A stretch of DNA of 64,000 nt from Amorphoplanes friuliensis DSM 7358 (lineage in GTDB: Bacteria; Actinomycetota; Actinomycetes; Mycobacteriales; Micromonosporaceae), in assembly GCF_000494755.1 (NCBI RefSeq), contig NC_022657.1, positions 6,114,001 to 6,178,000 on the forward strand. Reading direction: 5' to 3'. This document shows positions 1 to 64,000 of this stretch, piece by piece. Within the stretch, counting starts at the first letter, position 1; the number at the start of each line of letters is the position of its first letter. The position numbers were made by a program, and so were the translations under genes. The notes below the pieces were generated by a model. The model was given only the letters and a program-made list of their open reading frames with translations. It did no database searches and had not been told where the DNA came from.

Positions 1-456
1 CGGTCCTGGCGGGCCGCCTCGGCCCTGGTCTCGGGCGCGGTCACGGTGACCAGGTAGAGGTCGCGGCCCAGCGCCGAGTGCCCGGCCACCTCCGCCGACA
101 CCCGGTCCGAGACCTCCTGCAGCGCGTTCAGCTTCGGTGCGATCCCGTGGTACGGCACCAGTCCCAGCTTGATCGACTTGTCGGCGGGGTTCTCGGGGTA
201 CACGGGCAGTTCGGTCTGCCGCGGATAGCCCTGCCGGCGAGGACTCCAGCGCTGGTCCGGTGCGGCGTCGAGCCCGGTGGTGATGCGGCTCGTCCCGGGT
301 GTCTCGGCGGCGACCTGGTTGCGTTCGGGGCCGTTGCCGAAGTCCCGGGTCGAGGGCATCCCCGGGTCTCCCGGTGCGGCCGACGCCGGCGGAGCGACAA
401 GGGAGGTGGTCAGGAGCACCGCGCCGAGTCCGGCGAGAATCCGCGACTTTTCCACG
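1..456 (-). CDS. Secreted M14-family zinc carboxypeptidase, N-terminal part
   Basis: The gene reads leftward off the window edge, so only about 152 N-terminal residues are present. Translation from GTG at 456 gives a Sec signal peptide (basic VEKSR, hydrophobic core, PASA-A cleavage). A pro-region follows, then a segment containing KLGLVPYHGIAPKLNAL and HSALGRDLYLVTVTAPE, which matches the start of actinobacterial M14 carboxypeptidase domains. The zinc-binding HxxE and later His lie outside the window. A purine-rich GAGAGGG lies about 8 bases before the start. The family is known to hydrolyse C-terminal residues of peptides; the substrate cannot be told from this fragment. Confidence 0.75.
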
Positions 457-610
457 CCTCCGACCCTCTCGTGCGGACGGGCGCGACGCAACAACTTCCG
501 CTGCTGCGGGGGCATACCGAAGTGCTCATTCCATCGCGCCGGCGGCCGGCGTACTCCATCGGGGACCCCCGACATACTCATTGCGCTCTGGTAAAACTAT
601 CGCCGCCCCA

Positions 611-640
611 TTGACCATTGTGTCCCGACGCACCAATCTA
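611..640 (+). promoter_or_regulatory. Candidate sigma-70-type promoter for the first binding protein
   Basis: TTGACC at 611-616 resembles a -35 element. It is followed 17-18 bases later by AATCTA/CAATCT at 634-640, a weak -10. It lies in the AT-richest part of the intergenic region, about 100 bases upstream of the ATG at 739. This is pattern recognition only. Confidence 0.3.
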
Positions 641-696
641 TGGCGGCGACTCGGCGGTGGTGCCCCTTCTCGGCCCCGGGCACGGCCCCACTTCAA

Positions 697-727
697 GCTT
701 TCACGCTGCACGCTTTCACTCTGCGAG
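697..727. repeat. 15-bp-period direct repeat just upstream of a start codon
   Basis: GCTTTCAC occurs at 697-704 and 712-719, with flanking CGCTGC / TCTGCG also similar, giving two imperfect 15-bp units directly before the ribosome-binding site (GCGAGGGA) of the gene at 739. The spacing suits a regulator binding on one face of the helix, but no factor is known from the sequence. Confidence 0.35.
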
Positions 728-738
728 GGATTCACCCC

Positions 739-1698
739 ATGAGATATCGGCTCACCGCCGCAGCGGCGATCCTGGCTCTGAGCATCGCCGGTTGTGGCGG
801 GGCGACCTCCGATGCCGGCACCGACGACAAACCCGCCGCCGGATCCAAGGGCACCGTCAAACTCGCCATCAACCCCTGGGTCGGCTACGAAGCCAACGCC
901 GCCGTCCTCGGATACCTCCTGGAACACGAACTCGGCTACACCGTCGACAAGAAGAACCTCAAAGAGGAAATCGCCTGGCAAGGCTTCGAAACCGGTGAAG
1001 TCGACGCCATCGTCGAGAACTGGGGCCACGACGACCTCAAGAAGACCTACATCACCGACAAAAAAACCGCCGTCGACCTCGGCCCCACCGGCAACAAAGG
1101 CGTCATCGGCTGGTACGTCCCCCAGTGGATGGCCGACAAGTACCCCGACATCACCGACGGCAAGAACCTCAACAAGTACGCCGACCTCTTCAAAACCTCC
1201 GAATCCAAAGGCAAAGGCCAGCTCCTCGACGGCGACCCCTCCTTCGTCACCAACGACAAAGCCCTGGTCGCCAACCTCAAACTGAACTACGAAGTCGTCT
1301 TCTCCGGCAGCGAGGCCGCCATCATCAAGGCCGCCCAGCAAGCCACCGCCCAGAAAAAACCCCTGCTGTTCTACTTCTACGAACCGCAGTGGCTCTTCGC
1401 CAAAGAGAAGTACGCCCGCGTGAAACTCCCCGCGTACACCGCCGGCTGCGACGCCGACCCCAAGAAGGTCGCCTGCGACTACCCCGACTACATCCTGGAC
1501 AAGATCGCGTCGAAGAAGTTCGCCGACACCAACAGCCCCGCGTACCAGCTCATCAAGAACTTCACCTGGACCAACGACGACCAGAACCTCGTCTCGGACT
1601 ACATCACCAACCAGGGCATGACCGCCGAAGCCGCCGGCGAGAAATGGGCCAAGGAACACGAAGCCACCTGGAAGCCGTGGATCCCGGCCAAGAGCTGA
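739..1698 (+). CDS. Glycine-betaine/quaternary-amine-type ABC substrate-binding lipoprotein (paralog 1)
   Basis: This 319-residue lipoprotein has a signal peptide ending in a lipobox, LSIAGC, with Cys19 as the lipidation site. The mature part is an OpuAC-type periplasmic binding domain with conserved aromatic segments NPWVGYEAN, ENWGHDDLKKTY and GWYVPQWM, which in the family form the cage around quaternary ammonium ligands. The ATG at 739 was chosen over longer in-frame readings because it gives the signal peptide and has GCGAGGGA upstream. No permease or ATPase gene is nearby; the next operon is a conservon. It is homologous along its whole length to the protein at 6099. Codon choice is odd: AAA, GAA and CAA are used far more than in neighbours. 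The ligand is inferred only from family. Confidence 0.88.
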   Translation: MRYRLTAAAAILALSIAGCGGATSDAGTDDKPAAGSKGTVKLAINPWVGYEANAAVLGYLLEHELGYTVDKKNLKEEIAWQGFETGEVDAIVENWGHDDLKKTYITDKKTAVDLGPTGNKGVIGWYVPQWMADKYPDITDGKNLNKYADLFKTSESKGKGQLLDGDPSFVTNDKALVANLKLNYEVVFSGSEAAIIKAAQQATAQKKPLLFYFYEPQWLFAKEKYARVKLPAYTAGCDADPKKVACDYPDYILDKIASKKFADTNSPAYQLIKNFTWTNDDQNLVSDYITNQGMTAEAAGEKWAKEHEATWKPWIPAKS

Positions 1699-1709
1699 CG
1701 GATGTCACC

Positions 1710-1735
1710 GGTCGCCGCGCATCCGCGCGGCGACC
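1710..1735 (+). terminator. Hairpin after the first binding-protein gene
   Basis: An 11-bp perfect stem (1710-1720 with 1725-1735) encloses the four-base loop ATCC and starts 12 bases after the stop codon. There is no U-tract, which is common for actinobacterial terminators. It suggests the binding-protein transcript mostly ends before the conservon. Confidence 0.5.
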
Positions 1736-2115
1736 ACCGTCCCCGGCGCCTTTGCCTCCGGCGCAGTGGACGAATTTCGGATTTGCGCCGGGTACGACAT
1801 CTGCTCGCAATCTTGCGGCGACACGATGATCCCGATCATCGATCGACTCACCTGGTGTCCGCCGACAAAACCTGACAGTTCGCCTGCTTCCCGGCCGGAC
1901 TGAGTAACTTTCGCGTTCATTAGTAGTACATCGTGGACTACCGGTCGGCTCATCGCTATGGTCCGGGATGCCACGGCAAGGCCAAGCCGTCCCCAAGGCC
2001 TAAGGAGAGTTTGCGTGCCCGCACGGAGTCGTCCGGTCGCAGGCCCGATCACGATCGGTGTCCGGCCCGGACCCGGCACCACCGCCTGCCGCACCACTCC
2101 GGAGGCGGTTCACCC
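1736..2115. other. Intergenic region upstream of the conservon
   Basis: About 380 bases contain no credible gene. A relatively AT-rich stretch at 1900-1935 (ttcattagtagtacatcg) may contain the cvn promoter, but no clear -35/-10 pair was recognised. The upstream open extension of the kinase frame to 1933 is Pro/Arg/His-rich without domain character and is treated as non-coding. Confidence 0.4.
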
Positions 2116-4584
2116 GTGAGAATCCCGCGTCCCCGGCAAGCCCACCACGACACCGACCCGACCGCCGCGACGAGCGAGGCCGGTCCCCCGGCCGGCGCAC
2201 CCGCGGCCCGCAGCACCGGCGGCACCATCCGCCGCCGTGTCGTCCGCACCCTGACTCTCCCCGTCGCCGCCGTGCTCGTCCTGCTCGGCGTCATCACGGT
2301 GATCGAGGTCGACAACTACCGCAACGCGGCCGCGTCCGCCCGTGCCGTGACCCTCGTGCTGGCGGTCCAGGACCTGGTCCAGGAGCTGCAGACCGAGCGT
2401 GGCCTGACCGCCGGTCTGCTCGGCGGCAACGTCGGCTTCAAGGCCGAGCTCGGCCCGGCCCGTAAGCGTGTCGACGACCAGCGCACCAAGGTCGAGGAGC
2501 TGATCGCCCCCGGCGGCACCGCGCAGGACCGCGTGGCCACCGCTGTCGCCCAGCTCGACGGTCTGGCCGGTGTCCGCGCCGGCACCGACGCCGGTGCCGC
2601 CGACCGAGCACCCACCTTCACCTTCTACACCGGTCGCATCGCCGAGCTGAGCAATGTCGACTACGGCCTGGACAGCTCGGCCGACCCGGCCCTGCGCCGC
2701 GGTGTCTCGGCCCTCGGCGCGCTCGGCGACGCCAAGGAGAGCACGGCCCAGGAGCGCGCGTTCCTCAACGGTGTCTTCTCCGCCAGCGGCTTCAACCGCG
2801 GCGAGTTCCTCCAGTTCGTGACCATGCGCTCGGCCAAGGACGCCGCCCTGGCCGAGTTCACCCGGTACGCCACGGACACGCAGCTCGAGGCCCGTGACTA
2901 CGTGCTGGGCACCGGTGCCGCGCAGACCGCCGCCTACTTCGAGCAGGTCGCGCTGAACGCCGGCGACGGCCGCAACCTCCAGGTCAACCCGCAGTCCTGG
3001 TGGTCCTCGCAGACCACGGTCCTGGACGACATGCGGCAGTTGCAGCAGCACGTCGGTTCGGTCATCCGGGCCCGCGCGGCGACCCTGCAGGACCAGGCCA
3101 CCACCCGCATGGGCCTGCTCATCGGTGCCGTGATCCTGTGCTTCGCCGGCTCGGTCTACCTGGCCGCCGTGGCGTCCCGCTCGATCGCCCGGCCCCTGGC
3201 GACCCTGGCCGACGAGGCCAACCGCCTCGCCGGTGAGCAGCTGCCCGAGGCCGTGCGCCGGGCCACCGCCGGTGACGACGACGCACCACCGCCGACCGTC
3301 CGCATCCCGGACGGCGCCAGCGACGAGGTCCGCCTGGTCGCCGACGCCCTCGACCGGGTGCAGGCCACCGCGTACTCCCTGGCCACCGAGCAGGCGATGC
3401 TGCGGCGCAGCACGACCGAGTCGCTGGCCAACCTGGGCCGCCGCAACCAGAACCTGCTGCGGCGCCAGCTGGGCTTCATCACCAGCCTCGAACGCGAGGA
3501 GTCGGACCCGACCGGTCTGGCCAACCTGTTCGAGCTCGACCACCTCGCCACCCGCATGCGCCGCAACGCCGAGAGCCTGCTGGTCCTCGTCGGTGCGGCC
3601 AGCCCCCGCCAGTGGTCCGAGCCGCTGCCGATCGCCGACGTCATCCGCGCCGCCGTCTCGGAGGTCGAGGAATACCGGCGGGTGCAGCTGCGCCGGGTCG
3701 ACGAGGCCCTGGTCGCCGGTGCGGTCGTCAGCGGCGTCGCGCACATGCTCGCCGAGCTCGTGGAGAACGGTCTCGCCTTCTCCCCGCCGGACGCCGACGT
3801 CGAGATCCAGGGCCGCCGCATCGGCGACAACTACCTGATCGCGATCACCGACCAGGGCATCGGCATGAACCGCGCCGACCTCGAGCTGGCCAACCAGCGC
3901 CTGCGCGGCGAGGGTGACTTCATCACCGCGCCGACCCGGTTCCTCGGCCACTACGTCGTCGGCCGCCTGGCCACCGACATGGACATCGACGTGCAGCTGG
4001 CACCCTCGCCGGTGACCGGCGTGACCGCCCGCATCGTGCTGCCGCCGTCGATCCTCGCCGGCCCGCAGTCGGTCGGCGCCCCGCAGGCGGCCCCGCAGCC
4101 GCAGCGCCTGGCACCCCCGGAGCCCGCTCCCGAGCCCGTCCGCGCCCGGGAGCGCCCGCGGGCACTGGAGTCGTCCGACCCGGCGATCACCCAGGTGATC
4201 CACCTGCCGGGCGCCGAGCCGCCGGCCACCGACAGCCGCATCCGGCCGACGACCATCGAGTACGTCACCGCGGCAGGCAGCCCCGCGGTCCGGGCGGACC
4301 ACACCGAGCAGCCGGCGTCCGCGCCGACGCTGGGAATGGACATGTACACGTTCGCCCCGCCACCCGACGACGCCGACCGTACGCCGAACGGCCTGCGCAA
4401 ACGCAACCCCCGTACCCGGAAAGCGGCGAACTCCGGTGCCGCGGCGGGCGCAGGTGCGGCCCCCACCCGCACCGCCGAGCGCCCGGCGCCGGTCGCCGAC
4501 TCACCGGAGGAGGTACGTGCCCGGTTGACCGCCTTCCGCAGCGGCGTCCAGCGGGGCAGCACCGACTCGACCGACCGCCCGTGA
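2116..4584 (+). CDS. cvnA: Conservon sensor kinase-like protein CvnA with nitrate/nitrite-sensing (NIT) domain
   Basis: This 822-residue membrane protein starts at GTG 2116 with CCGGAGGCGG upstream. The first membrane helix is at about residues 45-64, an extracytoplasmic all-alpha NIT-type domain runs to about 330, and a second helix lies at 332-352. A HAMP-like linker, a dimerisation segment (LGRRNQNLLRRQL ... ELDHLATRMRRNAE) and a GHKL ATPase domain (N box ELVENGLAFSPP, G box DQGIGM) follow. The C-terminal ~230 residues are a low-complexity Pro/Ala tail. In Streptomyces conservons the CvnA protein works with the roadblock, DUF742 and GTPase partners, all of which follow here. Kinase activity in this family is uncertain. 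The flanking binding lipoproteins may present a ligand to the extracellular domain, which is inference. Confidence 0.88.
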   Translation: MRIPRPRQAHHDTDPTAATSEAGPPAGAPAARSTGGTIRRRVVRTLTLPVAAVLVLLGVITVIEVDNYRNAAASARAVTLVLAVQDLVQELQTERGLTAGLLGGNVGFKAELGPARKRVDDQRTKVEELIAPGGTAQDRVATAVAQLDGLAGVRAGTDAGAADRAPTFTFYTGRIAELSNVDYGLDSSADPALRRGVSALGALGDAKESTAQERAFLNGVFSASGFNRGEFLQFVTMRSAKDAALAEFTRYATDTQLEARDYVLGTGAAQTAAYFEQVALNAGDGRNLQVNPQSWWSSQTTVLDDMRQLQQHVGSVIRARAATLQDQATTRMGLLIGAVILCFAGSVYLAAVASRSIARPLATLADEANRLAGEQLPEAVRRATAGDDDAPPPTVRIPDGASDEVRLVADALDRVQATAYSLATEQAMLRRSTTESLANLGRRNQNLLRRQLGFITSLEREESDPTGLANLFELDHLATRMRRNAESLLVLVGAASPRQWSEPLPIADVIRAAVSEVEEYRRVQLRRVDEALVAGAVVSGVAHMLAELVENGLAFSPPDADVEIQGRRIGDNYLIAITDQGIGMNRADLELANQRLRGEGDFITAPTRFLGHYVVGRLATDMDIDVQLAPSPVTGVTARIVLPPSILAGPQSVGAPQAAPQPQRLAPPEPAPEPVRARERPRALESSDPAITQVIHLPGAEPPATDSRIRPTTIEYVTAAGSPAVRADHTEQPASAPTLGMDMYTFAPPPDDADRTPNGLRKRNPRTRKAANSGAAAGAGAAPTRTAERPAPVADSPEEVRARLTAFRSGVQRGSTDSTDRP

Positions 4585-4614
4585 CCGCCCCCCACCCCGC
4601 AACGAGGTCGAACC

Positions 4615-5040
4615 ATGAGCGTTGACACGTCTGCCGACCGGCACCAGTTCAACTGGTTGCTGGGCAACTTCGTCCACCAGACCGACGGTGTCCGCGACGC
4701 GGTCGCGGTGTCGTCCGACGGCCTGCTCATCGCGAGTTCGGACGGCCTGAACCGCGCCGAGGCCGACCACCTGGCCGCGATCGTCTCCAGCCTGGCCAGT
4801 GTCGCCCGCAGCGCGTCGCGGCGCTACGACTTCGACGGCCTCAAGCTCATCATGATCGAGATGCGGCGCGGCTTCCTGCTGGTGTCGGTCATCGCCGGGG
4901 GCAGCTGCCTCGGGGTGGTCGCCGGCGGGGACAGCGACGTGGGCCTGGTGGGGTACGAGATCTCGATGCTGGCCGACCGGTTCGGCGCCCTGCTCACCCC
5001 GGCGCTGATATCCGAGTCCCGCCAGTACCTCCCGCGATGA
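4615..5040 (+). CDS. cvnB: Roadblock/LC7-domain protein CvnB
   Basis: The 141-residue protein is a single roadblock/LC7 domain, with the typical opening FNWLLGNFVHQTDGVRDAVAVSSDGLLIASS and a later LASVARSASRRYDFD segment. In conservons and in MglB-type systems this fold controls a partner small GTPase; that partner would be the protein at 5458. The gene starts 30 bases after cvnA and its stop overlaps the cvnC start (ATGA). It has no signal peptide and is cytoplasmic. Confidence 0.92.
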   Translation: MSVDTSADRHQFNWLLGNFVHQTDGVRDAVAVSSDGLLIASSDGLNRAEADHLAAIVSSLASVARSASRRYDFDGLKLIMIEMRRGFLLVSVIAGGSCLGVVAGGDSDVGLVGYEISMLADRFGALLTPALISESRQYLPR

Positions 5041-5474
5041 GCCATCGGGGGGAGTGGGGCCCGGACCCCCGCATGATCCCGTACACCGCCGAGCAGCCGC
5101 CGCCCGCGTGGACGCCACCCGCGCCGGGTCCTCGTGCTCCAGAGCCCGAGGACGACCTCGTGGTGCGCCCGTTCATGCTCACCGGCGGGCGGACCCGTCC
5201 GCTGCACGACGGGCTGCGCATCGAGACGCTGCTGCACGCCTCGCCCGCGGCGCTGTCGGCACCGTTGCGTTTCGAGTCGCGGCGCATCGTCGAGCTGTGC
5301 CAGGCGCCGATGTCCATCGCGGACCTCGCCGTGGCGCTGAAGGTGCCGCTCGGTGTCATCCGGGTGATCGTCGCCGACCTGGTCACCGACGGTTATCTGC
5401 GCATCGAGGAGCAGCTCGGCGAGCTGCCCATCGCATTGATCGAAAGGATCAGGGATCGTGTACGGGCGCTTTAG
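5037..5474 (+). CDS. cvnC: DUF742-family protein CvnC
   Basis: This 145-residue protein has a proline-rich N-terminus, then the DUF742 core (RPFMLTGGRTRP, FESRRIVELC, SIADLAVALKVPLGVIRVIV, LVTDGYLRI). The core looks like a winged-helix-like fold. DUF742 proteins are constant members of conservons; their biochemical role is not established. The start overlaps cvnB by four bases and the end overlaps cvnD by 17 bases, which implies translational coupling. Confidence 0.9.
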   Translation: MSHRGEWGPDPRMIPYTAEQPPPAWTPPAPGPRAPEPEDDLVVRPFMLTGGRTRPLHDGLRIETLLHASPAALSAPLRFESRRIVELCQAPMSIADLAVALKVPLGVIRVIVADLVTDGYLRIEEQLGELPIALIERIRDRVRAL

Positions 5475-6072
5475 TGAACCGGCGCCGACGCCGGCGCCGC
5501 TGCCGCCGGTGGCGGTCAAGATCGTGATCAGTGGTGGTTTCGGCGTGGGCAAGACGACCTTCGTAGGCGCGATCTCGGAGATCGAGCCGCTGGTCACCGA
5601 GGCCGAGATGACCGAGCGGTCGATCGGCATCGACGACACCTCGGCGGTGTCGGCCAAGACGACCACGACCGTGGCGCTCGACTTCGGCCGCATCACCCTC
5701 GACGACGCGCTGCTGCTGTACCTGTTCGGCACCCCCGGCCAGGACCGGTTCGCGTTCCTCTGGGACGACCTGGTCGACGGTGCGCTCGGCGCCGTGGTGC
5801 TGCTCGACGTGCGCCGCATCGAGGACTGCTTCCCCGCGATCGACTATTTCGAGGAACATGAGATCCCGTTCCTGATCGGGGTCAACACCTTCGACCGGTC
5901 CCAGCGCTTCGACCTCGAGGAGGTCCGCGACGCGCTGGGCATCGGGCCGGACGTGCCCATCCTGGACTGCGACGCCCGGCACCGTGAGTCGGTCAAGAAC
6001 GTCCTGGTCGCCCTGACCGAGGAGGTTCTCACCAAGCGGCTGAGCCGCGAACGGCCGGTGCCGACGTGGTAG
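5458..6072 (+). CDS. cvnD: Conservon small GTP-binding protein CvnD
   Basis: This 204-residue GTPase begins at GTG 5458 with AAAGGATCAGGG in front. It has a P-loop GGFGVGKTT near residues 26-34, a switch region ending in FGTPGQDRF (DxxG replaced by TPGQ, usual for this family) and an NTFD motif as the NKxD equivalent. It is the last member of the four-gene conservon and probably acts as the switch regulated by the roadblock protein. The start lies within cvnC. Confidence 0.9.
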   Translation: MYGRFSEPAPTPAPLPPVAVKIVISGGFGVGKTTFVGAISEIEPLVTEAEMTERSIGIDDTSAVSAKTTTTVALDFGRITLDDALLLYLFGTPGQDRFAFLWDDLVDGALGAVVLLDVRRIEDCFPAIDYFEEHEIPFLIGVNTFDRSQRFDLEEVRDALGIGPDVPILDCDARHRESVKNVLVALTEEVLTKRLSRERPVPTW

Positions 6073-6098
6073 CCGCCTCCCCACAGAAACGGACGACG

Positions 6099-7052
6099 AT
6101 GCTGAGAACGCGCCGGCTGGCGGCCCTCCTGAGCGTGCTGGCCCTCGCTGCCTGCGGTGACTCGGCGACCGCGATCGTCGCGCCGCCGGGGGTCGAGCGC
6201 ACGCCCTGCGGCAACGTCTCGATCGCCGTGAACCCCTGGGTCGGTTACGAGGCCAACGTGGCCGTGGTCAGCTATCTGCTCAAGCAGGAGCTGGGCTGCA
6301 CGGTGGCCGAGAAGGACCTCACCGAGGACGAGTCGTGGAAGGGCCTGGCCAGCGGCGAGGTCGACGCCATCCTGGAGAACTGGGGCCACGACGACCTCAA
6401 GAAGACCTACATCGACGACAAGAAGGTCGCCGTCGAGCAGGGCCTGACCGGCAACAAGGGTGTCATCGGCTGGTACGTGCCGCCGTGGATGGCCAAGGAA
6501 TACCCGAACATCACCAAGTGGAAGAACCTCAACGAGTTCGCCGACCGCTTCAAGACGGCGAAGTCCGACGGCAAGGGCCAGCTGCTGGGTGGCGACCCGT
6601 CGTTCGTCACCAACGACGCCGCCCTGATCAAGAACCTCAAACTCAACTACAGCGTCGTGTACGCCGGCAGCGAGGACGCGCTCATCGCCGCGTTCCGCAA
6701 GGCCGAGAAGGACAAGAAGCCGCTGATCGGGTACTTCTACACGCCGCAGTGGCTGCTGTCGGAGATTGATCTGGTGCACATCCCGCTGCCGATCTACAAA
6801 CCCGGCTGCGACGCCGACCCGGACACCGTGGCCTGCGACTACCAGCCGTACGACCTCGACAAGATCGCGCGGAAGGCGTTCGTCGACTCGGGCAGCCCGG
6901 CGGCCGACCTGATCAAGAACTTCCGCTGGACCAACGACGACCAGAACGCCGTGGCCCGCGACATCACCGTCAAGAAGCTGTCCCGCGACGACGCCGCGAA
7001 ACGCTGGCTGGACTCGCACCGCTCGACCTGGCAGGCCTGGCTCCCCCGCTGA
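6099..7052 (+). CDS. Glycine-betaine-type ABC substrate-binding lipoprotein (paralog 2)
   Basis: This 317-residue lipoprotein lies 26 bases downstream of cvnD on the same strand, so it is probably co-transcribed with the conservon. The ATG at 6099 gives a clean signal peptide with lipobox LALAAC and lipidated Cys19; a GTG at 6066 overlapping cvnD is an alternative. The mature domain shares with the protein at 739 the segments NPWVGYEAN, ENWGHDDLKKTYI, GDPSFVTND, PGCDADP and WTNDDQN, so the two are clear paralogs. Codon use here (AAG, GAG) is typical of the window, unlike paralog 1. No transporter membrane component is present, which suggests a sensory role. Confidence 0.88.
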   Translation: MLRTRRLAALLSVLALAACGDSATAIVAPPGVERTPCGNVSIAVNPWVGYEANVAVVSYLLKQELGCTVAEKDLTEDESWKGLASGEVDAILENWGHDDLKKTYIDDKKVAVEQGLTGNKGVIGWYVPPWMAKEYPNITKWKNLNEFADRFKTAKSDGKGQLLGGDPSFVTNDAALIKNLKLNYSVVYAGSEDALIAAFRKAEKDKKPLIGYFYTPQWLLSEIDLVHIPLPIYKPGCDADPDTVACDYQPYDLDKIARKAFVDSGSPAADLIKNFRWTNDDQNAVARDITVKKLSRDDAAKRWLDSHRSTWQAWLPR

Positions 7053-7056
7053 CGAG

Positions 7057-8559
7057 CTACCCGGGCCGGCTCACCACGAGCCGGTCCGCGGTGGTCAGCT
7101 CCTCGGTGAAGTGCCGCACCGCGCTGCCCGGGGCGGCCTTGGCGGCGTACATCGCGATGTCCGCCCGGCGCAGCAGCTCACCCGCGTCGGCGCCGCTGTG
7201 GCCGGCGGCGAGACCGATGCTGGCACCTATCGGCACCTCGGCGTCGCCGAGAAGCACCGGCTCGGCGAGTGCGTCGAGCATCCGCCGCGCGACGTCCTCG
7301 GCCACCTCGGCCCCGGCGTCCCCCATCACGACGACGAACTCGTCACCGCCGAGCCGCGCCACGGTGTCACCCTCGCGGACACACGCACCCAGCCGCCGCG
7401 CCACCACGATCAGCAACCGGTCGCCGGCGTCGTGCCCGAGCGTGTCGTTGACCTGCTTGAACCCGTCGAGGTCGAGCAGCGCCACCACGACGGGCGCGGT
7501 CGACGGCGAGGCCAGCGCGGCCTCCAGACGCCGGTGGAACAGCACCCGGTTGGGCAGCTGCGTGAGCGCGTCGTGGGTGGCGCTGTGGTCCAGGCGCCGC
7601 ACCAGCTCCCCGTTGTCGATCAGCGCGGTCACCTGCCGCAGCGCCACCAGAGCGGTCAGGACCACGGCCGCCAGCACGACAACCACGTCGTCGGCCAGAC
7701 CGGCATCGAAGGCGACCTGGACCAGCAGCACGTCCACGGCCGCCACTGCGACGTACGGGAAAAGGCTGAACGGCCGCCGGTCGCGGTCGGCGCCGGGCTG
7801 AGAACTGCCCCGCCGCTGCCTCTCCGCGGCGAGCACGGCCACGAAGAAGCAGGCCGGATTGCCGACCATGGTGGCGAACAGGTGCGGGAACGACTCCTGC
7901 AGGTACGGCTGCAGCGCGGGAGCCAGCGTGCCGACCAGCACCGCCGTGGCGAGCAGCCGTAACGAGCCTCTGTCCACGTACCGGTGGCCGGAAAGAACGA
8001 CCTTGACCACCGAGAAGACGGCGACCATCCCGGTGACCGTGAGGATCAGGGAGCCGATCAGACCGAAACCCTCGGCACCGACCAGGTGACGCGTCTGGAA
8101 GTGCCAGAGGAAAACGGCGGCGGCGAGCATGACGGTGCCGGCGTCGAGAACGACCCGCAGCAGCGCACCGGGCTGCCGGTCACCGAGTGGCAGCCGCAGG
8201 AGCGCGTAGACGATGAACAGCTGAGCGAGCGCAGCCCCGGCGATCAGCACGGGAGTGACGTGCGCTCCCCCGCTGTCCGGATTGCGCCAGACGTCGTAGG
8301 CCTGCGCGGCCAGCGCCACGGAAGCCGACCCGGCGGCGATGGAGAGCCTCCGCCAGAAGAGCCGCGTCGGCAGCGGCAGCCCTTCGACCCGCGAGGTCCG
8401 CAGCAGCGCGGCGGTGAGCACCAGACCCGCGGCCAGGGTGGGCAGCCACAACAGCAACGAGGGCCCGACCGGATGCACAGCGTTGACCGCGAACCAGAGC
8501 AGCGCGGAGCCGGCTACCGCACCGGAGATCCGGCCCAGGCTTGCCCGCTCATCGGCCAC
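7057..8559 (-). CDS. Membrane diguanylate cyclase (GGDEF)
   Basis: This 500-residue protein starts at GTG 8559. The first ~300 residues form about eight to nine hydrophobic helices without a recognised sensor signature. A C-terminal GGDEF domain follows, with ATHDALTQLPNR, LLDLDGFKQVNDTLGH and the intact active-site motif GGDEF at 404-408. An RxxD inhibitory site (REGD, 395-398) lies five residues before the motif, so product inhibition is likely. The family makes c-di-GMP from two GTP. The start overlaps the end of the peptidase gene by 11 bases, which places it as the last gene of the minus-strand GTPase operon. Confidence 0.92.
   Translation of the reverse strand: MADERASLGRISGAVAGSALLWFAVNAVHPVGPSLLLWLPTLAAGLVLTAALLRTSRVEGLPLPTRLFWRRLSIAAGSASVALAAQAYDVWRNPDSGGAHVTPVLIAGAALAQLFIVYALLRLPLGDRQPGALLRVVLDAGTVMLAAAVFLWHFQTRHLVGAEGFGLIGSLILTVTGMVAVFSVVKVVLSGHRYVDRGSLRLLATAVLVGTLAPALQPYLQESFPHLFATMVGNPACFFVAVLAAERQRRGSSQPGADRDRRPFSLFPYVAVAAVDVLLVQVAFDAGLADDVVVVLAAVVLTALVALRQVTALIDNGELVRRLDHSATHDALTQLPNRVLFHRRLEAALASPSTAPVVVALLDLDGFKQVNDTLGHDAGDRLLIVVARRLGACVREGDTVARLGGDEFVVVMGDAGAEVAEDVARRMLDALAEPVLLGDAEVPIGASIGLAAGHSGADAGELLRRADIAMYAAKAAPGSAVRHFTEELTTADRLVVSRPG
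7063..7087. terminator. Possible bidirectional terminator between convergent genes
   Basis: CCGGCTC (7066-7072) and GAGCCGG (7078-7084) form a perfect 7-bp stem with loop ACCAC, extendable by three pairs including a G-U. It sits 10 bases after the stop of the binding protein and inside the last codons of the convergent GGDEF gene. Confidence 0.35.
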
Positions 8560-9958
8560 GACCCCCCATCGGCACCCCGGCGCCCGGACTTGAGCTTTCG
8601 GTCCCGGGCAGGCGTCGGGCCACCAGCGTGGCCGCGGCCACCGCCGTATGCAGGTCTTTCGCGGTGTTCTGCAGGTCCTCGACCAGGGTGTGGAAGGCGA
8701 GAACCCGCGACGGGTCGAGCAGTGCCTCGACCCGGTCCGCCGCGAGGCCCCAGGCGGACAGACCTTCCTTGAGCCGACCGGCCAGGATGTGCCGCGTACC
8801 AGGGTCGAGCCGATCGGTCAGCACCGGATCCGGCCCGCACATGAGCCGGTCGAGGGCGGCGATCTCGTCCAGATCCGCCCCCGCCAGCTGCTCGATCTCC
8901 GGCACCCCGGCCAGGGCCGCCCAGTCGAAGGGGGTCGCGCCCGCACTGAAGTCCGAGGCCTGAGCGGTCGCACGGACCAGGGCGCCGACGTAGACGCCGA
9001 GGTTGCCGCGGTCCTTGTCGAAACGTAGGGCCATCCGCGGATCGCGTCCGCCGAGCAGGCGGTCCAGCGTCTCCTGCCGTGCCGGGCTGAGAACGTGCTC
9101 GACGAGGCGGGTGGCCCGGTCCTGCGCCGGCAGATGGCTGTGGCCGCGGCGCAGGAACAGCGCGCGTTCGGAGGTCTGCAACGCCAGCATGGTGATGAGC
9201 GCGCCGATGAGCCCGTGGAACTCGGCCGCTTCCCGGCGGTACCGCTCGGGCAGGAAGTCCATGTTCTCGGCCTGATAGCGGGCGAACGCCTCCGCGGCCG
9301 TGAACAGAGCCAGGGTGTCGGCGTCCAGTTCGCTGTGCCCGTCGTCGAGGACGTGGTGGGCGGCCTCGTGACCGACGACGAACCGCAAACCGTAGTCGAG
9401 CAGGAACTCGTCCATGCCGGGGTCGTCGGGGACGGGCACAAGATTCAGGACCGCGGGTACGCCGTACACGCGGCGGTTGACGTTGTGGTAGCGCAGGATC
9501 CCTGCGAGCGAGCGGGGATCACCGCCGATCGTCCCGGTGAACCGGGTGAGAAAGACCTTGGCGGCCATGCGGAGCAGGCCGCCGGACACCATGGCCTGCA
9601 GCGCGCGCCCTTCGAACTCGCAGTACGAGTAGCACAGGCTGACCATGGAGTCGGAGACCAGGACCAGACCCGACCCGTCCCCGGGAAACGAGCGGTACCG
9701 GGCCGTGAAGCCGTCGTTGCCGGTCAGGCCTACTGTCAGCGCGGCCACCCGGCCCGGGGCGAAACCCAGGTCGACCAGCGCGGCCAGCACGTCGGCCGTG
9801 ACCTCACCGAGCGCCTCGTGCAGCGGAGAATCGAACATCGACGGGTACCGCGGCACCGGGGCACCGATCTTCGCCAGTCGGCGCTCCAAGAACTCGCGGT
9901 GACTTCCCAGGGTGATCGGCTCCAGCCGCCGGTACGCGAGCTCGGCCTGCGTCACCAC
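8549..9958 (-). CDS. Putative cytoplasmic HEAAH zinc metallopeptidase
   Basis: This is a 469-residue protein of unrecognised family. It contains HEAAH at residues 197-201, followed by HSELDAD at 208-214, an arrangement like the HExxH plus Glu/Asp ligand pattern of gluzincin-type peptidases (for example M48). There is no signal peptide or clear membrane segment, so it probably acts inside the cell. The GTG at 9958 lies two bases after the stop of the 115-residue gene; a second GTG follows at once. It sits between small unknown genes and the diguanylate cyclase in one operon. Proteolytic activity is inferred from the motif alone. Confidence 0.65.
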   Translation of the reverse strand: MVTQAELAYRRLEPITLGSHREFLERRLAKIGAPVPRYPSMFDSPLHEALGEVTADVLAALVDLGFAPGRVAALTVGLTGNDGFTARYRSFPGDGSGLVLVSDSMVSLCYSYCEFEGRALQAMVSGGLLRMAAKVFLTRFTGTIGGDPRSLAGILRYHNVNRRVYGVPAVLNLVPVPDDPGMDEFLLDYGLRFVVGHEAAHHVLDDGHSELDADTLALFTAAEAFARYQAENMDFLPERYRREAAEFHGLIGALITMLALQTSERALFLRRGHSHLPAQDRATRLVEHVLSPARQETLDRLLGGRDPRMALRFDKDRGNLGVYVGALVRATAQASDFSAGATPFDWAALAGVPEIEQLAGADLDEIAALDRLMCGPDPVLTDRLDPGTRHILAGRLKEGLSAWGLAADRVEALLDPSRVLAFHTLVEDLQNTAKDLHTAVAAATLVARRLPGTESSSPGAGVPMGGRGR

Positions 9959-9960
9959 GC

Positions 9961-10308
9961 TCAGGCACCGGTGTTCGCGCAGAAGGTGCCGAGGCCGACC
10001 CGCGCCACCAGAACGGCGAGCAGCGCGGCGTTCAGGCCGAGGTCGTCGTGCGAGCTGAGGATCTCGGAGATCGTGACTGCGTCGATGAAGCGGTCCGACG
10101 CGGTGGTGCCGATCAGCTGCCGGACACGTTTGTCCCGGCAGATCCGGCGCTGCAACTCGTCGTGCTGCCGGGCGAACCACTGCCGCCCGAAGCGGCGCTG
10201 ATCGTCCTGCTCCTCGGGTGACAGTCCCCTGCCTTCACCGAGCAGCGCGGCACCGAGCAGTTCGTAGAGATCGTCGTCGCTGCGATCCCAGTATTCCTTG
10301 ACGTCCAC
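9961..10308 (-). CDS. Small protein of unknown function in the GTPase operon
   Basis: This 115-residue protein starts at GTG 10308, eight bases after the preceding gene and with GAGGAG just upstream. The N-terminal ~70 residues are charged and predicted helical (DVKEYWDRSDDDLYELL ... RQWFARQHDELQRRIC). The C-terminal part is more hydrophobic (LGLNAALLAVLVARVGLGTFC) and ends near a Cys. I recognise no family. Conflict-type operons often have small adaptor or effector-associated domains in this position, but that is only analogy. Confidence 0.6.
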   Translation of the reverse strand: MDVKEYWDRSDDDLYELLGAALLGEGRGLSPEEQDDQRRFGRQWFARQHDELQRRICRDKRVRQLIGTTASDRFIDAVTISEILSSHDDLGLNAALLAVLVARVGLGTFCANTGA

Positions 10309-10316
10309 AAAGCTCC

Positions 10317-10709
10317 TCAGGCCGATTCATGCTGTCGCCGCACCTCGGCGGCGATCGTCTGCAGCAACTCGTCCGCCGAGACCTCGACCGGCGCGGCGAT
10401 CAGCTCGGGGCAGGTCACCTCGGCCCCCGTGACGTGTGAGTCCCGGAATCGGCAGGTCAGCCTGACCGGCCGGCCCTGGTAGTCGGGAAGTCTGAAAACG
10501 ATCTTGTCGGGCTCCGCGAATGCGCCTGCACCGGTCACCCGCCATTCGTGGACATCACCTCGCACCCGCAGGCTCCGGCGATCGGCCCAGAGTGTCCCCG
10601 CCGGCCCCTTCTCCGTGAAGACCAACTCGCCGTGCCAGAGGGCCTTCCCCCAGCGGACCGACAGCGGGAAGGGACGGCTGCCGATCAGAGCACGCGCCGC
10701 GCGATCCAC
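10317..10709 (-). CDS. Small beta-rich protein of unknown function in the GTPase operon
   Basis: This is a 130-residue protein. Its start at GTG 10709 lies inside the end of the preceding gene (25-base overlap), so translation is probably coupled. The sequence alternates short hydrophobic strands and turns (WHGELVFTEKG, LWADRRSLRVRG, DKIVFRLPDY, VRLTCRFRDSHV), suggesting a compact beta fold. It ends in a charged helix (SADELLQTIAAEVRRQHE). No catalytic motif or targeting signal was seen and no family is recognised. Confidence 0.6.
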   Translation of the reverse strand: MDRAARALIGSRPFPLSVRWGKALWHGELVFTEKGPAGTLWADRRSLRVRGDVHEWRVTGAGAFAEPDKIVFRLPDYQGRPVRLTCRFRDSHVTGAEVTCPELIAAPVEVSADELLQTIAAEVRRQHESA

Positions 10710-11473
10710 CAGAGGATCACGGCCACCGCCACTCCCGTCAGGGCGAGACCGGTCATCAGCAGCGCGGGGGAACGCCGCTCCGGCGGGAGCGGCCGATCTT
10801 TTCCCAGTGGCTGCACCCCGTCGACGTCACCGTCGACCAGCAGGATCGCCACCGGTGCCCCCAGCCTCCCGGCCGCCTCCCCGGCGCCCCTGGCCGTGGC
10901 GATCGCCTGACTGGTGAAGGCGAATCCGGACGCTTCCTCCGCGGCGAGCCGCCGCACCCGAGCCAGGAACGCCCGCCGGGAACCCTCGTCGTCCGCGCCA
11001 CCGACCCAGGAGCCCTCCGGGTCCCGGCCGGGACCCGGCACGTCGGCGGACACGGTCGCCAGGATCTCGGCGACCCGCTGCGGGACATCAGTCCCAGCGT
11101 CACCGCCGTCCATGATCGCGTCGACACGGCCCGCGTCGAACTCCTCGTCGAGATGCTCGCCCAGCGCCGTCCGGGTTCGGGGGTCCAGCCCCGCGGCGAC
11201 GATGCGGCACAGCAACTCGGGCTGGTCACGCAGATCGTCGATGACCACGGTGTGGCGGATCGCGGTGCCGATGACGTCTCTGCGGGCGGACGGCAGACCC
11301 GAGATCAGCACACCGACACCGCCGGGGTGACGGGCGACGACAACCTCCGGGCTCTCCATGAACACGTACGGGTTCACCCGGTCCCACCACCGCGAGGGCG
11401 GGACCGCACCGAGGAAGGCGTAGTCGTTGCGCCGCGGTGTGCCACGGGTCATCAGGTAGGCATTCGCGATCAT
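10685..11473 (-). CDS. Tail-anchored membrane protein in the GTPase operon
   Basis: This 262-residue protein begins at ATG 11473 in a four-base ATGA overlap with the second GTPase gene. The N-terminal ~220 residues are soluble in character (YLMTRGTPRRNDYAFLGAVPP, VVARHPGGVGVLISGLP, AILLVDGDVDGVQPL). The only membrane helix is at the extreme C-terminus (LLMTGLALTGVAVAVILWWIARRVL region), so the protein should be anchored by its tail with the body in the cytoplasm. It may tether the GTPases to the membrane, which is inference. No family was recognised. Confidence 0.65.
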   Translation of the reverse strand: MIANAYLMTRGTPRRNDYAFLGAVPPSRWWDRVNPYVFMESPEVVVARHPGGVGVLISGLPSARRDVIGTAIRHTVVIDDLRDQPELLCRIVAAGLDPRTRTALGEHLDEEFDAGRVDAIMDGGDAGTDVPQRVAEILATVSADVPGPGRDPEGSWVGGADDEGSRRAFLARVRRLAAEEASGFAFTSQAIATARGAGEAAGRLGAPVAILLVDGDVDGVQPLGKDRPLPPERRSPALLMTGLALTGVAVAVILWWIARRVL

Positions 11474-12615
11474 GACCACTGTTCCACCCTCGGGTCGTAG
11501 GCCGTCGCCGCGAGCTTCGCGACGCTTTCGTGGAGCTGCTGGCGGCGCTGCTCGATCATGTTCATCTCGGCCACGGTCTTCTCCTGACCGGCCTGGTTGC
11601 GGGACGCCTCACCGCCGAGGTAGTAGCCGATCGTGCCCCAGAAGCCCTTGGCCTCCTGGTCCCGGGCGACGAGCCCGGTGTACTCGGCCCGGCGGCGGGA
11701 CAGGGTCCGGCCCTCGGCGACGTCCCAGCCGTCGACGATGCACTGGCACAGCTCCTGCATGACCGCCCCGGCCGCCTTGACCGAGGTCTCGCTCGGGTTG
11801 CCCCGGATGCGGTAGTTCGCCTGGAAGTCGAGGTGGCTCTGGCCGTGGTCCGGCCAGTACGCCTCCATCAGCTCCACCACGCCGTAGGTGTCGATCGGGG
11901 CGTACACGATCTTGATGTCCCGGTCGGGAGCCTCGTCCTGGACGATCTTGAGCATCCGGGCGTACCAGTCGGCCACGCGGCGGCGCAGTTCATCGGCCTG
12001 CCGGCCCCAGCCACCGTTGTCGTCGAAGTACTTCTCGCACTTCAGAGGGGCCAGGACGAGCACGGCCGGCTCGTCGCGGCGCTCCTCGAGGTTGCGGGTG
12101 ATCGCCCACTTGCGAGCGACCTCCTCGACGTCCTCGAAGCCGAGGAGCATCTGCACGGCGCCACGCTGGGACGGCGTCGACGCCTCCATGAGGACGGCCG
12201 AGTCGATCGGCACCAGCAGCATGACGCTGGACTTGATGTGCTCCAGGCACTCGGCCCATTTACGCTTGCCGTCGGGCACCTGGTCGAGATAGTCGGGGTC
12301 GAGCCACTTGCCCGGGAAGTCCAGCATGCTGAACGGGATCTGCACGCTCTCGTCCGCCACCGACTGCAGTGTCACGTGGTAATACGCCTCGTCCTGGTTG
12401 CCCTTGAGGGCCGCGGAATCGAACTCACCCTCCCGCAGTGCCTGGCGCAGTTCCTGACGTTGCTTGCGGACCCGTCTGGCCGTCAGCTCGTCGAGCTCGA
12501 CCACCACACCGGTCCCGGTCAGCAGTCGTTTGGTCTCGTCGAGGATCGCGGTCAGCAAGGTCGTCTTGCCCACGCGGGACGGTCCGACCACCGCCACCTT
12601 GAACGCCGGGGTCAT
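11470..12615 (-). CDS. TRAFAC-class GTPase, double-GTPase-type partner
   Basis: This 381-residue protein has a clear N-terminal P-loop GPSRVGKT at 11-18, a DFPG motif at 99-102 serving as the DxxG switch, and LAPLKCEKYFDD as a candidate base-recognition region. It resembles bacterial TRAFAC-clade GTPases of the double-GTPase type found in NTP-dependent conflict systems; that placement is by general resemblance only. The C-terminal ~60 residues are charged and helical (EKTVAEMNMIEQRRQQLHESVAKL). The start overlaps the dynamin-like gene by four bases (ATGA) and the end overlaps the tail-anchored protein gene by four. Confidence 0.8.
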   Translation of the reverse strand: MTPAFKVAVVGPSRVGKTTLLTAILDETKRLLTGTGVVVELDELTARRVRKQRQELRQALREGEFDSAALKGNQDEAYYHVTLQSVADESVQIPFSMLDFPGKWLDPDYLDQVPDGKRKWAECLEHIKSSVMLLVPIDSAVLMEASTPSQRGAVQMLLGFEDVEEVARKWAITRNLEERRDEPAVLVLAPLKCEKYFDDNGGWGRQADELRRRVADWYARMLKIVQDEAPDRDIKIVYAPIDTYGVVELMEAYWPDHGQSHLDFQANYRIRGNPSETSVKAAGAVMQELCQCIVDGWDVAEGRTLSRRRAEYTGLVARDQEAKGFWGTIGYYLGGEASRNQAGQEKTVAEMNMIEQRRQQLHESVAKLAATAYDPRVEQWS

Positions 12616-14843
12616 CGAGGGCTCCTCTGGTCGTTCAGGTGGGCGATCAGGTCGTTGAGCACGCTGCGCAAGTGCTGGACGCGGGCCGTCGCCAGCGCCG
12701 GGCCGTTCAGCTCGTCCGGCCAGAGCTGATCGCGGAACGCCTCGGCCACCCGGCGGAACTCCGCCTCGGAGGCCGAGGAGCGGATGAACTGGTCCTCGAA
12801 CTGACCGGCAAAGGCCAGCAGCACCTGTGCTGTGGTCGCCGGCTCCTCCTTGAGGGTCTGCGCGGCACCGTAGTTCGCCTGCCGGGCGAGGTTCGAGATG
12901 TGGACGAAGAGCTGCTGCGCACCGTCGTCGGTGTGGGCGACCGGGGTGTCACCGGGTACGCCGCTGGACTCCGCGCGCAGCATCATCAGGGCGGTGCGCA
13001 TGCGGGGCAGGACGCGGGTGCGGTAGTCGAGGCGCACGTCGAGGACGAAGTCGATCGCCTCGGCCAGCACCGGGCACGGGTCGGGTGCCTCGCGCAGGCG
13101 TACGGCCAGGTCGGTCAGGGCGCGGTGGGGATCGTCACCCTCGGTGAAAGGCACCAGCCGGGCGCCGAGGGCCGCGGCGAGCCCACCCCAGAACTCCTCG
13201 CGGCGCCGTTCGAGCACGTCGTCGATGGCGCTGAAGCGGCGGGCCACCTCGACGCGGATGCCGTTGAGCTCGTTCACCACGAACGGCGCCGAGGCGTTGT
13301 CGACGCGCATGCGGGCCACGGCCCGTTTGCGCCAGACCTCGGTGGTCTCACCGAAGCCGTCGAGGATCCAGTTGTGCACGGTGCTCTGCAGCTGATCGGC
13401 GCGATCGTAGAACTCCTTGTCCTCGTACGCCTCGTCCGCCCGTTGTTCCAGGTCGGCGACCCATTCCTGGATCGCCACGGCGGTCTGCGCGCGCAGTTCG
13501 CCGGATCGGGCGATCAGCTCGTCGACAGCGGTCGGCACGAGCACCGAGCGCAGGGAGGCCAGCATCGCGCCGGCCACCGCGAGCAGTTGTTCGCGGGCAG
13601 CCACGCTGAGGCGTACGGCGTGGTCGACGACCGCGGCGTCCATCCGGGGAAGCGCCGAGGCGAGGTGGTCAAGAACCGGGCCGAGGACCTCCGCCTGCAC
13701 GGTCTCCGGCTTCTTGACGTCCGCGACGATCACCGGGAAAGCCGCGTCGGCACCGTTCTCGTTGACGTTCTCCCGGACGGCGGTCAGGAGTGCGTCGACG
13801 TTGGCCTGCGGGAGGGCGCCGTTGTTGACCAGGATCGCGGCAAAGTCGCGGACCGGCGCCGCACCCGCTGCCTGGCAGATGAGTCCGAGACCGGCGGAGT
13901 CGTGCGTGTCCCAGTAGGCGTTCGTCCCGTCGGGCCGCTTGACGTTGAGCACGAAGTCGACGTCGTTCTCCAGACCGGCGATGTGGTGCTTCTCAGCGTT
14001 CGGCACCGTCTCGCCCAGGCCCGGCAGATCGACGAGCCCGAGGTCACTGATCTCCACCACCGGGAAACGGCAGGTGATGCGGGCGTCGCGCACCGCCAGG
14101 TAGCGGCGGTCCGGCCGGTCCTCGCCCTCGGCGGGGTAGGACACCCAGCGCCGCAGCTCGCCGAACTCGACGTTGCGGGTCCGGCCGTCCAGCAGGCCGC
14201 GGTAGGAGTCGAGGGACGACTGAATCACGCGCAACCGGACCAGCATCGGCACCAGCCGCGTCTGCTCCGCGGGCTCGAGCGCCAGGTCGTCCTTGGAGGC
14301 CGGGTACGCCTGCCCGGCGAACTCGCCGATCGTCCGCGGTGGTGGTCCCAGCCGCAGCTCCTCGTGATATCCGGCGAGCACCTCGGAGCAGAAGGACTCT
14401 TCGGTGTGCATGGTCAGCCGCGCCTCGTGCCGTTCGGTCGAGTGGAAGATGCGGCTGCGGACGGCGGTGACCGGCGCACCGGCACCGGCCGGGATCTGGT
14501 CGTCGCCGAGCCCGGTCAGCGACTGCAGCAGCGTGCTCTTGCCGTTGCGGGCGCGGCCGCTCACGCCGATGTTCATCGTGTGGCGGCTGACCCGGGCCCG
14601 GACGGTCGCCAGCGCGGCCAGCACCTCGGCGGCCCGGCGTTCGAGGGCTGTCACGTCAACCGTGTCGAGACCGAGCGCCGCGAGGCTCTCGTCCGGTGCC
14701 TCGCGGACCGCCGACAGCGCCCCGCCGAGCCGGCCGAGCGACTGCTGGACCCGTTCCCACCGTTCGATCTCGAAGTTCACGGTCGGCAGCCGCCGTCGGC
14801 GTTCCTCCAGAACGGCCGCGATACGCGTACTGGCATCACTCAT
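12612..14843 (-). CDS. Dynamin-like large GTPase
   Basis: This 743-residue protein has an N-terminal helical arm. Its GTPase domain carries the P-loop GRARNGKS at 96-103, a switch-I region with AGAPVTAV, and DLPGLGE from 272. A long helical region follows (EDKEFYDRADQLQ, ARRFSAIDDVLERRREEFW), as expected for a dynamin-type stalk. No membrane helix is present. Bacterial dynamin-like proteins act in membrane remodelling and some protect against phage-induced or antibiotic-induced membrane damage. The ATG at 14843 was chosen because the longer frame to 14930 begins with TTG and is low-complexity. It is the first gene of a seven-gene minus-strand operon. Confidence 0.85.
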   Translation of the reverse strand: MSDASTRIAAVLEERRRRLPTVNFEIERWERVQQSLGRLGGALSAVREAPDESLAALGLDTVDVTALERRAAEVLAALATVRARVSRHTMNIGVSGRARNGKSTLLQSLTGLGDDQIPAGAGAPVTAVRSRIFHSTERHEARLTMHTEESFCSEVLAGYHEELRLGPPPRTIGEFAGQAYPASKDDLALEPAEQTRLVPMLVRLRVIQSSLDSYRGLLDGRTRNVEFGELRRWVSYPAEGEDRPDRRYLAVRDARITCRFPVVEISDLGLVDLPGLGETVPNAEKHHIAGLENDVDFVLNVKRPDGTNAYWDTHDSAGLGLICQAAGAAPVRDFAAILVNNGALPQANVDALLTAVRENVNENGADAAFPVIVADVKKPETVQAEVLGPVLDHLASALPRMDAAVVDHAVRLSVAAREQLLAVAGAMLASLRSVLVPTAVDELIARSGELRAQTAVAIQEWVADLEQRADEAYEDKEFYDRADQLQSTVHNWILDGFGETTEVWRKRAVARMRVDNASAPFVVNELNGIRVEVARRFSAIDDVLERRREEFWGGLAAALGARLVPFTEGDDPHRALTDLAVRLREAPDPCPVLAEAIDFVLDVRLDYRTRVLPRMRTALMMLRAESSGVPGDTPVAHTDDGAQQLFVHISNLARQANYGAAQTLKEEPATTAQVLLAFAGQFEDQFIRSSASEAEFRRVAEAFRDQLWPDELNGPALATARVQHLRSVLNDLIAHLNDQRSPR

Positions 14844-15099
14844 GCCGGAGACCGTAGGGCGTCGGCCGGAGCCCGCACCTCCACTGTGAGTGCGGTAGGC
14901 AGGGCCGATCAAACGAGCCCAGAAGTTCAATGAGGACGCACGAAAGGTGGAACTACCGGCGGGTTTGAGTAATCAGCGACACGTCCGGGGTAAGCCGTTC
15001 GGTTGGCCGGATCAGGTCACCGGCCGCCGGTGGCGTTGTCGCGGTTCTAGCGTTTCGCTGCTGCCCGAGGTGCGGGTGGCCGGAGACCCGGGGGGCGCG
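14844..15099. other. Divergent intergenic region upstream of the GTPase operon
   Basis: These 256 bases must contain the promoters of the GTPase operon and of the DUF805 gene. No clear operator palindrome or RNA structure was found. Confidence 0.35.
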
Positions 15100-15438
15100 A
15101 TGCAGCACTATCTTTCGGCGTTTCGGCACTATGCCGACTATCGGGGCCGGGCGCGCCGGGCCGAGTACTGGATGTTCCTGGTCTTCCACCTGCTGGTGCT
15201 GGCCGCCCTGATCACGCTGGGCGCGACCGTCTTCGAGGAGATCTTCAGTCTGGCCCTCGTCTACTACCTCGCGACGGTGATCCCGTTGACGGCGTTGATC
15301 GCGCGGCGGTTGCACGACGTGGGTTACACCGGGTGGTTGCAGCTCGTCAGCCTGCTGCCGTTCTGCTTCATCGTGGTCCTGATCTTCATGGCCCTTCCCG
15401 GTACGCCCGGACCGAACCAGTACGGGCCACCGGCGTGA
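15100..15438 (+). CDS. DUF805 small membrane protein
   Basis: This 112-residue protein starts at ATG 15100. It shows the DUF805 opening YLSAFRHYADYRGRARRAEYW, three to four hydrophobic helices and the conserved ARRLHDVGYTGW motif. Function of the family is unknown. The stop overlaps the GTG of the next gene (GTGA), so the two are probably translated together. The longer upstream frame is not needed for the domain and was not included. Confidence 0.88.
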   Translation: MQHYLSAFRHYADYRGRARRAEYWMFLVFHLLVLAALITLGATVFEEIFSLALVYYLATVIPLTALIARRLHDVGYTGWLQLVSLLPFCFIVVLIFMALPGTPGPNQYGPPA

Positions 15439-15902
15439 AGCGCCTCGGCCCGGCCCTGCTGATCACCACCGCACTGGTCTCGGGGTGCACGCAGCAGCAG
15501 CAGCAGCCGGCACCCGCGCCGAGCATCAGTCCGAGCCCGTCCACGGTGGACGCCGTGGCCGCGGCGGACGGGACCGATGCGAAGGCGTGTGAGGACGGCC
15601 GGTGTCAGATCCTCGTCGCGCAGCAGAGCGACTTCGCCCTCGACGGGAAGTTCAACTGCGACGGCATCCTGATCACCTTCACCGCGCCGAAGGAGGTGGA
15701 GTTCGACGTGAGCGTTCAGGACGGGGACGACCTGCATGCGACCGTCAAGGGGACCGGGAAGCTGGCTCTGGCGTACGGGCTGACCCTGACGGTGGAGCAG
15801 ACCGGGCCGGCGGGTGCGGTGCTGCGGGTGGCACCGGCGAAGAACGACCCGGACAATCACACTGGCACGGGTACCGAGGGATTCTCCTTGTGGTCCGGCT
15901 GA
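15435..15902 (+). CDS. Small lipoprotein of unknown function
   Basis: This 155-residue protein begins at GTG 15435 in a four-base overlap with the DUF805 gene. The signal peptide VKRLGPALLITTALVSGC ends in a lipobox, and a Gln/Pro/Ser linker with a (CAG)5 run follows. A beta-rich domain then contains two pairs of Cys (ACEDGRCQ, FNCDG). It is probably surface-anchored. No family is recognised. A gap of 30 bases precedes the pseudokinase gene on the same strand, so the three may form an operon. Confidence 0.7.
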   Translation: MKRLGPALLITTALVSGCTQQQQQPAPAPSISPSPSTVDAVAAADGTDAKACEDGRCQILVAQQSDFALDGKFNCDGILITFTAPKEVEFDVSVQDGDDLHATVKGTGKLALAYGLTLTVEQTGPAGAVLRVAPAKNDPDNHTGTGTEGFSLWSG

Positions 15903-15932
15903 CGGGCTGACGGGGAGGACCGAGGGACGCGG

Positions 15933-17204
15933 ATGACAACCGACACGGAGCTGGTGCCGCTGGGCGACGACCCGGCCGGCACGGTGCTGGCCGGTGTCGA
16001 CGCAGGCACCGGTGAGGCGTACGCGGTGAAGCTCCTCCCGGGCCGGCCCGACCGGCGGACCCGGACCGCTCTGGACGCGGAGCTGCGCACGCTCGCCGGG
16101 CTGCGCGAGCGTGCGCCGATCCTGGCCGCCGACGGGGTCGAGGATCTCGCCGACGGCCGGCCGGGTCTGCGGATGGAGTTGTGCAGCCAGTCGCTGGCGG
16201 AGCTGGTCGCGGCGTTCGGCCCGCTGAGCGTCCCGGACGCGGTGGCGCTGGGCCGGTCGCTGGCGGAGGCCCTGGCGGCCGCGCACGGGGCCGGCGTGGT
16301 GCACGGCGCGGTGACACCCGGCAACGTGTTGTTCCGCGCCTCCGGGGAGGCGGTCCTCAGCGACTTCGGCCTGGTGCTGCGCCGCGCTTTCCCGGCCGAC
16401 CCCGCGCGGGCGCTGGGCTTCGTCGCCCCGGAGACGCTGCGGGACGGCACGCTCGACGAGCGTTCCGACCTGTACGGCCTCGGCGCCGTCCTGCACCTGG
16501 CCCTGACGGGTGCCCCGCCGCACCCCGGCCGGCCCGGCGAGCCGGACAGTGAACGGCTGCTGCGGGTGCTGACCGAGCCGGTGCCGCCGATCGACCGTGA
16601 CGGGCTGCCGGCGGCCGTCGCCGAGCTGGTGGGGGCCCTGCTGGACCGCAACCCCGACCGGCGCCCGGCCGATGCCGCGACCGTCGTGCAGCGGATCGGT
16701 GGCACCACCACCGCACCGCAGCCGCGGGGTGAGCCGCTGCTGGTGTTCGGGCCGGGCCGGCGGTCACCTCTGCGGATGCCGCCCAAGGTTGCCGTCGCGC
16801 TCGCTCTCGTCGCCGCGGCGGGCCTGCTGTTCTGGGTGAACCGGCCGGACGACCTCGACATGCCCGCGCTGCCGCCACCGGCTGTCGCCTCGGCCGCGGC
16901 ACCCAGCGCCCCGACCGTACGCCTGGAGCTGGCCGAGGTCACCGACCGTGGCAACGTCGCCGACCTGGCCTGGCGCAGCAGTGAGCCGCTCAGCTTCGCG
17001 ATCATCGTCGCCGGTGAGGGCCGGCCGTCGCGCACGATCATCGCCCAGCAGGCCACGACCTATTCGGTGCCGATCGACCCGGTCCGGAAGTACTGCTTCC
17101 TGGTGCAGGCGACCAACGGCGTCGACATCTTCACCACCGCGCCGAGGTCGATCCGCGGTGCGGTGTGCAAGGAGAATCAGCCCGGTGGCCGCAGCCCGCG
17201 GTGA
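15933..17204 (+). CDS. Membrane pseudokinase of the bacterial Ser/Thr kinase family
   Basis: This 423-residue protein has a Hanks-type kinase fold at about 1-257, a single membrane helix at 286-302 and an extracellular FN3-like domain with two Cys. The beta-3 lysine (AYAVKLL, Lys33), the Asn of the catalytic loop (PGNVLF, Asn131) and the DFG motif (144-146) are kept. However, the HRD motif reads HGA (124-126), so the catalytic Asp and the preceding Arg are both missing, and the glycine-rich loop is degenerate. It is therefore likely a pseudokinase with a signalling or scaffold role. The 3' end overlaps the convergent gene at 17177 by 28 bases. Confidence 0.85.
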   Translation: MTTDTELVPLGDDPAGTVLAGVDAGTGEAYAVKLLPGRPDRRTRTALDAELRTLAGLRERAPILAADGVEDLADGRPGLRMELCSQSLAELVAAFGPLSVPDAVALGRSLAEALAAAHGAGVVHGAVTPGNVLFRASGEAVLSDFGLVLRRAFPADPARALGFVAPETLRDGTLDERSDLYGLGAVLHLALTGAPPHPGRPGEPDSERLLRVLTEPVPPIDRDGLPAAVAELVGALLDRNPDRRPADAATVVQRIGGTTTAPQPRGEPLLVFGPGRRSPLRMPPKVAVALALVAAAGLLFWVNRPDDLDMPALPPPAVASAAAPSAPTVRLELAEVTDRGNVADLAWRSSEPLSFAIIVAGEGRPSRTIIAQQATTYSVPIDPVRKYCFLVQATNGVDIFTTAPRSIRGAVCKENQPGGRSPR

Positions 17205-19246
17205 TCGATCCAGGCCCACCACCGGCGCCGGCCGCCGGACCGGGCCAGTCCACGCCGGACCGTGCGGACCAGCGACCAGGCCTCGCCGATCCGCTCCTCG
17301 GGCGGTGCGGCCCCGGACCAGAGCACCTCGTCGACGATCGGTGCGAGCCGCCGGATCTCCGTGACGGTTCCGATGTCGGTGACCGGGCCCGCGGCGGCCG
17401 CGAGGTCGCGCACGGTCATCCCGGCGGACACCGTCACCCCGTACGCCCGCAGCCGGTCGCGGATCTCCTCCCAGGCGCCGACAACCGCACCCGCACCCGG
17501 CCGCCGCCGGCGCCGCCACGAGCGCACACCCCAGGTCAGGGGCACCCCCAGCGGCCAGGCGACCAGCGGCAGGGCGAGCAGCACCAGCAGCCACGGCCGG
17601 CCCGAATCCGACGACGTGGCCGGTGCCGGCGGCGACGCCACGGGCGGTGCCGGGAGCTGGTCCGGCGGCGGCAGTGACTGCCGGGCGCGTTCGGCCAGGG
17701 CGGCCAGGCCGTTGCCGCTGGTGGCCCCGGATGCCGCGGCGCCGCCGGTCGGGTCGAGGGGCACCCAGCCGACACCGCGGACCGCCACCTCCGGCCAGGC
17801 CAGCACGTCTCCGTTGCGGACGGTGACAAACCCGTCGGGGTCCGCCTGCACCGGCATCCGGTAGCCGACCGCCAGGCGGGCCGGGATGCCCAGGAACCGG
17901 GCCAGGGCGACGTACGCCGCCGCGAACTGCTCGCTCGTCCCGCGCCTGGTGGTGAGCAGGAAGTCGGTCAGCTGCGGCCAGCCGTGCCCGGCCGGCAGCG
18001 GGGAGCCGATCGCGATCTTGTAGTTGTCCCGGAACCAGTTCTCCAGGGCCGCGGCGGTCGCGAAGGACGGCCGGTTGCCGCGCACGGCGGTGGTGGCGAG
18101 CGCCTCGACCTCGGGGGGCATCGTGCCGATCTCCCCCAGACCGCCCGGCGCGGAGGGGTCGATCGCCGCCTCGGCCAGCGTGTCCACGGCGGTCTGCGGC
18201 TGCCACCAGCTCAGGTCGTAGGTCACCGCACCGGTGGACTCCGGCAGCAGCAGCGTGCCCTGGTGCTCGGCGACCAGCGGGGTGACACCCTCGGCCCGTG
18301 ACGGCCAGGTCTGGCTCGGCAGCCACGGCCCCTGTCCCGCGGGCAGCTCGATCGTCGCGGTGCGCTCACCGGCCGGCACGGTCACCGCCGGACCTGGTGC
18401 CAGCTCGGCGCCGAGACGGCGGAACCGGCCGGCGGGCACCCAGTTCACCCCGTCGAAGCCGTCGAGCACCACCACCGGCCAGCGGTCGACGTCGGTCGCA
18501 CCCCGGACGCGGAAGACCGGCCGGAACGGGTCGCCCAGCCGCCCGGCGAGCTCGTCGAGCGGGCTGGCCAGCCCGGTGTCGGGCAACGGCGCCGCCTGGT
18601 TGCGGGCCAGGGAGAAGCGTGGCTCGCCGGCCGGGACCAGCAGCGCCGCGCCGACGGCGGCCACCGACGCCACCGCGGCCGCCGGGACGATCCGCGGCCA
18701 GGAACCCCGGAACAGCAGCGTCCCGGCGATCGCGGCGTAGACGAGAGCGGCGATCAGCGCGGGGCCGGGGGCGAGACTGGCGTAGAGCTGGGTCAGCCCG
18801 GCCAGGGCCAGGCTGGGCAGCAGGGCGGGCAGCGGGCTGCGCAGCCGGTGCAGCAGCTCGACCCCGAGCACGGCGACCAGGACGACGAGCAGTGGCACGA
18901 AGAGCAGCAGCGCCGGATCGGAGCGCGCGGGCCAGGTCGACTGCAGCACGAGCTGCCACGAGTCGGTGCCGCCGGTGACCAGCGCCCGCAGCGTGGTCGT
19001 CGTCGGCAGGCCCGCGACCGTGGTCGGCCACAGCAGCGTCTCCACGACGGCGAGGAGTCCGGCCAGGACGGCCAGCACCGGACGCCACTCCTGCAGCCGC
19101 GGCGTGGTGCACAGCAGAGCCACCACCAGCACCGCCGTGGCCGGCACCCCGACCGGCAGCAGCAGGGCGGTGACACCGAACACCGGCGCGAAGAGCATCC
19201 CGGCGCAGGCGGCGGCGAGGACCACACCGGTCGTCCGGAGCCTCAC
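17177..19246 (-). CDS. TgpA-type transglutaminase-fold membrane protein, catalytic residues lost
   Basis: This 689-residue protein starts at GTG 19246, overlapping the DUF58 gene by four bases. About six N-terminal membrane helices precede a large outside region with a transglutaminase core, then another helix and a cytoplasmic DUF4129-like tail. In the core, where the family has CEQF, this protein reads TSEQF (Ser438). Where the family has HAWPEV it reads LAWPEV (Leu482). Only the Asp of PLDPT (498) remains. It is the last gene of the FN3/MoxR/DUF58/TgpA operon. Enzyme activity is unlikely as read; a structural role is inferred. Confidence 0.88.
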   Translation of the reverse strand: MRLRTTGVVLAAACAGMLFAPVFGVTALLLPVGVPATAVLVVALLCTTPRLQEWRPVLAVLAGLLAVVETLLWPTTVAGLPTTTTLRALVTGGTDSWQLVLQSTWPARSDPALLLFVPLLVVLVAVLGVELLHRLRSPLPALLPSLALAGLTQLYASLAPGPALIAALVYAAIAGTLLFRGSWPRIVPAAAVASVAAVGAALLVPAGEPRFSLARNQAAPLPDTGLASPLDELAGRLGDPFRPVFRVRGATDVDRWPVVVLDGFDGVNWVPAGRFRRLGAELAPGPAVTVPAGERTATIELPAGQGPWLPSQTWPSRAEGVTPLVAEHQGTLLLPESTGAVTYDLSWWQPQTAVDTLAEAAIDPSAPGGLGEIGTMPPEVEALATTAVRGNRPSFATAAALENWFRDNYKIAIGSPLPAGHGWPQLTDFLLTTRRGTSEQFAAAYVALARFLGIPARLAVGYRMPVQADPDGFVTVRNGDVLAWPEVAVRGVGWVPLDPTGGAAASGATSGNGLAALAERARQSLPPPDQLPAPPVASPPAPATSSDSGRPWLLVLLALPLVAWPLGVPLTWGVRSWRRRRRPGAGAVVGAWEEIRDRLRAYGVTVSAGMTVRDLAAAAGPVTDIGTVTEIRRLAPIVDEVLWSGAAPPEERIGEAWSLVRTVRRGLARSGGRRRWWAWIDHRGLRPPG

Positions 19247-20352
19247 CCGGTCGCCTCGTTCCAGCGCCGGACGGCGTCGCCGGCCGTCTCCGCCCGCAGC
19301 ATCCGTGCCCCGGGCACGTCGAGCGGCCCGTTCATCGCCACGACGTGGACCTGGGTGAACCGGTGCCGCAGCCAGCCGGCGGGCACGAGACCCGGACCCG
19401 CGCCGCAGACGACCACGAGGGTGCCGCCGCGCCACTCCGGCAGATCGACCGGCCGGTCGTCGCGGGCCACCTCGCTGAGCGCGTCGAGCAGCCGCCGGGC
19501 CCCCTCCGCCGTCCCCTCGACCGTCAGCCGCAGGCCCGAGGAGGTCAGCAGGCTCGTGTGCTGACCGGCGCCGACAGACGCACCCAGCAACGACGCGGCG
19601 GTCTCGACCAGCTCCTCGAACCGGTCCGCGCCGGAGGCCGGCGACCGGGTGTCCAGCAGCACCGTGAACCGGCTGCGTTGCGGGTCGGCCAGGTCACGGA
19701 CCATGAGCCGGCCGGTCCGCGCGGTGGCCTTCCAGTGCAGCAGCCGCACCTCGTCGCCGGGCACGTACTCGCGGACGTCGGTGAGCTCGACCGACCCCCG
19801 CAGGGCGCTGTCGGTGACCGCGCCCTCGTGGTGGTGCCGCCGCTGGCCGCCGAACAGCACCCGGGCCGGCACCCGCCGGGGGTGGACCCAGAGGGTGGTC
19901 GTCTCCCCCGCCGCCGTCAGGGTGTTGCGGGCCAGCCCGAACGCGTCGCGGCGTTCCAGCGTGAGCGGGCCGACCGGCCACTTGCCGCGTACGCCGGTGG
20001 GCAGCTCGTAGTGCAGCACCGCCCCGGCACCGGGCAGCAGGGCGCGCACCTGGACCGTACGGGTGACCGGGCCGGCCTGATCGGTGGCGGTGAGCGGCGC
20101 CTGCCGGCGGGTGCCCGGATTGGTGACCTCGAGCCGGGCCAGCGCCGGCCGGTCACGGGTGACCCGGCTCGGATAGACCGTGCGCCGCACGGTGATCCGC
20201 AGCGAGCCGCGGGTGGTCACCACGGCGCTCAGCACCGCACCGAGCAGGGTCGCGCCGAGCACACCGGCCAGCGGATAGCGCCCCCGGAAGCCGGCCACGA
20301 GCAGCAGCACCGCGACCACGAGGAGGGCGTAACCGCGCGGGGTCACGCGCAT
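19243..20352 (-). CDS. DUF58-domain protein
   Basis: This 369-residue protein has two N-terminal membrane helices (YALLVVAVLLLVAGF, LAGVLGATLLGAVLSAVV). A beta-rich region follows, then the DUF58 signature with the conserved segment DVREYVPGDEVRLLHWKATARTG and a vWA-like C-terminal half (FTVLLDTRSPAS). DUF58 proteins occur with MoxR ATPases and transglutaminase-like membrane proteins; their exact role is unknown. The ATG at 20352 follows the MoxR stop by two bases. Confidence 0.9.
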   Translation of the reverse strand: MRVTPRGYALLVVAVLLLVAGFRGRYPLAGVLGATLLGAVLSAVVTTRGSLRITVRRTVYPSRVTRDRPALARLEVTNPGTRRQAPLTATDQAGPVTRTVQVRALLPGAGAVLHYELPTGVRGKWPVGPLTLERRDAFGLARNTLTAAGETTTLWVHPRRVPARVLFGGQRRHHHEGAVTDSALRGSVELTDVREYVPGDEVRLLHWKATARTGRLMVRDLADPQRSRFTVLLDTRSPASGADRFEELVETAASLLGASVGAGQHTSLLTSSGLRLTVEGTAEGARRLLDALSEVARDDRPVDLPEWRGGTLVVVCGAGPGLVPAGWLRHRFTQVHVVAMNGPLDVPGARMLRAETAGDAVRRWNEATG

Positions 20353-20354
20353 GA

Positions 20355-21311
20355 TCAGCCGCCCGCGCTCGCCATCGGCGTGGCGGTCGCGGCGAGCACG
20401 TCCTCGACGACCTCGCCCGCCCCGCGCAGGTTGAGCTCGGCGTCGGGGGTGAGCACGAGCCGGTGGGTCAGCACCGGGACCGCCACCTCCTTGACGTCGT
20501 CGGGCGTGATGAACCCGCGGCCGTCGATCGCGGCGAGGGCCTGCGCGGCGCGGACCAGCGCGATGCTGCCGCGGACACTGGCTCCGAAGCGGACGGCGGT
20601 GTGCTCCCGCGTCGCGGCGGCGAGCCGGACCGCGTAGGCCGCGACCGCCGGGTCGACGTGCATCCCGCGCACGGCGTCGACAGCCGTGGCGAGGGTGTCG
20701 GGGTCGACGACGGCCTTGAGGTCGTCTGCGCTGCGCCCGCCGGTGCTGCCGAGCACCACGTCGACCTCGGCCTCCTGGTCGGGATAACCGACGGTCAGCC
20801 GCATCAGGAACCGGTCGAGCTGGGCCTCCGGCAGGCGGTAGGTGCCTTCCATCTCGATGGGGTTCTGCGTGGCGACGACCAGGAACGGCCTCGGCACCCG
20901 GTGGGTCTCGGCGTCGACGGTCACCTGGCCCTCGGCCATGACCTCGAGCAGCGCCGACTGGGTCTTCGGTGTGCCGCGGTTGATCTCGTCGGCGATCACG
21001 ACGTGGGCGAAGACCGCACCGGGGTGGAAGGCGAAGCTCTCGTCGCGCTGGTGGTAGACGCTGACACCGGTGATGTCGCTGGGCAGCAGGTCGGGAGTGA
21101 ACTGGATGCGGCTCCACCGGCCGCCGATGCTCCGCGCCAGGCACCGGGCCAGGGTCGTCTTGCCCAGACCGGGCACGTCCTCGATCAGCAGGTGGCCCTC
21201 GGCGAGCAGCCCGGCGACCGCCAGCCGGACCAGCTCGGGTTTGCCCCGCACGACCTGACCGACGTTGCGGATGATCAGCGCGGCGATGCGGGCCGTCTCG
21301 GCGGGCCTCAC
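20355..21311 (-). CDS. MoxR-family AAA+ ATPase
   Basis: This 318-residue protein has Walker A EDVPGLGKTTLA, Walker B VVIADEINRGTPKTQSALLEVM, sensor-1 VATQNPIEMEGTY and a C-terminal lid. MoxR ATPases act as chaperone-like remodelers of partner proteins, often with a MIDAS/vWA protein. Here the DUF58 protein directly downstream is the likely partner. The GTG at 21311 overlaps the preceding gene by four bases (GTGA). Confidence 0.93.
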   Translation of the reverse strand: MRPAETARIAALIIRNVGQVVRGKPELVRLAVAGLLAEGHLLIEDVPGLGKTTLARCLARSIGGRWSRIQFTPDLLPSDITGVSVYHQRDESFAFHPGAVFAHVVIADEINRGTPKTQSALLEVMAEGQVTVDAETHRVPRPFLVVATQNPIEMEGTYRLPEAQLDRFLMRLTVGYPDQEAEVDVVLGSTGGRSADDLKAVVDPDTLATAVDAVRGMHVDPAVAAYAVRLAAATREHTAVRFGASVRGSIALVRAAQALAAIDGRGFITPDDVKEVAVPVLTHRLVLTPDAELNLRGAGEVVEDVLAATATPMASAGG

Positions 21312-23197
21312 CCGGCGGTCCAGAGCAGGCGGTTGGACGTCAGGCCGTCGACGGTGACCCAGACCCGCTGGCCGACACCGTTGAACGGGAACCGGTGCCG
21401 CGCCGTGAGGTTGCCCTTGTCGTCGGTGGTCAGCTCGGCTCCCGGGTTGAAGTCGCCGTAGGTGGAGGCGTGGGGGGTGATCTGGTAGGCGCTGTTCGGC
21501 TTGAAGCCGGTCATGGTGACCTTGATGAACGCACACTCCGGTGGCTCGCAGCCGTGCTCGTAGGTGGTGGTCTCGCCGCGCGAGACGACAACCGACCGGA
21601 CCGGCCTGGGCACGGGCACGGTCGCGCGCACCGTGGCCGCCGGACCGCGGCCCGCGGAATTCGAGGCCGCGACGGTGATCCGGTAGGCGACACCCACGGT
21701 GGCTCCGGTCAGCGTGGCCGAGCGGGCGCCGCCCGCCCGGTCCTGTGATCGGGCGGCGCCGCCGGACGCCGGTGCCCAGCTCACGCGGTATCCGCTGACG
21801 GCAGCGCCGTTGGCGGCGGCGGCCGACCAGCTGACCACGATGTCCTTGCCGCGGGCGCTCGCGCGCACCCCGGGAGGCATGCCGGGCGGGCTGGCCGGAA
21901 CGACCTTGCGGGCCGGCGGGTTCGTCGCCGGCCCGGTGGCGGTGGTGACGGGCGACGTCGCGACGGGGCCGGTCGGCCCGGACGTGCCGCGGGAAGGCGG
22001 GATCGACGGCGGGATCGACGGCGGGCGCACGGGCGGCACCGGCCGGGTGGGACCGGCCGACGGCGGCTGCGGCCTGTTGCTGCTCGGTGACGGCGCCGCC
22101 GCGGCGACCGGGGTCACCGCACCGGCCCGGCCGCGGTCGTCGACGACCAGCACCTGCTTGCCCTCGCCACCCTCGACGTAGACCCGGTCGTCCTCACCCC
22201 GGCTCAGCCGCGGGTCGCCGCTCTCCGGCGGCACGGGCGTGACGCTCTGCCGGCGGCCGTCGCTGTCGTAGGTGAGCACCGACCGGCGCTCGACATCGAG
22301 CAGCACGACCGAGGACCGTCCGGCGGAGGGCGGCGCATAGGTGCCGGCCGGCAGGTCCACCGTGACCGGGGCAGCGGCCGCGGTGATGTCGACGAGGTGC
22401 ATGCGGTGCTGCCGCGGATCGAGCACGGCGAGGCGGCCCCGCACGTCGGCCGCCGCGACCTCGGCATCCGCCGGCAGGTCCACCCCGATCGAGGTCGACG
22501 GCCCGAGGCCGTCGCCGGTGACGGGGCTCAGGGTGTCGGTGGAGGTGTCGACAAAAACGGGCCGGTCGTCGGCGACGGTCAGCGCGCCGGTGTGGCCGAC
22601 GGGGGCGGAGGCCGGGCACGACAGCACGTCGCTGTCGGGGCGCAGCCGGCACAGCACGTTGGTGTCGGTGCGGTGCAGCCACAGGGTGCCGTCCGGGGTG
22701 ACGACCGGCTCGCCCAGCGGCTGACCCGCGGGGATGGTCTTCGGTTCCGGTCCGAGCCGCACGACCGTGCCGGTCTCGCGGTAGACCAGGTAGGGCCCGC
22801 CCTTGGCCTCGAGCGCGACGGGACGTTCACCCGCGGGCGCGGTCAGCGTCTGCTCGACGCTCAGGGTGGACTTGCCGAACTCGGTGATCCGGGAGCTGCC
22901 GATGACATATCCCGAGGTCTCGCCCTGCACGACCTCACTGCCCGGCTCGAGGCCCTCGATGCGGGTCTGTGCGTCGACGGTCCGCGCCGAGCCGTTGACG
23001 TGGTAGATCAGATCGTCGGCGGGGCTGGCGAACCAGCGACCGGCCTGGGCGAACCGCACGCCGGGTGTGGCCGAGGACGCCCCGGACACCGCGGCGGTGA
23101 CGGCCACCAGGGCGGCTGCGACGACAAGAGCGAGCGGAATCCGCCCACGGCGACGGAACCGCGCGGCAAAGCGGCGCACAACCCCCGAGTTGGTCAC
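21308..23197 (-). CDS. Secreted or membrane-anchored FN3-domain protein
   Basis: This ~629-residue protein has one N-terminal hydrophobic helix (IPLALVVAAALVAVTAAVSG). A beta-propeller-like region of about 330 residues follows, then a Pro/Ser/Thr linker with PSIPPSIPPS repeats, an FN3 domain (PPGVRASARGKDIVVSWSAA ... GYRVSW) and a final beta domain with two Cys. The start at GTG 23197 is a judgement; a longer reading would need TTG, and a GTG at 23179 is also possible. It heads the MoxR/DUF58/TgpA operon through a GTGA overlap, so it probably works at the envelope with those proteins. Confidence 0.78.
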   Translation of the reverse strand: MTNSGVVRRFAARFRRRGRIPLALVVAAALVAVTAAVSGASSATPGVRFAQAGRWFASPADDLIYHVNGSARTVDAQTRIEGLEPGSEVVQGETSGYVIGSSRITEFGKSTLSVEQTLTAPAGERPVALEAKGGPYLVYRETGTVVRLGPEPKTIPAGQPLGEPVVTPDGTLWLHRTDTNVLCRLRPDSDVLSCPASAPVGHTGALTVADDRPVFVDTSTDTLSPVTGDGLGPSTSIGVDLPADAEVAAADVRGRLAVLDPRQHRMHLVDITAAAAPVTVDLPAGTYAPPSAGRSSVVLLDVERRSVLTYDSDGRRQSVTPVPPESGDPRLSRGEDDRVYVEGGEGKQVLVVDDRGRAGAVTPVAAAAPSPSSNRPQPPSAGPTRPVPPVRPPSIPPSIPPSRGTSGPTGPVATSPVTTATGPATNPPARKVVPASPPGMPPGVRASARGKDIVVSWSAAAANGAAVSGYRVSWAPASGGAARSQDRAGGARSATLTGATVGVAYRITVAASNSAGRGPAATVRATVPVPRPVRSVVVSRGETTTYEHGCEPPECAFIKVTMTGFKPNSAYQITPHASTYGDFNPGAELTTDDKGNLTARHRFPFNGVGQRVWVTVDGLTSNRLLWTAG

Positions 23198-23248
23198 GCA
23201 GGGAGCATAGAAGACCGCGTACAAGATCGGTCCACCGTCGATACAGGA

Positions 23249-24496
23249 TCAAGCCGTGAGCGGCAGTTCCAGCTCGAAAATTGCTCCGCCCTCCTCGGCG
23301 TTGTAGACCCGCAACGTGCCGCCGTGGGCCTGCGCGACCCAGCGCACAATGGACAGTCCGAGCCCGCTGGAGCCACCGGAGCTCTTGAACCGTTCGAAGC
23401 TCTCCCCGGCCGTCGCCGCGTCGATGCCGGGGCCGTGGTCGGCGACGGTCACCCGCCCACCGGCCACGGTGATGTGCACGATCGCCGGCTGCCCCGGCAC
23501 CCGGCCGTGGCGCAAGGCGTTGTCGAGCAGGTTGGTGATCGCCCGGCGGACCAGGCCGGCGTCGGCCTGCACCTTGCTGGGCGCGGCCGTGAGGGTGATC
23601 TCGGCGCCGCCGGGCAGGGTCTCCTCGACCACGGTGCTGACCAGCTGGTCCAGCCACAGCGGCTCGACCTCGAGCGACTCGACCCCGGCGGCCAGGCGGG
23701 CCCGCATGAGCACGCCGTCGATGATCGTTCCCATGCGCCGGGCCAGGTCGACGGCGCGCGGCAGCAGCTCGGTGCGCTGGTCGGGTTGCAGCAGGGCCGT
23801 CTCGGCCAGGGCACGCAGCGCCGCGACAGGGGTCCGCAGGTCATGGGCGGTGTCGGCCAGCAGCACCTCCTGCTGTTCGAGCGCCGCGCTCGCCGGGCGT
23901 ACGGCCCGGTCGGCCAGCACATATCCGGCGAAAGCCACCGCGGCCAGGAAGAGCAGCCCACCGGCGCACACGAGCAGCACGAACCGGCGGTGCTCGGCGT
24001 GGAACTCGGCCGGGTCGTCCATGGCCACGACCGCGCCGACGTACTGCCCCCGGGTGTTGCGGAACGGTTCGACGCGGACCCGCGCCCGGTCGCCGTTGGC
24101 GTCGCGGACATACCCGGTGAGCTCGCGGCCGGTGCCCACCGATTCCGCGGCGAGCCGGGCGGCAACACCGGGATCCACCGGTACGCAGTCCCGGCGGCTG
24201 ACGTGGCCGGCGAACCGTTCGGTCGGCCCGGGCAGGACGGCGAACTCCGGGCAGCCGGTGTTCACCTCGTCGGTGCCCACCGCGGCGGTGACGATCGTCC
24301 CGTCGTAGCTGATCAGGCGGGTGACGGCGGCGGTGACCCGGCCCAGCCGGCCGTCGAGCTCGGCCTCGCCGCGGGCCGTGTCGGCCTGGATCAGCAGCGC
24401 CGCCAGGACGATCGTGCCCACGGCGGTGATCGCGGTCAGCCAGCCCGCGAGCCACCACGGCAGCCGGCGCAGCCGGTCCAGCGGCGAGCCGGTCAT
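23249..24496 (-). CDS. Two-component sensor histidine kinase
   Basis: This 415-residue kinase has two membrane helices (near residues 15-37 and 170-192) flanking an extracytoplasmic domain of about 130 residues with two Cys. The H-box is TAHDLRTPVAALR, the N-box NLLDNALRHG, and the G-boxes are DHGPGID and GLGLSIV. The ATG at 24496 overlaps the response-regulator gene (ATGA), so the pair is translated together. The signal is unknown. The FN3-headed operon begins 51 bases downstream on the same strand. Confidence 0.93.
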   Translation of the reverse strand: MTGSPLDRLRRLPWWLAGWLTAITAVGTIVLAALLIQADTARGEAELDGRLGRVTAAVTRLISYDGTIVTAAVGTDEVNTGCPEFAVLPGPTERFAGHVSRRDCVPVDPGVAARLAAESVGTGRELTGYVRDANGDRARVRVEPFRNTRGQYVGAVVAMDDPAEFHAEHRRFVLLVCAGGLLFLAAVAFAGYVLADRAVRPASAALEQQEVLLADTAHDLRTPVAALRALAETALLQPDQRTELLPRAVDLARRMGTIIDGVLMRARLAAGVESLEVEPLWLDQLVSTVVEETLPGGAEITLTAAPSKVQADAGLVRRAITNLLDNALRHGRVPGQPAIVHITVAGGRVTVADHGPGIDAATAGESFERFKSSGGSSGLGLSIVRWVAQAHGGTLRVYNAEEGGAIFELELPLTA

Positions 24497-25152
24497 GACG
24501 CCAGCCGGTAGCCGCGGCCCCGCACGGTGTGGATCAGATCCGGCTTGCGCAGCTTGGCCCGGAGCCGGCCCACCACCACGTCGACCACATTGGACATGGG
24601 ATCGGTGGAGCTGTCCCAGCAGTGCTCGATCAGCTCGGTGCGCGGCACCGCCTGCTCCGGCCGGGTCAGCAGATATTCCAGCACCGCGAACTCCTTGCTC
24701 GTGAGGACGAGCAGCACACCGGCCCGCCGGACCTGCCGCCGCGCGCAGTCCATCTCCAGGTCGCCGTGCCGCAGCACCGACGGCCGGCCGGTGCCCGCCC
24801 GCCGGCCGAGGGTCAGCACCCGGGCGGTCAGCTCGGCCACGGCGAACGGTTTGACCAGGTAGTCGTCGCCGCCGTGCTCAAAACCGGCGACGATGTCGGC
24901 CAGGCTGTCCCGGGCGGTCAGGAACAGCACGGGCACGGCCCAGCCCTCCTGCCGCCGCCGGTGCACGTAGGTGATGGCGTCGCCGTCGGGCAGCATCCGG
25001 TCGAACACCACACAGTCGTAGTCCCCGGTGGACAGAGCCGCGTCGGCCGCCCCGATCGCACCGGTCTGATCCACGGTGAGACCGGCGCCGGCGAGCTCGG
25101 TGGTGACCGCCAGCCGCAGATCCTCGTCGTCCTCGACCACCATCACCCGCAC
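24493..25152 (-). CDS. OmpR-family response regulator
   Basis: This 219-residue regulator has a receiver domain with acidic pocket VEDDEDL, phospho-acceptor Asp51 (VVFDRMLPDGD), Thr in FLTAR and Lys in YLVKPFA. A winged-helix DNA-binding domain follows (LTSKEFAVLEYLL, VDVVVGRLRAKL, TVRGRGYRL). GTG 25152 has GGAGG eight bases upstream. It is divergent from the SARP gene across a 61-base gap. It is closely similar to the orphan regulator at 27470. Confidence 0.94.
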   Translation of the reverse strand: MRVMVVEDDEDLRLAVTTELAGAGLTVDQTGAIGAADAALSTGDYDCVVFDRMLPDGDAITYVHRRRQEGWAVPVLFLTARDSLADIVAGFEHGGDDYLVKPFAVAELTARVLTLGRRAGTGRPSVLRHGDLEMDCARRQVRRAGVLLVLTSKEFAVLEYLLTRPEQAVPRTELIEHCWDSSTDPMSNVVDVVVGRLRAKLRKPDLIHTVRGRGYRLAS

Positions 25153-25213
25153 TGCTGCCTCCGCCGTGCTCGTGTCATCGGAACCTCATCTACACCGGTG
25201 GATGGTATTGCCC

Positions 25214-26845
25214 ATGCTCTTCCACGTCCTCGGCCCACTCGAGGTGCACACGACAATCCCCTGCCGTCCCGGTGCGGGCAAGCCGGCCGCCGTGCTGGCG
25301 GCGTTGCTGCTGCGCCCGGACGCGTGGGTCGGCGTCGACCGTCTCGTCGAGGCCGTCTGGCCCGGCCGGGCGGCGCCGGCGTCCGCCGAGGCCAACCTGC
25401 GCACGTACGTGTGGCAGCTGCGCCGGATGCTGCCGGACCACCAGGACGGCCCCCGGATCGAGCGGACCGCTGACGCGTACCGGATCAGGGTCGGGCCCGG
25501 TGAGCTGGACGCGCAGCGGGCGGCCGAGCTCGGCGCGGCCGCGCGCTCGGCCCGTGGCACCGAGGCGCTCGGGCTGCTGCACGAGGCGCTGGGCCTGTGG
25601 CGTGGCCGGCCCTTCGAGGGTGTCGAGGTCGAGCCGGAGCCGGTGGCACAGCTCGAGCAGCTGCATCTCGACCTGCGTGAACACCTCGGCGAGGTGCAGC
25701 TCACCCTGGGCCGGGGCCCGGACGCGATCGCCACCCTGCGCTCGGTGGTCGCCGACGCCCCGCTGCGCGAGACCGCCTGGACCCTGCTGGTACGCGCACA
25801 GCACACGAGCGGCCTGCGCACCGAGGCACTGGTGGCGTACCGGGAGGCGGCCGAGGTGTTCCGGGCCGAGCTGGGGATCGAGCCGGGTCCGGCCCTCACC
25901 GCCGCGCACCGCCTGGCCCTGGGCAGCACGCGCCGTGAGCTGCCCCGCGACGTCCACCTGATCGGCCGCGACACCGAGCTGGCCCGGCTGGAGGAACCCG
26001 CCCCGGTGGTGATCGTCGACGGCATGCCCGGCGTGGGCAAAACCGCGCTGGTCGTGCACGCGGCCCATCGGCTCGTGCCCGGCTTCCCCGACGGGCAGCT
26101 CTTCGTCTCCCTGGGAGGCAGCGAACCCGTGGCGCAGCGGCTGCTGCGTGCCGTGGGCAGCACCGACGTGCCGTCCGACCCCGAGGAACAGGCCGCGCTG
26201 TGGCGTTCGGAGGTCGCCCGCCGCCGCCTGCTGATCGTGCTCGACGGCGCCCGCGACGCCGCCCAGGTGCGTCCGCTGCTGCCCGCGACGCCGGGCTCCC
26301 GCATGTTGATCACGACCGCGCACCGCGGCTGGCACCTGGACGGCGCGGTCCGCATCCGCCTGCAGCCGCTCGGCGAGGAGGACGCCACGGCACTCTTCGC
26401 CTCGGCCGCCGCGACGCGCACCCTGGACCGGCGGGTGCTGCACGGCTGCGGCGGGCTGCCGGCCGCGCTGCTCGATGCCGCCGCACGCCTGCTGACCCGT
26501 CCGTACTGGACACCACAACGGCTGGCCGACGAGCTGGCCGAGGACCCGTGCCAGGTCTTCTCCGGTGCCGTACGCCAATCGGTCGGCGCGGCGCTGGCCG
26601 GCCTCAGCGTCACCGAGCAGTCCGCGTGGCGGGCGCTCGGCTCGGCCCCCGCGGAGTTCGGCGCCGAACCGGGCACCCGCGCCGCGTACGAGTCGCTGGT
26701 CGACAAGGGACTGCTCGACTCCACCGGACCCGACCGCTACCGCAGCCACCCGGTGCTCCGGCACCTCGCGGCGTGCCGTCCCGCCCGGACGCCGCGCCAC
26801 CGCCTGCTCGCCCTGGCCACGCCCCCGATCGGAGGACCGCTGTGA
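25214..26845 (+). CDS. SARP/AfsR-type transcriptional regulator with NTPase domain
   Basis: This 543-residue regulator has an N-terminal OmpR-like winged helix (FHVLGPLEV, WVGVDRLVEAVWPG, YVWQLRRML). A bacterial transcriptional activation domain follows (LGLLHEALGLWRGRPFEGVE, DAIATLRSVVADAPLRETAWTLL). An NB-ARC-like ATPase has Walker A DGMPGVGKTALV near 270. It lacks the TPR tail of full AfsR. SARPs activate secondary-metabolite genes, but no biosynthetic cluster is in this window. The ATG at 25214 is used; an ATG at 25202 is also in frame. The stop overlaps the next gene (GTGA). Confidence 0.88.
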   Translation: MLFHVLGPLEVHTTIPCRPGAGKPAAVLAALLLRPDAWVGVDRLVEAVWPGRAAPASAEANLRTYVWQLRRMLPDHQDGPRIERTADAYRIRVGPGELDAQRAAELGAAARSARGTEALGLLHEALGLWRGRPFEGVEVEPEPVAQLEQLHLDLREHLGEVQLTLGRGPDAIATLRSVVADAPLRETAWTLLVRAQHTSGLRTEALVAYREAAEVFRAELGIEPGPALTAAHRLALGSTRRELPRDVHLIGRDTELARLEEPAPVVIVDGMPGVGKTALVVHAAHRLVPGFPDGQLFVSLGGSEPVAQRLLRAVGSTDVPSDPEEQAALWRSEVARRRLLIVLDGARDAAQVRPLLPATPGSRMLITTAHRGWHLDGAVRIRLQPLGEEDATALFASAAATRTLDRRVLHGCGGLPAALLDAAARLLTRPYWTPQRLADELAEDPCQVFSGAVRQSVGAALAGLSVTEQSAWRALGSAPAEFGAEPGTRAAYESLVDKGLLDSTGPDRYRSHPVLRHLAACRPARTPRHRLLALATPPIGGPL

Positions 26846-27465
26846 CGACCGTGACCCCGCCGCACCCCCTTCTGCTGTCGACGCCCGCCGCGATCGACGC
26901 CGCCCTGGCCAACGCCGGCCGGGAGGTGCTCGTCGCCCGTACCGGGCCGGGTGAGCCGCTGCGCCGCGCCGATCACGACAACCTGCGCCGCGGCGTGCGC
27001 TACCGCGTGCTGCTGCCCGAGAGCGTCCGCGCCCACCCCGCCGTGGTGCTGCGGCTCGGGCGCCTGGTCGCGGCCGGCGCCGAGATCCGCACGGTGGCGC
27101 AGGTCCCGGCCGACGTGACGGTCGTCGACGAGACGGTGGCGATGATGTCCCTCGACCGGTCCGCGGCCGACGTCGCGGTGGTGCACCTGCCCGCGGTGGT
27201 CGACACCGTGGTCGCCCTCTTCGCCCGGCAGTGGGAGGTCGCCGCCCCGCTGACCTCCACCGACGAGCTGTGCGCCCGCGAACGCGAGCTGCTGGCCCTG
27301 CTGTCGTCCGGGTACACCGACGAGTCCGCCGCGGCGCGGCTGGGCGTGTCGGTGCGGACCGTCCGGCGGATGATGTCCGTGATCATGGGACGGCTCGGTG
27401 CCCGCAGCCGCTTCCAGGCCGGACTCCGGGCGGCGGATCGAGGTTTGCTGATGCCGCTACGGTAG
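26842..27465 (+). CDS. LuxR-type HTH regulator
   Basis: This 207-residue protein starts at GTG 26842 with GGAGGA upstream and overlaps the SARP stop. The N-terminal ~130 residues resemble the TrmB/phospholipase-D-like module of actinobacterial LuxR regulators (RYRVLLPESVRAHPAVVLRLGRLVAAGAEIRTV). The C-terminal LuxR helix-turn-helix reads LCARERELLALLSSGYTDESAAARLGVSVRTVRRMM, written here in two overlapping pieces of the motif. It probably acts with the SARP upstream and the response regulator four bases downstream. Confidence 0.85.
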   Translation: MTTVTPPHPLLLSTPAAIDAALANAGREVLVARTGPGEPLRRADHDNLRRGVRYRVLLPESVRAHPAVVLRLGRLVAAGAEIRTVAQVPADVTVVDETVAMMSLDRSAADVAVVHLPAVVDTVVALFARQWEVAAPLTSTDELCARERELLALLSSGYTDESAAARLGVSVRTVRRMMSVIMGRLGARSRFQAGLRAADRGLLMPLR

Positions 27466-27469
27466 GCGG

Positions 27470-28123
27470 GTGCGCGTGTTGGTCACCGAGGACGACGGGA
27501 ACCTGCGGCTGGCTGTCGACACCGCTCTGCGCGGTGCCGGCTTTGCCGTGGACACTGCGGCGGATCTGCCCGCCGCCGACGAGGCATTGGCCGTCAACAC
27601 GTACGACTGCACCGTTTTTGATCGGCTCCTGCCCGGCGGTGACGCGCTGGAGTACGTGGCCGGACGCCGCCGGGCCGGATGGCACGTCCCGGTGCTGTTC
27701 CTGACCGGCCGCAGCGCCCCCGACGACCGCGTCCAGGGCCTGGCCTGGGGCGACGACTACCTCGGAAAGCCGTTTGCCGTGCCTGAACTCGTGGTCCGTG
27801 TCCGCAGCCTGTGCCGCCGCGGCGAGCCCCGCGCGGCGCCGGTGCTGCGGCACGCCGACCTGGCCCTGGACCCGGGCCGCTACGAGGTCCACCGGGCCGG
27901 CCGCCGCCTCACGCTGACCGCCAAGGAATTTGTGGTCCTGCACCGGCTCATCGCGGCGCAGGGCCGGGCGGTGCCCCGCGCCGAGCTGATCGCCGCCGCG
28001 TGGGACGAGCTCGTCCCGCCCTCGACCAACGTCCTGGACGTCCTGATCGCCCAGCTGCGCCGCAAGCTCGGCCGCCCGCCGATCCTGCAGACCGTCCGCG
28101 GCACGGGCTACCTGCTGAGCTGA
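27470..28123 (+). CDS. Orphan OmpR-family response regulator
   Basis: This 217-residue regulator has a receiver domain with TEDDGNL, phospho-acceptor in VFDRLLPGGD, Thr in FLTGRS and Lys in YLGKPFA, followed by a winged helix (LTAKEFVVLHRLI, LDVLIAQLRRKL, TVRGTGYLLS). The alpha4-beta5 loop is one residue shorter than in the paralog at 24493. No kinase gene is adjacent; the nearest is at 23249. It starts four bases after the LuxR gene and its end overlaps the convergent HxlR remnant by 16 bases. Confidence 0.9.
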   Translation: MRVLVTEDDGNLRLAVDTALRGAGFAVDTAADLPAADEALAVNTYDCTVFDRLLPGGDALEYVAGRRRAGWHVPVLFLTGRSAPDDRVQGLAWGDDYLGKPFAVPELVVRVRSLCRRGEPRAAPVLRHADLALDPGRYEVHRAGRRLTLTAKEFVVLHRLIAAQGRAVPRAELIAAAWDELVPPSTNVLDVLIAQLRRKLGRPPILQTVRGTGYLLS

Positions 28124-28503
28124 TCCACCGCCGCCCGGGCGTCGTAGGCCTGCCGCGCCGCGACGATCTCGCGCTGATGGTCCTCCGTCCAGGTGACCAG
28201 CGTCTGGATGGTCCGGTGCAGGGTCACGGCCAGAGGCGTGAGCTCGTATTCGACCTTGGGCGGGACCACCGCGTGCACGGTCCGCTCGACCAGCCCGTCG
28301 CGTTCGAGCTGCCGCAGCGTGACCGTCAGCATGCGCTGGCTGACGCCGTCGATCTCCCGCATCAGCTCGCTGAAGCGCAGCCGCCGGTGCTCGAGCAGCG
28401 CGATCACCAGCAGCGACCACTTGTCCGCGATGCGGTCGAGGATCTGCCGGACCTCGCAGTCCTCCCGCGTGTCCCACTGGAACGCGTCCTCGTAGCCCTC
28501 GTT
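28108..28503 (-). pseudogene. HxlR-family regulator lacking its start codon
   Basis: The frame reads a nearly complete HxlR winged helix: YEDAFQWDTREDCEVRQIL, then DRIADKWSLLVIALLEHR, SELMREIDGVSQRMLTVTL and RQLERDGLVERTVH. It runs upstream to about 28503, where similarity stops. Beyond it the frame continues about 21 codons to a stop with no ATG, GTG or TTG. The only in-frame start, GTG at 28407, would remove part of the DNA-binding domain. The 5' end is joined to a truncated transporter at 28500-28505. HxlR proteins are often divergent from an MFS gene that they control. Confidence 0.7.
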
Positions 28504-29165
28504 ACCTCCTCGCGGCGCTGGTCCTGCTCGCGGCGTTCGTGGCCGGGCAACGCCGGTCGTCCGCGCCGCTGATCAGGCTCGGCATCCTGCGCTCGGCGGC
28601 ACTGCTGCGGGCCAACGTGGGCGCGTTGCTGCTGGTCGGCTCGTTCACGGGCTTCCAGTTCGCCGTGGTGCTCCACCTGCAGGAGCAGCGCGGATGGTCC
28701 GAGGTGGAGACCGGTCTGGCGCTGGCGGTCATCGGCATCGACGCGGTGCTCGCACCCACCCTGACCCCCGTGCTGGTGCAGCGCTTCGGGACGCCGAAGG
28801 TCGTCCTCGGCGGAACGGTGCTGGCCGTGGCCGCCTACGCCAGTTTCCTGTCACTGGTCGCGGACCGGGCGTTCGCGGCGATGCTGCCGTCGTTCCTGCT
28901 GCTGGGGCTGGCGTTCGCGCTCGCGTACGGGCCGTTGACGATCGCCGCGACCGAGGGCGTCGCGGAGGAGGAGCAGGGACTGGCGAGCGGCATCCTGACG
29001 ATGTCCTTCCAGTTCGGTGCGGCGATCGGGCTGGCCGTGGTCACCGCCGTGCTGGTCGCGGCCGGTATTCGCGCCGCGCTGGTCGTCCCGGTGGTGGCAG
29101 CCGTGCTCGGGGTGGGCGTGGCCCTGCTCACCGTCGCACGATCATCGGTGCGAACACGGACCTGA
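28500..29165 (+). pseudogene. DHA2-type MFS transporter, N-terminal half missing
   Basis: The frame from about 28500 encodes only the C-terminal part of a drug:H+ antiporter. It has RYLLAALVLLAAFVAGQ, then GWSEVETGLALAVIGIDAVL, LLGLAFALAYGPLTIAATEG and EQGLASGILTMSFQFG, the last two being typical of the final helices. Roughly 220 residues remain compared with about 450-500 for the family. A GTG at 28539 could start a fragment but would lack the first six to seven helices and motif A. The 3' end overlaps the convergent gene by 38 bases. Confidence 0.75.
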
Positions 29166-30546
29166 CCTTGGCGGTGGTCGTCTTGACGTAGACCTGTGAC
29201 GGCGGGCCGAAGTCGGTCAGGTAGGTCGTGTACCGCAGGATCCGCGGGCAGCTCGTCCCGTTGATCTGCACCGTGCGGTTGGCCACCAGGCGGCCGGTGC
29301 GCAGCTCGTAGGCCTTGACCGGGATCGCGATCTTGTGGAACGACACGTAGGTGGGGAACCGGGGCATCTTCTTGTTCTCGTAGGGGCAGCTCTGCACGGA
29401 CTTGCCGAACTTCGTCTCCCCCGCGCAGACGATCAGCACCGCCTTGGTGACGTCGGGCGCCCGCCAGCCACCGGGCAGCTTGTCGGTGTACTCGTCGTTG
29501 CCGTAGAACAGCGCCCGGTTGGTTCCCTTGCGGTACGGCGGGGCCGCGCTGTACTTCGCCGGTTTCCCGCAGTATTCGGGATCGGACCCCTGCAGGCGCT
29601 CCCGGACGGTCTTCAGCTCCAGCTCGACGGTCGCCTTGCTGATGCCCTGCCGGGCCCGTCCCGCGAGCGCATCCCCGGGATAGGACTTGAGCAGCTGCTG
29701 GTAGTTCCCCCGCGCTGCCTGCCAGTCCCGGGCGGACATCTTCTTGTCACCGCAGCCGACCAGCGCCGCCGGAGCTGTCCGCGTGACGGCTGCGGTGGAC
29801 CGGTCCAGCGCGTTGTTGCTCGGCGGGCGTTCGGTCAGCCAGTCCGTGATCGTGAGGGTCAGGCACGGGTTGGGCGTGGGCAGTCCGGCGAGGAAACCGT
29901 CCAGCACGGTGTCGACCATCCGCTCGTGGCCGGGCAGCTCGGTCAGGACCGAGGTGAGCGTGTCGAACCCGGAGTCGAGATCGTTCGTGACACCGGTCAG
30001 CCCTTCGGCGAGTTTGTCACCGGCGAACCGCAGCCGCCGGCACGCCTCCACGGTCTTCTCACCGCGGAGGGTCGACGGCGCGTCGGCCACCCGCAGACCC
30101 AGCCAGACCCGGTCGAGCGCGGCCGTCGCCTCCCCGCAGTCCCCGCTGCGACGGGCGTCCGCAACGGTTTCCGAGATCCTGGAGGCTTCGAAGCGCAGCA
30201 GCCCGAACGCCACCAGCACCGGCACCGTCAGGGCGAGCGCGGTCACCCGCTGCCGGCCCGCGCCGTTGCCGCGGGCCGTCGCGATCAGCCGTCCCCACTG
30301 CTCCTCCGCGCCGCCACGCCGGGCCAGGAAGAACCCGTGCACGATCATCAGCGCCCACCACGACAGCACGACGATCTCGAGCCACCGCGTACGGCTGATC
30401 CCGGCGAGCAGGAGCAGGAGGATCAGCGTGACCATTCCCGTACAGATGGCGAGCCGGCGCCGGCGCAGCATGAAGTAGCCGACGCCGAGCAGTGAGGCGT
30501 TGCCGATCGCAACAGCGAGCGGATCACGGTACGCAGGAGGAGTCAT
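29128..30546 (-). CDS. Membrane protein with large C-terminal domain, unknown function
   Basis: This 472-residue protein has three to four N-terminal helices (MLRRRRLAICTGMVTLILLL, WLEIVVLSWWALMIVHGFFL, VTALALTVPVLVAFGLL). About 330 residues follow, presumably outside, with helical TPR-like stretches (ARDWQAARGNYQQLLKSYPG, DALAGRARQGISKATVELEL). A C-terminal beta domain with several Cys completes it (ALIVC-type strand, SCPYENKKMP, TSCPRILRYTTY). I recognise no named family. It stands alone between the transporter remnant and the YjbR gene. Confidence 0.7.
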   Translation of the reverse strand: MTPPAYRDPLAVAIGNASLLGVGYFMLRRRRLAICTGMVTLILLLLLAGISRTRWLEIVVLSWWALMIVHGFFLARRGGAEEQWGRLIATARGNGAGRQRVTALALTVPVLVAFGLLRFEASRISETVADARRSGDCGEATAALDRVWLGLRVADAPSTLRGEKTVEACRRLRFAGDKLAEGLTGVTNDLDSGFDTLTSVLTELPGHERMVDTVLDGFLAGLPTPNPCLTLTITDWLTERPPSNNALDRSTAAVTRTAPAALVGCGDKKMSARDWQAARGNYQQLLKSYPGDALAGRARQGISKATVELELKTVRERLQGSDPEYCGKPAKYSAAPPYRKGTNRALFYGNDEYTDKLPGGWRAPDVTKAVLIVCAGETKFGKSVQSCPYENKKMPRFPTYVSFHKIAIPVKAYELRTGRLVANRTVQINGTSCPRILRYTTYLTDFGPPSQVYVKTTTAKVRSVFAPMIVRR

Positions 30547-30627
30547 GCCGGTCCTTCCCCGGAGTGCCGGCGGATGCCGGCTCCCAGGGTCACCGCCCGC
30601 GCGGCCCCACGGTGACCCGTGGCCGGA

Positions 30628-30987
30628 TCAGGCCAACTCCTCCGGCGCCCGCATCCGCCACGCATCGGTGATCAGCTCGGCCAGGCGGCCGGGTGACACC
30701 GCGGCGAGACGCACCATGACCAGGGGCAGGCCGTCGTAACCGGCCGTGGTGAAGAACAGGTCGGGCTCACCGAGCAGCAGCGCCTGTTTCTCGGCCTCGT
30801 CACCGACGTAGAGCACCGCGATGTCCGTGCGGATCACCCGGGGCTTGCCCGGCACCCGCTCCGGATAGGACCAGACGAAGCCCTTGTTGCCGACCCGGAA
30901 GTCGAAGCCGTCACTGGCGATCTCCACCGTGCCGGCCAGCGCGAGCGCCAGCCGCCGCACGTCGTCGGCGTCGGACCCTGTCGGCAT
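30628..30987 (-). CDS. MmcQ/YjbR-family protein
   Basis: This 119-residue protein has the YjbR fold signature: DDVRRLALALAGTVE, a central strand with GFVWSYPERV, EKQALLLGEPDLFFTTAGYDG and LVMVRLAAVSPGRLAELITDAW. The family has a CyaY-like fold and is annotated as DNA-binding on structural grounds; the cellular role is not established. It lies 50 bases downstream of the glycoside hydrolase, separated from it by a strong hairpin. Confidence 0.88.
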   Translation of the reverse strand: MPTGSDADDVRRLALALAGTVEIASDGFDFRVGNKGFVWSYPERVPGKPRVIRTDIAVLYVGDEAEKQALLLGEPDLFFTTAGYDGLPLVMVRLAAVSPGRLAELITDAWRMRAPEELA

Positions 30988-31003
30988 GCGACGAGGTTAC
31001 GCG

Positions 31004-31033
31004 GGGGACGCCGGCCGCGCGGCCGGCGTCCCC
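31004..31033 (-). terminator. Strong hairpin after the glycoside hydrolase gene
   Basis: A 30-base perfect palindrome has two 13-base arms (GGGGACGCCGGCC and its complement) around a central GCGC. It lies seven bases after the minus-strand stop at 31040. It has no U-tract but is stable enough to act as an intrinsic actinobacterial terminator. Confidence 0.7.
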
Positions 31034-31039
31034 GGAAAG

Positions 31040-33064
31040 TCAGGCGGTCGTGCAGACCGTGCCGTTGAGGGTGAACACGCCGGGGAGGACGTTCGGGCCG
31101 CTGTAGGCGCCGACGAAGCCGACGTTGGTCGTCCCACCGGCGGCCAGGGTCGCGTCGCTGGTCACGCGTACCTTGGTGCCGGTCTGCGTCCAGGTGGCGC
31201 CCCAGCCGTTGCTCACCGTCTGCCACGTGGTGGGCCAGGTGAAGGCCAGGGTCCAGCCCGAGACCGGTCCTGCCGCGTTGTTGGTGACGTCGATCGAGCC
31301 GACAAAACCGTTGCCCCAGTCGCTGGTGTCCGCCAGGCGCACCGTGCAGCTCGCGTCGGCCGGGCTCCCGGTCGTGAAGGTCAGCGGTGGTGACGACGGT
31401 GACAGCGCGCCGGCGTTGGTGCGGGCCAGCACGTTGACCGTGTAGCGGCGTCCCGGTTCGAGGTTGCGTGCCGTGAACGACGTGCCGGTGGTCTCGCCGA
31501 GGAGTTCGCTGACCCCGTTGTGCTGCCGGTAGACCTCGTACTTGCCGGCTCCCGCGACCGCGGGCCAGGAGATCGTCGCGGTCCGGTCCGTGATCGTCCC
31601 GGCCACCGGTGCTCCCGGCGCCTGCGGAAGAGCCCCTCCGGTACGCCCGGAGCGCACCGTCACCAGAGTCAGCGAGTACGCCGGAACCGTCTGCTCCGTG
31701 GCCGTACCCGAGGCACCGGTCCGCACCCCGTCGGCGCCGTTGGTGAAGGTCGAGACGCTCGGAGCACCGCCCGCCGGGGTGAACCCGTGGTAGTCCAGGG
31801 CGACCGTGTGCGCGTTGTCCGGGTCCTTGTTGATCACCAGCACCGCCAGGTCACCGTTCGCCCGGCGCGATGCGTGCGCGGTGACCAGCGGATTGTCGCT
31901 GCCCGTCTGCACGAGCTGGTCGCCGGTCCGGGCGAAGTCCCCCATCAGGCTCAGCGCGTGGTACGGCGCGAACGGCGTGTTCATCGGCGGCTCGCACACG
32001 GAGTTGTCGGGCGTGCAACCACCGCTGGAGAGCAGCCCGAAGTCGCCGTAGTCGGTCTGCCCGGCGACCGTCGAGACGGTGCCGATGCCGTTGTGGACGT
32101 TCCACCAGTGCACGGTGAACACGCCGTTCTCCAGCAGAGCGCTGTAGACGTCCGCGAGGAACAGGGCGGCGGGCTGGGTGTTCGGGCCGACACCGACGTT
32201 CGTCTCGGTCAGGCTGATGCCGACGTCGCGACCTGCGTATTTGTCGAGCTGGTCGCGGAGGACCTGCACCGCGTCGACGATCTGCTCGGACTTGGTGAGC
32301 GCCTCGGCGGCGTTGCCACCGCCCGGGTACCAGTGCACGTCGACGAAGTCGATGGCGTCACCCGCCCGCGAGAGCACCTCCTGGTTCCACGTGCCCTGAT
32401 CACCTGCGGCGACGATCCCGTCGGGCCAGTTGCCGGGCATGGTCAGCACAGCACCGATCTTGATGTCAGGGTCAACAGCCTTCATGGCCTCCGCGTACGC
32501 GACCACGTGCGACGCGTACTCCTTGGGACTCTTGTCGGCGTGGTTGTCGGCCTCCCACGCCGAGCCGTAGTGCCCGTTGCCGTAGTTCTCGTTGCCGATG
32601 GTCCAGTACTCGACGCCGTAGTCCTTGGTCACGTTGGCGTACCGCACCCAGTCGGCGGCCTCCTGCGCCGTACCGGTGCCGTAGTTGGCGATGATCATCG
32701 GCTGCGCGCCGGTGCGCCGGGCGCCGGCCATGAAGGTGTCGAAGTCAGTTCCCGGAGCGACGTAACCGCCGGGCGCGGTGTGGTCCTTCCAGTGGTAGAT
32801 GTCGGCGTAGGACCCGCCCGGATAACGAACCATCTGCACGCCGGCGTCCTCGAGCAGCCCCGACACGGCGGTGGAGCCGAGTTCGGAGTCCCAGATGGCG
32901 TGGTTGACCCCGAGCGCGGTGTCGGGGACGGTGGCCAGCCCCGCCCGCACGTCGACGTCGATAGTGGTGTCCGGGGCGGCAGCGGCGTTCGCACCGGGTG
33001 GCGCGACGGCGGTGAGCGCAGCGAGCAGGACGGTGCCCGCTAGCGCACGACGCAGGATCTTCAC
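31040..33064 (-). CDS. Secreted glycoside hydrolase with FN3 and CBM2 modules
   Basis: This 674-residue exoenzyme starts at GTG 33064 with GGAGAATCCC in front, giving a Sec signal peptide that ends near PPGANA. The catalytic part looks like a clan-A alpha/beta barrel related to alpha-L-arabinofuranosidases (GH51-like). WTIGNENYGNG has the Asn-Glu acid/base pair and SLTETNVG the likely nucleophile Glu. An FN3 domain follows (APVAGTITDRTATISWPAV). A C-terminal CBM2 cellulose-binding module has the usual end Cys residues and surface Trp (SGWTLAFTWP). A perfect CebR/CelR-type operator lies 25 bases upstream, so control by cellulose-derived oligosaccharides is likely. The exact substrate is uncertain. 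Confidence 0.85.
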   Translation of the reverse strand: MKILRRALAGTVLLAALTAVAPPGANAAAAPDTTIDVDVRAGLATVPDTALGVNHAIWDSELGSTAVSGLLEDAGVQMVRYPGGSYADIYHWKDHTAPGGYVAPGTDFDTFMAGARRTGAQPMIIANYGTGTAQEAADWVRYANVTKDYGVEYWTIGNENYGNGHYGSAWEADNHADKSPKEYASHVVAYAEAMKAVDPDIKIGAVLTMPGNWPDGIVAAGDQGTWNQEVLSRAGDAIDFVDVHWYPGGGNAAEALTKSEQIVDAVQVLRDQLDKYAGRDVGISLTETNVGVGPNTQPAALFLADVYSALLENGVFTVHWWNVHNGIGTVSTVAGQTDYGDFGLLSSGGCTPDNSVCEPPMNTPFAPYHALSLMGDFARTGDQLVQTGSDNPLVTAHASRRANGDLAVLVINKDPDNAHTVALDYHGFTPAGGAPSVSTFTNGADGVRTGASGTATEQTVPAYSLTLVTVRSGRTGGALPQAPGAPVAGTITDRTATISWPAVAGAGKYEVYRQHNGVSELLGETTGTSFTARNLEPGRRYTVNVLARTNAGALSPSSPPLTFTTGSPADASCTVRLADTSDWGNGFVGSIDVTNNAAGPVSGWTLAFTWPTTWQTVSNGWGATWTQTGTKVRVTSDATLAAGGTTNVGFVGAYSGPNVLPGVFTLNGTVCTTA

Positions 33065-33088
33065 GGGATTCTCCGGGTGAGAGAAGCG

Positions 33089-33104
33089 ATGGGAGCGCTC
33101 CCAT
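33089..33104. promoter_or_regulatory. CebR/CelR-type LacI-family operator
   Basis: ATGGGAGCGCTCCCAT is a perfect 16-base palindrome. Its core TGGGAGCGCTCCCA (33090-33103) is the established binding site of CelR in Thermobifida and CebR in Streptomyces, which repress cellulase genes until cellobiose or cellooligosaccharides are present. It lies 25 bases before the start of a CBM2-bearing hydrolase. Confidence 0.88.
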
Positions 33105-33204
33105 AGTCGGCTCAGGAAGAGACAGCTGTCAATAAGCTCCGGCCCGCTCAACCTTTTGCGGTGCCGGGCCCGTCGGTTGGGTGACGGCTACCGGAGGGAC
33201 GAGC

Positions 33205-33723
33205 ATGCGGGGAGACTCCCGGACCGGCGACGAGCCCTACGTCGGGTACGTGACGGCACGGCTGCCGGCGTTGCAGCGTGCGGCGTTCCTGCTGTGCGGC
33301 GGCGACGCCCACCAGGCCGACGACGTCGTCCAGGCCACGATCACCCGGCTCTACCAGCACTGGAAACGCGTGTCACGCAGCGACAACGTCGACGCGTACG
33401 TGCACCGGATGCTGGTCCACGCGGTCATCGACTCCAAGCGGCACTCCTGGTCACGGGTGCAGCTGGTCGGTCGGCCGCCGGAGGCCACCGGGCACGACCC
33501 GCACGCCGGGGTCGACGAGCGGGGCAGCCTGGTCGCGGCCCTGCGCTCGCTGCCGCCCCGGCAGCGAGCGGTGCTGGTCATGCGGTTCCTGCTGGACCGG
33601 CCGATCGACGAGGTCGCCGAGGCGCTGGACTGCTCCGTCGGCACGGTCAAGAGCCAGAGCTCGCGCGGGCTGGACGCGCTGCGGTCGATGCTGGCGACGA
33701 TTGAGGAGCGCGGACATGGATGA
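33205..33723 (+). CDS. SigE-family RNA polymerase sigma factor
   Basis: This 172-residue extracytoplasmic-function sigma factor shows region 2 (VGYVTARLPALQRAAFLLCG ... DDVVQATITRLYQHWKRV) and region 4 (LPPRQRAVLVMRFLLDRPIDEVAEALDCSVGTVKSQ, split here as LPPRQRAVLVMRFL plus EVAEALDCSVGTVKSQ). It is typical of the actinobacterial SigE-like group. ATG 33205 is chosen for GGAGGG seven bases upstream; a GTG at 33181 is also in frame. The stop overlaps the next gene by eight bases, so the downstream membrane protein is probably its anti-sigma partner. Confidence 0.92.
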   Translation: MRGDSRTGDEPYVGYVTARLPALQRAAFLLCGGDAHQADDVVQATITRLYQHWKRVSRSDNVDAYVHRMLVHAVIDSKRHSWSRVQLVGRPPEATGHDPHAGVDERGSLVAALRSLPPRQRAVLVMRFLLDRPIDEVAEALDCSVGTVKSQSSRGLDALRSMLATIEERGHG

Positions 33724-34861
33724 GAACGAACTCCGAGGCCTGATGCTGTCCGTCGAGGTGCCGCCGAGCGGCGCCGACGTGCGGCAGGCGATGGACACCG
33801 CCCGGCGGCGCCGGCGCGGACAGGTCGTGCTGGCCACGAAGGCCGGGGCGGCGGTGCTGATCGCGGCGGGCGCTTTCGTGGCGATCCAGCCTTTGCGGTC
33901 CGGCCCGCCCGCAGCACCCGGCCCCGCGGCACCCGGCCCCACCGCGACTCCGGTGTCGAAGAACGCCTGCGTGCCGGCTGTGCTGGAGACGCCCGGCGGC
34001 GTGCCCGGACGGATCACCGCCGTCGATCACACCGGCACGACGATCGCCGGTCAGCTCAGCACCGACCCGGCGCAGGCGATCCTGTGGCGCGACGGCAAGG
34101 TCGTCGACCTGCCGCCCGGCGCGACCGGGACCATCGTCGACGTGTCCGGCGACACCGTCGTCGGTTATTCGGCGACCGAGTCCGACGAGAGCACCGGCTG
34201 GGTCTGGCGCGACGGCAAGGTCACCACGCTGGCGAAGGTCAAGGGTTACCGGTGGACCAACCCGAGCGCGATCAACGCCGCCGGGGTCATCGCCGGCTGG
34301 GTGCACGGCGAGGCGCTGGACGAGTCCCTGCCCGTCGTCTGGACCCCCGACGGCAAGGTGCACAAGCTGCGCCTGCCGGCCCTGCCCGGCGGCCCGGACA
34401 CCGGATCGGCGACCGCACGTGCCATCAGCGACGACGGCAAGATCGGCGGCGAGGTGCACGGCTTCCCGGTCGTGTGGCGCCCCGACGGCAAACCGGAGGT
34501 GATGGCGTCCCCGTACGGCGCCGAGAGCGGCATCGTGTGGGCGGTCGCCGGCCGGTACGCGTACGGCAACGCCGACGACATCGAGATCCGCTGGGACCTG
34601 GACGTCTACTCGGTCTCCGTCCTGCCCGACTCCGGTGATCTCGGAGCCCGCGACGGCACCGCCGACGGCACGGCGCTGATGGCCGGCGACGGTCTCGAGA
34701 AGCCCGCGCTGCGAATCCTGCTCGCGGGCCGGACCGACCCGCTGACCGGCCCCGACGGCGAGTTCGCGACGGCCACGACGATCAGCGCGGACGGCACCAC
34801 CGTCGGCGGCTCGATCCTGGACGGCGAACGCAACCGCCCGGTCGTCTGGCGCTGCCGGTGA
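33716..34861 (+). CDS. Membrane HAF-repeat protein, probable anti-sigma partner
   Basis: This 381-residue protein has a short cytoplasmic N-terminus ([21 protein letters not shown]), one membrane helix at about 37-58 and a Pro/Ala linker. An extracellular part built of HAF-type repeats follows: [46 protein letters not shown] and [15 protein letters not shown], each with a following VVW-DGK strand. The overlap with the sigma-factor gene and the topology suggest an anti-sigma factor. The cytoplasmic part is too short for a classic zinc anti-sigma domain, so the inhibitory mode is unclear. Confidence 0.78.
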
Positions 34862-34877
34862 CCGTACGCTGGACGGT

Positions 34878-36557
34878 GTGATCCTCGGTAACCGCTTCGC
34901 CCGCGAACTGCCCGAGCTGGCCCTGACGTGGCAGGCCGACCCGGCCCCGGCGCCGCAGATCCTCGTCCTGAACGAGCCCCTGGCGCTGGAACTGGGCCTC
35001 GACCCCGCCGACCTCAGCAGCGGCCTGCTCGCCGGCACGGACGTCCCGCAGGGCGCCACGCCCGTCGCGCAGGCCTACGCCGGACACCAGTTCGGCGGCT
35101 ACTCACCCCGGCTCGGCGACGGCCGCGCACTGCTGCTCGGCGAGCTCACCACCCCCGACGGCAGCCTGCGCGACCTGCACCTCAAAGGCTCGGGCCGCAC
35201 CCCGTTCGCCCGCGGCGGTGACGGCCTGGCCGCGGTCGGCCCGATGCTCCGCGAGTACGTGATCAGTCAGGCCATGCACGCCCTCGGCATCCCCACGACC
35301 CGCTCCCTGGCCGTGGTGTCCACCGGCCGCACCGTCCAGCGCGACACCCCCCTGCCCGGCGCCGTCCTCACCCGGGTCGCGGCCAGCCACCTCCGGGTCG
35401 GCACCTTCCAGTACGCCCGCGCCACCGGCAACCTCGACCTGCTCCGCCGCCTGGCCGACCACGCGATCACCCGGCACCATCCGGCTGCCGCGGACGCCGA
35501 ACGCCCGTACCTGGCTCTGTTCGAATCGGTGCTGGCTGCCCAGGCCTCCCTGATCGCCCGCTGGATGCTCGCCGGCTTCATCCACGGCGTCATGAACACC
35601 GACAACATGACGATCTCCGGCGAGACCATCGACTACGGCCCGTGCGCCTTCCTCGACACCTACGACCCGGCGACGGTCTTCAGCTCGATCGACACCGGCG
35701 GCCGGTATGCCTACGGCAACCAGCCCGCCATCGCCCAGTGGAACCTCGCCCGCCTCGCGGAGTCTTTGCTCCCGCTGATCGACGACAACGAGGAGCAGGC
35801 CGTCACCCTCGCGGTCGCGGCACTGGAAACCTTCGGCCACCGGTACCGCGACGCCTACCTGACCGGCCTGCGCGCCAAGCTCGGCGTGCCCGAGGGGCCG
35901 GAAACGGACGCGTTGATCAACGAGCTGCTTCCGCTGCTGAAGCAGAACAGCGTCGACTACACGTCCTTCTTCCGCGCCTTGAGCGCCGCCGCCCGCGGCA
36001 CCACAGAACCGGCCCGCACCCTGCTCAGCGGGCCGGACACGCTCAGCGCGCCCAGCCTGCTCGCCGGCCGCGACCGGCTCGCCGCCAACAGTCCGCTCAC
36101 CGAGCGCGAGGACTCCGAACCGAGCACCACCGAGCCGGGCAGCAACGCGCCGGGTAATGCCAGGCAGGGCGACGCCCAGCCGAGCGGCACCGCGCCGGCC
36201 AGCACCGGGCCCGGCGGCACCAGGCCAGGCGACACCCAGCCGAGTGGCACCGCGCCAGCCAGCACCGCGCTCGGCGACGAGCAGGCCGGCGTCGCTGCGG
36301 ATGGTGGGTGGCTGGATCGCTGGCTGGCGCTGAAGCCGGACGCCGAGGCGATGGACCGGGTCAATCCCGTCTACATCCCGCGCAACCACCTCGTCGAGGA
36401 AGCCCTGACCGCCGCGTCGGACGACGGTGACCTCAAACCCCTCGAGCAGCTGCTCGAGGCCGTGACCGACCCGTTCCAGGAGCGGCCCGGCCTCGAGCGT
36501 TACGCGGCGCCCGCACCGAAGGACTTCGGCCCCTACCAGACCTTCTGCGGCACGTGA
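34878..36557 (+). CDS. selO: SelO/YdiU-family protein adenylyltransferase
   Basis: This 559-residue protein has the SelO pseudokinase-fold signature: [19 protein letters not shown], then [45 protein letters not shown] and YGPCAFLD. The NTDNM and YGP segments supply the metal-binding Asn and Asp. SelO proteins transfer AMP to Ser, Thr or Tyr of target proteins in redox stress responses. The C-terminus ends YQTFCGT, keeping a Cys near the end. It is longer than usual because of a repeat-rich insert at residues 412-471 (see the repeat entry). It starts 16 bases after the preceding gene. Confidence 0.93.
36111..36290 (+). repeat. Three 60-bp in-frame repeats inside selO
   Basis: Units at 36111-36170, 36171-36230 and 36231-36290 are each exactly 60 bases and encode imperfect 20-residue repeats beginning [20 protein letters not shown] and [10 protein letters not shown]. 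The second and third units are the most alike. The insert is low-complexity (Pro, Ser, Thr, Gly, Ala) and lies between the kinase-like core and the C-terminal segment. Confidence 0.85.
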
Positions 36558-36561
36558 GCCG

Positions 36562-37419
36562 TCACTGCTCGACGTAGCGGCGCAGGCCCTCGACCAGCTG
36601 CCGGGTCTCCAGCTCGGTGTACGTCGCGCCGTCCGAGCCCACGAAGATGAACAGCGGCCCGCAGTCCTCCTTCTCCCCGGTCATGCGCACCTGAGCGAGC
36701 CGGCGCCGGGTGGCCACCTCGTACAGCGTCACCTGGTAGGTGCTGACCTTCATCGGCACCTTCTCCGGCTTCGGGTCGTCGACCTGGCAGGTCTTGACCT
36801 TCGCGCCGACCGAGACCTGGTCGACACAGGCCATCAGCTGGACCTTGGCCGGGTCCGGCGGGTTCCAGGCCTCCTTGATCTCGGATGCGGCCTGGTAGGG
36901 CAGCTCGATGCGCGTCTCGGCGAGCCGGGTGTCCGACTCCTTCTGGTTCTTGACGCCCATGACGATCGAGTGCGGGGCGACACCCGTGTACTTCGGCGAC
37001 TTCGGGTAGAAGCGGCCGTCGCACACGCGGTTGAGGTCCTCGACCTTGCGCACGGCGTACGAGCTGGCCTTGGAGCCCTTGGGCACCGTGCCCTTGACCT
37101 TGGACGCGCCGTCGCCGCCGCCGGTGACGGGTGGCTGCCCGCCCTTGCCGGCCGCCGGGCGCGCGGAGGAGTTGCCGGCGTCGTCATCGTCCTTGGGTCC
37201 CGGACCGAACGTCACGGCCAGGCCGAAACACGAGGCCAGGATCAGCAGCGGAAGCCCGAACCGCCAGACCCAGCGGTACGGCGACTTCTTCGGCGGTTGC
37301 ATGTTCCACGCCGGTGGCGGCGCCGGGTAACCACCGTTCGGCGGCGGCACTGGATAGCCACCGTTCGGCGGCGGCGCCGGATGAGCACCGTTCGGATCCT
37401 GCGGCCCCGTGTCAGTCAC
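36562..37419 (-). CDS. Single-pass membrane protein with Pro-rich cytoplasmic tail
   Basis: This 285-residue protein starts at GTG 37419 with GGGGAGAGA upstream. The N-terminus is rich in PPPNGGYP repeats, one helix (FGLPLLILASCFGLAVTFG) crosses the membrane, and the outer domain of about 190 residues has five or six Cys in a septum-formation-like pattern (VCDGRFYPKSPKYTGVAPHSIVMG, VQLMACVDQ, VKTCQVDDPKPEKVP, each shown separately). No family is firmly recognised. Its end is convergent with selO, five bases away. Confidence 0.7.
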   Translation of the reverse strand: MTDTGPQDPNGAHPAPPPNGGYPVPPPNGGYPAPPPAWNMQPPKKSPYRWVWRFGLPLLILASCFGLAVTFGPGPKDDDDAGNSSARPAAGKGGQPPVTGGGDGASKVKGTVPKGSKASSYAVRKVEDLNRVCDGRFYPKSPKYTGVAPHSIVMGVKNQKESDTRLAETRIELPYQAASEIKEAWNPPDPAKVQLMACVDQVSVGAKVKTCQVDDPKPEKVPMKVSTYQVTLYEVATRRRLAQVRMTGEKEDCGPLFIFVGSDGATYTELETRQLVEGLRRYVEQ

Positions 37420-37483
37420 GTGTCTCTCCCCCATATCGACGCGGCGGACTGTATCCCACCACCGCGAACGCCCTCCGAGCTGG

Positions 37484-38509
37484 TCAGGAGAGCTTGACCA
37501 GCTGGTTGGTGCCGCCCAGGACCGTCACCGTTTCGCCCGCGCCCTTCGCCGGCACCAGCACCCACCACATGTGCAGCGTGGAGAGCGTCAGCTTGCCGAC
37601 GCCCGGCCGGCCGAGCCGCAGGAAGCTCACCTTGACCGCCGGCTTGGCGCCCGGCAGCTCGCCGCTGAAGTCCGTCCGCGTCGTGTACGCCACCAGCGCT
37701 CCCCCGTCGGCGGTGCGCAGTGCGCGTACCGGGTAGGGCTCGACCTTGGCCGCGACCTTGAGGTTCTTGCCGGGGACCTTGCGGCCGCCGCTGGTGAACT
37801 TGATAACCGCGAGAACGTCGTCCTTGCGAACGGCCTCGCCAGTGGCGGTGTCACCGGCGAAGAGACCGCTCGGCGCCCCCTCGCTCGCGATCGACGCGGC
37901 GTGCGCCTTCGCGACGTCGGCCGGCGACGCGATCAGGGTCCGGCCCGGATCGTCGGCCGCGACGACCTCGGCGTTGCCCGCAGCGTCCTTCTTGGACTCG
38001 GGCAGCGTGACCTGCAGCGGCACGGCGTGGGCGAGCTTCCACCCCGGACCGTCCGCCGTCATGATCAGCGGCCAGTTGTCACCGTCGGGCGTCTGCGTAT
38101 CGGCGACGAACCACTTCGCACCGCCGGTGTCCGAGGGCACCCGTGAACCCTGCGGCTCGTAGGTGAACGGCTTGATCGGGCCGCCGCTGTGGGTTGCCAG
38201 GGACGGGCCGTCGGTGGCGCGGCTGGCCTCCACCTCGTACTTGTCCAGCAGCTTCGGATCTTGTGCCGCGTTCGCCTTGTTGTTGTCGTCGGTGATGCGG
38301 CTCACGAGCGCCGTGACTTCGGCCTCGGTGATGAGCGGCTTGCCCGAAACCACCTCGGGAGCAGCCGCGCTGGATCCCTGCGGAGCCGGCGCGGCGGGCT
38401 GCTCCGGAGCCGGATCGCCACCGCAGCCCGCGGTGGCGAGCACGGCCGTCAGCGCGCCCGCGGTCAGCAACCGCGGCATGGTCCGGCCTGGTCGGAGGTC
38501 ACTTCGCAC
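37484..38509 (-). CDS. Lipoprotein of unknown function
   Basis: This 341-residue lipoprotein has a lipobox LATAGC. GTG 38509 is used because GGGGAG lies six bases upstream; ATG 38479 would give a shorter signal peptide. The mature protein begins with a Pro/Ala/Glu-rich linker and has an alpha/beta domain with a helix ITEAEVTALVSRITDDNN and beta-rich parts (KWFVADTQTPDGDNWPLIM). I recognise no family. It is divergent from the HEYAH metalloprotease across 193 bases. Confidence 0.7.
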   Translation of the reverse strand: MRSDLRPGRTMPRLLTAGALTAVLATAGCGGDPAPEQPAAPAPQGSSAAAPEVVSGKPLITEAEVTALVSRITDDNNKANAAQDPKLLDKYEVEASRATDGPSLATHSGGPIKPFTYEPQGSRVPSDTGGAKWFVADTQTPDGDNWPLIMTADGPGWKLAHAVPLQVTLPESKKDAAGNAEVVAADDPGRTLIASPADVAKAHAASIASEGAPSGLFAGDTATGEAVRKDDVLAVIKFTSGGRKVPGKNLKVAAKVEPYPVRALRTADGGALVAYTTRTDFSGELPGAKPAVKVSFLRLGRPGVGKLTLSTLHMWWVLVPAKGAGETVTVLGGTNQLVKLS

Positions 38510-38702
38510 AACAATCTCCCCGTGTCGAGGCACCGCGGCGGCGGTGCGACGGGGGCCGACGATAGCGAAGTCCGGGCGTACCCGGGGGCCCATCCGATTT
38601 GTCCTGTGGGGATCGAAACTTGTCGGTGGGCCGTGGTTCTATGTCGGGCGCAACGGGGACCGCCGGAGCCTTCGGGCCCCGGCAACGAGCTATGGGGACA
38701 CT

Positions 38703-40088
38703 TTGATCGAGACGCCGCACCGCTCCCGCACGGGACTCTTCATCGGCCTCGCGGCCGCCGCCCTGGTCGTGGTGGTCGGCGCCGGTGTCGCGGTGGGTGT
38801 CGTGGTCGGCGGCAAGGACGACGGACCGGCCGCGACCGGCCCGAAAACGGCCGTGCTCGGTCAGGACTCCACTTCGGTACGCGTCGACAAGCGCGAGCTC
38901 GACACGCTGGCCAACGACCGCAGCACAGCCCTGGTCAAAGGCGATCTCGACGACTTCCTGGCCCCGCTCGACCCTGCCGCCACCACCATGATCACCAAGG
39001 AACGCCAGCTCTTCGCCAACCTCAAGAAGATCAAGTTCGCCCGCGCCCAGTACGCGCCGTTCGACCAGGTCGGACGCACCGCCGATCGCTTCGGCCGCGC
39101 CGTCACCGTCAATCTCGACGTGGCGTTCGTGCACCAGATCGACGGCTTCGACACCGACCCGGTCGAGGAGTGGTACAGGTGGACGGTCGTCAAGAAGGAC
39201 GCCAAGGCGCCCCTGGTCATCACGGCGATCGGCCCCGCGCCGGCTGACGCCGTCTCCAACTCCGAGTCGGTGATGTACCCCGCGCCGTGGGACAAGTGGC
39301 CGGACATGCAGGTCGTGAAGACCGAGCACACGCTGTTCCTCGTCGACAAGCCGATGCTCGGCAAGACCCGCAAGTACGCACCCGTCGCCGAGACCGCGGC
39401 CCGCCGGGTGCTCGCCGACTGGAAGGCGAGCGGCGTCGACGCACCCGTCTTCGACCGCTTCGTGTCCTCCCTCGTGCCGACCCGCGCCCAGCTGGGCTCG
39501 CTCTACCAGGTCATCAAGGGCGAGACCACGGAAGCCGGCCGCATGATGCCGATGAGCACGTACGGCTCCGACCGCCGCGTCGGCGGCACCCGCAGTCTGT
39601 TCGACGCCGGCTCGGGCTTCTTCAGCGGCGGCGACACCGCGGAGATCTTCCGCCACGAGTACGCCCACGCCGCCGTCGAGGCCCTGAACGCCAACGACAA
39701 CCCCGACGCCGGCATCTGGGGCCCCGAACGCTGGATCATCGAAGGCTTCGCCGAGTACGTCGCCAACCGCGGCCGGCCCACGGTCGGCATCCGCGGCCCC
39801 AGCGCGGCAAAGCTCGTCCGCAGCGACTTCAAAGGCACCCTGCCCGCGGCGGTCGCCTGGGACGTCCCCGACTCCGCCGTCATGAACTACCACTACTACC
39901 TGGGCCACCAGGCGTTCCGCTTCATGGCGAAGAAGTACGGCAGCAACAAGGTCTTCGAGTTCACCGCCACCTACTACCGGGGCGGCCAGAGCCTCGACGA
40001 GGTGTTCCAGAAGGTGCTCGGCACCAGCCGATCGGCCTTCGAGAGCCAGTGGGCGTCCTTCGTCCGCACCGACGCCCGCAACCACTGA
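38703..40088 (+). CDS. Membrane-anchored extracytoplasmic HEYAH metalloprotease-like protein
   Basis: This 461-residue protein has one N-terminal membrane helix (GLFIGLAAAALVVVVGAG) and an extracellular body. The C-terminal half holds FRHEYAHAAVEAL (an HExxH zinc site) and, about 30 residues later, WIIEGFAEYVANRG, which supplies the Glu third ligand of a gluzincin (peptidase MA-like). The start is TTG 38703, supported by GGGGAC a few bases upstream; no ATG or GTG in frame is better placed. The gene at 40099 follows by ten bases. The substrate is unknown. Confidence 0.78.
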   Translation: MIETPHRSRTGLFIGLAAAALVVVVGAGVAVGVVVGGKDDGPAATGPKTAVLGQDSTSVRVDKRELDTLANDRSTALVKGDLDDFLAPLDPAATTMITKERQLFANLKKIKFARAQYAPFDQVGRTADRFGRAVTVNLDVAFVHQIDGFDTDPVEEWYRWTVVKKDAKAPLVITAIGPAPADAVSNSESVMYPAPWDKWPDMQVVKTEHTLFLVDKPMLGKTRKYAPVAETAARRVLADWKASGVDAPVFDRFVSSLVPTRAQLGSLYQVIKGETTEAGRMMPMSTYGSDRRVGGTRSLFDAGSGFFSGGDTAEIFRHEYAHAAVEALNANDNPDAGIWGPERWIIEGFAEYVANRGRPTVGIRGPSAAKLVRSDFKGTLPAAVAWDVPDSAVMNYHYYLGHQAFRFMAKKYGSNKVFEFTATYYRGGQSLDEVFQKVLGTSRSAFESQWASFVRTDARNH

Positions 40089-40098
40089 GGACCCCACG

Positions 40099-41970
40099 AT
40101 GACCCACCCACCGTCCGACCAGCAGCCCTCACCGTGGGCCCGCCCTCCGGAGCAGAACCCGCAGCCCGGGTACGAGGCGCCGCCCACCCACGCGCCGCCG
40201 CCTGCCCAACCACCACAGCAGCCGGGGCCCGATTCGGCGCAACAGCCGGGTTGGCCGCCACAGCAAGGAGTACCGGCACCGCAGCAGGCGGACTGGCCCC
40301 AGCCGGGGCCTGGATCGGCGCAACAGCCGGGGTGGCCGCCGCGGGGAGCTCCAGCGCCGCAGCAGCCCGGCTGGCCGCAGCCGGATCCCGGGCCGGGGCA
40401 GCAGTCGGGCTGGCCGCAGCAGCAGGGAACCCCAGGATCGCAGCACCCCGGCTGGCAGCAACCTGATCCGGGGTCACAGCAACAGCCGGGGTGGGCGCAC
40501 CCGGGCTCCGGAGCAGCGCAGCAGCCGGGGTGGCCCCAGCCTTACGGGTCAGGGACGCCGCAGCCCGGGTGGCCGCAGCCGGGGCCGCCGCAGGGGCAGT
40601 CCGGCCCGACCGGCTGGTCTGCGCCGAGTGGGCCGGCCGGTGCCGGCGCGCCGACGCCGCCTCGGGCCAGGTCCGGCAGGAAGCTCGGCCTGATCATCGC
40701 GGGCTGCATCGCGGCGCTGCTGCTCGTCGGCGCCGGCACGGCCTTCGGCGTGGCCAAGCTGGTCTCCGGTAAGGACGAGGGCAACTCGGGACAGTTCTCG
40801 GTCGCGTGGCAGCTCGAATATCCGGGCGACGCCAACGGCAAGGACACCGACACCGAACGCCTCTACGCCAGCTGGCTGGTCGGCGACGTGGTCGTCCGCG
40901 CCCAGAGCGACGGTGTCGTCGGCTACAGCATCAGCGACGGCTCCCAGGTCTGGGGCACACCGGTCCCGTCCGGCTCGATCATGTGCGGCGCGACGCTCAC
41001 GCAGCAGGACGGCTTCGCCGCGATCACGTACGGCAGCAGCAAGAAGTGCGACTCGGTGGCCGGCATCGATCTGCGGACCGGCAAGGAGACGTTCACCGCG
41101 AAGATCGAGGCGGAGGACACCAAGGGCCGCTTCGACACCAAGGCACCCCTGCTGAACATCGTCGGCAAGTACGTCGTCGTGTCGATGGAGGACAAGGTCA
41201 CCGCGTACGAGGTGGCCGACGGCAAACGCCGCTGGACCAGAACGGGCGGCCTGGGCTGCACGACCGGCGCTCAGATGGCAGCCGGCAACGGCATCGTGCT
41301 GGTCTCGGAGAAATGCCTGGGCAAGGGCGACAAACTGATCGCCGTGGACGCGGGCACCGGCATCCCCAAGTGGGCGGCGACCGTCCCGCGCGGCTCCTAC
41401 ATCACGGACATCTTCTCGGCCTCCCCCGCCCTGGCCCGCATCAGCCCGCCCGGCCTCGACCCGGTCCTGCTCAGCTTCGACGCCAAGGGCACCAAACTCG
41501 CCGAGATCCCCCAGAAGCTCGACGGCCTGGAAATGATCGACTACAACCTGACAGCCCGCATCGGCGACCACTACGGCCAGCGCCGCTACGCCTTCCACAT
41601 CGTCGGCACCACCCTCTACGCCCCGACGATGTCCTGGCTGACCAGCAAGCCCGACAACCAGATCGTCGCCGTCGACCTCACCACCGGCAAACTCAAATGG
41701 GGCTCCCGAGGCAGCACCATGCAATTCCACACCATCCGCGCCGACGAGTCGGGTGTGCTCGGCTTCGAGGACGGCCGCTTCGAGCAGAGCCCCCGCCTGG
41801 TCCGCCTCGACCCGGCCACCGGTGCCACCACCACCCTGGCCACAGGCGCCAAGGCCGAAAGCCTGGACGTGCCCTCCAGCGCCGACGCCCACGAAACCGC
41901 CGGCACGATCCTCTTCCTCCCCCTGGAACAACCGGTCACCAAGAAGGTCGCCATCCTGGCCCTGCGCTGA
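40099..41970 (+). CDS. Membrane-anchored PQQ-like beta-propeller protein with Trp-Pro-Gln repeats
   Basis: This 623-residue protein has a cytoplasmic N-terminal region of about 195 residues rich in Pro, Gln, Gly and Trp. One membrane helix follows (LGLIIAGCIAALLLVGAGTAF), then an outer PQQ/YVTN-type propeller with blades such as GVVGYSISDGSQVWGTPV, VTAYEVADGKRRWTRTGG, LIAVDAGTGIPKWAATV and IVAVDLTTGKLKWGSRG. These propellers usually bind proteins or act as assembly scaffolds; no cofactor site is implied. It lies ten bases after the metalloprotease gene, probably in one operon. Confidence 0.85.
   Translation: MTHPPSDQQPSPWARPPEQNPQPGYEAPPTHAPPPAQPPQQPGPDSAQQPGWPPQQGVPAPQQADWPQPGPGSAQQPGWPPRGAPAPQQPGWPQPDPGPGQQSGWPQQQGTPGSQHPGWQQPDPGSQQQPGWAHPGSGAAQQPGWPQPYGSGTPQPGWPQPGPPQGQSGPTGWSAPSGPAGAGAPTPPRARSGRKLGLIIAGCIAALLLVGAGTAFGVAKLVSGKDEGNSGQFSVAWQLEYPGDANGKDTDTERLYASWLVGDVVVRAQSDGVVGYSISDGSQVWGTPVPSGSIMCGATLTQQDGFAAITYGSSKKCDSVAGIDLRTGKETFTAKIEAEDTKGRFDTKAPLLNIVGKYVVVSMEDKVTAYEVADGKRRWTRTGGLGCTTGAQMAAGNGIVLVSEKCLGKGDKLIAVDAGTGIPKWAATVPRGSYITDIFSASPALARISPPGLDPVLLSFDAKGTKLAEIPQKLDGLEMIDYNLTARIGDHYGQRRYAFHIVGTTLYAPTMSWLTSKPDNQIVAVDLTTGKLKWGSRGSTMQFHTIRADESGVLGFEDGRFEQSPRLVRLDPATGATTTLATGAKAESLDVPSSADAHETAGTILFLPLEQPVTKKVAILALR
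40210..40640 (+). repeat. Degenerate Gln-Pro-Gly-Trp-Pro coding repeats
   Basis: About ten irregular units of the type QQPGWPQP, spaced 12-18 residues apart, are encoded in the N-terminal region of the propeller protein. The DNA repeats CAGCAGCCGGGGTGGCC-like strings. The unit length varies, so it is a degenerate repeat rather than an exact tandem array. Confidence 0.75.
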
Positions 41971-41986
41971 GAAGAGACCACATCGA

Positions 41987-42904
41987 TCAGCTTGCCGCCG
42001 GTGCCGGCGCGGGCGCCTCCACGGTGCCGCCCGGTGGCAGCGGCAGGAAGGACGGGCAGCCCTTCGGTGCCTCGCCGGTCAGGCAGCGCTGCAACGTGTC
42101 GTACAGGATGTAGCCGTCCGGGCCGAGCACGCCGACCAGCTTGCGGATCTGCTTGAGCTTTTCGTCGAGCGTCGCGTTCTGCTCGACCAGCGCCTGCCGC
42201 TGGGTGATCGCCACCTGCACCGCGGCCAGCCCGTCGACCAGTTCCTTACGCGGCTCCGGATTCTGCAGCGTCAGGCTGAACTTCTCGAAGTAGGCCTTGT
42301 CGCCGGTGGTGGCCTGGACCGATGCGCCGAGACTGGCGTTGATCGCCGTCTCGAACTTCTGCCTGGTCACCGGGTCGTTGTAGAGCGCCAGCCAGTCGTA
42401 TTTCTGCGCCTCGGTGGTGAGGGCTTTGGCCAGCGGCTGCCCGATGTAGAAGCGCAGCATTTCCAGCCAGGTGTCCGTGGTCTTGCCGTCGTCGTCGAGC
42501 ACCGGCTGGAACTTCAGGCCGATCTCCTCGTGGAAGGCGCGCAGCGCCCCGCCGTTGTCGTCGCACGAGGTGTCCAGGTGGAAGGTCAGCCCGCCGGTGA
42601 TGTTCAGCTCCTGGTTGTCCTTCGACACCACGGTGAACGCCGGGGACTCCGCGTCCTCGTTGCCGCTGAACTCGAAGTTCCGCTGCCCGGCCGGATATTT
42701 GTAGTACTGCTCGCCGAGGCCGTCCCAGGACCGGTTGTTGGATTTCACGCACTCCTGGTAGGTGGTGCTGGACAAGGCGCCCGCGTCGTAGTGCAGCGCC
42801 ACCTGATCCGAATCCGTGCTCACCGTGGTGCAGCCACCGACACCCGCGCCGATCAGCACAAGCGCACCCACCATCGCGATGCTCTTTGTCCTGCGCAGCA
42901 TCAT
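41987..42904 (-). CDS. SPFH/Band-7-like lipoprotein
   Basis: This 305-residue protein has a lipoprotein signal ending GAGVGGC. The body resembles an SPFH (prohibitin/stomatin) domain: a beta half (NFEFSGNEDAESPAFTVVSK, DNQELNITGGLTFHLD) and a helical half with FETAINASLGASVQATTGDK, then a coiled-coil stretch VQVAITQRQALVEQNATLDEKL. Two late Cys flank the Pro-rich end. Most SPFH proteins face the cytoplasm, so a lipid-anchored outside version is unusual. It is convergent with the propeller gene (17-base gap). Confidence 0.75.
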   Translation of the reverse strand: MMLRRTKSIAMVGALVLIGAGVGGCTTVSTDSDQVALHYDAGALSSTTYQECVKSNNRSWDGLGEQYYKYPAGQRNFEFSGNEDAESPAFTVVSKDNQELNITGGLTFHLDTSCDDNGGALRAFHEEIGLKFQPVLDDDGKTTDTWLEMLRFYIGQPLAKALTTEAQKYDWLALYNDPVTRQKFETAINASLGASVQATTGDKAYFEKFSLTLQNPEPRKELVDGLAAVQVAITQRQALVEQNATLDEKLKQIRKLVGVLGPDGYILYDTLQRCLTGEAPKGCPSFLPLPPGGTVEAPAPAPAAS

Positions 42905-43115
42905 CGCCCCCCATCGCCCGACTGCTGATCCTCAGAATCCGGCATCCGGCTGAGCAACCGGGCAGCGTGGCAACAACCGGACAGCGAGGTGGCGGGTTCC
43001 AGACCTCGATGCGGCTCCGGCCGACGTTCGGCGACATGTCGTGCCGACCCTGTGCTGATCGGAATCGGGATTAAATGGGTGTCGTCGGAGCGGCCTGAGC
43101 GGGTACGAAGATCGC

Positions 43116-44468
43116 GTGCCCATCTTTGTGCTCTTTGCCGCCGTCCTGCTGCTGGGCATCGCAGACGCGATGGTCAACTCCTACATCGTGCTCTTCGGCG
43201 CGGATGTGGTGGGCCTGACGCCTTTGCAGATCGGCGTGTGGACGTCGGTGTTTGCGCTCGGCGGGATCACGATCAGCTGGTGGCTGGGCCGGTTGTTCGA
43301 CCGGCGGCCCGCCCGGGCGTACGCGATCGTGGTGATCCTGCTCGGCTCGGCGGGCTACCTGCTGTTGCCTCGGGTGTCGAACTTCTTCGTGCTGCTGTTG
43401 ATGGCGGCGACGGTGCTCGGGGCGATGGGCGCGGCGTTCCCGCAGTTGTTCTCGCTGGCCCGGTCCGTGCTCGGTGAGGGCGCCGCCGGGCAGCGTTCGG
43501 CGCCGGTGTTGCGTTCGGCGTGGTCCCTCGCGTGGGCCGTCGGGCCGCTGCTGGGTGCTCTCGTGCTGTCCCACGGTGGTTATTCGTGGTTGATGTGGAC
43601 GGCCGCGGGCGTGTTCTTCGCTACCGCGCTGACCGTTCTGGTCGTGCCGCGGCCGGGCGCCGCCATCGTGACGGACTCGGCGCCGGGGCCCACTCCGGTG
43701 CTGCTCACCGTGGGTGTGACCCTGTTCTTCGCGGCGATGTTCGCGGGTGGTCTGGCCCTGCCGCTCTTCGTCACCCGGGAGCTGGATCAGTCGCCGACGT
43801 CGATCGGTGTGCTCTTCAGCGTCTGCGCGGCGGTCGAGGTCGTGGCGACCTTGGGGCTGGCTCTCGTTCCCGGCCGCGTCAGTCAGCGGACCGTGATCCT
43901 CGGTGGTTTTGTGTCCTTTGTCGGCTACTACGCCCTGACGGTGGTGTCGACGGGCATGCTGATGCTGGTGATGGCGCAGGTCCTGCGGGGCGTCGGGATC
44001 GCGATCGTCGCGGCGGCCGGCATCCGCTACTTCCAGGACCTTCTCGCACCGGCGACCGGCCGTGCGACCACGCTCTTCGCGAACGCGTCCACGGCCGGTC
44101 TCCTGGTCTCCGGCATCCTGTCCGGCCTGGCCGTCGAGCACCTCGGCTACCGGACCACCCTCCTGCTCTGCGGTGTGGCCGCCGCCCTGGGCGGCCTCAC
44201 CTTCGCGCTCGGCTCCCGCCACCACCCGGGCGGGACCAGCCCGGACAGCGGCCAGGCCCAGCTCGGCAACGGCGGCCGAGATCCGGCGGACCAGCCCGCC
44301 ACCATGAGCCCGGACCAGGCCGGCCCGGACAACACCAGCCCGGACAGCGGTCAGGCCCAGCTCGGCGACGGCGACCGAGATCCGGCGGACCAGCCCGCCA
44401 CCATGAGCCCGGACCAGGCCGGCCCGGACAACACCAGCCCCGACAAGGCGGGCTCTCCTAGTTCGTGA
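43116..44468 (+). CDS. MFS transporter with repeated hydrophilic tail
   Basis: This 450-residue transporter has 12 predicted helices. Motif-A-like GRLFDRRPARAY lies in the first loop and helices such as ISWWLGRLFD, LLRSAWSLAWAVGPLLGALV and LFFAAMFAGGLALPLFV follow; the overall pattern resembles sugar-efflux (SetA-type) MFS proteins. The last ~75 residues are hydrophilic and contain a 33-residue tandem repeat (see repeat entry). The start is GTG 43116. The 3' end overlaps the convergent GH18 gene by 11 bases. The substrate is unknown. Confidence 0.85.
   Translation: MPIFVLFAAVLLLGIADAMVNSYIVLFGADVVGLTPLQIGVWTSVFALGGITISWWLGRLFDRRPARAYAIVVILLGSAGYLLLPRVSNFFVLLLMAATVLGAMGAAFPQLFSLARSVLGEGAAGQRSAPVLRSAWSLAWAVGPLLGALVLSHGGYSWLMWTAAGVFFATALTVLVVPRPGAAIVTDSAPGPTPVLLTVGVTLFFAAMFAGGLALPLFVTRELDQSPTSIGVLFSVCAAVEVVATLGLALVPGRVSQRTVILGGFVSFVGYYALTVVSTGMLMLVMAQVLRGVGIAIVAAAGIRYFQDLLAPATGRATTLFANASTAGLLVSGILSGLAVEHLGYRTTLLLCGVAAALGGLTFALGSRHHPGGTSPDSGQAQLGNGGRDPADQPATMSPDQAGPDNTSPDSGQAQLGDGDRDPADQPATMSPDQAGPDNTSPDKAGSPSS
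44235..44432 (+). repeat. Two 99-bp tandem repeats in the MFS tail
   Basis: Units 44235-44333 and 44334-44432 are near-identical and encode TSPDSGQAQLG ... DQAGPDN, with a third partial unit (TSPDKAG) to 44453. The unit is a multiple of three, so copy-number change keeps the frame. Differences are a few bases only (NGG versus DGD), which indicates recent duplication. Confidence 0.9.
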
Positions 44469-46068
44469 CCGGCTCGCCGGGGACGGTGAAGAGGGGCTGC
44501 CAGGGCTCGTCCGGGCCGATCGGGTACTCGGTCGAGGGTGCGTCGCCCTTGTTGGACCAGCGGGACTGGTACGGCAGGCCCTCGAACATGACCCGGTCCC
44601 CGCGCACGTACATGTCGTTCGGGTTCCAGGCCTCCGTCACGTCGGTGACCGTCGGGGTGGGTTTGGGGGCCTTCTCCGCCGGGCCGACCGGGCCGATCAC
44701 CGACCACGGGGTCGGGTTGCTGCCGTCGCCGGCCGCGGACGGGTCGACGCCCTGGTTGGCCCATTTGGCCTCGTAGACCACACCGTGCCAGACGATCTTG
44801 TAGCCGCTGACGTACTGGGCGGTCAGGCGCCACACCGGGTACGGGCTGGTGGCGGGGTCGTCGACGGTCGGGGCCTGGTCGGGGATCGCGACGGATTCGC
44901 GGCCCGAGGTGCCGACCGCGCCGCCGGGCAGGCCCGCGAAGACGGCGGAGAAGGCCAACGGCTCCTGAGGTACGCCGCTGCACGTGTTCGAGTGGACGAC
45001 CACGTTGGCGAACGTGCCGCGGCACGGGGCGTCGCGGTTGAGTGACCACATCGAGACGCGGCCGAGGCCGTTCTCGACGGCGAACTCGGCCAGGCCGCGG
45101 GCGTCGGCGACGGTGAAGCGTTCGGCGTCGACGTCGTTCTGGCCGATCATGGGCGTGGCGCCGATGCGGGACCACACCTGCGGTGAGGTGAGCTGGACGC
45201 CGAGGCGCAGGTACAGGTCGGTGAGCTGCTTGTGGGTCGCCTGGAGGGCCTGGGTGCTCAGGGCGAGCATGTCCGGGTTCGAGCCCGGCGCCGAGCCGAA
45301 GTCCATGGTCATGACGTTGACGCCGCGCAGCTTGACGCCGCCTTCGAGGGTCGTGCGGACCGCGCCGAGGCCGTCGACGGTCAGGCCCTGGGGCGCCACG
45401 GGCAGCGTCAGCCACACCGTGAGGGGCTTGCCGGCGGCTTCACGCTCCGCCTGCAGGGTCTTGAGCGCCAGGGCGCGGCGCTGCAGCGAGGCGACGTCCG
45501 CTGTGGCCGTACCCTCGATGTCCAGGTCCAGGGTCGAGATGTCGTAACGCTCGACGAGCGTGCGGTAGGCGTCGGTGAGTTTGGCCTGGTCGGTGCAGGC
45601 GACGGCGAGTTCGGTGTTGGTGAGGCCGCCGACGCTGAGCATGATGCTGCCGCCCGCGGCGCGCAGCTGGCTGATGCGGCGGTCCAGCTCGAGCGAGGCA
45701 GCGGCCTCGTCGGGGCTGTAGGCGCCACCCCAGCTGGGCGCGCAGTTGTCCTTGGGGTCCGCGACGACGAAGGCCAGGGCCACGTCGTTCGCCGGGTTCG
45801 CCTCCGGGTCCTGGAACTCGAACGTCGGCGTCAGCGTGACATCGACGTACGGGACGGCCCAGGACTTCGCGGTCGGGCCGGCGGTGTCGCGCAGGTGCAG
45901 GACGGCGACGGTGCCACCGGCGCCGAGACCGGCGACGAGCAGGAAGAGAAAGCCGAGCCTGAGCCACGACAGCCGCTCCGCCGGCGCCTCCGGTTCCTGC
46001 CATTCCAGGTCGGCGAGGGGGTCGTCCTCCGGCCGCACGGCCTGCTGGGTGGCGCGGTCGGTGAGCAT
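44458..46068 (-). CDS. Membrane-anchored GH18-type chitinase-like protein with two carbohydrate-binding modules
   Basis: This 536-residue protein is a type II membrane protein with a helix at about 38-58. The barrel has SIMLSVGGLT and the catalytic segment LDLDIEG, where Asp181, Asp183 and Glu185 match the DxDxE of GH18. VNVMTMDFG and a late MWSLNRDAPC fit the same fold. Two CBM5/12-like modules follow (YKIVWHGVVYEAKWANQG and VMFEGLPYQSRWSNKG). GH18 enzymes cleave N-acetylglucosamine polymers. It is divergent from the GT2-EAL gene, so it may process the polymer made by that protein; this is inference. Confidence 0.85.
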   Translation of the reverse strand: MLTDRATQQAVRPEDDPLADLEWQEPEAPAERLSWLRLGFLFLLVAGLGAGGTVAVLHLRDTAGPTAKSWAVPYVDVTLTPTFEFQDPEANPANDVALAFVVADPKDNCAPSWGGAYSPDEAAASLELDRRISQLRAAGGSIMLSVGGLTNTELAVACTDQAKLTDAYRTLVERYDISTLDLDIEGTATADVASLQRRALALKTLQAEREAAGKPLTVWLTLPVAPQGLTVDGLGAVRTTLEGGVKLRGVNVMTMDFGSAPGSNPDMLALSTQALQATHKQLTDLYLRLGVQLTSPQVWSRIGATPMIGQNDVDAERFTVADARGLAEFAVENGLGRVSMWSLNRDAPCRGTFANVVVHSNTCSGVPQEPLAFSAVFAGLPGGAVGTSGRESVAIPDQAPTVDDPATSPYPVWRLTAQYVSGYKIVWHGVVYEAKWANQGVDPSAAGDGSNPTPWSVIGPVGPAEKAPKPTPTVTDVTEAWNPNDMYVRGDRVMFEGLPYQSRWSNKGDAPSTEYPIGPDEPWQPLFTVPGEPVTN

Positions 46069-46254
46069 GGGGGCCCTTCCGTCGTGGGTCGTCAGCGGTG
46101 GCTCGACCTCAGCAGTCGGATCGGCAGACGCACCGGCGACTGAAGGACGGCGGCCCCGAAACCTTCAAGCGGCGTCCCGCTGCCGCCGATGGGGAGTCGA
46201 ACGGGCGTGGGTGGTCCTCGCCAGGTACGCCGCACACTCAGTGAAGGGCTATCC

Positions 46255-49200
46255 ATGCAGCGCAACTCGGTGGACCAGCGCAAGCCGGACGCCCAGCGGC
46301 AGTGGGGTGCGGACCGGCGGTCGAAGCCGCACCCGCTCGTGCCTCCCGCCGTGTCCGAGGGCCGCATCAACCGCGGCCGGCTCGCGATCGTGCTGACCAT
46401 CACCGTCTGGGCCTGCTACATCGTCGGCACGGTGATCCAGCAGTTCATCGCCGGGCACGCGAACACGGCGCGGCTGGCCATCGAGGCGATCGTTTACATG
46501 ATCGTCGTCACCGGGCTGGCGGCTTCGGCCACGGCGTACCTGATCACCCGGATCGGCTTCTTCTACCGCAGCCGGGCGCACCACCGGGCGCCGCGCATCG
46601 TCCTGGACACGTTCCTGCAGGGTAAGACCCCGTCGGTCACGGTCATCGTGCCCTCTTACCAGGAGGACGAGCGGGTCATCCGTACGACGCTGCTCTCCGC
46701 GGCGTTGCAGGAATACCCCGGCCTGCGGGTGACCCTGCTGATCGACGACCCCCAGAATCCGCGTACGCGGGCAGCCCGTGATCTGCTCCTGGCCGCACGG
46801 GCGCTGCCGGGCGCGATCGAGGCCGAGCTGGCCGCGCCCTTCACCCGGGTGCAGGCGGCCTACGAGCGCTTCGAGCAGTCCCTCGACGAGCGCGACGAGC
46901 GGGTCACCACGACCGCCGACATGCGCGACCTGGCCGACGAGTACCGCGTCGCCGCCGGCTGGCTCTTCGGCCTCGGCCACCGCCAGGAGATCATCGACCA
47001 CACCGACGTCTTTTTTGTCGAGCACATCGTGAACGCGCTCGGCGAGGACCTCGGCACGATCGCCGAGGCGCTCGACGGTGGCGCCGAGGACAACACGGCC
47101 CTGCCGGTCGACCGGCTGATCCAGCTCCACCGGCGCCTGGTTGCGATCTTCGACGTGACGATGAGCAGCTTCGAGCGCAAGCGGTACGTGTCGCTGTCCG
47201 GTGAGCCGAACAAGGCCATGAACCTGAACAGCTACATCGGGCTGATGGGCGGCAGTTACCAGGAGGTCGGCACCCCGCTGGGCGTCGCCCTGGTGCCAGC
47301 CGGCCCCGGCCAGGCCGAGCTGACCATCCCCGACCCGGACTACGTCCTCACCCTGGACGCCGACAGCGTGCTGCTCCCGGAGTACGCCCTGCGCCTCGTG
47401 CACCTGCTCGAGCAGGGCGCCCACGAACGGGACGCCGTGGCACAGACGCCGTACAGCGCGTTCCCCGGCGGGGCGACCCGCATCGAACGCATCTCCGGCG
47501 CCACCACCGACATCCAGCACATCGTGCACCAGGGCATGACGCACTACGACGCCACGTTCTGGGTCGGCGCCAACGCCGTGCTGCGCAAGAAGGCCCTGGA
47601 CGACATCCGCGAGGTCTCGTACGAGGGTGACTGGGAGATCCGCCGGTACATCCAGGACCGGACCGTCATCGAGGACACCGAGTCGACGATCGACCTCGGT
47701 GTGCACGGCTGGACGCTCTACAACTATCCCGAGCGCATGGCGTACAGCGCGACCCCGCCGGACTTCGGCTCGCTGGCCATCCAGCGTCAGCGCTGGGCCA
47801 ACGGTGGTCTGCTGATCCTGTCGCGGCTCAAGGACCAGTTCCGCGCGCGGACCGCGGCCGGCCGGAAGAATCGCTTCGGCGAGCTCTTCCTGCGGGTCAA
47901 CTACATGGCCTCCATCTTCTGGAGCTCCGTGTGCCTCGTGATCATGCTCGTGTACCCGTTCAACGCCGACCTGCTCAACCCGATCCTGCTGCTGGTGTCG
48001 GTGCCGTACTTCCTGATGATGAGCGCCGACCTGAAGTCCGTCGGGTACAAACGCCTCGACGTGCTGCGTGTCTACGGATTCAACCTGATCCTGCTCCCGG
48101 TCAACCTGTCCGGCAGCTTCGCGTCGATCCTCCAGCTCCTGACCGGCGAGAAGAGCCAGTTCAAACGCACCCCCAAGGTACGGAACCGCACGACAGCCGC
48201 GACGTCGTACCTGCTCGCCCCGCTGGCTCTGATCGCGCTCTGTGCGTACACAGCGGTTCGTGACATCCAGCTGCAGCAGTGGGACAACCTCGTCTTCGCC
48301 GGCCTGAACCTGGTGCTCGCCACGTACGCGATGGTGGCCTTCGTGGGTGTGGGCAACACGATCGTCGACCTGTTCACCCACCTGCGCCAGTGGCTCTACC
48401 GCCCGGCCCGCCCGGCCAAGCGCGCCGTCGCCCCGCGTCCCGCGCAGACCAACCACGCCGAGGGCCAGGCCCTGGCGCCGACCGGCGCGATCGGCGACTG
48501 GGCGTCGGTGCTGCACTACCGCTCCGAGCGCGGCTCGTCCGGCCTGGTCGCGGTCCGTTCGACACAGGCCCCGGCCGCGGGTCGCAAGAGCCCGCAGTCC
48601 CGCTCGAACTCCTTCGAGGAGTTCACCTTCTTCACGGTCTTCCAGCCGATCTTCGAACTGGGCTCGGCCGAGGTGGTCGGTTACGAGGCGCTGACCCGTT
48701 TCGCGGACGGCACCCGCCCCGAGCGCGGTCTGGCGGCGGCCGAGGCCAAGGGCATGCACATCGACCTCGACGCGGCCCTGATCCGTGCCGCGCTGGCCTC
48801 GTCCACCGCCCTCCCCGAGGGCACCTGGCTCGCGGTCAACGTCTCCAGCGATCTGCTGCGCCGCCCGCGCGAGCTCGAGCCGCTGCTGGCGGAGAGCACG
48901 CGCCCCCTGGTCCTGGAGATCACCGACCCCGACGGCGCCGACCTCGACAACCTGCCTGCCGGCGTACGCATCGCCGTGGACGACGCGGGCGCGGGTTACG
49001 ACACGCTGGCCCGCCTGGAGTCGCAGAAGCCGGCGTTCCTGAAGCTCGGCCGCGCGTCGCTGGCCGGGGTGGAGAAGGAGGGCGCCCGCCGCGCCTCGAT
49101 CCGCTCGCTGGTCGAGTTCGCCAAGGAGAACAACTGCACGGTCATCGCCGAGGGCATCGAGTCGGCCCAGCAGCGCGACGCGCTCGCCGAGTGCGGGGTA

Positions 49201-49275
49201 CCGCTCGGCCAGGGCTTCTACCTGGGCCGCCCGGTCCCGGTGGAACGCGCCCTGGCCGACGCCGCCGGCCGCTGA
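46255..49275 (+). CDS. Processive GT2 glycosyltransferase fused to an EAL domain
   Basis: This 1006-residue protein begins at ATG 46255 with GAAGGGC upstream. Two N-terminal helices precede a GT2 domain with VTVIVPSYQEDE, LDADS (Asp368, Asp370) and QRQRW at 510-514, the signature of processive cellulose/hyaluronan/chitin-type synthases. Four to five further helices follow, then a linker and an EAL domain from about 792. The EAL part keeps YEALTRF (Glu811), LAVNVSS, VLEIT, IAVDDAGAGY, LKLGRAS, VIAEGIES and GQGFYLGRP, so c-di-GMP binding or hydrolysis is plausible. Synthases usually carry PilZ instead. The product is unknown. Confidence 0.9.
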   Translation: MQRNSVDQRKPDAQRQWGADRRSKPHPLVPPAVSEGRINRGRLAIVLTITVWACYIVGTVIQQFIAGHANTARLAIEAIVYMIVVTGLAASATAYLITRIGFFYRSRAHHRAPRIVLDTFLQGKTPSVTVIVPSYQEDERVIRTTLLSAALQEYPGLRVTLLIDDPQNPRTRAARDLLLAARALPGAIEAELAAPFTRVQAAYERFEQSLDERDERVTTTADMRDLADEYRVAAGWLFGLGHRQEIIDHTDVFFVEHIVNALGEDLGTIAEALDGGAEDNTALPVDRLIQLHRRLVAIFDVTMSSFERKRYVSLSGEPNKAMNLNSYIGLMGGSYQEVGTPLGVALVPAGPGQAELTIPDPDYVLTLDADSVLLPEYALRLVHLLEQGAHERDAVAQTPYSAFPGGATRIERISGATTDIQHIVHQGMTHYDATFWVGANAVLRKKALDDIREVSYEGDWEIRRYIQDRTVIEDTESTIDLGVHGWTLYNYPERMAYSATPPDFGSLAIQRQRWANGGLLILSRLKDQFRARTAAGRKNRFGELFLRVNYMASIFWSSVCLVIMLVYPFNADLLNPILLLVSVPYFLMMSADLKSVGYKRLDVLRVYGFNLILLPVNLSGSFASILQLLTGEKSQFKRTPKVRNRTTAATSYLLAPLALIALCAYTAVRDIQLQQWDNLVFAGLNLVLATYAMVAFVGVGNTIVDLFTHLRQWLYRPARPAKRAVAPRPAQTNHAEGQALAPTGAIGDWASVLHYRSERGSSGLVAVRSTQAPAAGRKSPQSRSNSFEEFTFFTVFQPIFELGSAEVVGYEALTRFADGTRPERGLAAAEAKGMHIDLDAALIRAALASSTALPEGTWLAVNVSSDLLRRPRELEPLLAESTRPLVLEITDPDGADLDNLPAGVRIAVDDAGAGYDTLARLESQKPAFLKLGRASLAGVEKEGARRASIRSLVEFAKENNCTVIAEGIESAQQRDALAECGVPLGQGFYLGRPVPVERALADAAGR

Positions 49276-49908
49276 TCAAGCTGGGGCGGGCCGATCCTGG
49301 TCCGCCCCACGCTCCAGCGAAGCGATGATGATCTCTCGTGCCGCATCGACGGTGACGGCCAGAGCGGCCGGGTCCCGGCCGATGCGTTCGGCGCCCGAGC
49401 GCATGACCCCGGACAACAGCTCCACCACCAGCTGTACGTCGCCGACCTGGCGGAACTCTCCGCCGGTGATGCCGTCCCGCACGACCCGCTCGGTCTCGAC
49501 CACCACCTCGTGGAACGGGCTGCCCGGCCCTTTCGGCTCCCCGACCGGCGGCAGAGCCGCGCCGGGCCGGAACATCAGCTGCATCACCGGGTCCGTGAAC
49601 GCCTCCAGGACCACCTCGATGATCTCCCGCAGCCGCTCCCCGGCCGGATCCGCCGTCCGCGCGGCGACGACGGCCACCCGCTCGACCGCCGGCCGGCCCA
49701 ACCGCTCGGTCAAGGCCACGACCAGCGCACTCTTGTCACCCGCATAGTTGTAGAGCGTGTTGCGGGCGAGCCCCGTCCGGGCGGCGAGATGCCCCATGGT
49801 GATCGAGTCGTAGTCGCGTTCGAGCAGCAGCTGACGCATCGCCCCGGCGAGCTCGGACCAGACCAGCTCGTGGTGCTGGGAGATGCTGGCTCCCCGGATC
49901 CGCGGCAT
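49276..49908 (-). CDS. TetR-family regulator
   Basis: This 210-residue regulator has an N-terminal helix-turn-helix (RDYDSITMGHLAARTGLARNTLYNYAGDK, shown as SITMGHLAARTG plus LARNTLYNYAGDK) and a helical ligand-binding domain (EIIEVVLEAFTDPVMQLMF). ATG 49908 has GGGGGAGG 10 bases upstream. It is divergent from the serine hydrolase gene across 56 bases and may control it. No clear palindrome was seen in that gap. Confidence 0.9.
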   Translation of the reverse strand: MPRIRGASISQHHELVWSELAGAMRQLLLERDYDSITMGHLAARTGLARNTLYNYAGDKSALVVALTERLGRPAVERVAVVAARTADPAGERLREIIEVVLEAFTDPVMQLMFRPGAALPPVGEPKGPGSPFHEVVVETERVVRDGITGGEFRQVGDVQLVVELLSGVMRSGAERIGRDPAALAVTVDAAREIIIASLERGADQDRPAPA

Positions 49909-49964
49909 CCGACCATCCTCCCCCACCGGTTCCCCCGTTCCTACCACCGCCCGGATACCTTGCG

Positions 49965-50876
49965 GTGGTGAACGCGGACCAGGTCGCGTCTCTGGTCCGG
50001 CTCGCCGGCTACGGCCCGCGAGATCCGGTACTGGTCGGCGCGCAGCTCGACGACGCACCGCCCGTCCTTCTCCCCGGCGGCCGGGCGCCCCTGGTCTACA
50101 TCGCGTCGCTGTCCAAGCAGTTCACGGCCGCCTGCGCGGCTCTGCTCGTCCGGCAGGGACGCCTCGACGTCGAGTCGAGCCTGGCGAGGTGGATGCCCGA
50201 ACTGCCCGCGTGGGCGGCCACCGTGCGGGTGCGCCACCTGATCCACCACACGAGCGGCTTGTCCTTCGACGAGGCCCGGCACGCTGAGTGTGACCGGACC
50301 ACCGCCGGCGTCCTCGCCGCCCTCGACCACCTCGACAGCCGGCCGGGAACCGAGTTCCGGTACAGCAACGCGGGCTACGTCTGCCTGGCTACCGTCGTCG
50401 AACGCGCCGCGGGTCAGCCGCTACCCCGCTTCGCCCAGGATCACCTGTTCGCCCCGCTCGCCCTGAACGACACCCGCTACTGGTCCGGACCGGCACCCCA
50501 CCCACCCGGCGCAGCACCGACCGACCACCGTCACCCGGCACCGCTCTCCCTCGGCGACGGCGGTGTCTGGTCGACAACCCCCGACCTGCTGCGCTGGAAC
50601 CAGGCCCTCGACCACGACGAGCTGGGCATCTCGGCGCTGCTGCACACACCGGGCCACCTCGACGACGGCACGCCGCTCGACTACGCGTGGGGTGTCGGTG
50701 TGCGTACCCGGGGAAATGATCGGATCCATCGCCACGGCGGCAGCTGGCCGGGCGTGACCGCCCAGCTCGTCCGCATCCCGTCGCGGCGCTCGGGGTTTGT
50801 CGTCCTCGCGCTCGACAACAACCAGGACCGCACGGCCGCCCTCGCCGAGGCCATGCTGCAGGCACTCACCCCGTAG
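49965..50876 (+). CDS. Beta-lactamase-fold serine hydrolase
   Basis: This 303-residue protein has the class C/esterase-type motifs SLSK (nucleophile Ser and Lys, near residue 49), YSN (near 129) and HGG (near 258), plus HLIHHTSGL. No signal peptide is visible, so a cytoplasmic esterase or peptidase is more likely than a beta-lactamase. The start GTG 49965 is followed at once by a second GTG. The GNAT gene follows by eight bases. Confidence 0.88.
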   Translation: MVNADQVASLVRLAGYGPRDPVLVGAQLDDAPPVLLPGGRAPLVYIASLSKQFTAACAALLVRQGRLDVESSLARWMPELPAWAATVRVRHLIHHTSGLSFDEARHAECDRTTAGVLAALDHLDSRPGTEFRYSNAGYVCLATVVERAAGQPLPRFAQDHLFAPLALNDTRYWSGPAPHPPGAAPTDHRHPAPLSLGDGGVWSTTPDLLRWNQALDHDELGISALLHTPGHLDDGTPLDYAWGVGVRTRGNDRIHRHGGSWPGVTAQLVRIPSRRSGFVVLALDNNQDRTAALAEAMLQALTP

Positions 50877-50884
50877 GGCCCATC

Positions 50885-51370
50885 ATGGGCTCCATGCCCG
50901 AAATCTCCGTGCGTGCGATGACCCCCGCCGAATTCGACCATTGGAACGAGTCCACCGTGCACGAACTGGCCGCGGTGAACGTCGCGGCCGGCAACTGGCC
51001 CGCGGACGAGGCCGTGGACCGGGCCCGCCAGTCCCGCCTCGAGCGGCTGCCGGACGGCGTCGACACCGCCGACATGCTGTTCCTCCTGGGTCTGCGGCCC
51101 GACAGCACCCCGATCGGCTTCCTCTGGATCGGCCTGAAACACCCCCGCGGCGTGCAGGACTGCGCCTTCCTCTACTTCATCGAAGTCACCGAAGCCCACC
51201 GCGGCTCGGGCTACGGCCGCGCCCTGCTGCAGGCCGGCGAGCAAGCGGTCCGCGCCCGCGGACTGTCCTCCCTCGAACTCAACGTTTTCGGCGCCAACAC
51301 CCGGGCCGTCCACCTCTACGAGACCGCCGGATACACCGTCGTCACCCAGCAGATGCGCAAACCCTTGTGA
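50885..51370 (+). CDS. GNAT-family N-acetyltransferase
   Basis: This 161-residue acetyltransferase has the acetyl-CoA-binding loop VTEAHRGSGYGRALL and the final NVFGANTRAVHLYETAGY motif. The acceptor is unknown. ATG 50885 is used; ATG 50894 is three codons in. The stop overlaps the next start (GTGA), so it is coupled with the TrpF-like gene. Confidence 0.9.
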   Translation: MGSMPEISVRAMTPAEFDHWNESTVHELAAVNVAAGNWPADEAVDRARQSRLERLPDGVDTADMLFLLGLRPDSTPIGFLWIGLKHPRGVQDCAFLYFIEVTEAHRGSGYGRALLQAGEQAVRARGLSSLELNVFGANTRAVHLYETAGYTVVTQQMRKPL

Positions 51371-52020
51371 CAACGATCAAAGTGGACGGGGTGCGCTCGG
51401 CCCAGGAAGCGGTCACCCTGGAGACACTGGGCGCCGACCTGATCGGCGTTGCGCTCAGCCCGAACCCCCGGTCCCCCGGCACGCCGGTGCTCACCGAAGA
51501 GCAAGCAGCCACGATCGCCGACGCCCTGATCCACGCCGTCCTGGTCACCAGCATGGAGCTGACCGACCGCAACCAGGTGCTGCGCAGCGTGGCGGCCACC
51601 GGCGCAGGCCTGGTCCAGACGATCACCGCATCGATCCCGCCGCCCGACGTGCGGGCAGCGCTCCGCGAAGCCGGGGTCGGCATCGTCTACAGCGGCCTGG
51701 AGATCAACCACGACGACGATCCGGGCTGGGTGTTCGGGGCCTTCACGGACGTGCCGGATCTGAACGCGGCACTGTTCCAGGTCGAGGTGCTGCCGGAGTA
51801 CACCGGCTCGTGGGCGTTCCTGCGCGACGAGTCCCCGGAGTTCGCGGCGGAGTTCCAGATCGCCGACCTCGACGCGCTCGGTCGCGAACGGCCGCTCGTG
51901 GTCGGCCTGGACTTCACGACCGGCAACGTGCGGGAGATCATCGCCGCGCTTCCCTGGGTACGGGGAATTGCCCTCACGCGCGGGGATGCGGTGCGCGTGC
52001 TGGGGGCGGTCGGCGGATAG
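51367..52020 (+). CDS. TrpF-like (phosphoribosylanthranilate isomerase-like) barrel protein
   Basis: This 217-residue protein starts at GTG 51367. It resembles the PRAI barrel: IKVDGVRSAQEAVTLETLGA followed by DLIGVALSPNPRSPGT, with a late GLDFTTGNVREII. In TrpF the first strand reads KICG, where the Cys is the general base; here it reads KVDG, so the Cys is replaced by Asp. It is isolated from tryptophan genes and coupled to a GNAT gene, which argues against the standard isomerase role. Its function is not known. Confidence 0.65.
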   Translation: MTTIKVDGVRSAQEAVTLETLGADLIGVALSPNPRSPGTPVLTEEQAATIADALIHAVLVTSMELTDRNQVLRSVAATGAGLVQTITASIPPPDVRAALREAGVGIVYSGLEINHDDDPGWVFGAFTDVPDLNAALFQVEVLPEYTGSWAFLRDESPEFAAEFQIADLDALGRERPLVVGLDFTTGNVREIIAALPWVRGIALTRGDAVRVLGAVGG

Positions 52021-52065
52021 TCGCGTACCCGACGGGGTTGTTTCGGTGGGGTGGCCGGGGGACCT

Positions 52066-54939
52066 ATGGTCCGGGCATCGCGTCCGCTTGCCGTGCTGGA
52101 TGCCCGGGTGGGGCGGGGAGTGGTTCGGCTGACCTCCGCGAGGACGGTGCGGCTCGGCGGGCATGCTCTGGTCGGAAGGCGGGAGGAGCAGGCCGTCATC
52201 CGTGCTGCCGTGGCCGCGGCGGGCGAGGGGTGCGGTGGTGTCCTCTTTGTCGTCGGTGAGGCCGGCATCGGGAAGAGCAGGCTGGCGGCCGAGGCGGCCC
52301 GGCTGGCCACCGGGGCCGGGCAGTGTGTGGTGCGCGGGCGGGCGACGACCAGCTCTGCGCAGTACCGCGCGTTGCGGGAGGCGTTCATGTCGACGCTGCG
52401 GCGGACCGGGCCGCCCGGCGATCCGCAGCTGGTGCCGTACAGGGCCGCGTTGTCGCGGCTGGTGCCCGAGTGGCAGCTGACGCGTCCACCGGGTGTGGAC
52501 GATGCGCCGGTGGTGCTGGCCGAGGCCGTGTTGCGGCTGCTCGTCTCGCTCGGCGGCGGTCACGGGTGTGTGGCCGTACTGGAGGATCTTCACGACGCGG
52601 ACGCGGACACTCTCGCGGTGGTTGATTATCTGGTCGACAACCTCGGGCAGGAGCCGGTGCTGGTGGTGGCGACCGTGCGGTCCGGGCCGGGCGCCGGGGC
52701 GGATCTGGTCCGGGCGGCGGGCCGGCGGCGTGCTGCCACCGTCCTGGAGCTGGACCGCCTCGACGACGGCGAGGTGCGGGAGCTCGCGGCGCTGTGCCTG
52801 GAGGTTCCCGGCGACCGGGTGCCGGAGCCGATCCTGACCCGGCTCCTGGAGGTCGCCGACGGTGTGCCGTTCCATGTGGAGGAGCTCCTCGCCGACGGGG
52901 GGAACGGCGTGCCGCGCACGCTCAGTGAAGGTGTGGCCGCGCGCGCCGATCAGCTCGGGCCGCAGGGCAGGGCGCTGGTGCAGGCCGCGGCGCTGCTGGG
53001 CCGCCGGTTCGCAGCGACCGTCGCGGGTGAGGCCGCCGGTGTCACCGGTGATGACCTGGCCACGTGTCTGCGGCTCGCCGCCGACGCGCAGTTCGTCCGG
53101 CCCGGCAGCGAACCCGACGTGTACGTGTTCCGGCACGCCCTGACCGCTGAGGCTCTGCGCGGGGGCATGATCCCGGCCGAGGCGGCGAGGCTGGCACGGC
53201 GTGCGGCGCAGGTGATCGGCGAGCGGGACGAGGACCTGGCCGCGGAGCTCTGGTGCCGGGCCGGTGATCTCCGGCGCGCCGCCGGGTCGAGGAGCCGGCT
53301 GGCCCGCCGGGCCCTGGCCGAGGGTGCCGTCTCGACCGCGATCGTGCAGGCCGAACGCGGCCTGGAGCTGGTAAAGGACCAGTCGGCGGGCGAGCCGGTG
53401 CTCGGCGAGCTGCGCGAGGTCCTGCTCGACGCGCTCATCGACGCCGGCGAGGTCGAACGCGCGGTCGAGCTGGGCACCTGGCTGGACCTGCACACGACCA
53501 CCGCGCGCCGGGCGACCGTGCATCTGCGCCTGGCCCGGGCCGCCGCGGCCGCCGGGCAGTGGGCCGAGGGACTGCGCCAGATCGCGGGCGTACGACGGCT
53601 CGCCGGGCCGGACGCCGAGGTCGACGCGGTCGAGGCGTGGCTGACCTTCCTGCGGCCCGCACCCGACCGCATGCTCCGGGCGCGGCAGCTCGCCGGCCGT
53701 GCGCTGGAGAACGGCCGGCCGGAGGTGCTGTGCGCCGCCCTCGAGGTGCTGGCCAGCTGCGCACGGACCACCGACCTGGAAGCCTCCCGGGTGTGGTGCG
53801 ATCGGGCGCTCGCGGTGGCGGAGGATCACGGCCTGACCACCTGGCGGGTCCGCTTCCTGTTCCACCTGGGTGTCCTCGACGCGATCCACGACGCCGACCC
53901 GGCCCGCCTGATCCTGGCCCACGACACCGCCGTCGCGTCCGGTGCGGTGGTCACCGCCCTGGTGATCGGGTGTGAGCTGGCCGTCGTGCATCTCACCCGC
54001 GGCGACCACGACGCGGCCGAGCGCTGTGCGCAGGCAGCCGAGACGGCCGCCGCCCGGTTGCGCCTGGCCGAGACCCGCCTGATCGCTCTGGCGCTGCGCG
54101 TGTGCGTCGCGGCCCATCGCGGGTCCCGCGAGCAGACCGAAGTGCTGTACGACCGGTACCGGGCGCTCGGCGGTGACGACATCGACCACGCGGCGGCGGT
54201 GCAGGGCCTGGGCCTGGCCTTCTGCTCGCTGCTGGAGGACAACCCGGAACGCGCGTGGCAGGACCTCGACCGGGCGATCGCCCGGGAGGACAACCACCCG
54301 CCGCACTACCTGTCGTTCAACCGCGGGCCGTACCTGCTGCTGGCGACACTCGCGGGCAAGGCCGGGCGGGCCGAGCACGACGAGCTGGCCACCTCCGCGC
54401 ACGGGCAGGCCCGGTGGAACCGGCAGTTCGTGACGCTGAGCCGTGCCGTCCTGGACGGTTGTGAGGGCAACGGCGACGAGGCCGTCGCCGCGGTCGCCGA
54501 GTTCGAGGAGCTGGCCACGCCGTACCCCCTTGCTCATCATCTCGGCCTGCGCCTGATCGGTGAGCGCGCCCACGCCGACGGCTGGGGCCGGCCCCGCGAC
54601 TGGCTCACCGCGGCCGAGACCTACTTCCACCGGACCGATTCGGTACGCCTGGCAGCAGCGTGCCGCACCCAGCTGCGTGACATGGGCGTACCGGTGGCGC
54701 AGCGACGCCGGGGCAGCGACCGGATCCCGCCGGCCCTGCGCCGGATGGGGGTGACCGTGCGGGAGTACGAGGTGCTGGAGCTGCTCGTCGACCGCCTCGG
54801 CAACAAGGAGATCGCGGGCCGGCTGTTCCTGTCGCCACGCACGGTGGAGAAGCACGTGGCGAGTCTGCTGCTCAAGACCGGTCACGACGACCGGACCGGA
54901 TTGGCCCGCTTTGCCGTGCGGGAGCGGGAATCCGGGTAG
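52066..54939 (+). CDS. Large LuxR-family ATP-binding regulator (LAL)
   Basis: This 957-residue regulator has an N-terminal AAA domain with Walker A VVGEAGIGKSRLA and Walker B VAVLEDLHDADADTL. A long helical TPR-like middle follows, then a C-terminal LuxR helix-turn-helix (VTVREYEVLELLVDRLGNKE then IAGRLFLSPRTVEKHVASLL). Proteins of this type resemble MalT and often govern metabolism or antibiotic clusters. ATG 52066 is preceded by GGGGGA; a GTG at 52051 is an alternative. It appears monocistronic. Confidence 0.92.
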   Translation: MVRASRPLAVLDARVGRGVVRLTSARTVRLGGHALVGRREEQAVIRAAVAAAGEGCGGVLFVVGEAGIGKSRLAAEAARLATGAGQCVVRGRATTSSAQYRALREAFMSTLRRTGPPGDPQLVPYRAALSRLVPEWQLTRPPGVDDAPVVLAEAVLRLLVSLGGGHGCVAVLEDLHDADADTLAVVDYLVDNLGQEPVLVVATVRSGPGAGADLVRAAGRRRAATVLELDRLDDGEVRELAALCLEVPGDRVPEPILTRLLEVADGVPFHVEELLADGGNGVPRTLSEGVAARADQLGPQGRALVQAAALLGRRFAATVAGEAAGVTGDDLATCLRLAADAQFVRPGSEPDVYVFRHALTAEALRGGMIPAEAARLARRAAQVIGERDEDLAAELWCRAGDLRRAAGSRSRLARRALAEGAVSTAIVQAERGLELVKDQSAGEPVLGELREVLLDALIDAGEVERAVELGTWLDLHTTTARRATVHLRLARAAAAAGQWAEGLRQIAGVRRLAGPDAEVDAVEAWLTFLRPAPDRMLRARQLAGRALENGRPEVLCAALEVLASCARTTDLEASRVWCDRALAVAEDHGLTTWRVRFLFHLGVLDAIHDADPARLILAHDTAVASGAVVTALVIGCELAVVHLTRGDHDAAERCAQAAETAAARLRLAETRLIALALRVCVAAHRGSREQTEVLYDRYRALGGDDIDHAAAVQGLGLAFCSLLEDNPERAWQDLDRAIAREDNHPPHYLSFNRGPYLLLATLAGKAGRAEHDELATSAHGQARWNRQFVTLSRAVLDGCEGNGDEAVAAVAEFEELATPYPLAHHLGLRLIGERAHADGWGRPRDWLTAAETYFHRTDSVRLAAACRTQLRDMGVPVAQRRRGSDRIPPALRRMGVTVREYEVLELLVDRLGNKEIAGRLFLSPRTVEKHVASLLLKTGHDDRTGLARFAVRERESG

Positions 54940-55005
54940 TCCGGGCCGGAACATGGGTGGATCGACTCGGCCGTCGCCGCCGGTGCCTCGACCAGACTCC
55001 GCAGG

Positions 55006-56175
55006 ATGAGTTCACTATCGACGGTCCTGCTGGCGCTGCTGCTGACCGGGCAACCGGTCGTCGCCGAACGTGACAGCCCGTGGACCCCAGTTCCGACCCC
55101 GAACCCGAGCATGGCCACGAACCGTCTGCTCGGCACGACCGCGATCGGTGACCGCGCCGCGTGGTCGGTGGGCACCTGGCAGGACAACCTGACCGGCCGG
55201 CAGCGCTCGCTGATCCAGCGCTGGGACGGCGCGACCTGGCAGAACGTCGACGCGCCGGCCACGCGTACCGGACATGACTCCCTGACCGCGATCGCCGGCA
55301 GCGGGCCGGCCGACCTGTGGGCCGTGGGTTTCACGGCGCGGTCGAAGCACGATCCGGACAAGCCGGCCGATCCGGACCAGGGCCGGCCTTTGATCATGCG
55401 CAGCGACGGCATCACCTGGGCTTTCGAGGACCTGGACCCGGTCGGCGTCTCCGGTCACCTGTCCGCCGTCGACATGATCTCCGCCGACGACGGCTGGGCG
55501 GTCGGCTCCTACGTCCCGCAGGAGGGTGCCGTGCCGCAGGGCCTGATCCTGCGCCGGACGAGAGCCGGCTGGCAGCACGTTCCGCCGCCCGACCTCGGCT
55601 CACGGCCGCTGCACCTCACCGGCCTCACCGGTACGCGCACCGACGACGTCTGGGCGGTCGGCTATCTCGGCACCCTCGGGTCGGCCGCGGAGGCCGTCGT
55701 TCTGCACTGGAACGGCGAGAAATGGCAGCAGTCCCCCCTCGACATCGATCCCGGTGTGCAGTCGGCGCTGTTCAGCGTGTCCGCCCGCGCCCCCGGTGAC
55801 GTGTGGGCGGTGGGGTACACCTGGGCCGCCGGCAAACGGACGGGTTTTGCGCTGCACCACACGGCCGGGCGGTGGCAGCAGGTGCCCGTCCGGGTCGACG
55901 AGCAGGGCACTCAGCTGCGCAGTGTGGTCGCCGTGCCCGCGGGCGTCTGGGCGGTCGGCTACTACCTCGTCGACGGTGTCGACAACGCCCTGGTGATGAC
56001 CTATGACAACACCGGCTTCGTGAAGGAGGCACCGCCGTCACCGCCGGAGGCCCTGAACGTCGCGGGCACGGCCATGGCCGGCATCACCGCCACCCCGGGC
56101 ACGGGCGGGCTCTGGGCCATCGGATGCCACGGGGACCGCACACGGGTGCTGCACCGGGACACGGGTGTTCGCTGA
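55006..56175 (+). CDS. Secreted beta-propeller-like protein
   Basis: This 389-residue protein has a short signal peptide (MSSLSTVLLALLLTGQPVVA). It contains six or so repeats with the motif DLWAVGF, DGWAVGSY, DVWAVGYL, DVWAVGYT, GVWAVGYY and GLWAIGCH, each followed by strands ending in a WQ-type turn. This resembles Asp-box or Kelch-like secreted propellers. No enzyme motif was recognised. It follows the LAL regulator by 66 bases. Confidence 0.8.
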   Translation: MSSLSTVLLALLLTGQPVVAERDSPWTPVPTPNPSMATNRLLGTTAIGDRAAWSVGTWQDNLTGRQRSLIQRWDGATWQNVDAPATRTGHDSLTAIAGSGPADLWAVGFTARSKHDPDKPADPDQGRPLIMRSDGITWAFEDLDPVGVSGHLSAVDMISADDGWAVGSYVPQEGAVPQGLILRRTRAGWQHVPPPDLGSRPLHLTGLTGTRTDDVWAVGYLGTLGSAAEAVVLHWNGEKWQQSPLDIDPGVQSALFSVSARAPGDVWAVGYTWAAGKRTGFALHHTAGRWQQVPVRVDEQGTQLRSVVAVPAGVWAVGYYLVDGVDNALVMTYDNTGFVKEAPPSPPEALNVAGTAMAGITATPGTGGLWAIGCHGDRTRVLHRDTGVR

Positions 56176-56270
56176 GGTGAATGCGGGGGCCGCGTACCCA
56201 TGTGGACACCCGGTCCCCGCTGGCAGCGTTCCCGGGGCAAGCATCAGCCATCGAGAACGGAGTTCCACCC

Positions 56271-56816
56271 ATGAAGTTGTCCCGCCTGCCGCTCGTACCG
56301 GCTGTCGCCGGAGCCCTGATCCTGTCCTTCGGTGCGGCCTCGGCCCAGGCCGCCCCGCTGCCCCAGCAACGATGTGCCAACGACGGCGGCATCAGTTTCA
56401 ACGCCTGTCTGACGGTCACCTCCACCAGCACCCTCAACGAGTACGAGGTCACCGCGGGCCAGGACGCCATCATGTCGCCGCGGTACGCCCAGGAGATCAT
56501 CGACCACGGCGGGCAGTTCCGGGCCACCCTCTGGGGTGACGACGGCTCCCGGCGTACCTGGCTCGCCGACCTGGAGCTCAAGCCGGGCTGGCCGGCCGCC
56601 GGCCCGGACGGCCTCGGCGTGGAACTCGTCCGGCGGTTGCCGGTCACCGTGCTCAACGAGGACCCCGGCAGCGGCGACGAGGACGAGCTGTACGCGGAGA
56701 TCACCTACTTCGACTACCACGTGGGCCTCAACGTCACCCACCGCACCGGAACGGTCCGCCACAGCTTCGTCGCCGGCTCCGACGGCGGTGGCAGCTGCGT
56801 GGTGGTCTGCCCCTGA
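56271..56816 (+). CDS. Small secreted protein of unknown function
   Basis: This 181-residue protein starts at ATG 56271 with CGGAG about nine bases upstream. The signal peptide ends near ASAQAA. The mature domain is beta-rich with four Cys (QRCANDGG, FNACLTVTS, and two in GGSCVVVCP at the end), suggesting two disulfides. No family was recognised. A strong terminator follows. Confidence 0.78.
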   Translation: MKLSRLPLVPAVAGALILSFGAASAQAAPLPQQRCANDGGISFNACLTVTSTSTLNEYEVTAGQDAIMSPRYAQEIIDHGGQFRATLWGDDGSRRTWLADLELKPGWPAAGPDGLGVELVRRLPVTVLNEDPGSGDEDELYAEITYFDYHVGLNVTHRTGTVRHSFVAGSDGGGSCVVVCP

Positions 56817-56831
56817 CCGACACGGTCCGTC

Positions 56832-56865
56832 ACCCCGCTCCGCCGGATCTCCGGCGGAGCGGGGT
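56832..56865 (+). terminator. Strong intrinsic hairpin
   Basis: A 15-bp perfect stem (56832-56846 with 56851-56865) has loop ATCT and a terminal A-T closing pair. It begins 15 bases after the stop codon of the secreted-protein gene. A short TTC follows. Confidence 0.8.
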
Positions 56866-56896
56866 TCGGGTGCTGTCAGAGGGGTACGCGGCGGCG

Positions 56897-57091
56897 ATGC
56901 CCCGTCGCTCCGGAGCGCGTCCTCGTATGCTGCATGCTGCCTTCGGGCTGGCCACGTGTGCGGTCTTCGGGGTGATCACGCTGCGGGCCGGGCTGGACGC
57001 GCTGGTGTGGGTCTTCGGTGTGCTCGGCCTGATCGCGGCGGTCGATCTCCTGGTCCTGCGGCGACGGCTCCGTCCCGGCGGCGGCGATTGA
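56897..57091 (+). CDS. Small two-helix membrane protein
   Basis: About 64 residues from ATG 56897 (GTG 56870 and ATG 56927 are alternatives). A basic N-terminus is followed by two hydrophobic helices (AAFGLATCAVFGVITL and WVFGVLGLIAAVDLLVL) and an Arg-rich end. It resembles the short DUF6343-type proteins of actinobacteria, but this is tentative. It directly follows a terminator, so it needs its own promoter. Confidence 0.5.
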   Translation: MPRRSGARPRMLHAAFGLATCAVFGVITLRAGLDALVWVFGVLGLIAAVDLLVLRRRLRPGGGD

Positions 57092-57227
57092 GCCCGGTTG
57101 ATGGCCTGGAACGCGACCTGATCGGCTGACACGTGGTGGCCGGCGCTCAGCAGCGGGTTATGGTGGGGGTCGCCTTCAGCAGCGAGGGTCCGCCGTCACT
57201 GGTTACTCTCCTGCAGCGGAGTCTTCC

Positions 57228-57674
57228 ATGAGTCTCTCCCCGTCGAATTCGACACGGCGTCCCGAGCACGGTCCGGTCGTGGACGTGCAGCACGAACCAC
57301 CTCCGGCGCCTACGCGCATGATCCTCTGCGGTGACCTGGACGGTTTGAACGTCGAGGATCTGCAGGCCTCACTCTCCGATGTTCTGCGCCGGTACCGGCC
57401 CGCGAGCGTCGAGATGGATGCCCACCTCGTCACCTATCTCGACTCCGGTGGCATCAGGGCGCTGCTCCGCTGCCGGGCCGCGGCGCAGCGTGCCGGCTGC
57501 GACCTCACGCTGATAGAGGTGTCCAAGCCCGTCTACCAGGTCCTGGAGATCACCGCGCTGCTGGACCAATTCGGTGTCGTCGAGCAGCAGTCGCTGCGAC
57601 TGCGGCCACGTGACCACAGCCTCGGGTTAGGTACGGGCATCGCGGGTAGCGGAGAGAGGACTACACGCGAATGA
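57228..57674 (+). CDS. STAS-domain anti-sigma-factor antagonist-like protein
   Basis: This 148-residue protein is a STAS domain with a 30-residue N-terminal extension: MILCGDLDGLNVEDLQASL, VTYLDSGGIRALL and CDLTLIEVSKPVYQVLEIT. In SpoIIAA-type proteins the loop reads DSSG and a Ser there is phosphorylated by an anti-sigma kinase; here it reads DSGG, so only one Ser remains. No kinase gene is adjacent. The aldehyde dehydrogenase gene follows by 10 bases. Confidence 0.85.
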   Translation: MSLSPSNSTRRPEHGPVVDVQHEPPPAPTRMILCGDLDGLNVEDLQASLSDVLRRYRPASVEMDAHLVTYLDSGGIRALLRCRAAAQRAGCDLTLIEVSKPVYQVLEITALLDQFGVVEQQSLRLRPRDHSLGLGTGIAGSGERTTRE

Positions 57675-57684
57675 GGTGGTAACC

Positions 57685-59094
57685 ATGCCGATTGCGACGA
57701 TCAACCCGGCCACCGGCGAGGTACTGAAGAAGTTCGACCCGCTGCCGCCGGAGCAGATCGACGCGGCGATCGGACGGTCGGTGTCCGGCTTCCGGGCCCT
57801 GCGGGAGACGTCCTTCGACCAGCGGGCCGCCTGGATGCGGGCGGCCGCCGACCTGCTCGAGGCCGAGCAGGACGACGTGGGCAGGCTGATGACGCTCGAG
57901 ATGGGCAAGACGCTCACCGCGGCCAAGGCCGAGGTCGTCAAGTGCGCCAAGGCCTGCCGGTTCTACGCCGACAACGCCGAGGGGTTCCTCGCCGACGAGC
58001 CCGCGGATGCCGACGCTGTGGGCGCCCTGCGGGCGTACGCGCGGTATCAGCCGCTCGGTCCGGTCCTGGCGGTGATGCCGTGGAACTTCCCGCTGTGGCA
58101 GGCGATGCGTTTTGCCGCCCCGGCGCTCATGGCCGGTAACACCGGTCTGCTCAAGCACGCCTCGAACGTGCCGCAGACCGCCCTCTACCTGGGTGAACTG
58201 TTCGCCCGTGCCGGTTTTCCCGAGGGCGCGTTCCAGACGCTGCTGGTGGGTTCGGACGCGGTGGAGCACATCCTCTCCGACCCCCGGGTACGCGCGGCCA
58301 CGCTTACCGGCAGTGAGAACGCCGGCCGGTCGATCGCCGCCGTCGCCGGCCGGGAGCTCAAGAAGACCGTCCTGGAGCTGGGTGGCAGCGACCCGTTCGT
58401 GGTGCTGCCGTCCGCCGACGTGGAGCGTGCGGCGCAGGTCGCGACCACCTCCCGCTCCCAGAACAACGGTCAGTCGTGCATCGCGGCCAAGCGGTTCATC
58501 GTGCACACCGACGTCTACGACCGGTTCGTCGACGCCTTCGTGGCCGCCATGTCCGCGCTGACCGTGGGTGATCCCCTGCTGGACGGCACCGACGTCGGGC
58601 CCCTGGCGACCGAGCAGGGACGTGACGACGTCGAGGCGCAGGTCGCCGACGCGGTCGCCCACGGCGCTTCGGTCCGGTGCGGGGGGCAGCGCGGTGACGG
58701 CGCCGGCTGGTGGTACCCGCCGACGGTGGTCACCGACCTGACCCCGGACATGCGGATGTACGCCGAGGAGGTGTTCGGGCCGGTCGCCGGCGTCTACCGG
58801 GTCGAGTCCGTGGAGGAAGCCATCAAGATCGCCAACGGCACCCCGTACGGGCTGGGTTCCAATGTCTGGACCAGTGACGCGCCGGAGAGCGAACGCTTCA
58901 TCAACGAGCTCGACGCGGGCGCCGTTTTTGTCAACGGCATGGTCACCTCGTACCCGCAGCTGCCGTTCGGAGGGGTGAAGAACTCGGGGTACGGCCGGGA
59001 ACTGTCCGCGGCCGGTATCCGCGAGTTCTGCAACCTCAAGGCGGTCTGGGTCGGCGCCGGTGACGACGCGGGCGTGGACTCCGCCACCGAGTGA
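57685..59094 (+). CDS. Succinate-semialdehyde-dehydrogenase-type aldehyde dehydrogenase
   Basis: This 469-residue NAD(P)-dependent enzyme oxidises aldehydes to acids. It has the Rossmann segment MPWNFPLWQAMRFAAPAL, TGSENAGRSIA, the general-base Glu in LELGGSDPFVV and the catalytic Cys in NNGQSCIAAKRF, all matching the succinate-semialdehyde branch. ATG 57685 is preceded by GAGGTGG. The P450 gene follows by 43 bases on the same strand. The exact substrate cannot be read from sequence. Confidence 0.92.
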   Translation: MPIATINPATGEVLKKFDPLPPEQIDAAIGRSVSGFRALRETSFDQRAAWMRAAADLLEAEQDDVGRLMTLEMGKTLTAAKAEVVKCAKACRFYADNAEGFLADEPADADAVGALRAYARYQPLGPVLAVMPWNFPLWQAMRFAAPALMAGNTGLLKHASNVPQTALYLGELFARAGFPEGAFQTLLVGSDAVEHILSDPRVRAATLTGSENAGRSIAAVAGRELKKTVLELGGSDPFVVLPSADVERAAQVATTSRSQNNGQSCIAAKRFIVHTDVYDRFVDAFVAAMSALTVGDPLLDGTDVGPLATEQGRDDVEAQVADAVAHGASVRCGGQRGDGAGWWYPPTVVTDLTPDMRMYAEEVFGPVAGVYRVESVEEAIKIANGTPYGLGSNVWTSDAPESERFINELDAGAVFVNGMVTSYPQLPFGGVKNSGYGRELSAAGIREFCNLKAVWVGAGDDAGVDSATE

Positions 59095-59137
59095 TCGAAC
59101 CCCGTTTCGCGCGGGACGACCTGGGAATGCAGCCGCC

Positions 59138-60418
59138 ATGAGGATGCCTGTTGTCGATCAGACTCTCATGGTGGCGCTCCAGGGTTACGGCTGGCTGCCC
59201 GACCAGCGCCGACGCAGCCGGGACGGGGTCGTGCAAGCCCGCGTGCTGGGCCAGCGGGCCGTCGGTCTGTGCGGCCCCGACGCGGCCCGCTTCTTCTACG
59301 ACGAGAACAACGTCACGCGGCGCACCGCCATCCCGGAACCGGTCCAGAGCACCCTGTTCGGTCACGGCGCCGTGCACACCCTCGACGGTGAGGCGCACCG
59401 GGTCCGCAAGACGATGTTCATGACGTTGCTGACGGGCCCGGGTGTCGCCGGTCTGGTCGAGCAGGCCGAGGCGGCTTGGGACGACGCCGTCGCATCCTGG
59501 TCACCCGGGCAGCGGGTGGTGCTCTTCGACGAGGCGAGCCGGGTCATCACGCGTGCGGTCTGCCGCTGGGCCGGACTGCCGCTCGAGGACACCGAGGTGC
59601 CCGAGGTGGCCGCGCGCCTGGTGGCGCTGGTCGACGGCTTCGCCACCGCCGGACCACGCCACTGGCGGGCCCGCCGCGCCCGCGCCGGGCTGGAACGGCG
59701 GATCGCAAAACTGATCGACCAGGTACGGTCCGGGGCCGCAGCCGCACCACCGGAGTCGGCGCTGGCCACGATCGCCGAGCACCGCGACGCCTCGGGCGAG
59801 CCGCTCGACAGCCGCGTCGCCGCCGTCGAGGTCCTCAACGTGATACGCCCGACCGTGGCCGTGTGCTGGTTCGTCGCGTACTCGGCCCACGCGATGCACC
59901 TGTGGCCGGAGCACCGGGAGGCGCTGCAGGCCCGCCGTCCGGGATACGCCGAGGCCTTCACCCACGAGGTACGCCGGTTCTACCCGTTCGCCCCGTTCAT
60001 CGGCGGCCGTGCCGTGCGCGACCTGACCTGGCAGGGGCAGCCGATCCCGTCCGGCACCCTGGTCCTGCTCGACCTGTACGGGCAGAACCACGACAACCTG
60101 CTCTGGCCCGACCCGTACCGCTTTGCACCCGAGCGGTTCCTCGACCGGCACATCGGTGCGTACGACCTCGTCCCGCAGGGCGGCGGCGATCCGCGTACCG
60201 GTCACCGGTGTCCGGGCGAGCAGATCACCATCGCGCTGCTCGAGGCGCTGGTCCCCCGGCTCGCGGACCTCGACTACGACGTACCGGCTCAGGACCTGGA
60301 GATCTCACTGCAACGCGTCCCGGCCCGCCCGGCCAGCGGCGTCGTCATCGTCCCGGCCACCACCCCGTCCACCGCCGCCGACCAGCCGCCGGCCCGGCAA
60401 GGAACACGCTCCCGGTAG
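59138..60418 (+). CDS. CYP152-type cytochrome P450 (fatty-acid peroxygenase-like)
   Basis: This 426-residue P450 has the heme-binding motif GHRCPGEQ within GGGDPRTGHRCPGE, which is typical of CYP152. The I-helix segment reads IRPTVAVCWFVAY: the Arg-Pro pair replaces the usual acid-alcohol pair and binds the fatty-acid carboxylate in peroxygenases. These enzymes use hydrogen peroxide to hydroxylate or decarboxylate fatty acids and need no redox partner; none is encoded nearby. The C-terminus is extended by a short Pro/Ala tail. Confidence 0.9.
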   Translation: MRMPVVDQTLMVALQGYGWLPDQRRRSRDGVVQARVLGQRAVGLCGPDAARFFYDENNVTRRTAIPEPVQSTLFGHGAVHTLDGEAHRVRKTMFMTLLTGPGVAGLVEQAEAAWDDAVASWSPGQRVVLFDEASRVITRAVCRWAGLPLEDTEVPEVAARLVALVDGFATAGPRHWRARRARAGLERRIAKLIDQVRSGAAAAPPESALATIAEHRDASGEPLDSRVAAVEVLNVIRPTVAVCWFVAYSAHAMHLWPEHREALQARRPGYAEAFTHEVRRFYPFAPFIGGRAVRDLTWQGQPIPSGTLVLLDLYGQNHDNLLWPDPYRFAPERFLDRHIGAYDLVPQGGGDPRTGHRCPGEQITIALLEALVPRLADLDYDVPAQDLEISLQRVPARPASGVVIVPATTPSTAADQPPARQGTRSR

Positions 60419-60458
60419 CCGTCGGCGCGGTGGACGGGTATGGGCTGAGCCCGCGCTG

Positions 60459-60764
60459 TCACAGGACCGGGATGAGATCCGCGGCAGCCATCAGGATCAG
60501 GACCTGCGCCGTGGGCGCGCTCACCGCACTCAGGCGCAGGTCGACCCGCAGGTTGGCGGCGATGCGGTGCGCCACGATGAGCGTCCCCGCCCCGGAAGCA
60601 TCGATGAAGGTCACGTCGGCCAGATCGAGCTCGACCGCGGTGACATCACCACGGTTGAGCAGGGCCGTGAGCAGGTTCCGCAGCCGCGGCGCCTCCTCCA
60701 TGACAAGTTCGCCGTGCACGGACACACACGCCTTCCCGGAGCCACTGACCAGTATTTCCAGCAT
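60459..60764 (-). CDS. STAS-domain anti-sigma-factor antagonist
   Basis: This 101-residue protein is a complete STAS domain: VSVHGELVMEEAPRLRNLL, VELDLADVTFIDASGAGTLI and VDLRLSAVSAPTAQVLILM. The loop DASG keeps the Ser expected to be phosphorylated. It stands alone on the minus strand; its cognate kinase is not in the window. Confidence 0.9.
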   Translation of the reverse strand: MLEILVSGSGKACVSVHGELVMEEAPRLRNLLTALLNRGDVTAVELDLADVTFIDASGAGTLIVAHRIAANLRVDLRLSAVSAPTAQVLILMAAADLIPVL

Positions 60765-60849
60765 GTGAGCCTCTTCGGACGGCGAACCGGGTCAGCGCCG
60801 CCTACCCGCCAAGGTCGCAGGAAAACGTTTGCCTGGGCTCGGACCGGGG

Positions 60850-61995
60850 TCAGGCCGGGAGGCCGTCGAGGCGGGTGAGGATCTGGAGCATGACCTCGTC
60901 GGCGCCGGCGCCGATGGAGGTCAGGCGGGTGTCGCGGTAGAGGCGGGCGGTCCAGGTCTCCTCGAGGTAGCCCATGCCGCCGTGCAGTTGCAGGCACCAG
61001 TCGGCCACCTCGCGGATCAGCCGGCCCGCCTTGAGCTTCGCGACCGTTGCCATGCGGGTGATGTCCTCGCCGGCCATCAGGGTTTCGCAGGTGACCAGGT
61101 TGTGGCTGCGCAGCAGATCCACTTCGGCCTGGAGTTCGCTGAGGCGGAAGGCGACGTACTGCCGGTCGGCGAGGGGGCGGCCGAACACCGTGCGGTCGAG
61201 GACGAACTTGCGGGTGCGGTCGAGGGCGTACTGGCAGCCGCCGACCGTCGTGTACGCGGCGAACATGCGCTCGATCACGAACTGTTGCATCTGCTGCTGG
61301 AAGCCGCGTCCCACCTGGCCCACGACGTTGGCGGCGGGGACGCGGACCTCGTCGAGGACGAGTTCGGCGGTGTCGGAGCAGCGGTTGCCGAGTTTGTCGA
61401 ACGTGCGCGCCACGCTGAATCCCGGGAGGGACGTGGGGACGATGATCTGGGACATGCCGCGGTGGCCGGCCTCGTCGGAGGTGCGGGCGAGCAGGCAGAT
61501 CCAGTCGGCCTGGGCGCCGTTGGTGATGTAGGTCTTGCGACCGGTGATGATCAGGTCGTCGCCGTCGGGGACGGCACGGGTGCGCAGGCGGGCGACGTCG
61601 CTGCCCGTGTCGGGTTCGGTGACGGCGACGGCCGCGACCGCCGTGCCCGCGATCGCCGGGGCCAGGTAGCGCTCCTTGAGCTCGGGTGAGCCGAACTCGT
61701 GCAGCGACGGGGTGGCCATCATGGACTGGACGCCGATCGCCATGCCGACGCCGGTCGCGTGCATGCGGCCGTACTCCTCGGCGGCGACGAGCTGGAAGCT
61801 GTGGTCGGCGCCCTCACCGCCGTAGGTCTCCGCGTACTCGAGACCGAGCAGGCCGAGGGCCGCGGCCTTGGGGAAGAGATCGTGCAGCGGCACCCGGCCG
61901 GCGGCTTCCCAGGCGTCGACGTGCGGGTTGACCTCGGCGTCGACAAACCGGCGGACGCTGTCCCGGAAGGCGCGATGGTCCTCGTTGAGCCGCAT
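60850..61995 (-). CDS. Acyl-CoA dehydrogenase
   Basis: This 381-residue flavoprotein has AVTEPDTGSDVA and ITGRKTYITNGAQADW around FAD, DRTVFGRPLADRQ, and the C-terminal LHGGMGYLEE with RDTRLTSIGAGADEVML. A catalytic Glu at the usual position is likely the one in the YLEE or GAGADE segment; this was not resolved. It is divergent from the AtuA gene across 79 bases that hold a palindrome. With the AtuA and carboxylase genes it suggests branched acyl or terpenoid catabolism. Confidence 0.93.
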   Translation of the reverse strand: MRLNEDHRAFRDSVRRFVDAEVNPHVDAWEAAGRVPLHDLFPKAAALGLLGLEYAETYGGEGADHSFQLVAAEEYGRMHATGVGMAIGVQSMMATPSLHEFGSPELKERYLAPAIAGTAVAAVAVTEPDTGSDVARLRTRAVPDGDDLIITGRKTYITNGAQADWICLLARTSDEAGHRGMSQIIVPTSLPGFSVARTFDKLGNRCSDTAELVLDEVRVPAANVVGQVGRGFQQQMQQFVIERMFAAYTTVGGCQYALDRTRKFVLDRTVFGRPLADRQYVAFRLSELQAEVDLLRSHNLVTCETLMAGEDITRMATVAKLKAGRLIREVADWCLQLHGGMGYLEETWTARLYRDTRLTSIGAGADEVMLQILTRLDGLPA

Positions 61996-62025
61996 CCGCC
62001 GACGGTAACGAACGGCGACACGGAG

Positions 62026-62047
62026 AAACAAGCACGCTTGCTTGTTT
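62026..62047. promoter_or_regulatory. Palindromic operator-like site between divergent genes
   Basis: AAACAAGC (62026-62033) and GCTTGTTT (62040-62047) are perfect inverted repeats with a six-base spacer ACGCTT. An overlapping shorter palindrome, CAAGC-AC-GCTTG, lies at 62029-62040. The site is about 30 bases from each start codon. Sites like this are typical of TetR-family repressors of acyl-CoA catabolism; no such regulator is in view near by. Confidence 0.6.
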
Positions 62048-62074
62048 TTCGCCGCTGTGCCAATGTCAGCGGGC

Positions 62075-63766
62075 ATGAGCCCCGATCCGCTGCGTGTCGG
62101 CAACTGCTCCGGGTTCTACGGCGACCGGCTCTCCGCGATGTGCGAGATGCTCGAGGGCGGCGAGCTCGACGTCCTCACCGGCGACTATCTGGCCGAGCTG
62201 ACCATGCTCATCCTGGCCCGTGACCGCGCTGCCGATCCCGCCACCGGTTATGCCCGGACCTTCCTGGCCCAGCTGCGCGACTGCCTGAGCCTGGCCCGGG
62301 ACCGCGGTGTCCGCATCGTCGCCAACGCCGGCGGGGTCAACCCTTCCGGCCTGGTCACCGCCCTGCGAGAGCTCGGCCAGACCAAGATCGCTCTGGTACG
62401 CGGTGACGACCTCACGCCCCGCGCCACCGACCTCGGGCTGGGCTCCCCACTCGGCGCGCACGCCTATCTCGGTGCGTTCGGGATCGCCCGGGCGCTGCAG
62501 TCCGGGGCCGAGGTGGTGGTCACCGGGCGGGTCACCGACGCCTCGCTGACCGTCGGCCCGGCGATCGCCCATTTCGGCTGGAGCCACGACGACCTCGACG
62601 CGCTCGCCGGCGCCACCGTGGCCGGTCACGTGATCGAGTGCGGCACGCAGGCCACCGGTGGCAACTACCCGTTCTTCACCGAGATCGACGATCTGGTCCA
62701 CCCGGGTTTCCCGATCGCCGAGCTGCACCGGGACGGTTCCAGCGTCATCACCAAGCACCCGGGCACGTCCGGCGCGGTCACGGTCGGCACGGTCACGGCC
62801 CAGCTGGTCTACGAGATCGGCGATGCCCGCTACGCCGGCCCCGACGTCACGACCAGGCTCGACACGATCACCCTGCACCGGTCCGGGCCCGACCGGGTGG
62901 AGATCACCGGCGTACGCGGTGAGCCGCCCCCGCCCGACCTCAAGGTCTCGTGTGTAGCCGTCGGCGGCTTCCGCAACGAGGTCACGGTGGTGCTGACCGG
63001 TCTCGACATCGAGGCCAAGGCGGACCTGTTCCGGCGCCAGTTCGCCGCCGCCTGCCCCACCGCACCGGCCGAGGTCACCTGGACCCTGGCTCGCCTCGAC
63101 TCCGCGGACGCACCGACGCAGCAGCAGGCGTCCGCGCTGCTCACGGTCGTCGCCCGTGACCCGGCCGAGAAGGTGGTGGGCCGCGCGTTCACCAACGCCG
63201 CCGTCGAGGTCGCGCTGGGGTCCTACCCGGGCTTCTTCAGCACCACGCCCCCGGGACGCGCGCACCCGTACGGTGTCTTCACTCCGGCCTTTGTCCCCCA
63301 GGACGTGCCGGTGCACGAGGTGGTGCTGGACGACGGGACCGTCGACAGCATTGCCCCGCCGCTGGTCACCGCGCCGCTCCGGCCGCTGTCCGGCCCGGTT
63401 GCGCCCGCTGCCGGCGATCCGGGTCCGACCCGCCGCCTTCCGCTGGGGACCGTCGCCGGGGCCCGGTCGGGTGACAAGGGCGGGAGCGCCAACGTCGGCC
63501 TCTGGGTGCGCGACGACGCGGCGTACCCGTGGCTCGCCGCCCTGATCACCGAGGAGACGATCCGCGATCTGCTCCCGGAGACCGCCGGCCTGGCGGTCCG
63601 GATCATCCGGCTGCCCGCGCTGCGCGCCGTGAACGTCGTCATCGACGGCCTGCTCGGTCAGGGTGTCGCTTACAACGCCCGCTTCGACCCGCAGGCCAAG
63701 GGGCTCGGTGAGTGGCTGCGGTCGCGGCACGTCGAGATCCCCGTCGCCCTGCTGGAGGTTTCATGA
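62075..63766 (+). CDS. AtuA-family (DUF1446) acyclic terpene utilisation protein
   Basis: This 563-residue protein has the AtuA signature: [68 protein letters not shown] and [22 protein letters not shown]. AtuA proteins occur with acyl-CoA dehydrogenases and biotin-dependent carboxylases in citronellol and leucine-type catabolism; the reaction is not established. ATG 62075 is used (ATG 62063 is also possible). The stop overlaps the next gene (ATGA). Confidence 0.92.
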
Positions 63767-64000
63767 CCGTCCTGCGGTCCACCCTGGACCCGGAGAGCGC
63801 CGACGCCCGTGCCGCCCGGCAGTCCATGCTCGACGCCCTCGACGAGGTCGCGGCCGAGAACGCCAAGGCGGTCGCCGGTGGCGGCGAGAAGGCGGTCGCC
63901 CGGCACCGCGCCCGCGGCAAGCTCACCGCCCGCGAACGCATCGAGCTGCTGCTCGACCTCGACGCGCCGTTCCTCGAGCTGGCCCCGCTGGCCGGCTACG
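63763..64000 (+). CDS. Acyl-CoA carboxylase carboxyltransferase (beta) subunit, N-terminal part
   Basis: Only the first 79 residues lie in the window. They contain [40 protein letters not shown] and [18 protein letters not shown], the typical start of biotin-dependent carboxyltransferase beta subunits such as methylcrotonyl- or geranyl-CoA carboxylase. The ATG overlaps the AtuA stop by four bases. The next genes are probably the biotin subunit and an enoyl-CoA hydratase, which cannot be seen. Confidence 0.88.

Follow-up and report, generated by a model that had tools for sequence, protein, structure and literature searches.

What role do importer-type lipoproteins play when their genes stand beside a conservon? 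In a 64,000-nucleotide stretch of the Amorphoplanes friuliensis DSM 7358 genome (the window, meaning the whole stretch analyzed), the conservon cvnABCD lies between genes for two OpuAC-type substrate-binding proteins, SBP1 and SBP2, and neither a permease nor an ATPase was found in the flanks of SBP1-cvnABCD-SBP2. Conservons are widespread in Actinomycetota, and the ligands of their NIT-type sensors are described as unsettled (excerpts of PMC13343842). A sequence-only reading had proposed that both lipoproteins present ligand to the conservon. We find that their roles divide: judged by its sequence and linkage, SBP1 is the binding protein of a betaine/choline-type transporter, and SBP2 is, with somewhat better than even likelihood, a transporter-derived, membrane-anchored co-receptor that presents a betaine- or choline-like ligand to CvnA.

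Organization of the locus

All genes lie on the forward strand. SBP1 (739-1698; PF04069 OpuAC, 142.9 bits; lipobox IAGC), the transporter-type paralogue, is followed by cvnABCD up to 6072 and then by SBP2 (6099-7052; PF04069, 137.8 bits), with which it shares 62% identity across 279 residues; a longer SBP1 reading frame starting at 640 is possible. The conservon comprises HATPase_c, Roadblock, DUF742 and small GTPase genes in the order cvnA-B-C-D. The sensor kinase-like cvnA (2116-4584; HATPase_c, 39 bits; HAMP, 18 bits, under the cut-off) has its longest reading frame from GTG 1933, and comparison with locus L074 makes GTG 2116 the likelier start. The NIT domain that had been assigned to CvnA is borne out (2311-3111; 162.5 bits) and is located between two membrane helices. 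Downstream lie cvnB (4615-5040; Roadblock/LC7, PF03259, 65.1 bits), cvnC (5037-5474; DUF742, PF05331, 77.7 bits) and cvnD (5458-6072; Ras-like GTPase, ATP_bind_1, PF03029, 89.7 bits).

The claim that lipoprotein genes directly flank the conservon holds for SBP2, whose ATG at 6099 is 26 bases past the cvnD stop and for which an alternative in-frame start, GTG 6066, would make the gene overlap that stop, a start of this kind being available in 37 of 49 SBP2 loci. It does not hold for SBP1, which ends 234 bases from GTG 1933 and 417 from GTG 2116, with a predicted hairpin and possible terminator in between (approximately 1709-1736, forward strand, in the fold of 1699-1755; -30.2 kcal/mol, z -2.58, 3 of 200 shuffles equally good). 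Because the gap to cvnA is wide and a strong hairpin follows its stop, SBP1 is probably transcribed separately from cvnA.

SBP1 belongs to an importer encoded elsewhere

The reported lack of a transporter is correct for the locus but not for the genome, in which OpuAA-OpuAB is present at 4.0 Mb. The fused OpuAB permease has its sole genome match at E <= 1e-60 there, outside the window, and the importer ATPase passes TIGR01186 (352.6 against a cut-off of 326.6). Alongside OpuAA-OpuAB is a copy of SBP1 with no difference in the mature sequence that the two share, and SBP1 differs from the binding-protein gene of this full operon at eight sites within window positions 798-1686, all synonymous. 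The full set of an ABC importer, a binding protein encoded with ATPase and permease, is thus found at 4.0 Mb and not beside the window genes. OpuAA-OpuAB-SBP1 stands immediately 5' of cvnABCD in three genomes (L035/L072, L036 and L073), and the nearest SBP1 orthologues adjoin OpuAB. With both the 4.0 Mb copy and the nearest orthologues encoded with OpuAB, SBP1 does not stand as a ligand presenter, and its linkage to OpuAA-OpuAB rules it out as one of two equal presenters.

SBP2 is tied to a subset of NIT conservons

Immediately 3' of cvnD we find SBP2 in 48 distinct sequences, the majority of them from Micromonosporaceae and Kineosporiaceae. In 20 of 20 relatives' loci with an SBP2 orthologue (L006-L025), cvnD lies directly 5' of it. 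The pairing also recurs in further genera; the scan of relatives kept 80 of 401. The survey of NIT conservons for adjacent OpuAC genes that the sequence-only reading had suggested, which compared 38 places across the window genome and those of 60 relatives, gave a graded answer: SBP2 follows the conservon at 20 of 20 places where NIT identity is at least 60% (one apparently split across two contigs), at one of three where it is 54-55%, and at none of the 14 examined (of 15 places) where it is 50% or lower. Paralogous NIT conservons likewise had no SBP2 beside them (0 of 16).

Phylogeny points the same way. In an SBP tree from which identical or contained sequences had been removed (124 reduced to 108), 44 of the 45 rows whose gene immediately follows cvnD group in a single clade (100/99), which spans two families and contains no transporter-linked SBP. 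Linkage of the orthologues to OpuAA/OpuAB, which had been named as the finding that would count against a sensing role, is therefore seen for SBP1 and not for SBP2. One alignment omits L034 (internal stop) and L031 (by choice), and L095, whose contig starts within cvnA, was omitted from the NIT work. In the NIT tree, 41 of 42 SBP2-linked domains join two OpuAB-SBP-linked ones in one clade (100/98), and the 16 SBP-less NIT domains all fall outside it. The SBP2 gene is thus genetically tied to a membrane sensor with one exception, A. aureus (G015/L046), where SBP2 adjoins a CvnA whose NIT domain clusters with the SBP-less group, so the pairing is not strict. SBP2 and NIT distances correlate beyond the kinase half, CvnB and CvnD, weakly and by a permutation that ignores kinship (partial r 0.36), and by the same kind of permutation NIT tracks CvnD more closely than it tracks SBP2 (partial r 0.45). 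Adjoining SBP and kinase genes need not be linked in function, as cases in P. aeruginosa show (PMC11113362).

Pocket, neighboring genes and sensor domain

SBP2 shows the features of OpuAC/ProX-type proteins, namely an OpuAC domain, a type II SBP fold and an aromatic cage; its model (pLDDT 90.6) has 4xz6 as nearest structure (Z 28.6). At pocket positions taken from excerpts of PMC8918994 and PMC10030565, the conservon-linked SBPs keep the cage residues W58, W106, Y223 and Y225 in 48 of 48 and have F or Y at position 180 in 48 of 48. Four cysteines are kept throughout the SBP2 set, and 49 of 49 loci show a lipobox-like motif under a lenient pattern. Of the solved structures, TmoX and DmpX come closest to SBP2, yet where these have a hydrogen-bonding glutamate, all 48 conservon-linked SBPs carry I, V or L (and 36 of 37 transporter-linked SBPs carry I, the last having a gap), a replacement that disfavors TMAO or DMSP as the ligand.

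Genes for uptake and for demethylation recur beside the conservon, with sarcosine oxidase genes 5' of cvnA in seven loci. Together with the pocket residues, these neighbors support the quaternary-amine type of ligand that had been proposed, which we take as probable. A shared output regulator was looked for and rejected: in the 45 cvn-SBP2 loci compared, which include repeats of the same genome, no family occurs in more than eight once cvn genes, SBP genes and an antisense ORF are set aside.

The CvnA NIT domain (model pLDDT 91.3) has the NIT fold by both profile and structural match, and its closest structure by a clear margin is NasR (4akk; Z 29.4, rmsd 2.4, 256 aligned). TorS (3o1h-3o1j) matches one helical bundle alone (Z 10.4-11.1 over 102-109 residues), and a TorS-like dock was rejected as a reading of the domain; since helical-bundle matches with Z under about 13 call for caution, the TorS match was not used as evidence.

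Alternative explanations

SBP2 might, like SBP1, feed OpuAA-OpuAB in trans, with the conservon regulating the importer and sensing something else. Its fold and cage match those of transporter SBPs, additional SBPs in tandem or divergent arrangement adjoin the importer in Microbispora and Lentzea, and in our sample of the window's genus the fused permease is present in all 19 genomes with cvn-SBP2 against 7 of 16 without (p 1.6e-4, kinship ignored); with a transporter in every SBP2 genome, the genus is compatible with a transport role too. Micromonospora points the other way. In this GTDB genus cvn-SBP2 occurs in 9 of 101 genomes, all first-look candidates having been scored and 69 genomes giving no match, and the fused permease is missing from six of these nine sampled genomes, including one that is a single contig, so SBP2 is not simply the subunit of that transporter; two of the six carry a different choline-type permease beside its own SBP. 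This pattern, and the tie of the SBP2 clade to cvnD instead of OpuAB, make service to the importer unlikely. That SBP2 is a passenger, kept in the operon by history and doing little, fits the frequent rearrangement of surrounding genes and the recent copying of SBP1 within the window genome, but we regard it as very improbable given that cage, cysteines and lipobox-like motif are all kept across the two families that the clade covers.

A different possibility is that the NIT domain itself senses nitrate or nitrite, as proposed for NasR, and that the lipoprotein brings a second signal or none. The NasR fold and a retained QER motif mean that the domain may bind nitrate: the proposed NasR pocket residues E175 and R176 sit in this motif (excerpts of PMC7496416), the CvnA QER aligns with it, its Arg is invariant in 37 of 37 rows, and in seven loci from five genomes nirB is found no more than about 8 kb from the conservon. 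Those seven are drawn from 99 loci searched, however, are all of the Paractinoplanes type and have nirB on either side of the conservon; the QER Glu falls outside the columns conserved in at least 90% of rows, and certain NIT domains do not bind nitrate (excerpts of PMC13343842). We therefore consider direct nitrate sensing doubtful.

A proposed mechanism and its implications

In the co-receptor mechanism that we infer, SBP2 would be produced as part of the conservon, anchored in the membrane, and would close around a small trimethylammonium-type compound, most likely glycine betaine or choline. The ligand-closed form would alter its contact with the CvnA NIT domain, and CvnA would in turn reset the Ras-like switch CvnD via CvnB and CvnC, the likely output being uptake and demethylating breakdown of trimethylammonium-type compounds. 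SBP2 would derive from a transporter binding protein, and SBP1 may have remained by the conservon when OpuAA-OpuAB moved elsewhere, probably still serving the 4.0 Mb transporter. Living species retain arrangements from OpuAA-OpuAB-SBP with cvnABCD to a lone SBP with cvnABCD, and the loci show a possible path from transporter subunit to receptor subunit.

These sequence comparisons, in Actinoplanes-like soil bacteria and certain related groups, suggest that the little-understood Ras-like switch of conservons can sense betaine- or choline-like molecules outside the cell. Whether they define a class of conservon gated by an importer-derived lipoprotein, a transmembrane Ras-like switch for quaternary amines, we judge to be evenly balanced. 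If the proposal is true, it would supply the first concrete ligand class for NIT-type CvnA and place an extracytoplasmic accessory alongside CvnE and CvnF. With one lipoprotein, one sensor domain and few candidate ligands, the input question for NIT-CvnA becomes directly testable.

Comparison with known systems

Type I importers such as OpuA, ChoXWV, TmoXWV and DmpXWV have the SBP fold and aromatic cage in common with both lipoproteins, and SBP1 belongs to one; SBP2 differs in being encoded with a conservon and, in most of the sampled Micromonospora genomes that carry it, without the fused importer. In TorT-TorS, LuxP-LuxQ and ChvE-VirA an SBP serves as co-receptor for a membrane sensor kinase, but these systems have two-component or phosphorelay outputs and use other SBP families. 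Among titles and abstract openings, with few subscription papers covered, we found no description of a conservon arranged with a substrate-binding lipoprotein. Conservons may carry an accessory CvnE or CvnF as possible input supplier, with the same cvnA-B-C-D core plus one extra gene (excerpts of PMC13343842, in whose main text the terms "lipoprotein" and "substrate-binding" are absent). In those systems a P450 or GAF protein fills the accessory role and CvnA is without a sensor domain, whereas here an OpuAC lipoprotein, with OpuAC as its single Pfam family, accompanies a NIT-bearing CvnA. The mycobacterial GlnH-GlnX-PknG system differs in its amino-acid SBP, GlnX and Ser/Thr kinase, its abstract describing neither a Ras-like GTPase nor a NIT domain (PMC6069109). 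Its solute-binding lipoprotein, in the proposal made there, passes a signal matched to nutrient supply through the membrane to a regulator inside the cell, which provides an actinobacterial precedent for the inward signaling that we propose for SBP2.

Results

The window, which spans 6,114,001-6,178,000 of the genome's single contig, carries, all on the forward strand, SBP1 (739-1698), cvnA (longest ORF 1933-4584, likely start 2116), cvnB (4615-5040), cvnC (5037-5474), cvnD (5458-6072) and SBP2 (6099-7052), and the families assigned to these genes in the sequence-only reading were borne out. The SBP1 stop is followed by a hairpin, which suggests that SBP1 is transcribed alone. The cvnD stop and SBP2 start lie 26 bases apart, or overlap if GTG 6066 is used, and 37 of the 49 loci compared (some represented twice) offer such an overlapping SBP2 start. 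A strong hairpin lies immediately 3' of the SBP2 stop, and a GGDEF gene on the reverse strand (7057-8559) runs toward SBP2 and comes within five bases of the SBP2 stop.

SBP2 is tied to the conservon. In 60 relatives, cvnD directly precedes the SBP2 orthologue at 20 of 20 loci, and mapping of the best 80 of the 401 relatives from a GTDB scan shows the pair also in Pseudosporangium, Mangrovihabitans, Micromonospora, Salinispora, Kineosporia and unnamed bins; the closest named match to SBP2 among these best 80 is from Amorphoplanes auranticolor (89%). One clade (100/99) in a tree of 108 SBPs holds 44 of the 45 rows that follow cvnD. The 45th, from a Dactylosporangium bin (L095), clusters with the SBPs of a Rugosimonospora locus (L108), where cvnABCD is followed by OpuAA-OpuAB-SBP, and of a Planosporangium locus ordered cvnABCD-OpuAB-SBP (L092), a group whose placement may reflect a separate capture. 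In the latter, from Planosporangium mesophilum, no OpuAA was mapped between cvnABCD and OpuAB, and the full set occurs elsewhere in the species (L130).

The NIT domains follow the same division: in a tree of 60, one clade (100/98) contains 41 of 42 SBP2-linked domains together with those of L092 and L108, and 16 of 16 NIT domains from SBP-less paralogues fall outside it. The exception is Actinoplanes aureus (G015, L046), in which SBP2 adjoins a CvnA with a NIT domain of the SBP-less clade, a putative NIT swap or operon replacement. Because the loci had mostly been found through SBP2, a reverse survey of 38 places was made from the NIT domain: SBP2 was present at all 20 places with at least 60% identity, at one of three with 54-55%, and, of the 15 places with no more than 50%, at none of the 14 examined.

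Among 35 same-genus relatives, the fused permease occurs in 19 of 19 genomes with cvnABCD-SBP2 versus 7 of 16 without (p 1.6e-4, kinship ignored), a co-occurrence that links the conservon to the transport system and does not separate sensing from transport. That separation comes from Micromonospora genomes that have cvnABCD-SBP2 without the fused permease. In a GTDB genus sample of 101 genomes (one record titled Salinispora pacifica), 12 gave any match and nine carry an SBP after cvnD; three of the nine have the fused permease (G060, G089, G149), and it was absent from six (G061, G064, G067, G068, G069, G136) after scoring of every first-look candidate, drafts included. G136, assembled as one contig of 6.84 Mb, and G069 encode a different, single-domain choline-type permease adjoining its own SBP. 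The remaining OpuAC matches of the other four are weak (at most 44.5 bits) except for an OpuBC-like SBP, whose halves are swapped in order and which lies near 244-aa permeases. SBP2 is therefore not simply a transporter component. Beyond the sampled genomes, M. pattaloongensis carries both cvnABCD-SBP2 and the transporter, in divergent orientation (L086, L150).

SBP1, by contrast with SBP2, belongs to the transporter. The sequence-only reading had cast both lipoproteins as ligand presenters; the idea stands for SBP2, but SBP1 proved to be of a kind normally encoded with OpuAA/OpuAB-type genes, the observation that reading had itself named as refuting. OpuAB immediately precedes the SBP in eight of nine fetched loci of the SBP1 kind among 60 relatives; the ninth (L029) has no OpuAB in the mapped stretch, and a permease search places it there in two pieces. 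The window genome, a single contig of 9.38 Mb, has a second such gene in an operon at 4.0 Mb (L002 7744-8700), with an ATPase (TIGR01186, 352.6; cut-off 326.6), a fused two-domain permease (TIGR03416, 415.9; cut-off 363), an amine oxidase that passes the NF008425 cut-off, a DAO/FAO_M/GCV_T oxidase, and a GMC oxidoreductase of the choline dehydrogenase family whose scores are below cut-offs. The two SBP1 copies differ at 34 bases: 18 in diverged signal peptides, eight, all synonymous and in two patches, across window 798-1686, and eight at the extreme end, where the window copy is three residues longer. Such a distribution resembles the outcome of a recent copying event or of gene conversion.

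The one-strand order GMC-OpuAA-OpuAB-SBP1-cvnABCD-SBP2 is found in G025 (L035, L072), G024 (L036) and Amorphoplanes nipponensis (L073), and G008 (L037, L077) has SBP1-cvnABCD-SBP2 with OpuAA-OpuAB divergent from it. In L074 (Winogradskya humida) and L075 (W. consettensis) SBP1-cvnABCD-SBP2 lacks adjoining OpuAA-OpuAB, as in the window, and the permease is on another contig; we read the window arrangement as a derived state. Microbispora amethystogenes (L151) has OpuAB followed by two tandem SBPs of the SBP1/SBP2 family, and five Lentzea loci (L134, L135, L136, L142, L144) form a separate SBP clade (100/100), the gene lying divergent from OpuAA-OpuAB-SBP with no conservon within the stretch.

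The SBP2 pocket, aligned to TmoX and DmpX with pocket residues as given in PMC8918994 and PMC10030565, is intact by sequence. W58 and W106 align with two box tryptophans, F/Y180 with the third and Y225, beside Y223, with the fourth. W58, W106, Y223 and Y225 are kept in 48 of 48 conservon-linked SBPs, with 34 of them having F and 14 having Y at position 180; the same cage occurs in 36 of 37 transporter-linked SBPs, the remaining one being gapped. Where TmoX and DmpX have a hydrogen-bonding glutamate, both groups carry I, V or L. The structures closest to the SBP2 model (pLDDT 90.6) are 4xz6, 7yle and lactococcal OpuA/OpuAC (Z 26.7-28.6). The ligand is likely of the trimethylammonium type and, from the linked genes, we infer glycine betaine or choline. 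Pocket-edge V181 is Glu in five of the 48, among them L105, L113 and L164, all of Micromonospora genomes that lack the fused transporter, and these SBP2s may have a shifted ligand preference.

Besides transporter genes, sarcosine oxidase subunit genes precede cvnA in seven loci (in L047, SoxB 636 bits, cut-off 529; SoxA 1187, cut-off 1164). A route from choline through betaine, dimethylglycine and sarcosine to glycine would fit the linked genes. No shared regulator was seen when the cvnABCD-SBP2 loci were compared for common families.

Discussion

A sensing role is the best-supported explanation for SBP2, one toward which we lean modestly. SBP2, lipid-anchored at the membrane, would take up its ligand and alter its contact with the NIT domain, and CvnA would relay the change through CvnB and CvnC to CvnD, a relay proposed for conservons in PMC13343842. 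With the kinase half, CvnB and CvnD controlled for, SBP2 and NIT distances still correlate (partial r 0.36 across 41 loci; 0.32 without A. aureus), above the values of SBP2 with those three (0.08-0.18), a weak support since NIT tracks CvnD more closely (0.45) and SBP2 and NIT are alike exposed to the outside. According to PMC11113362, the sensor domains of two P. aeruginosa kinases were not bound by the SBPs encoded nearby.

Direct sensing of nitrate by the NIT domain remains a rival to ligand presentation by SBP2, because the CvnA domain clearly has the NasR fold (Z 29.4) and its QER motif aligns with the proposed pocket residues of NasR. In seven loci from five Paractinoplanes-type genomes nirB lies near the conservon, which may be relevant to the NIT sensor. 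It is found about 2-8 kb away on either side (L043/L080, L044/L081, L079, L085, L096), in L081 together with a NasC-like gene scoring below cut-off.

The cvnABCD-SBP2 arrangement is real and conserved, and no description of cvnABCD with an OpuAC lipoprotein was found in the portions of the literature searched. Genes of other kinds follow other NIT conservons, encoding a zinc-ribbon-like protein that carries a membrane helix in L055 and L056 and a small lipoprotein in L059; these are possibly further accessory types, and the L055 and L059 proteins have no NCBIfam match. Unlike conservons whose accessory is CvnE or CvnF, the conservon described here has an OpuAC lipoprotein in that place.
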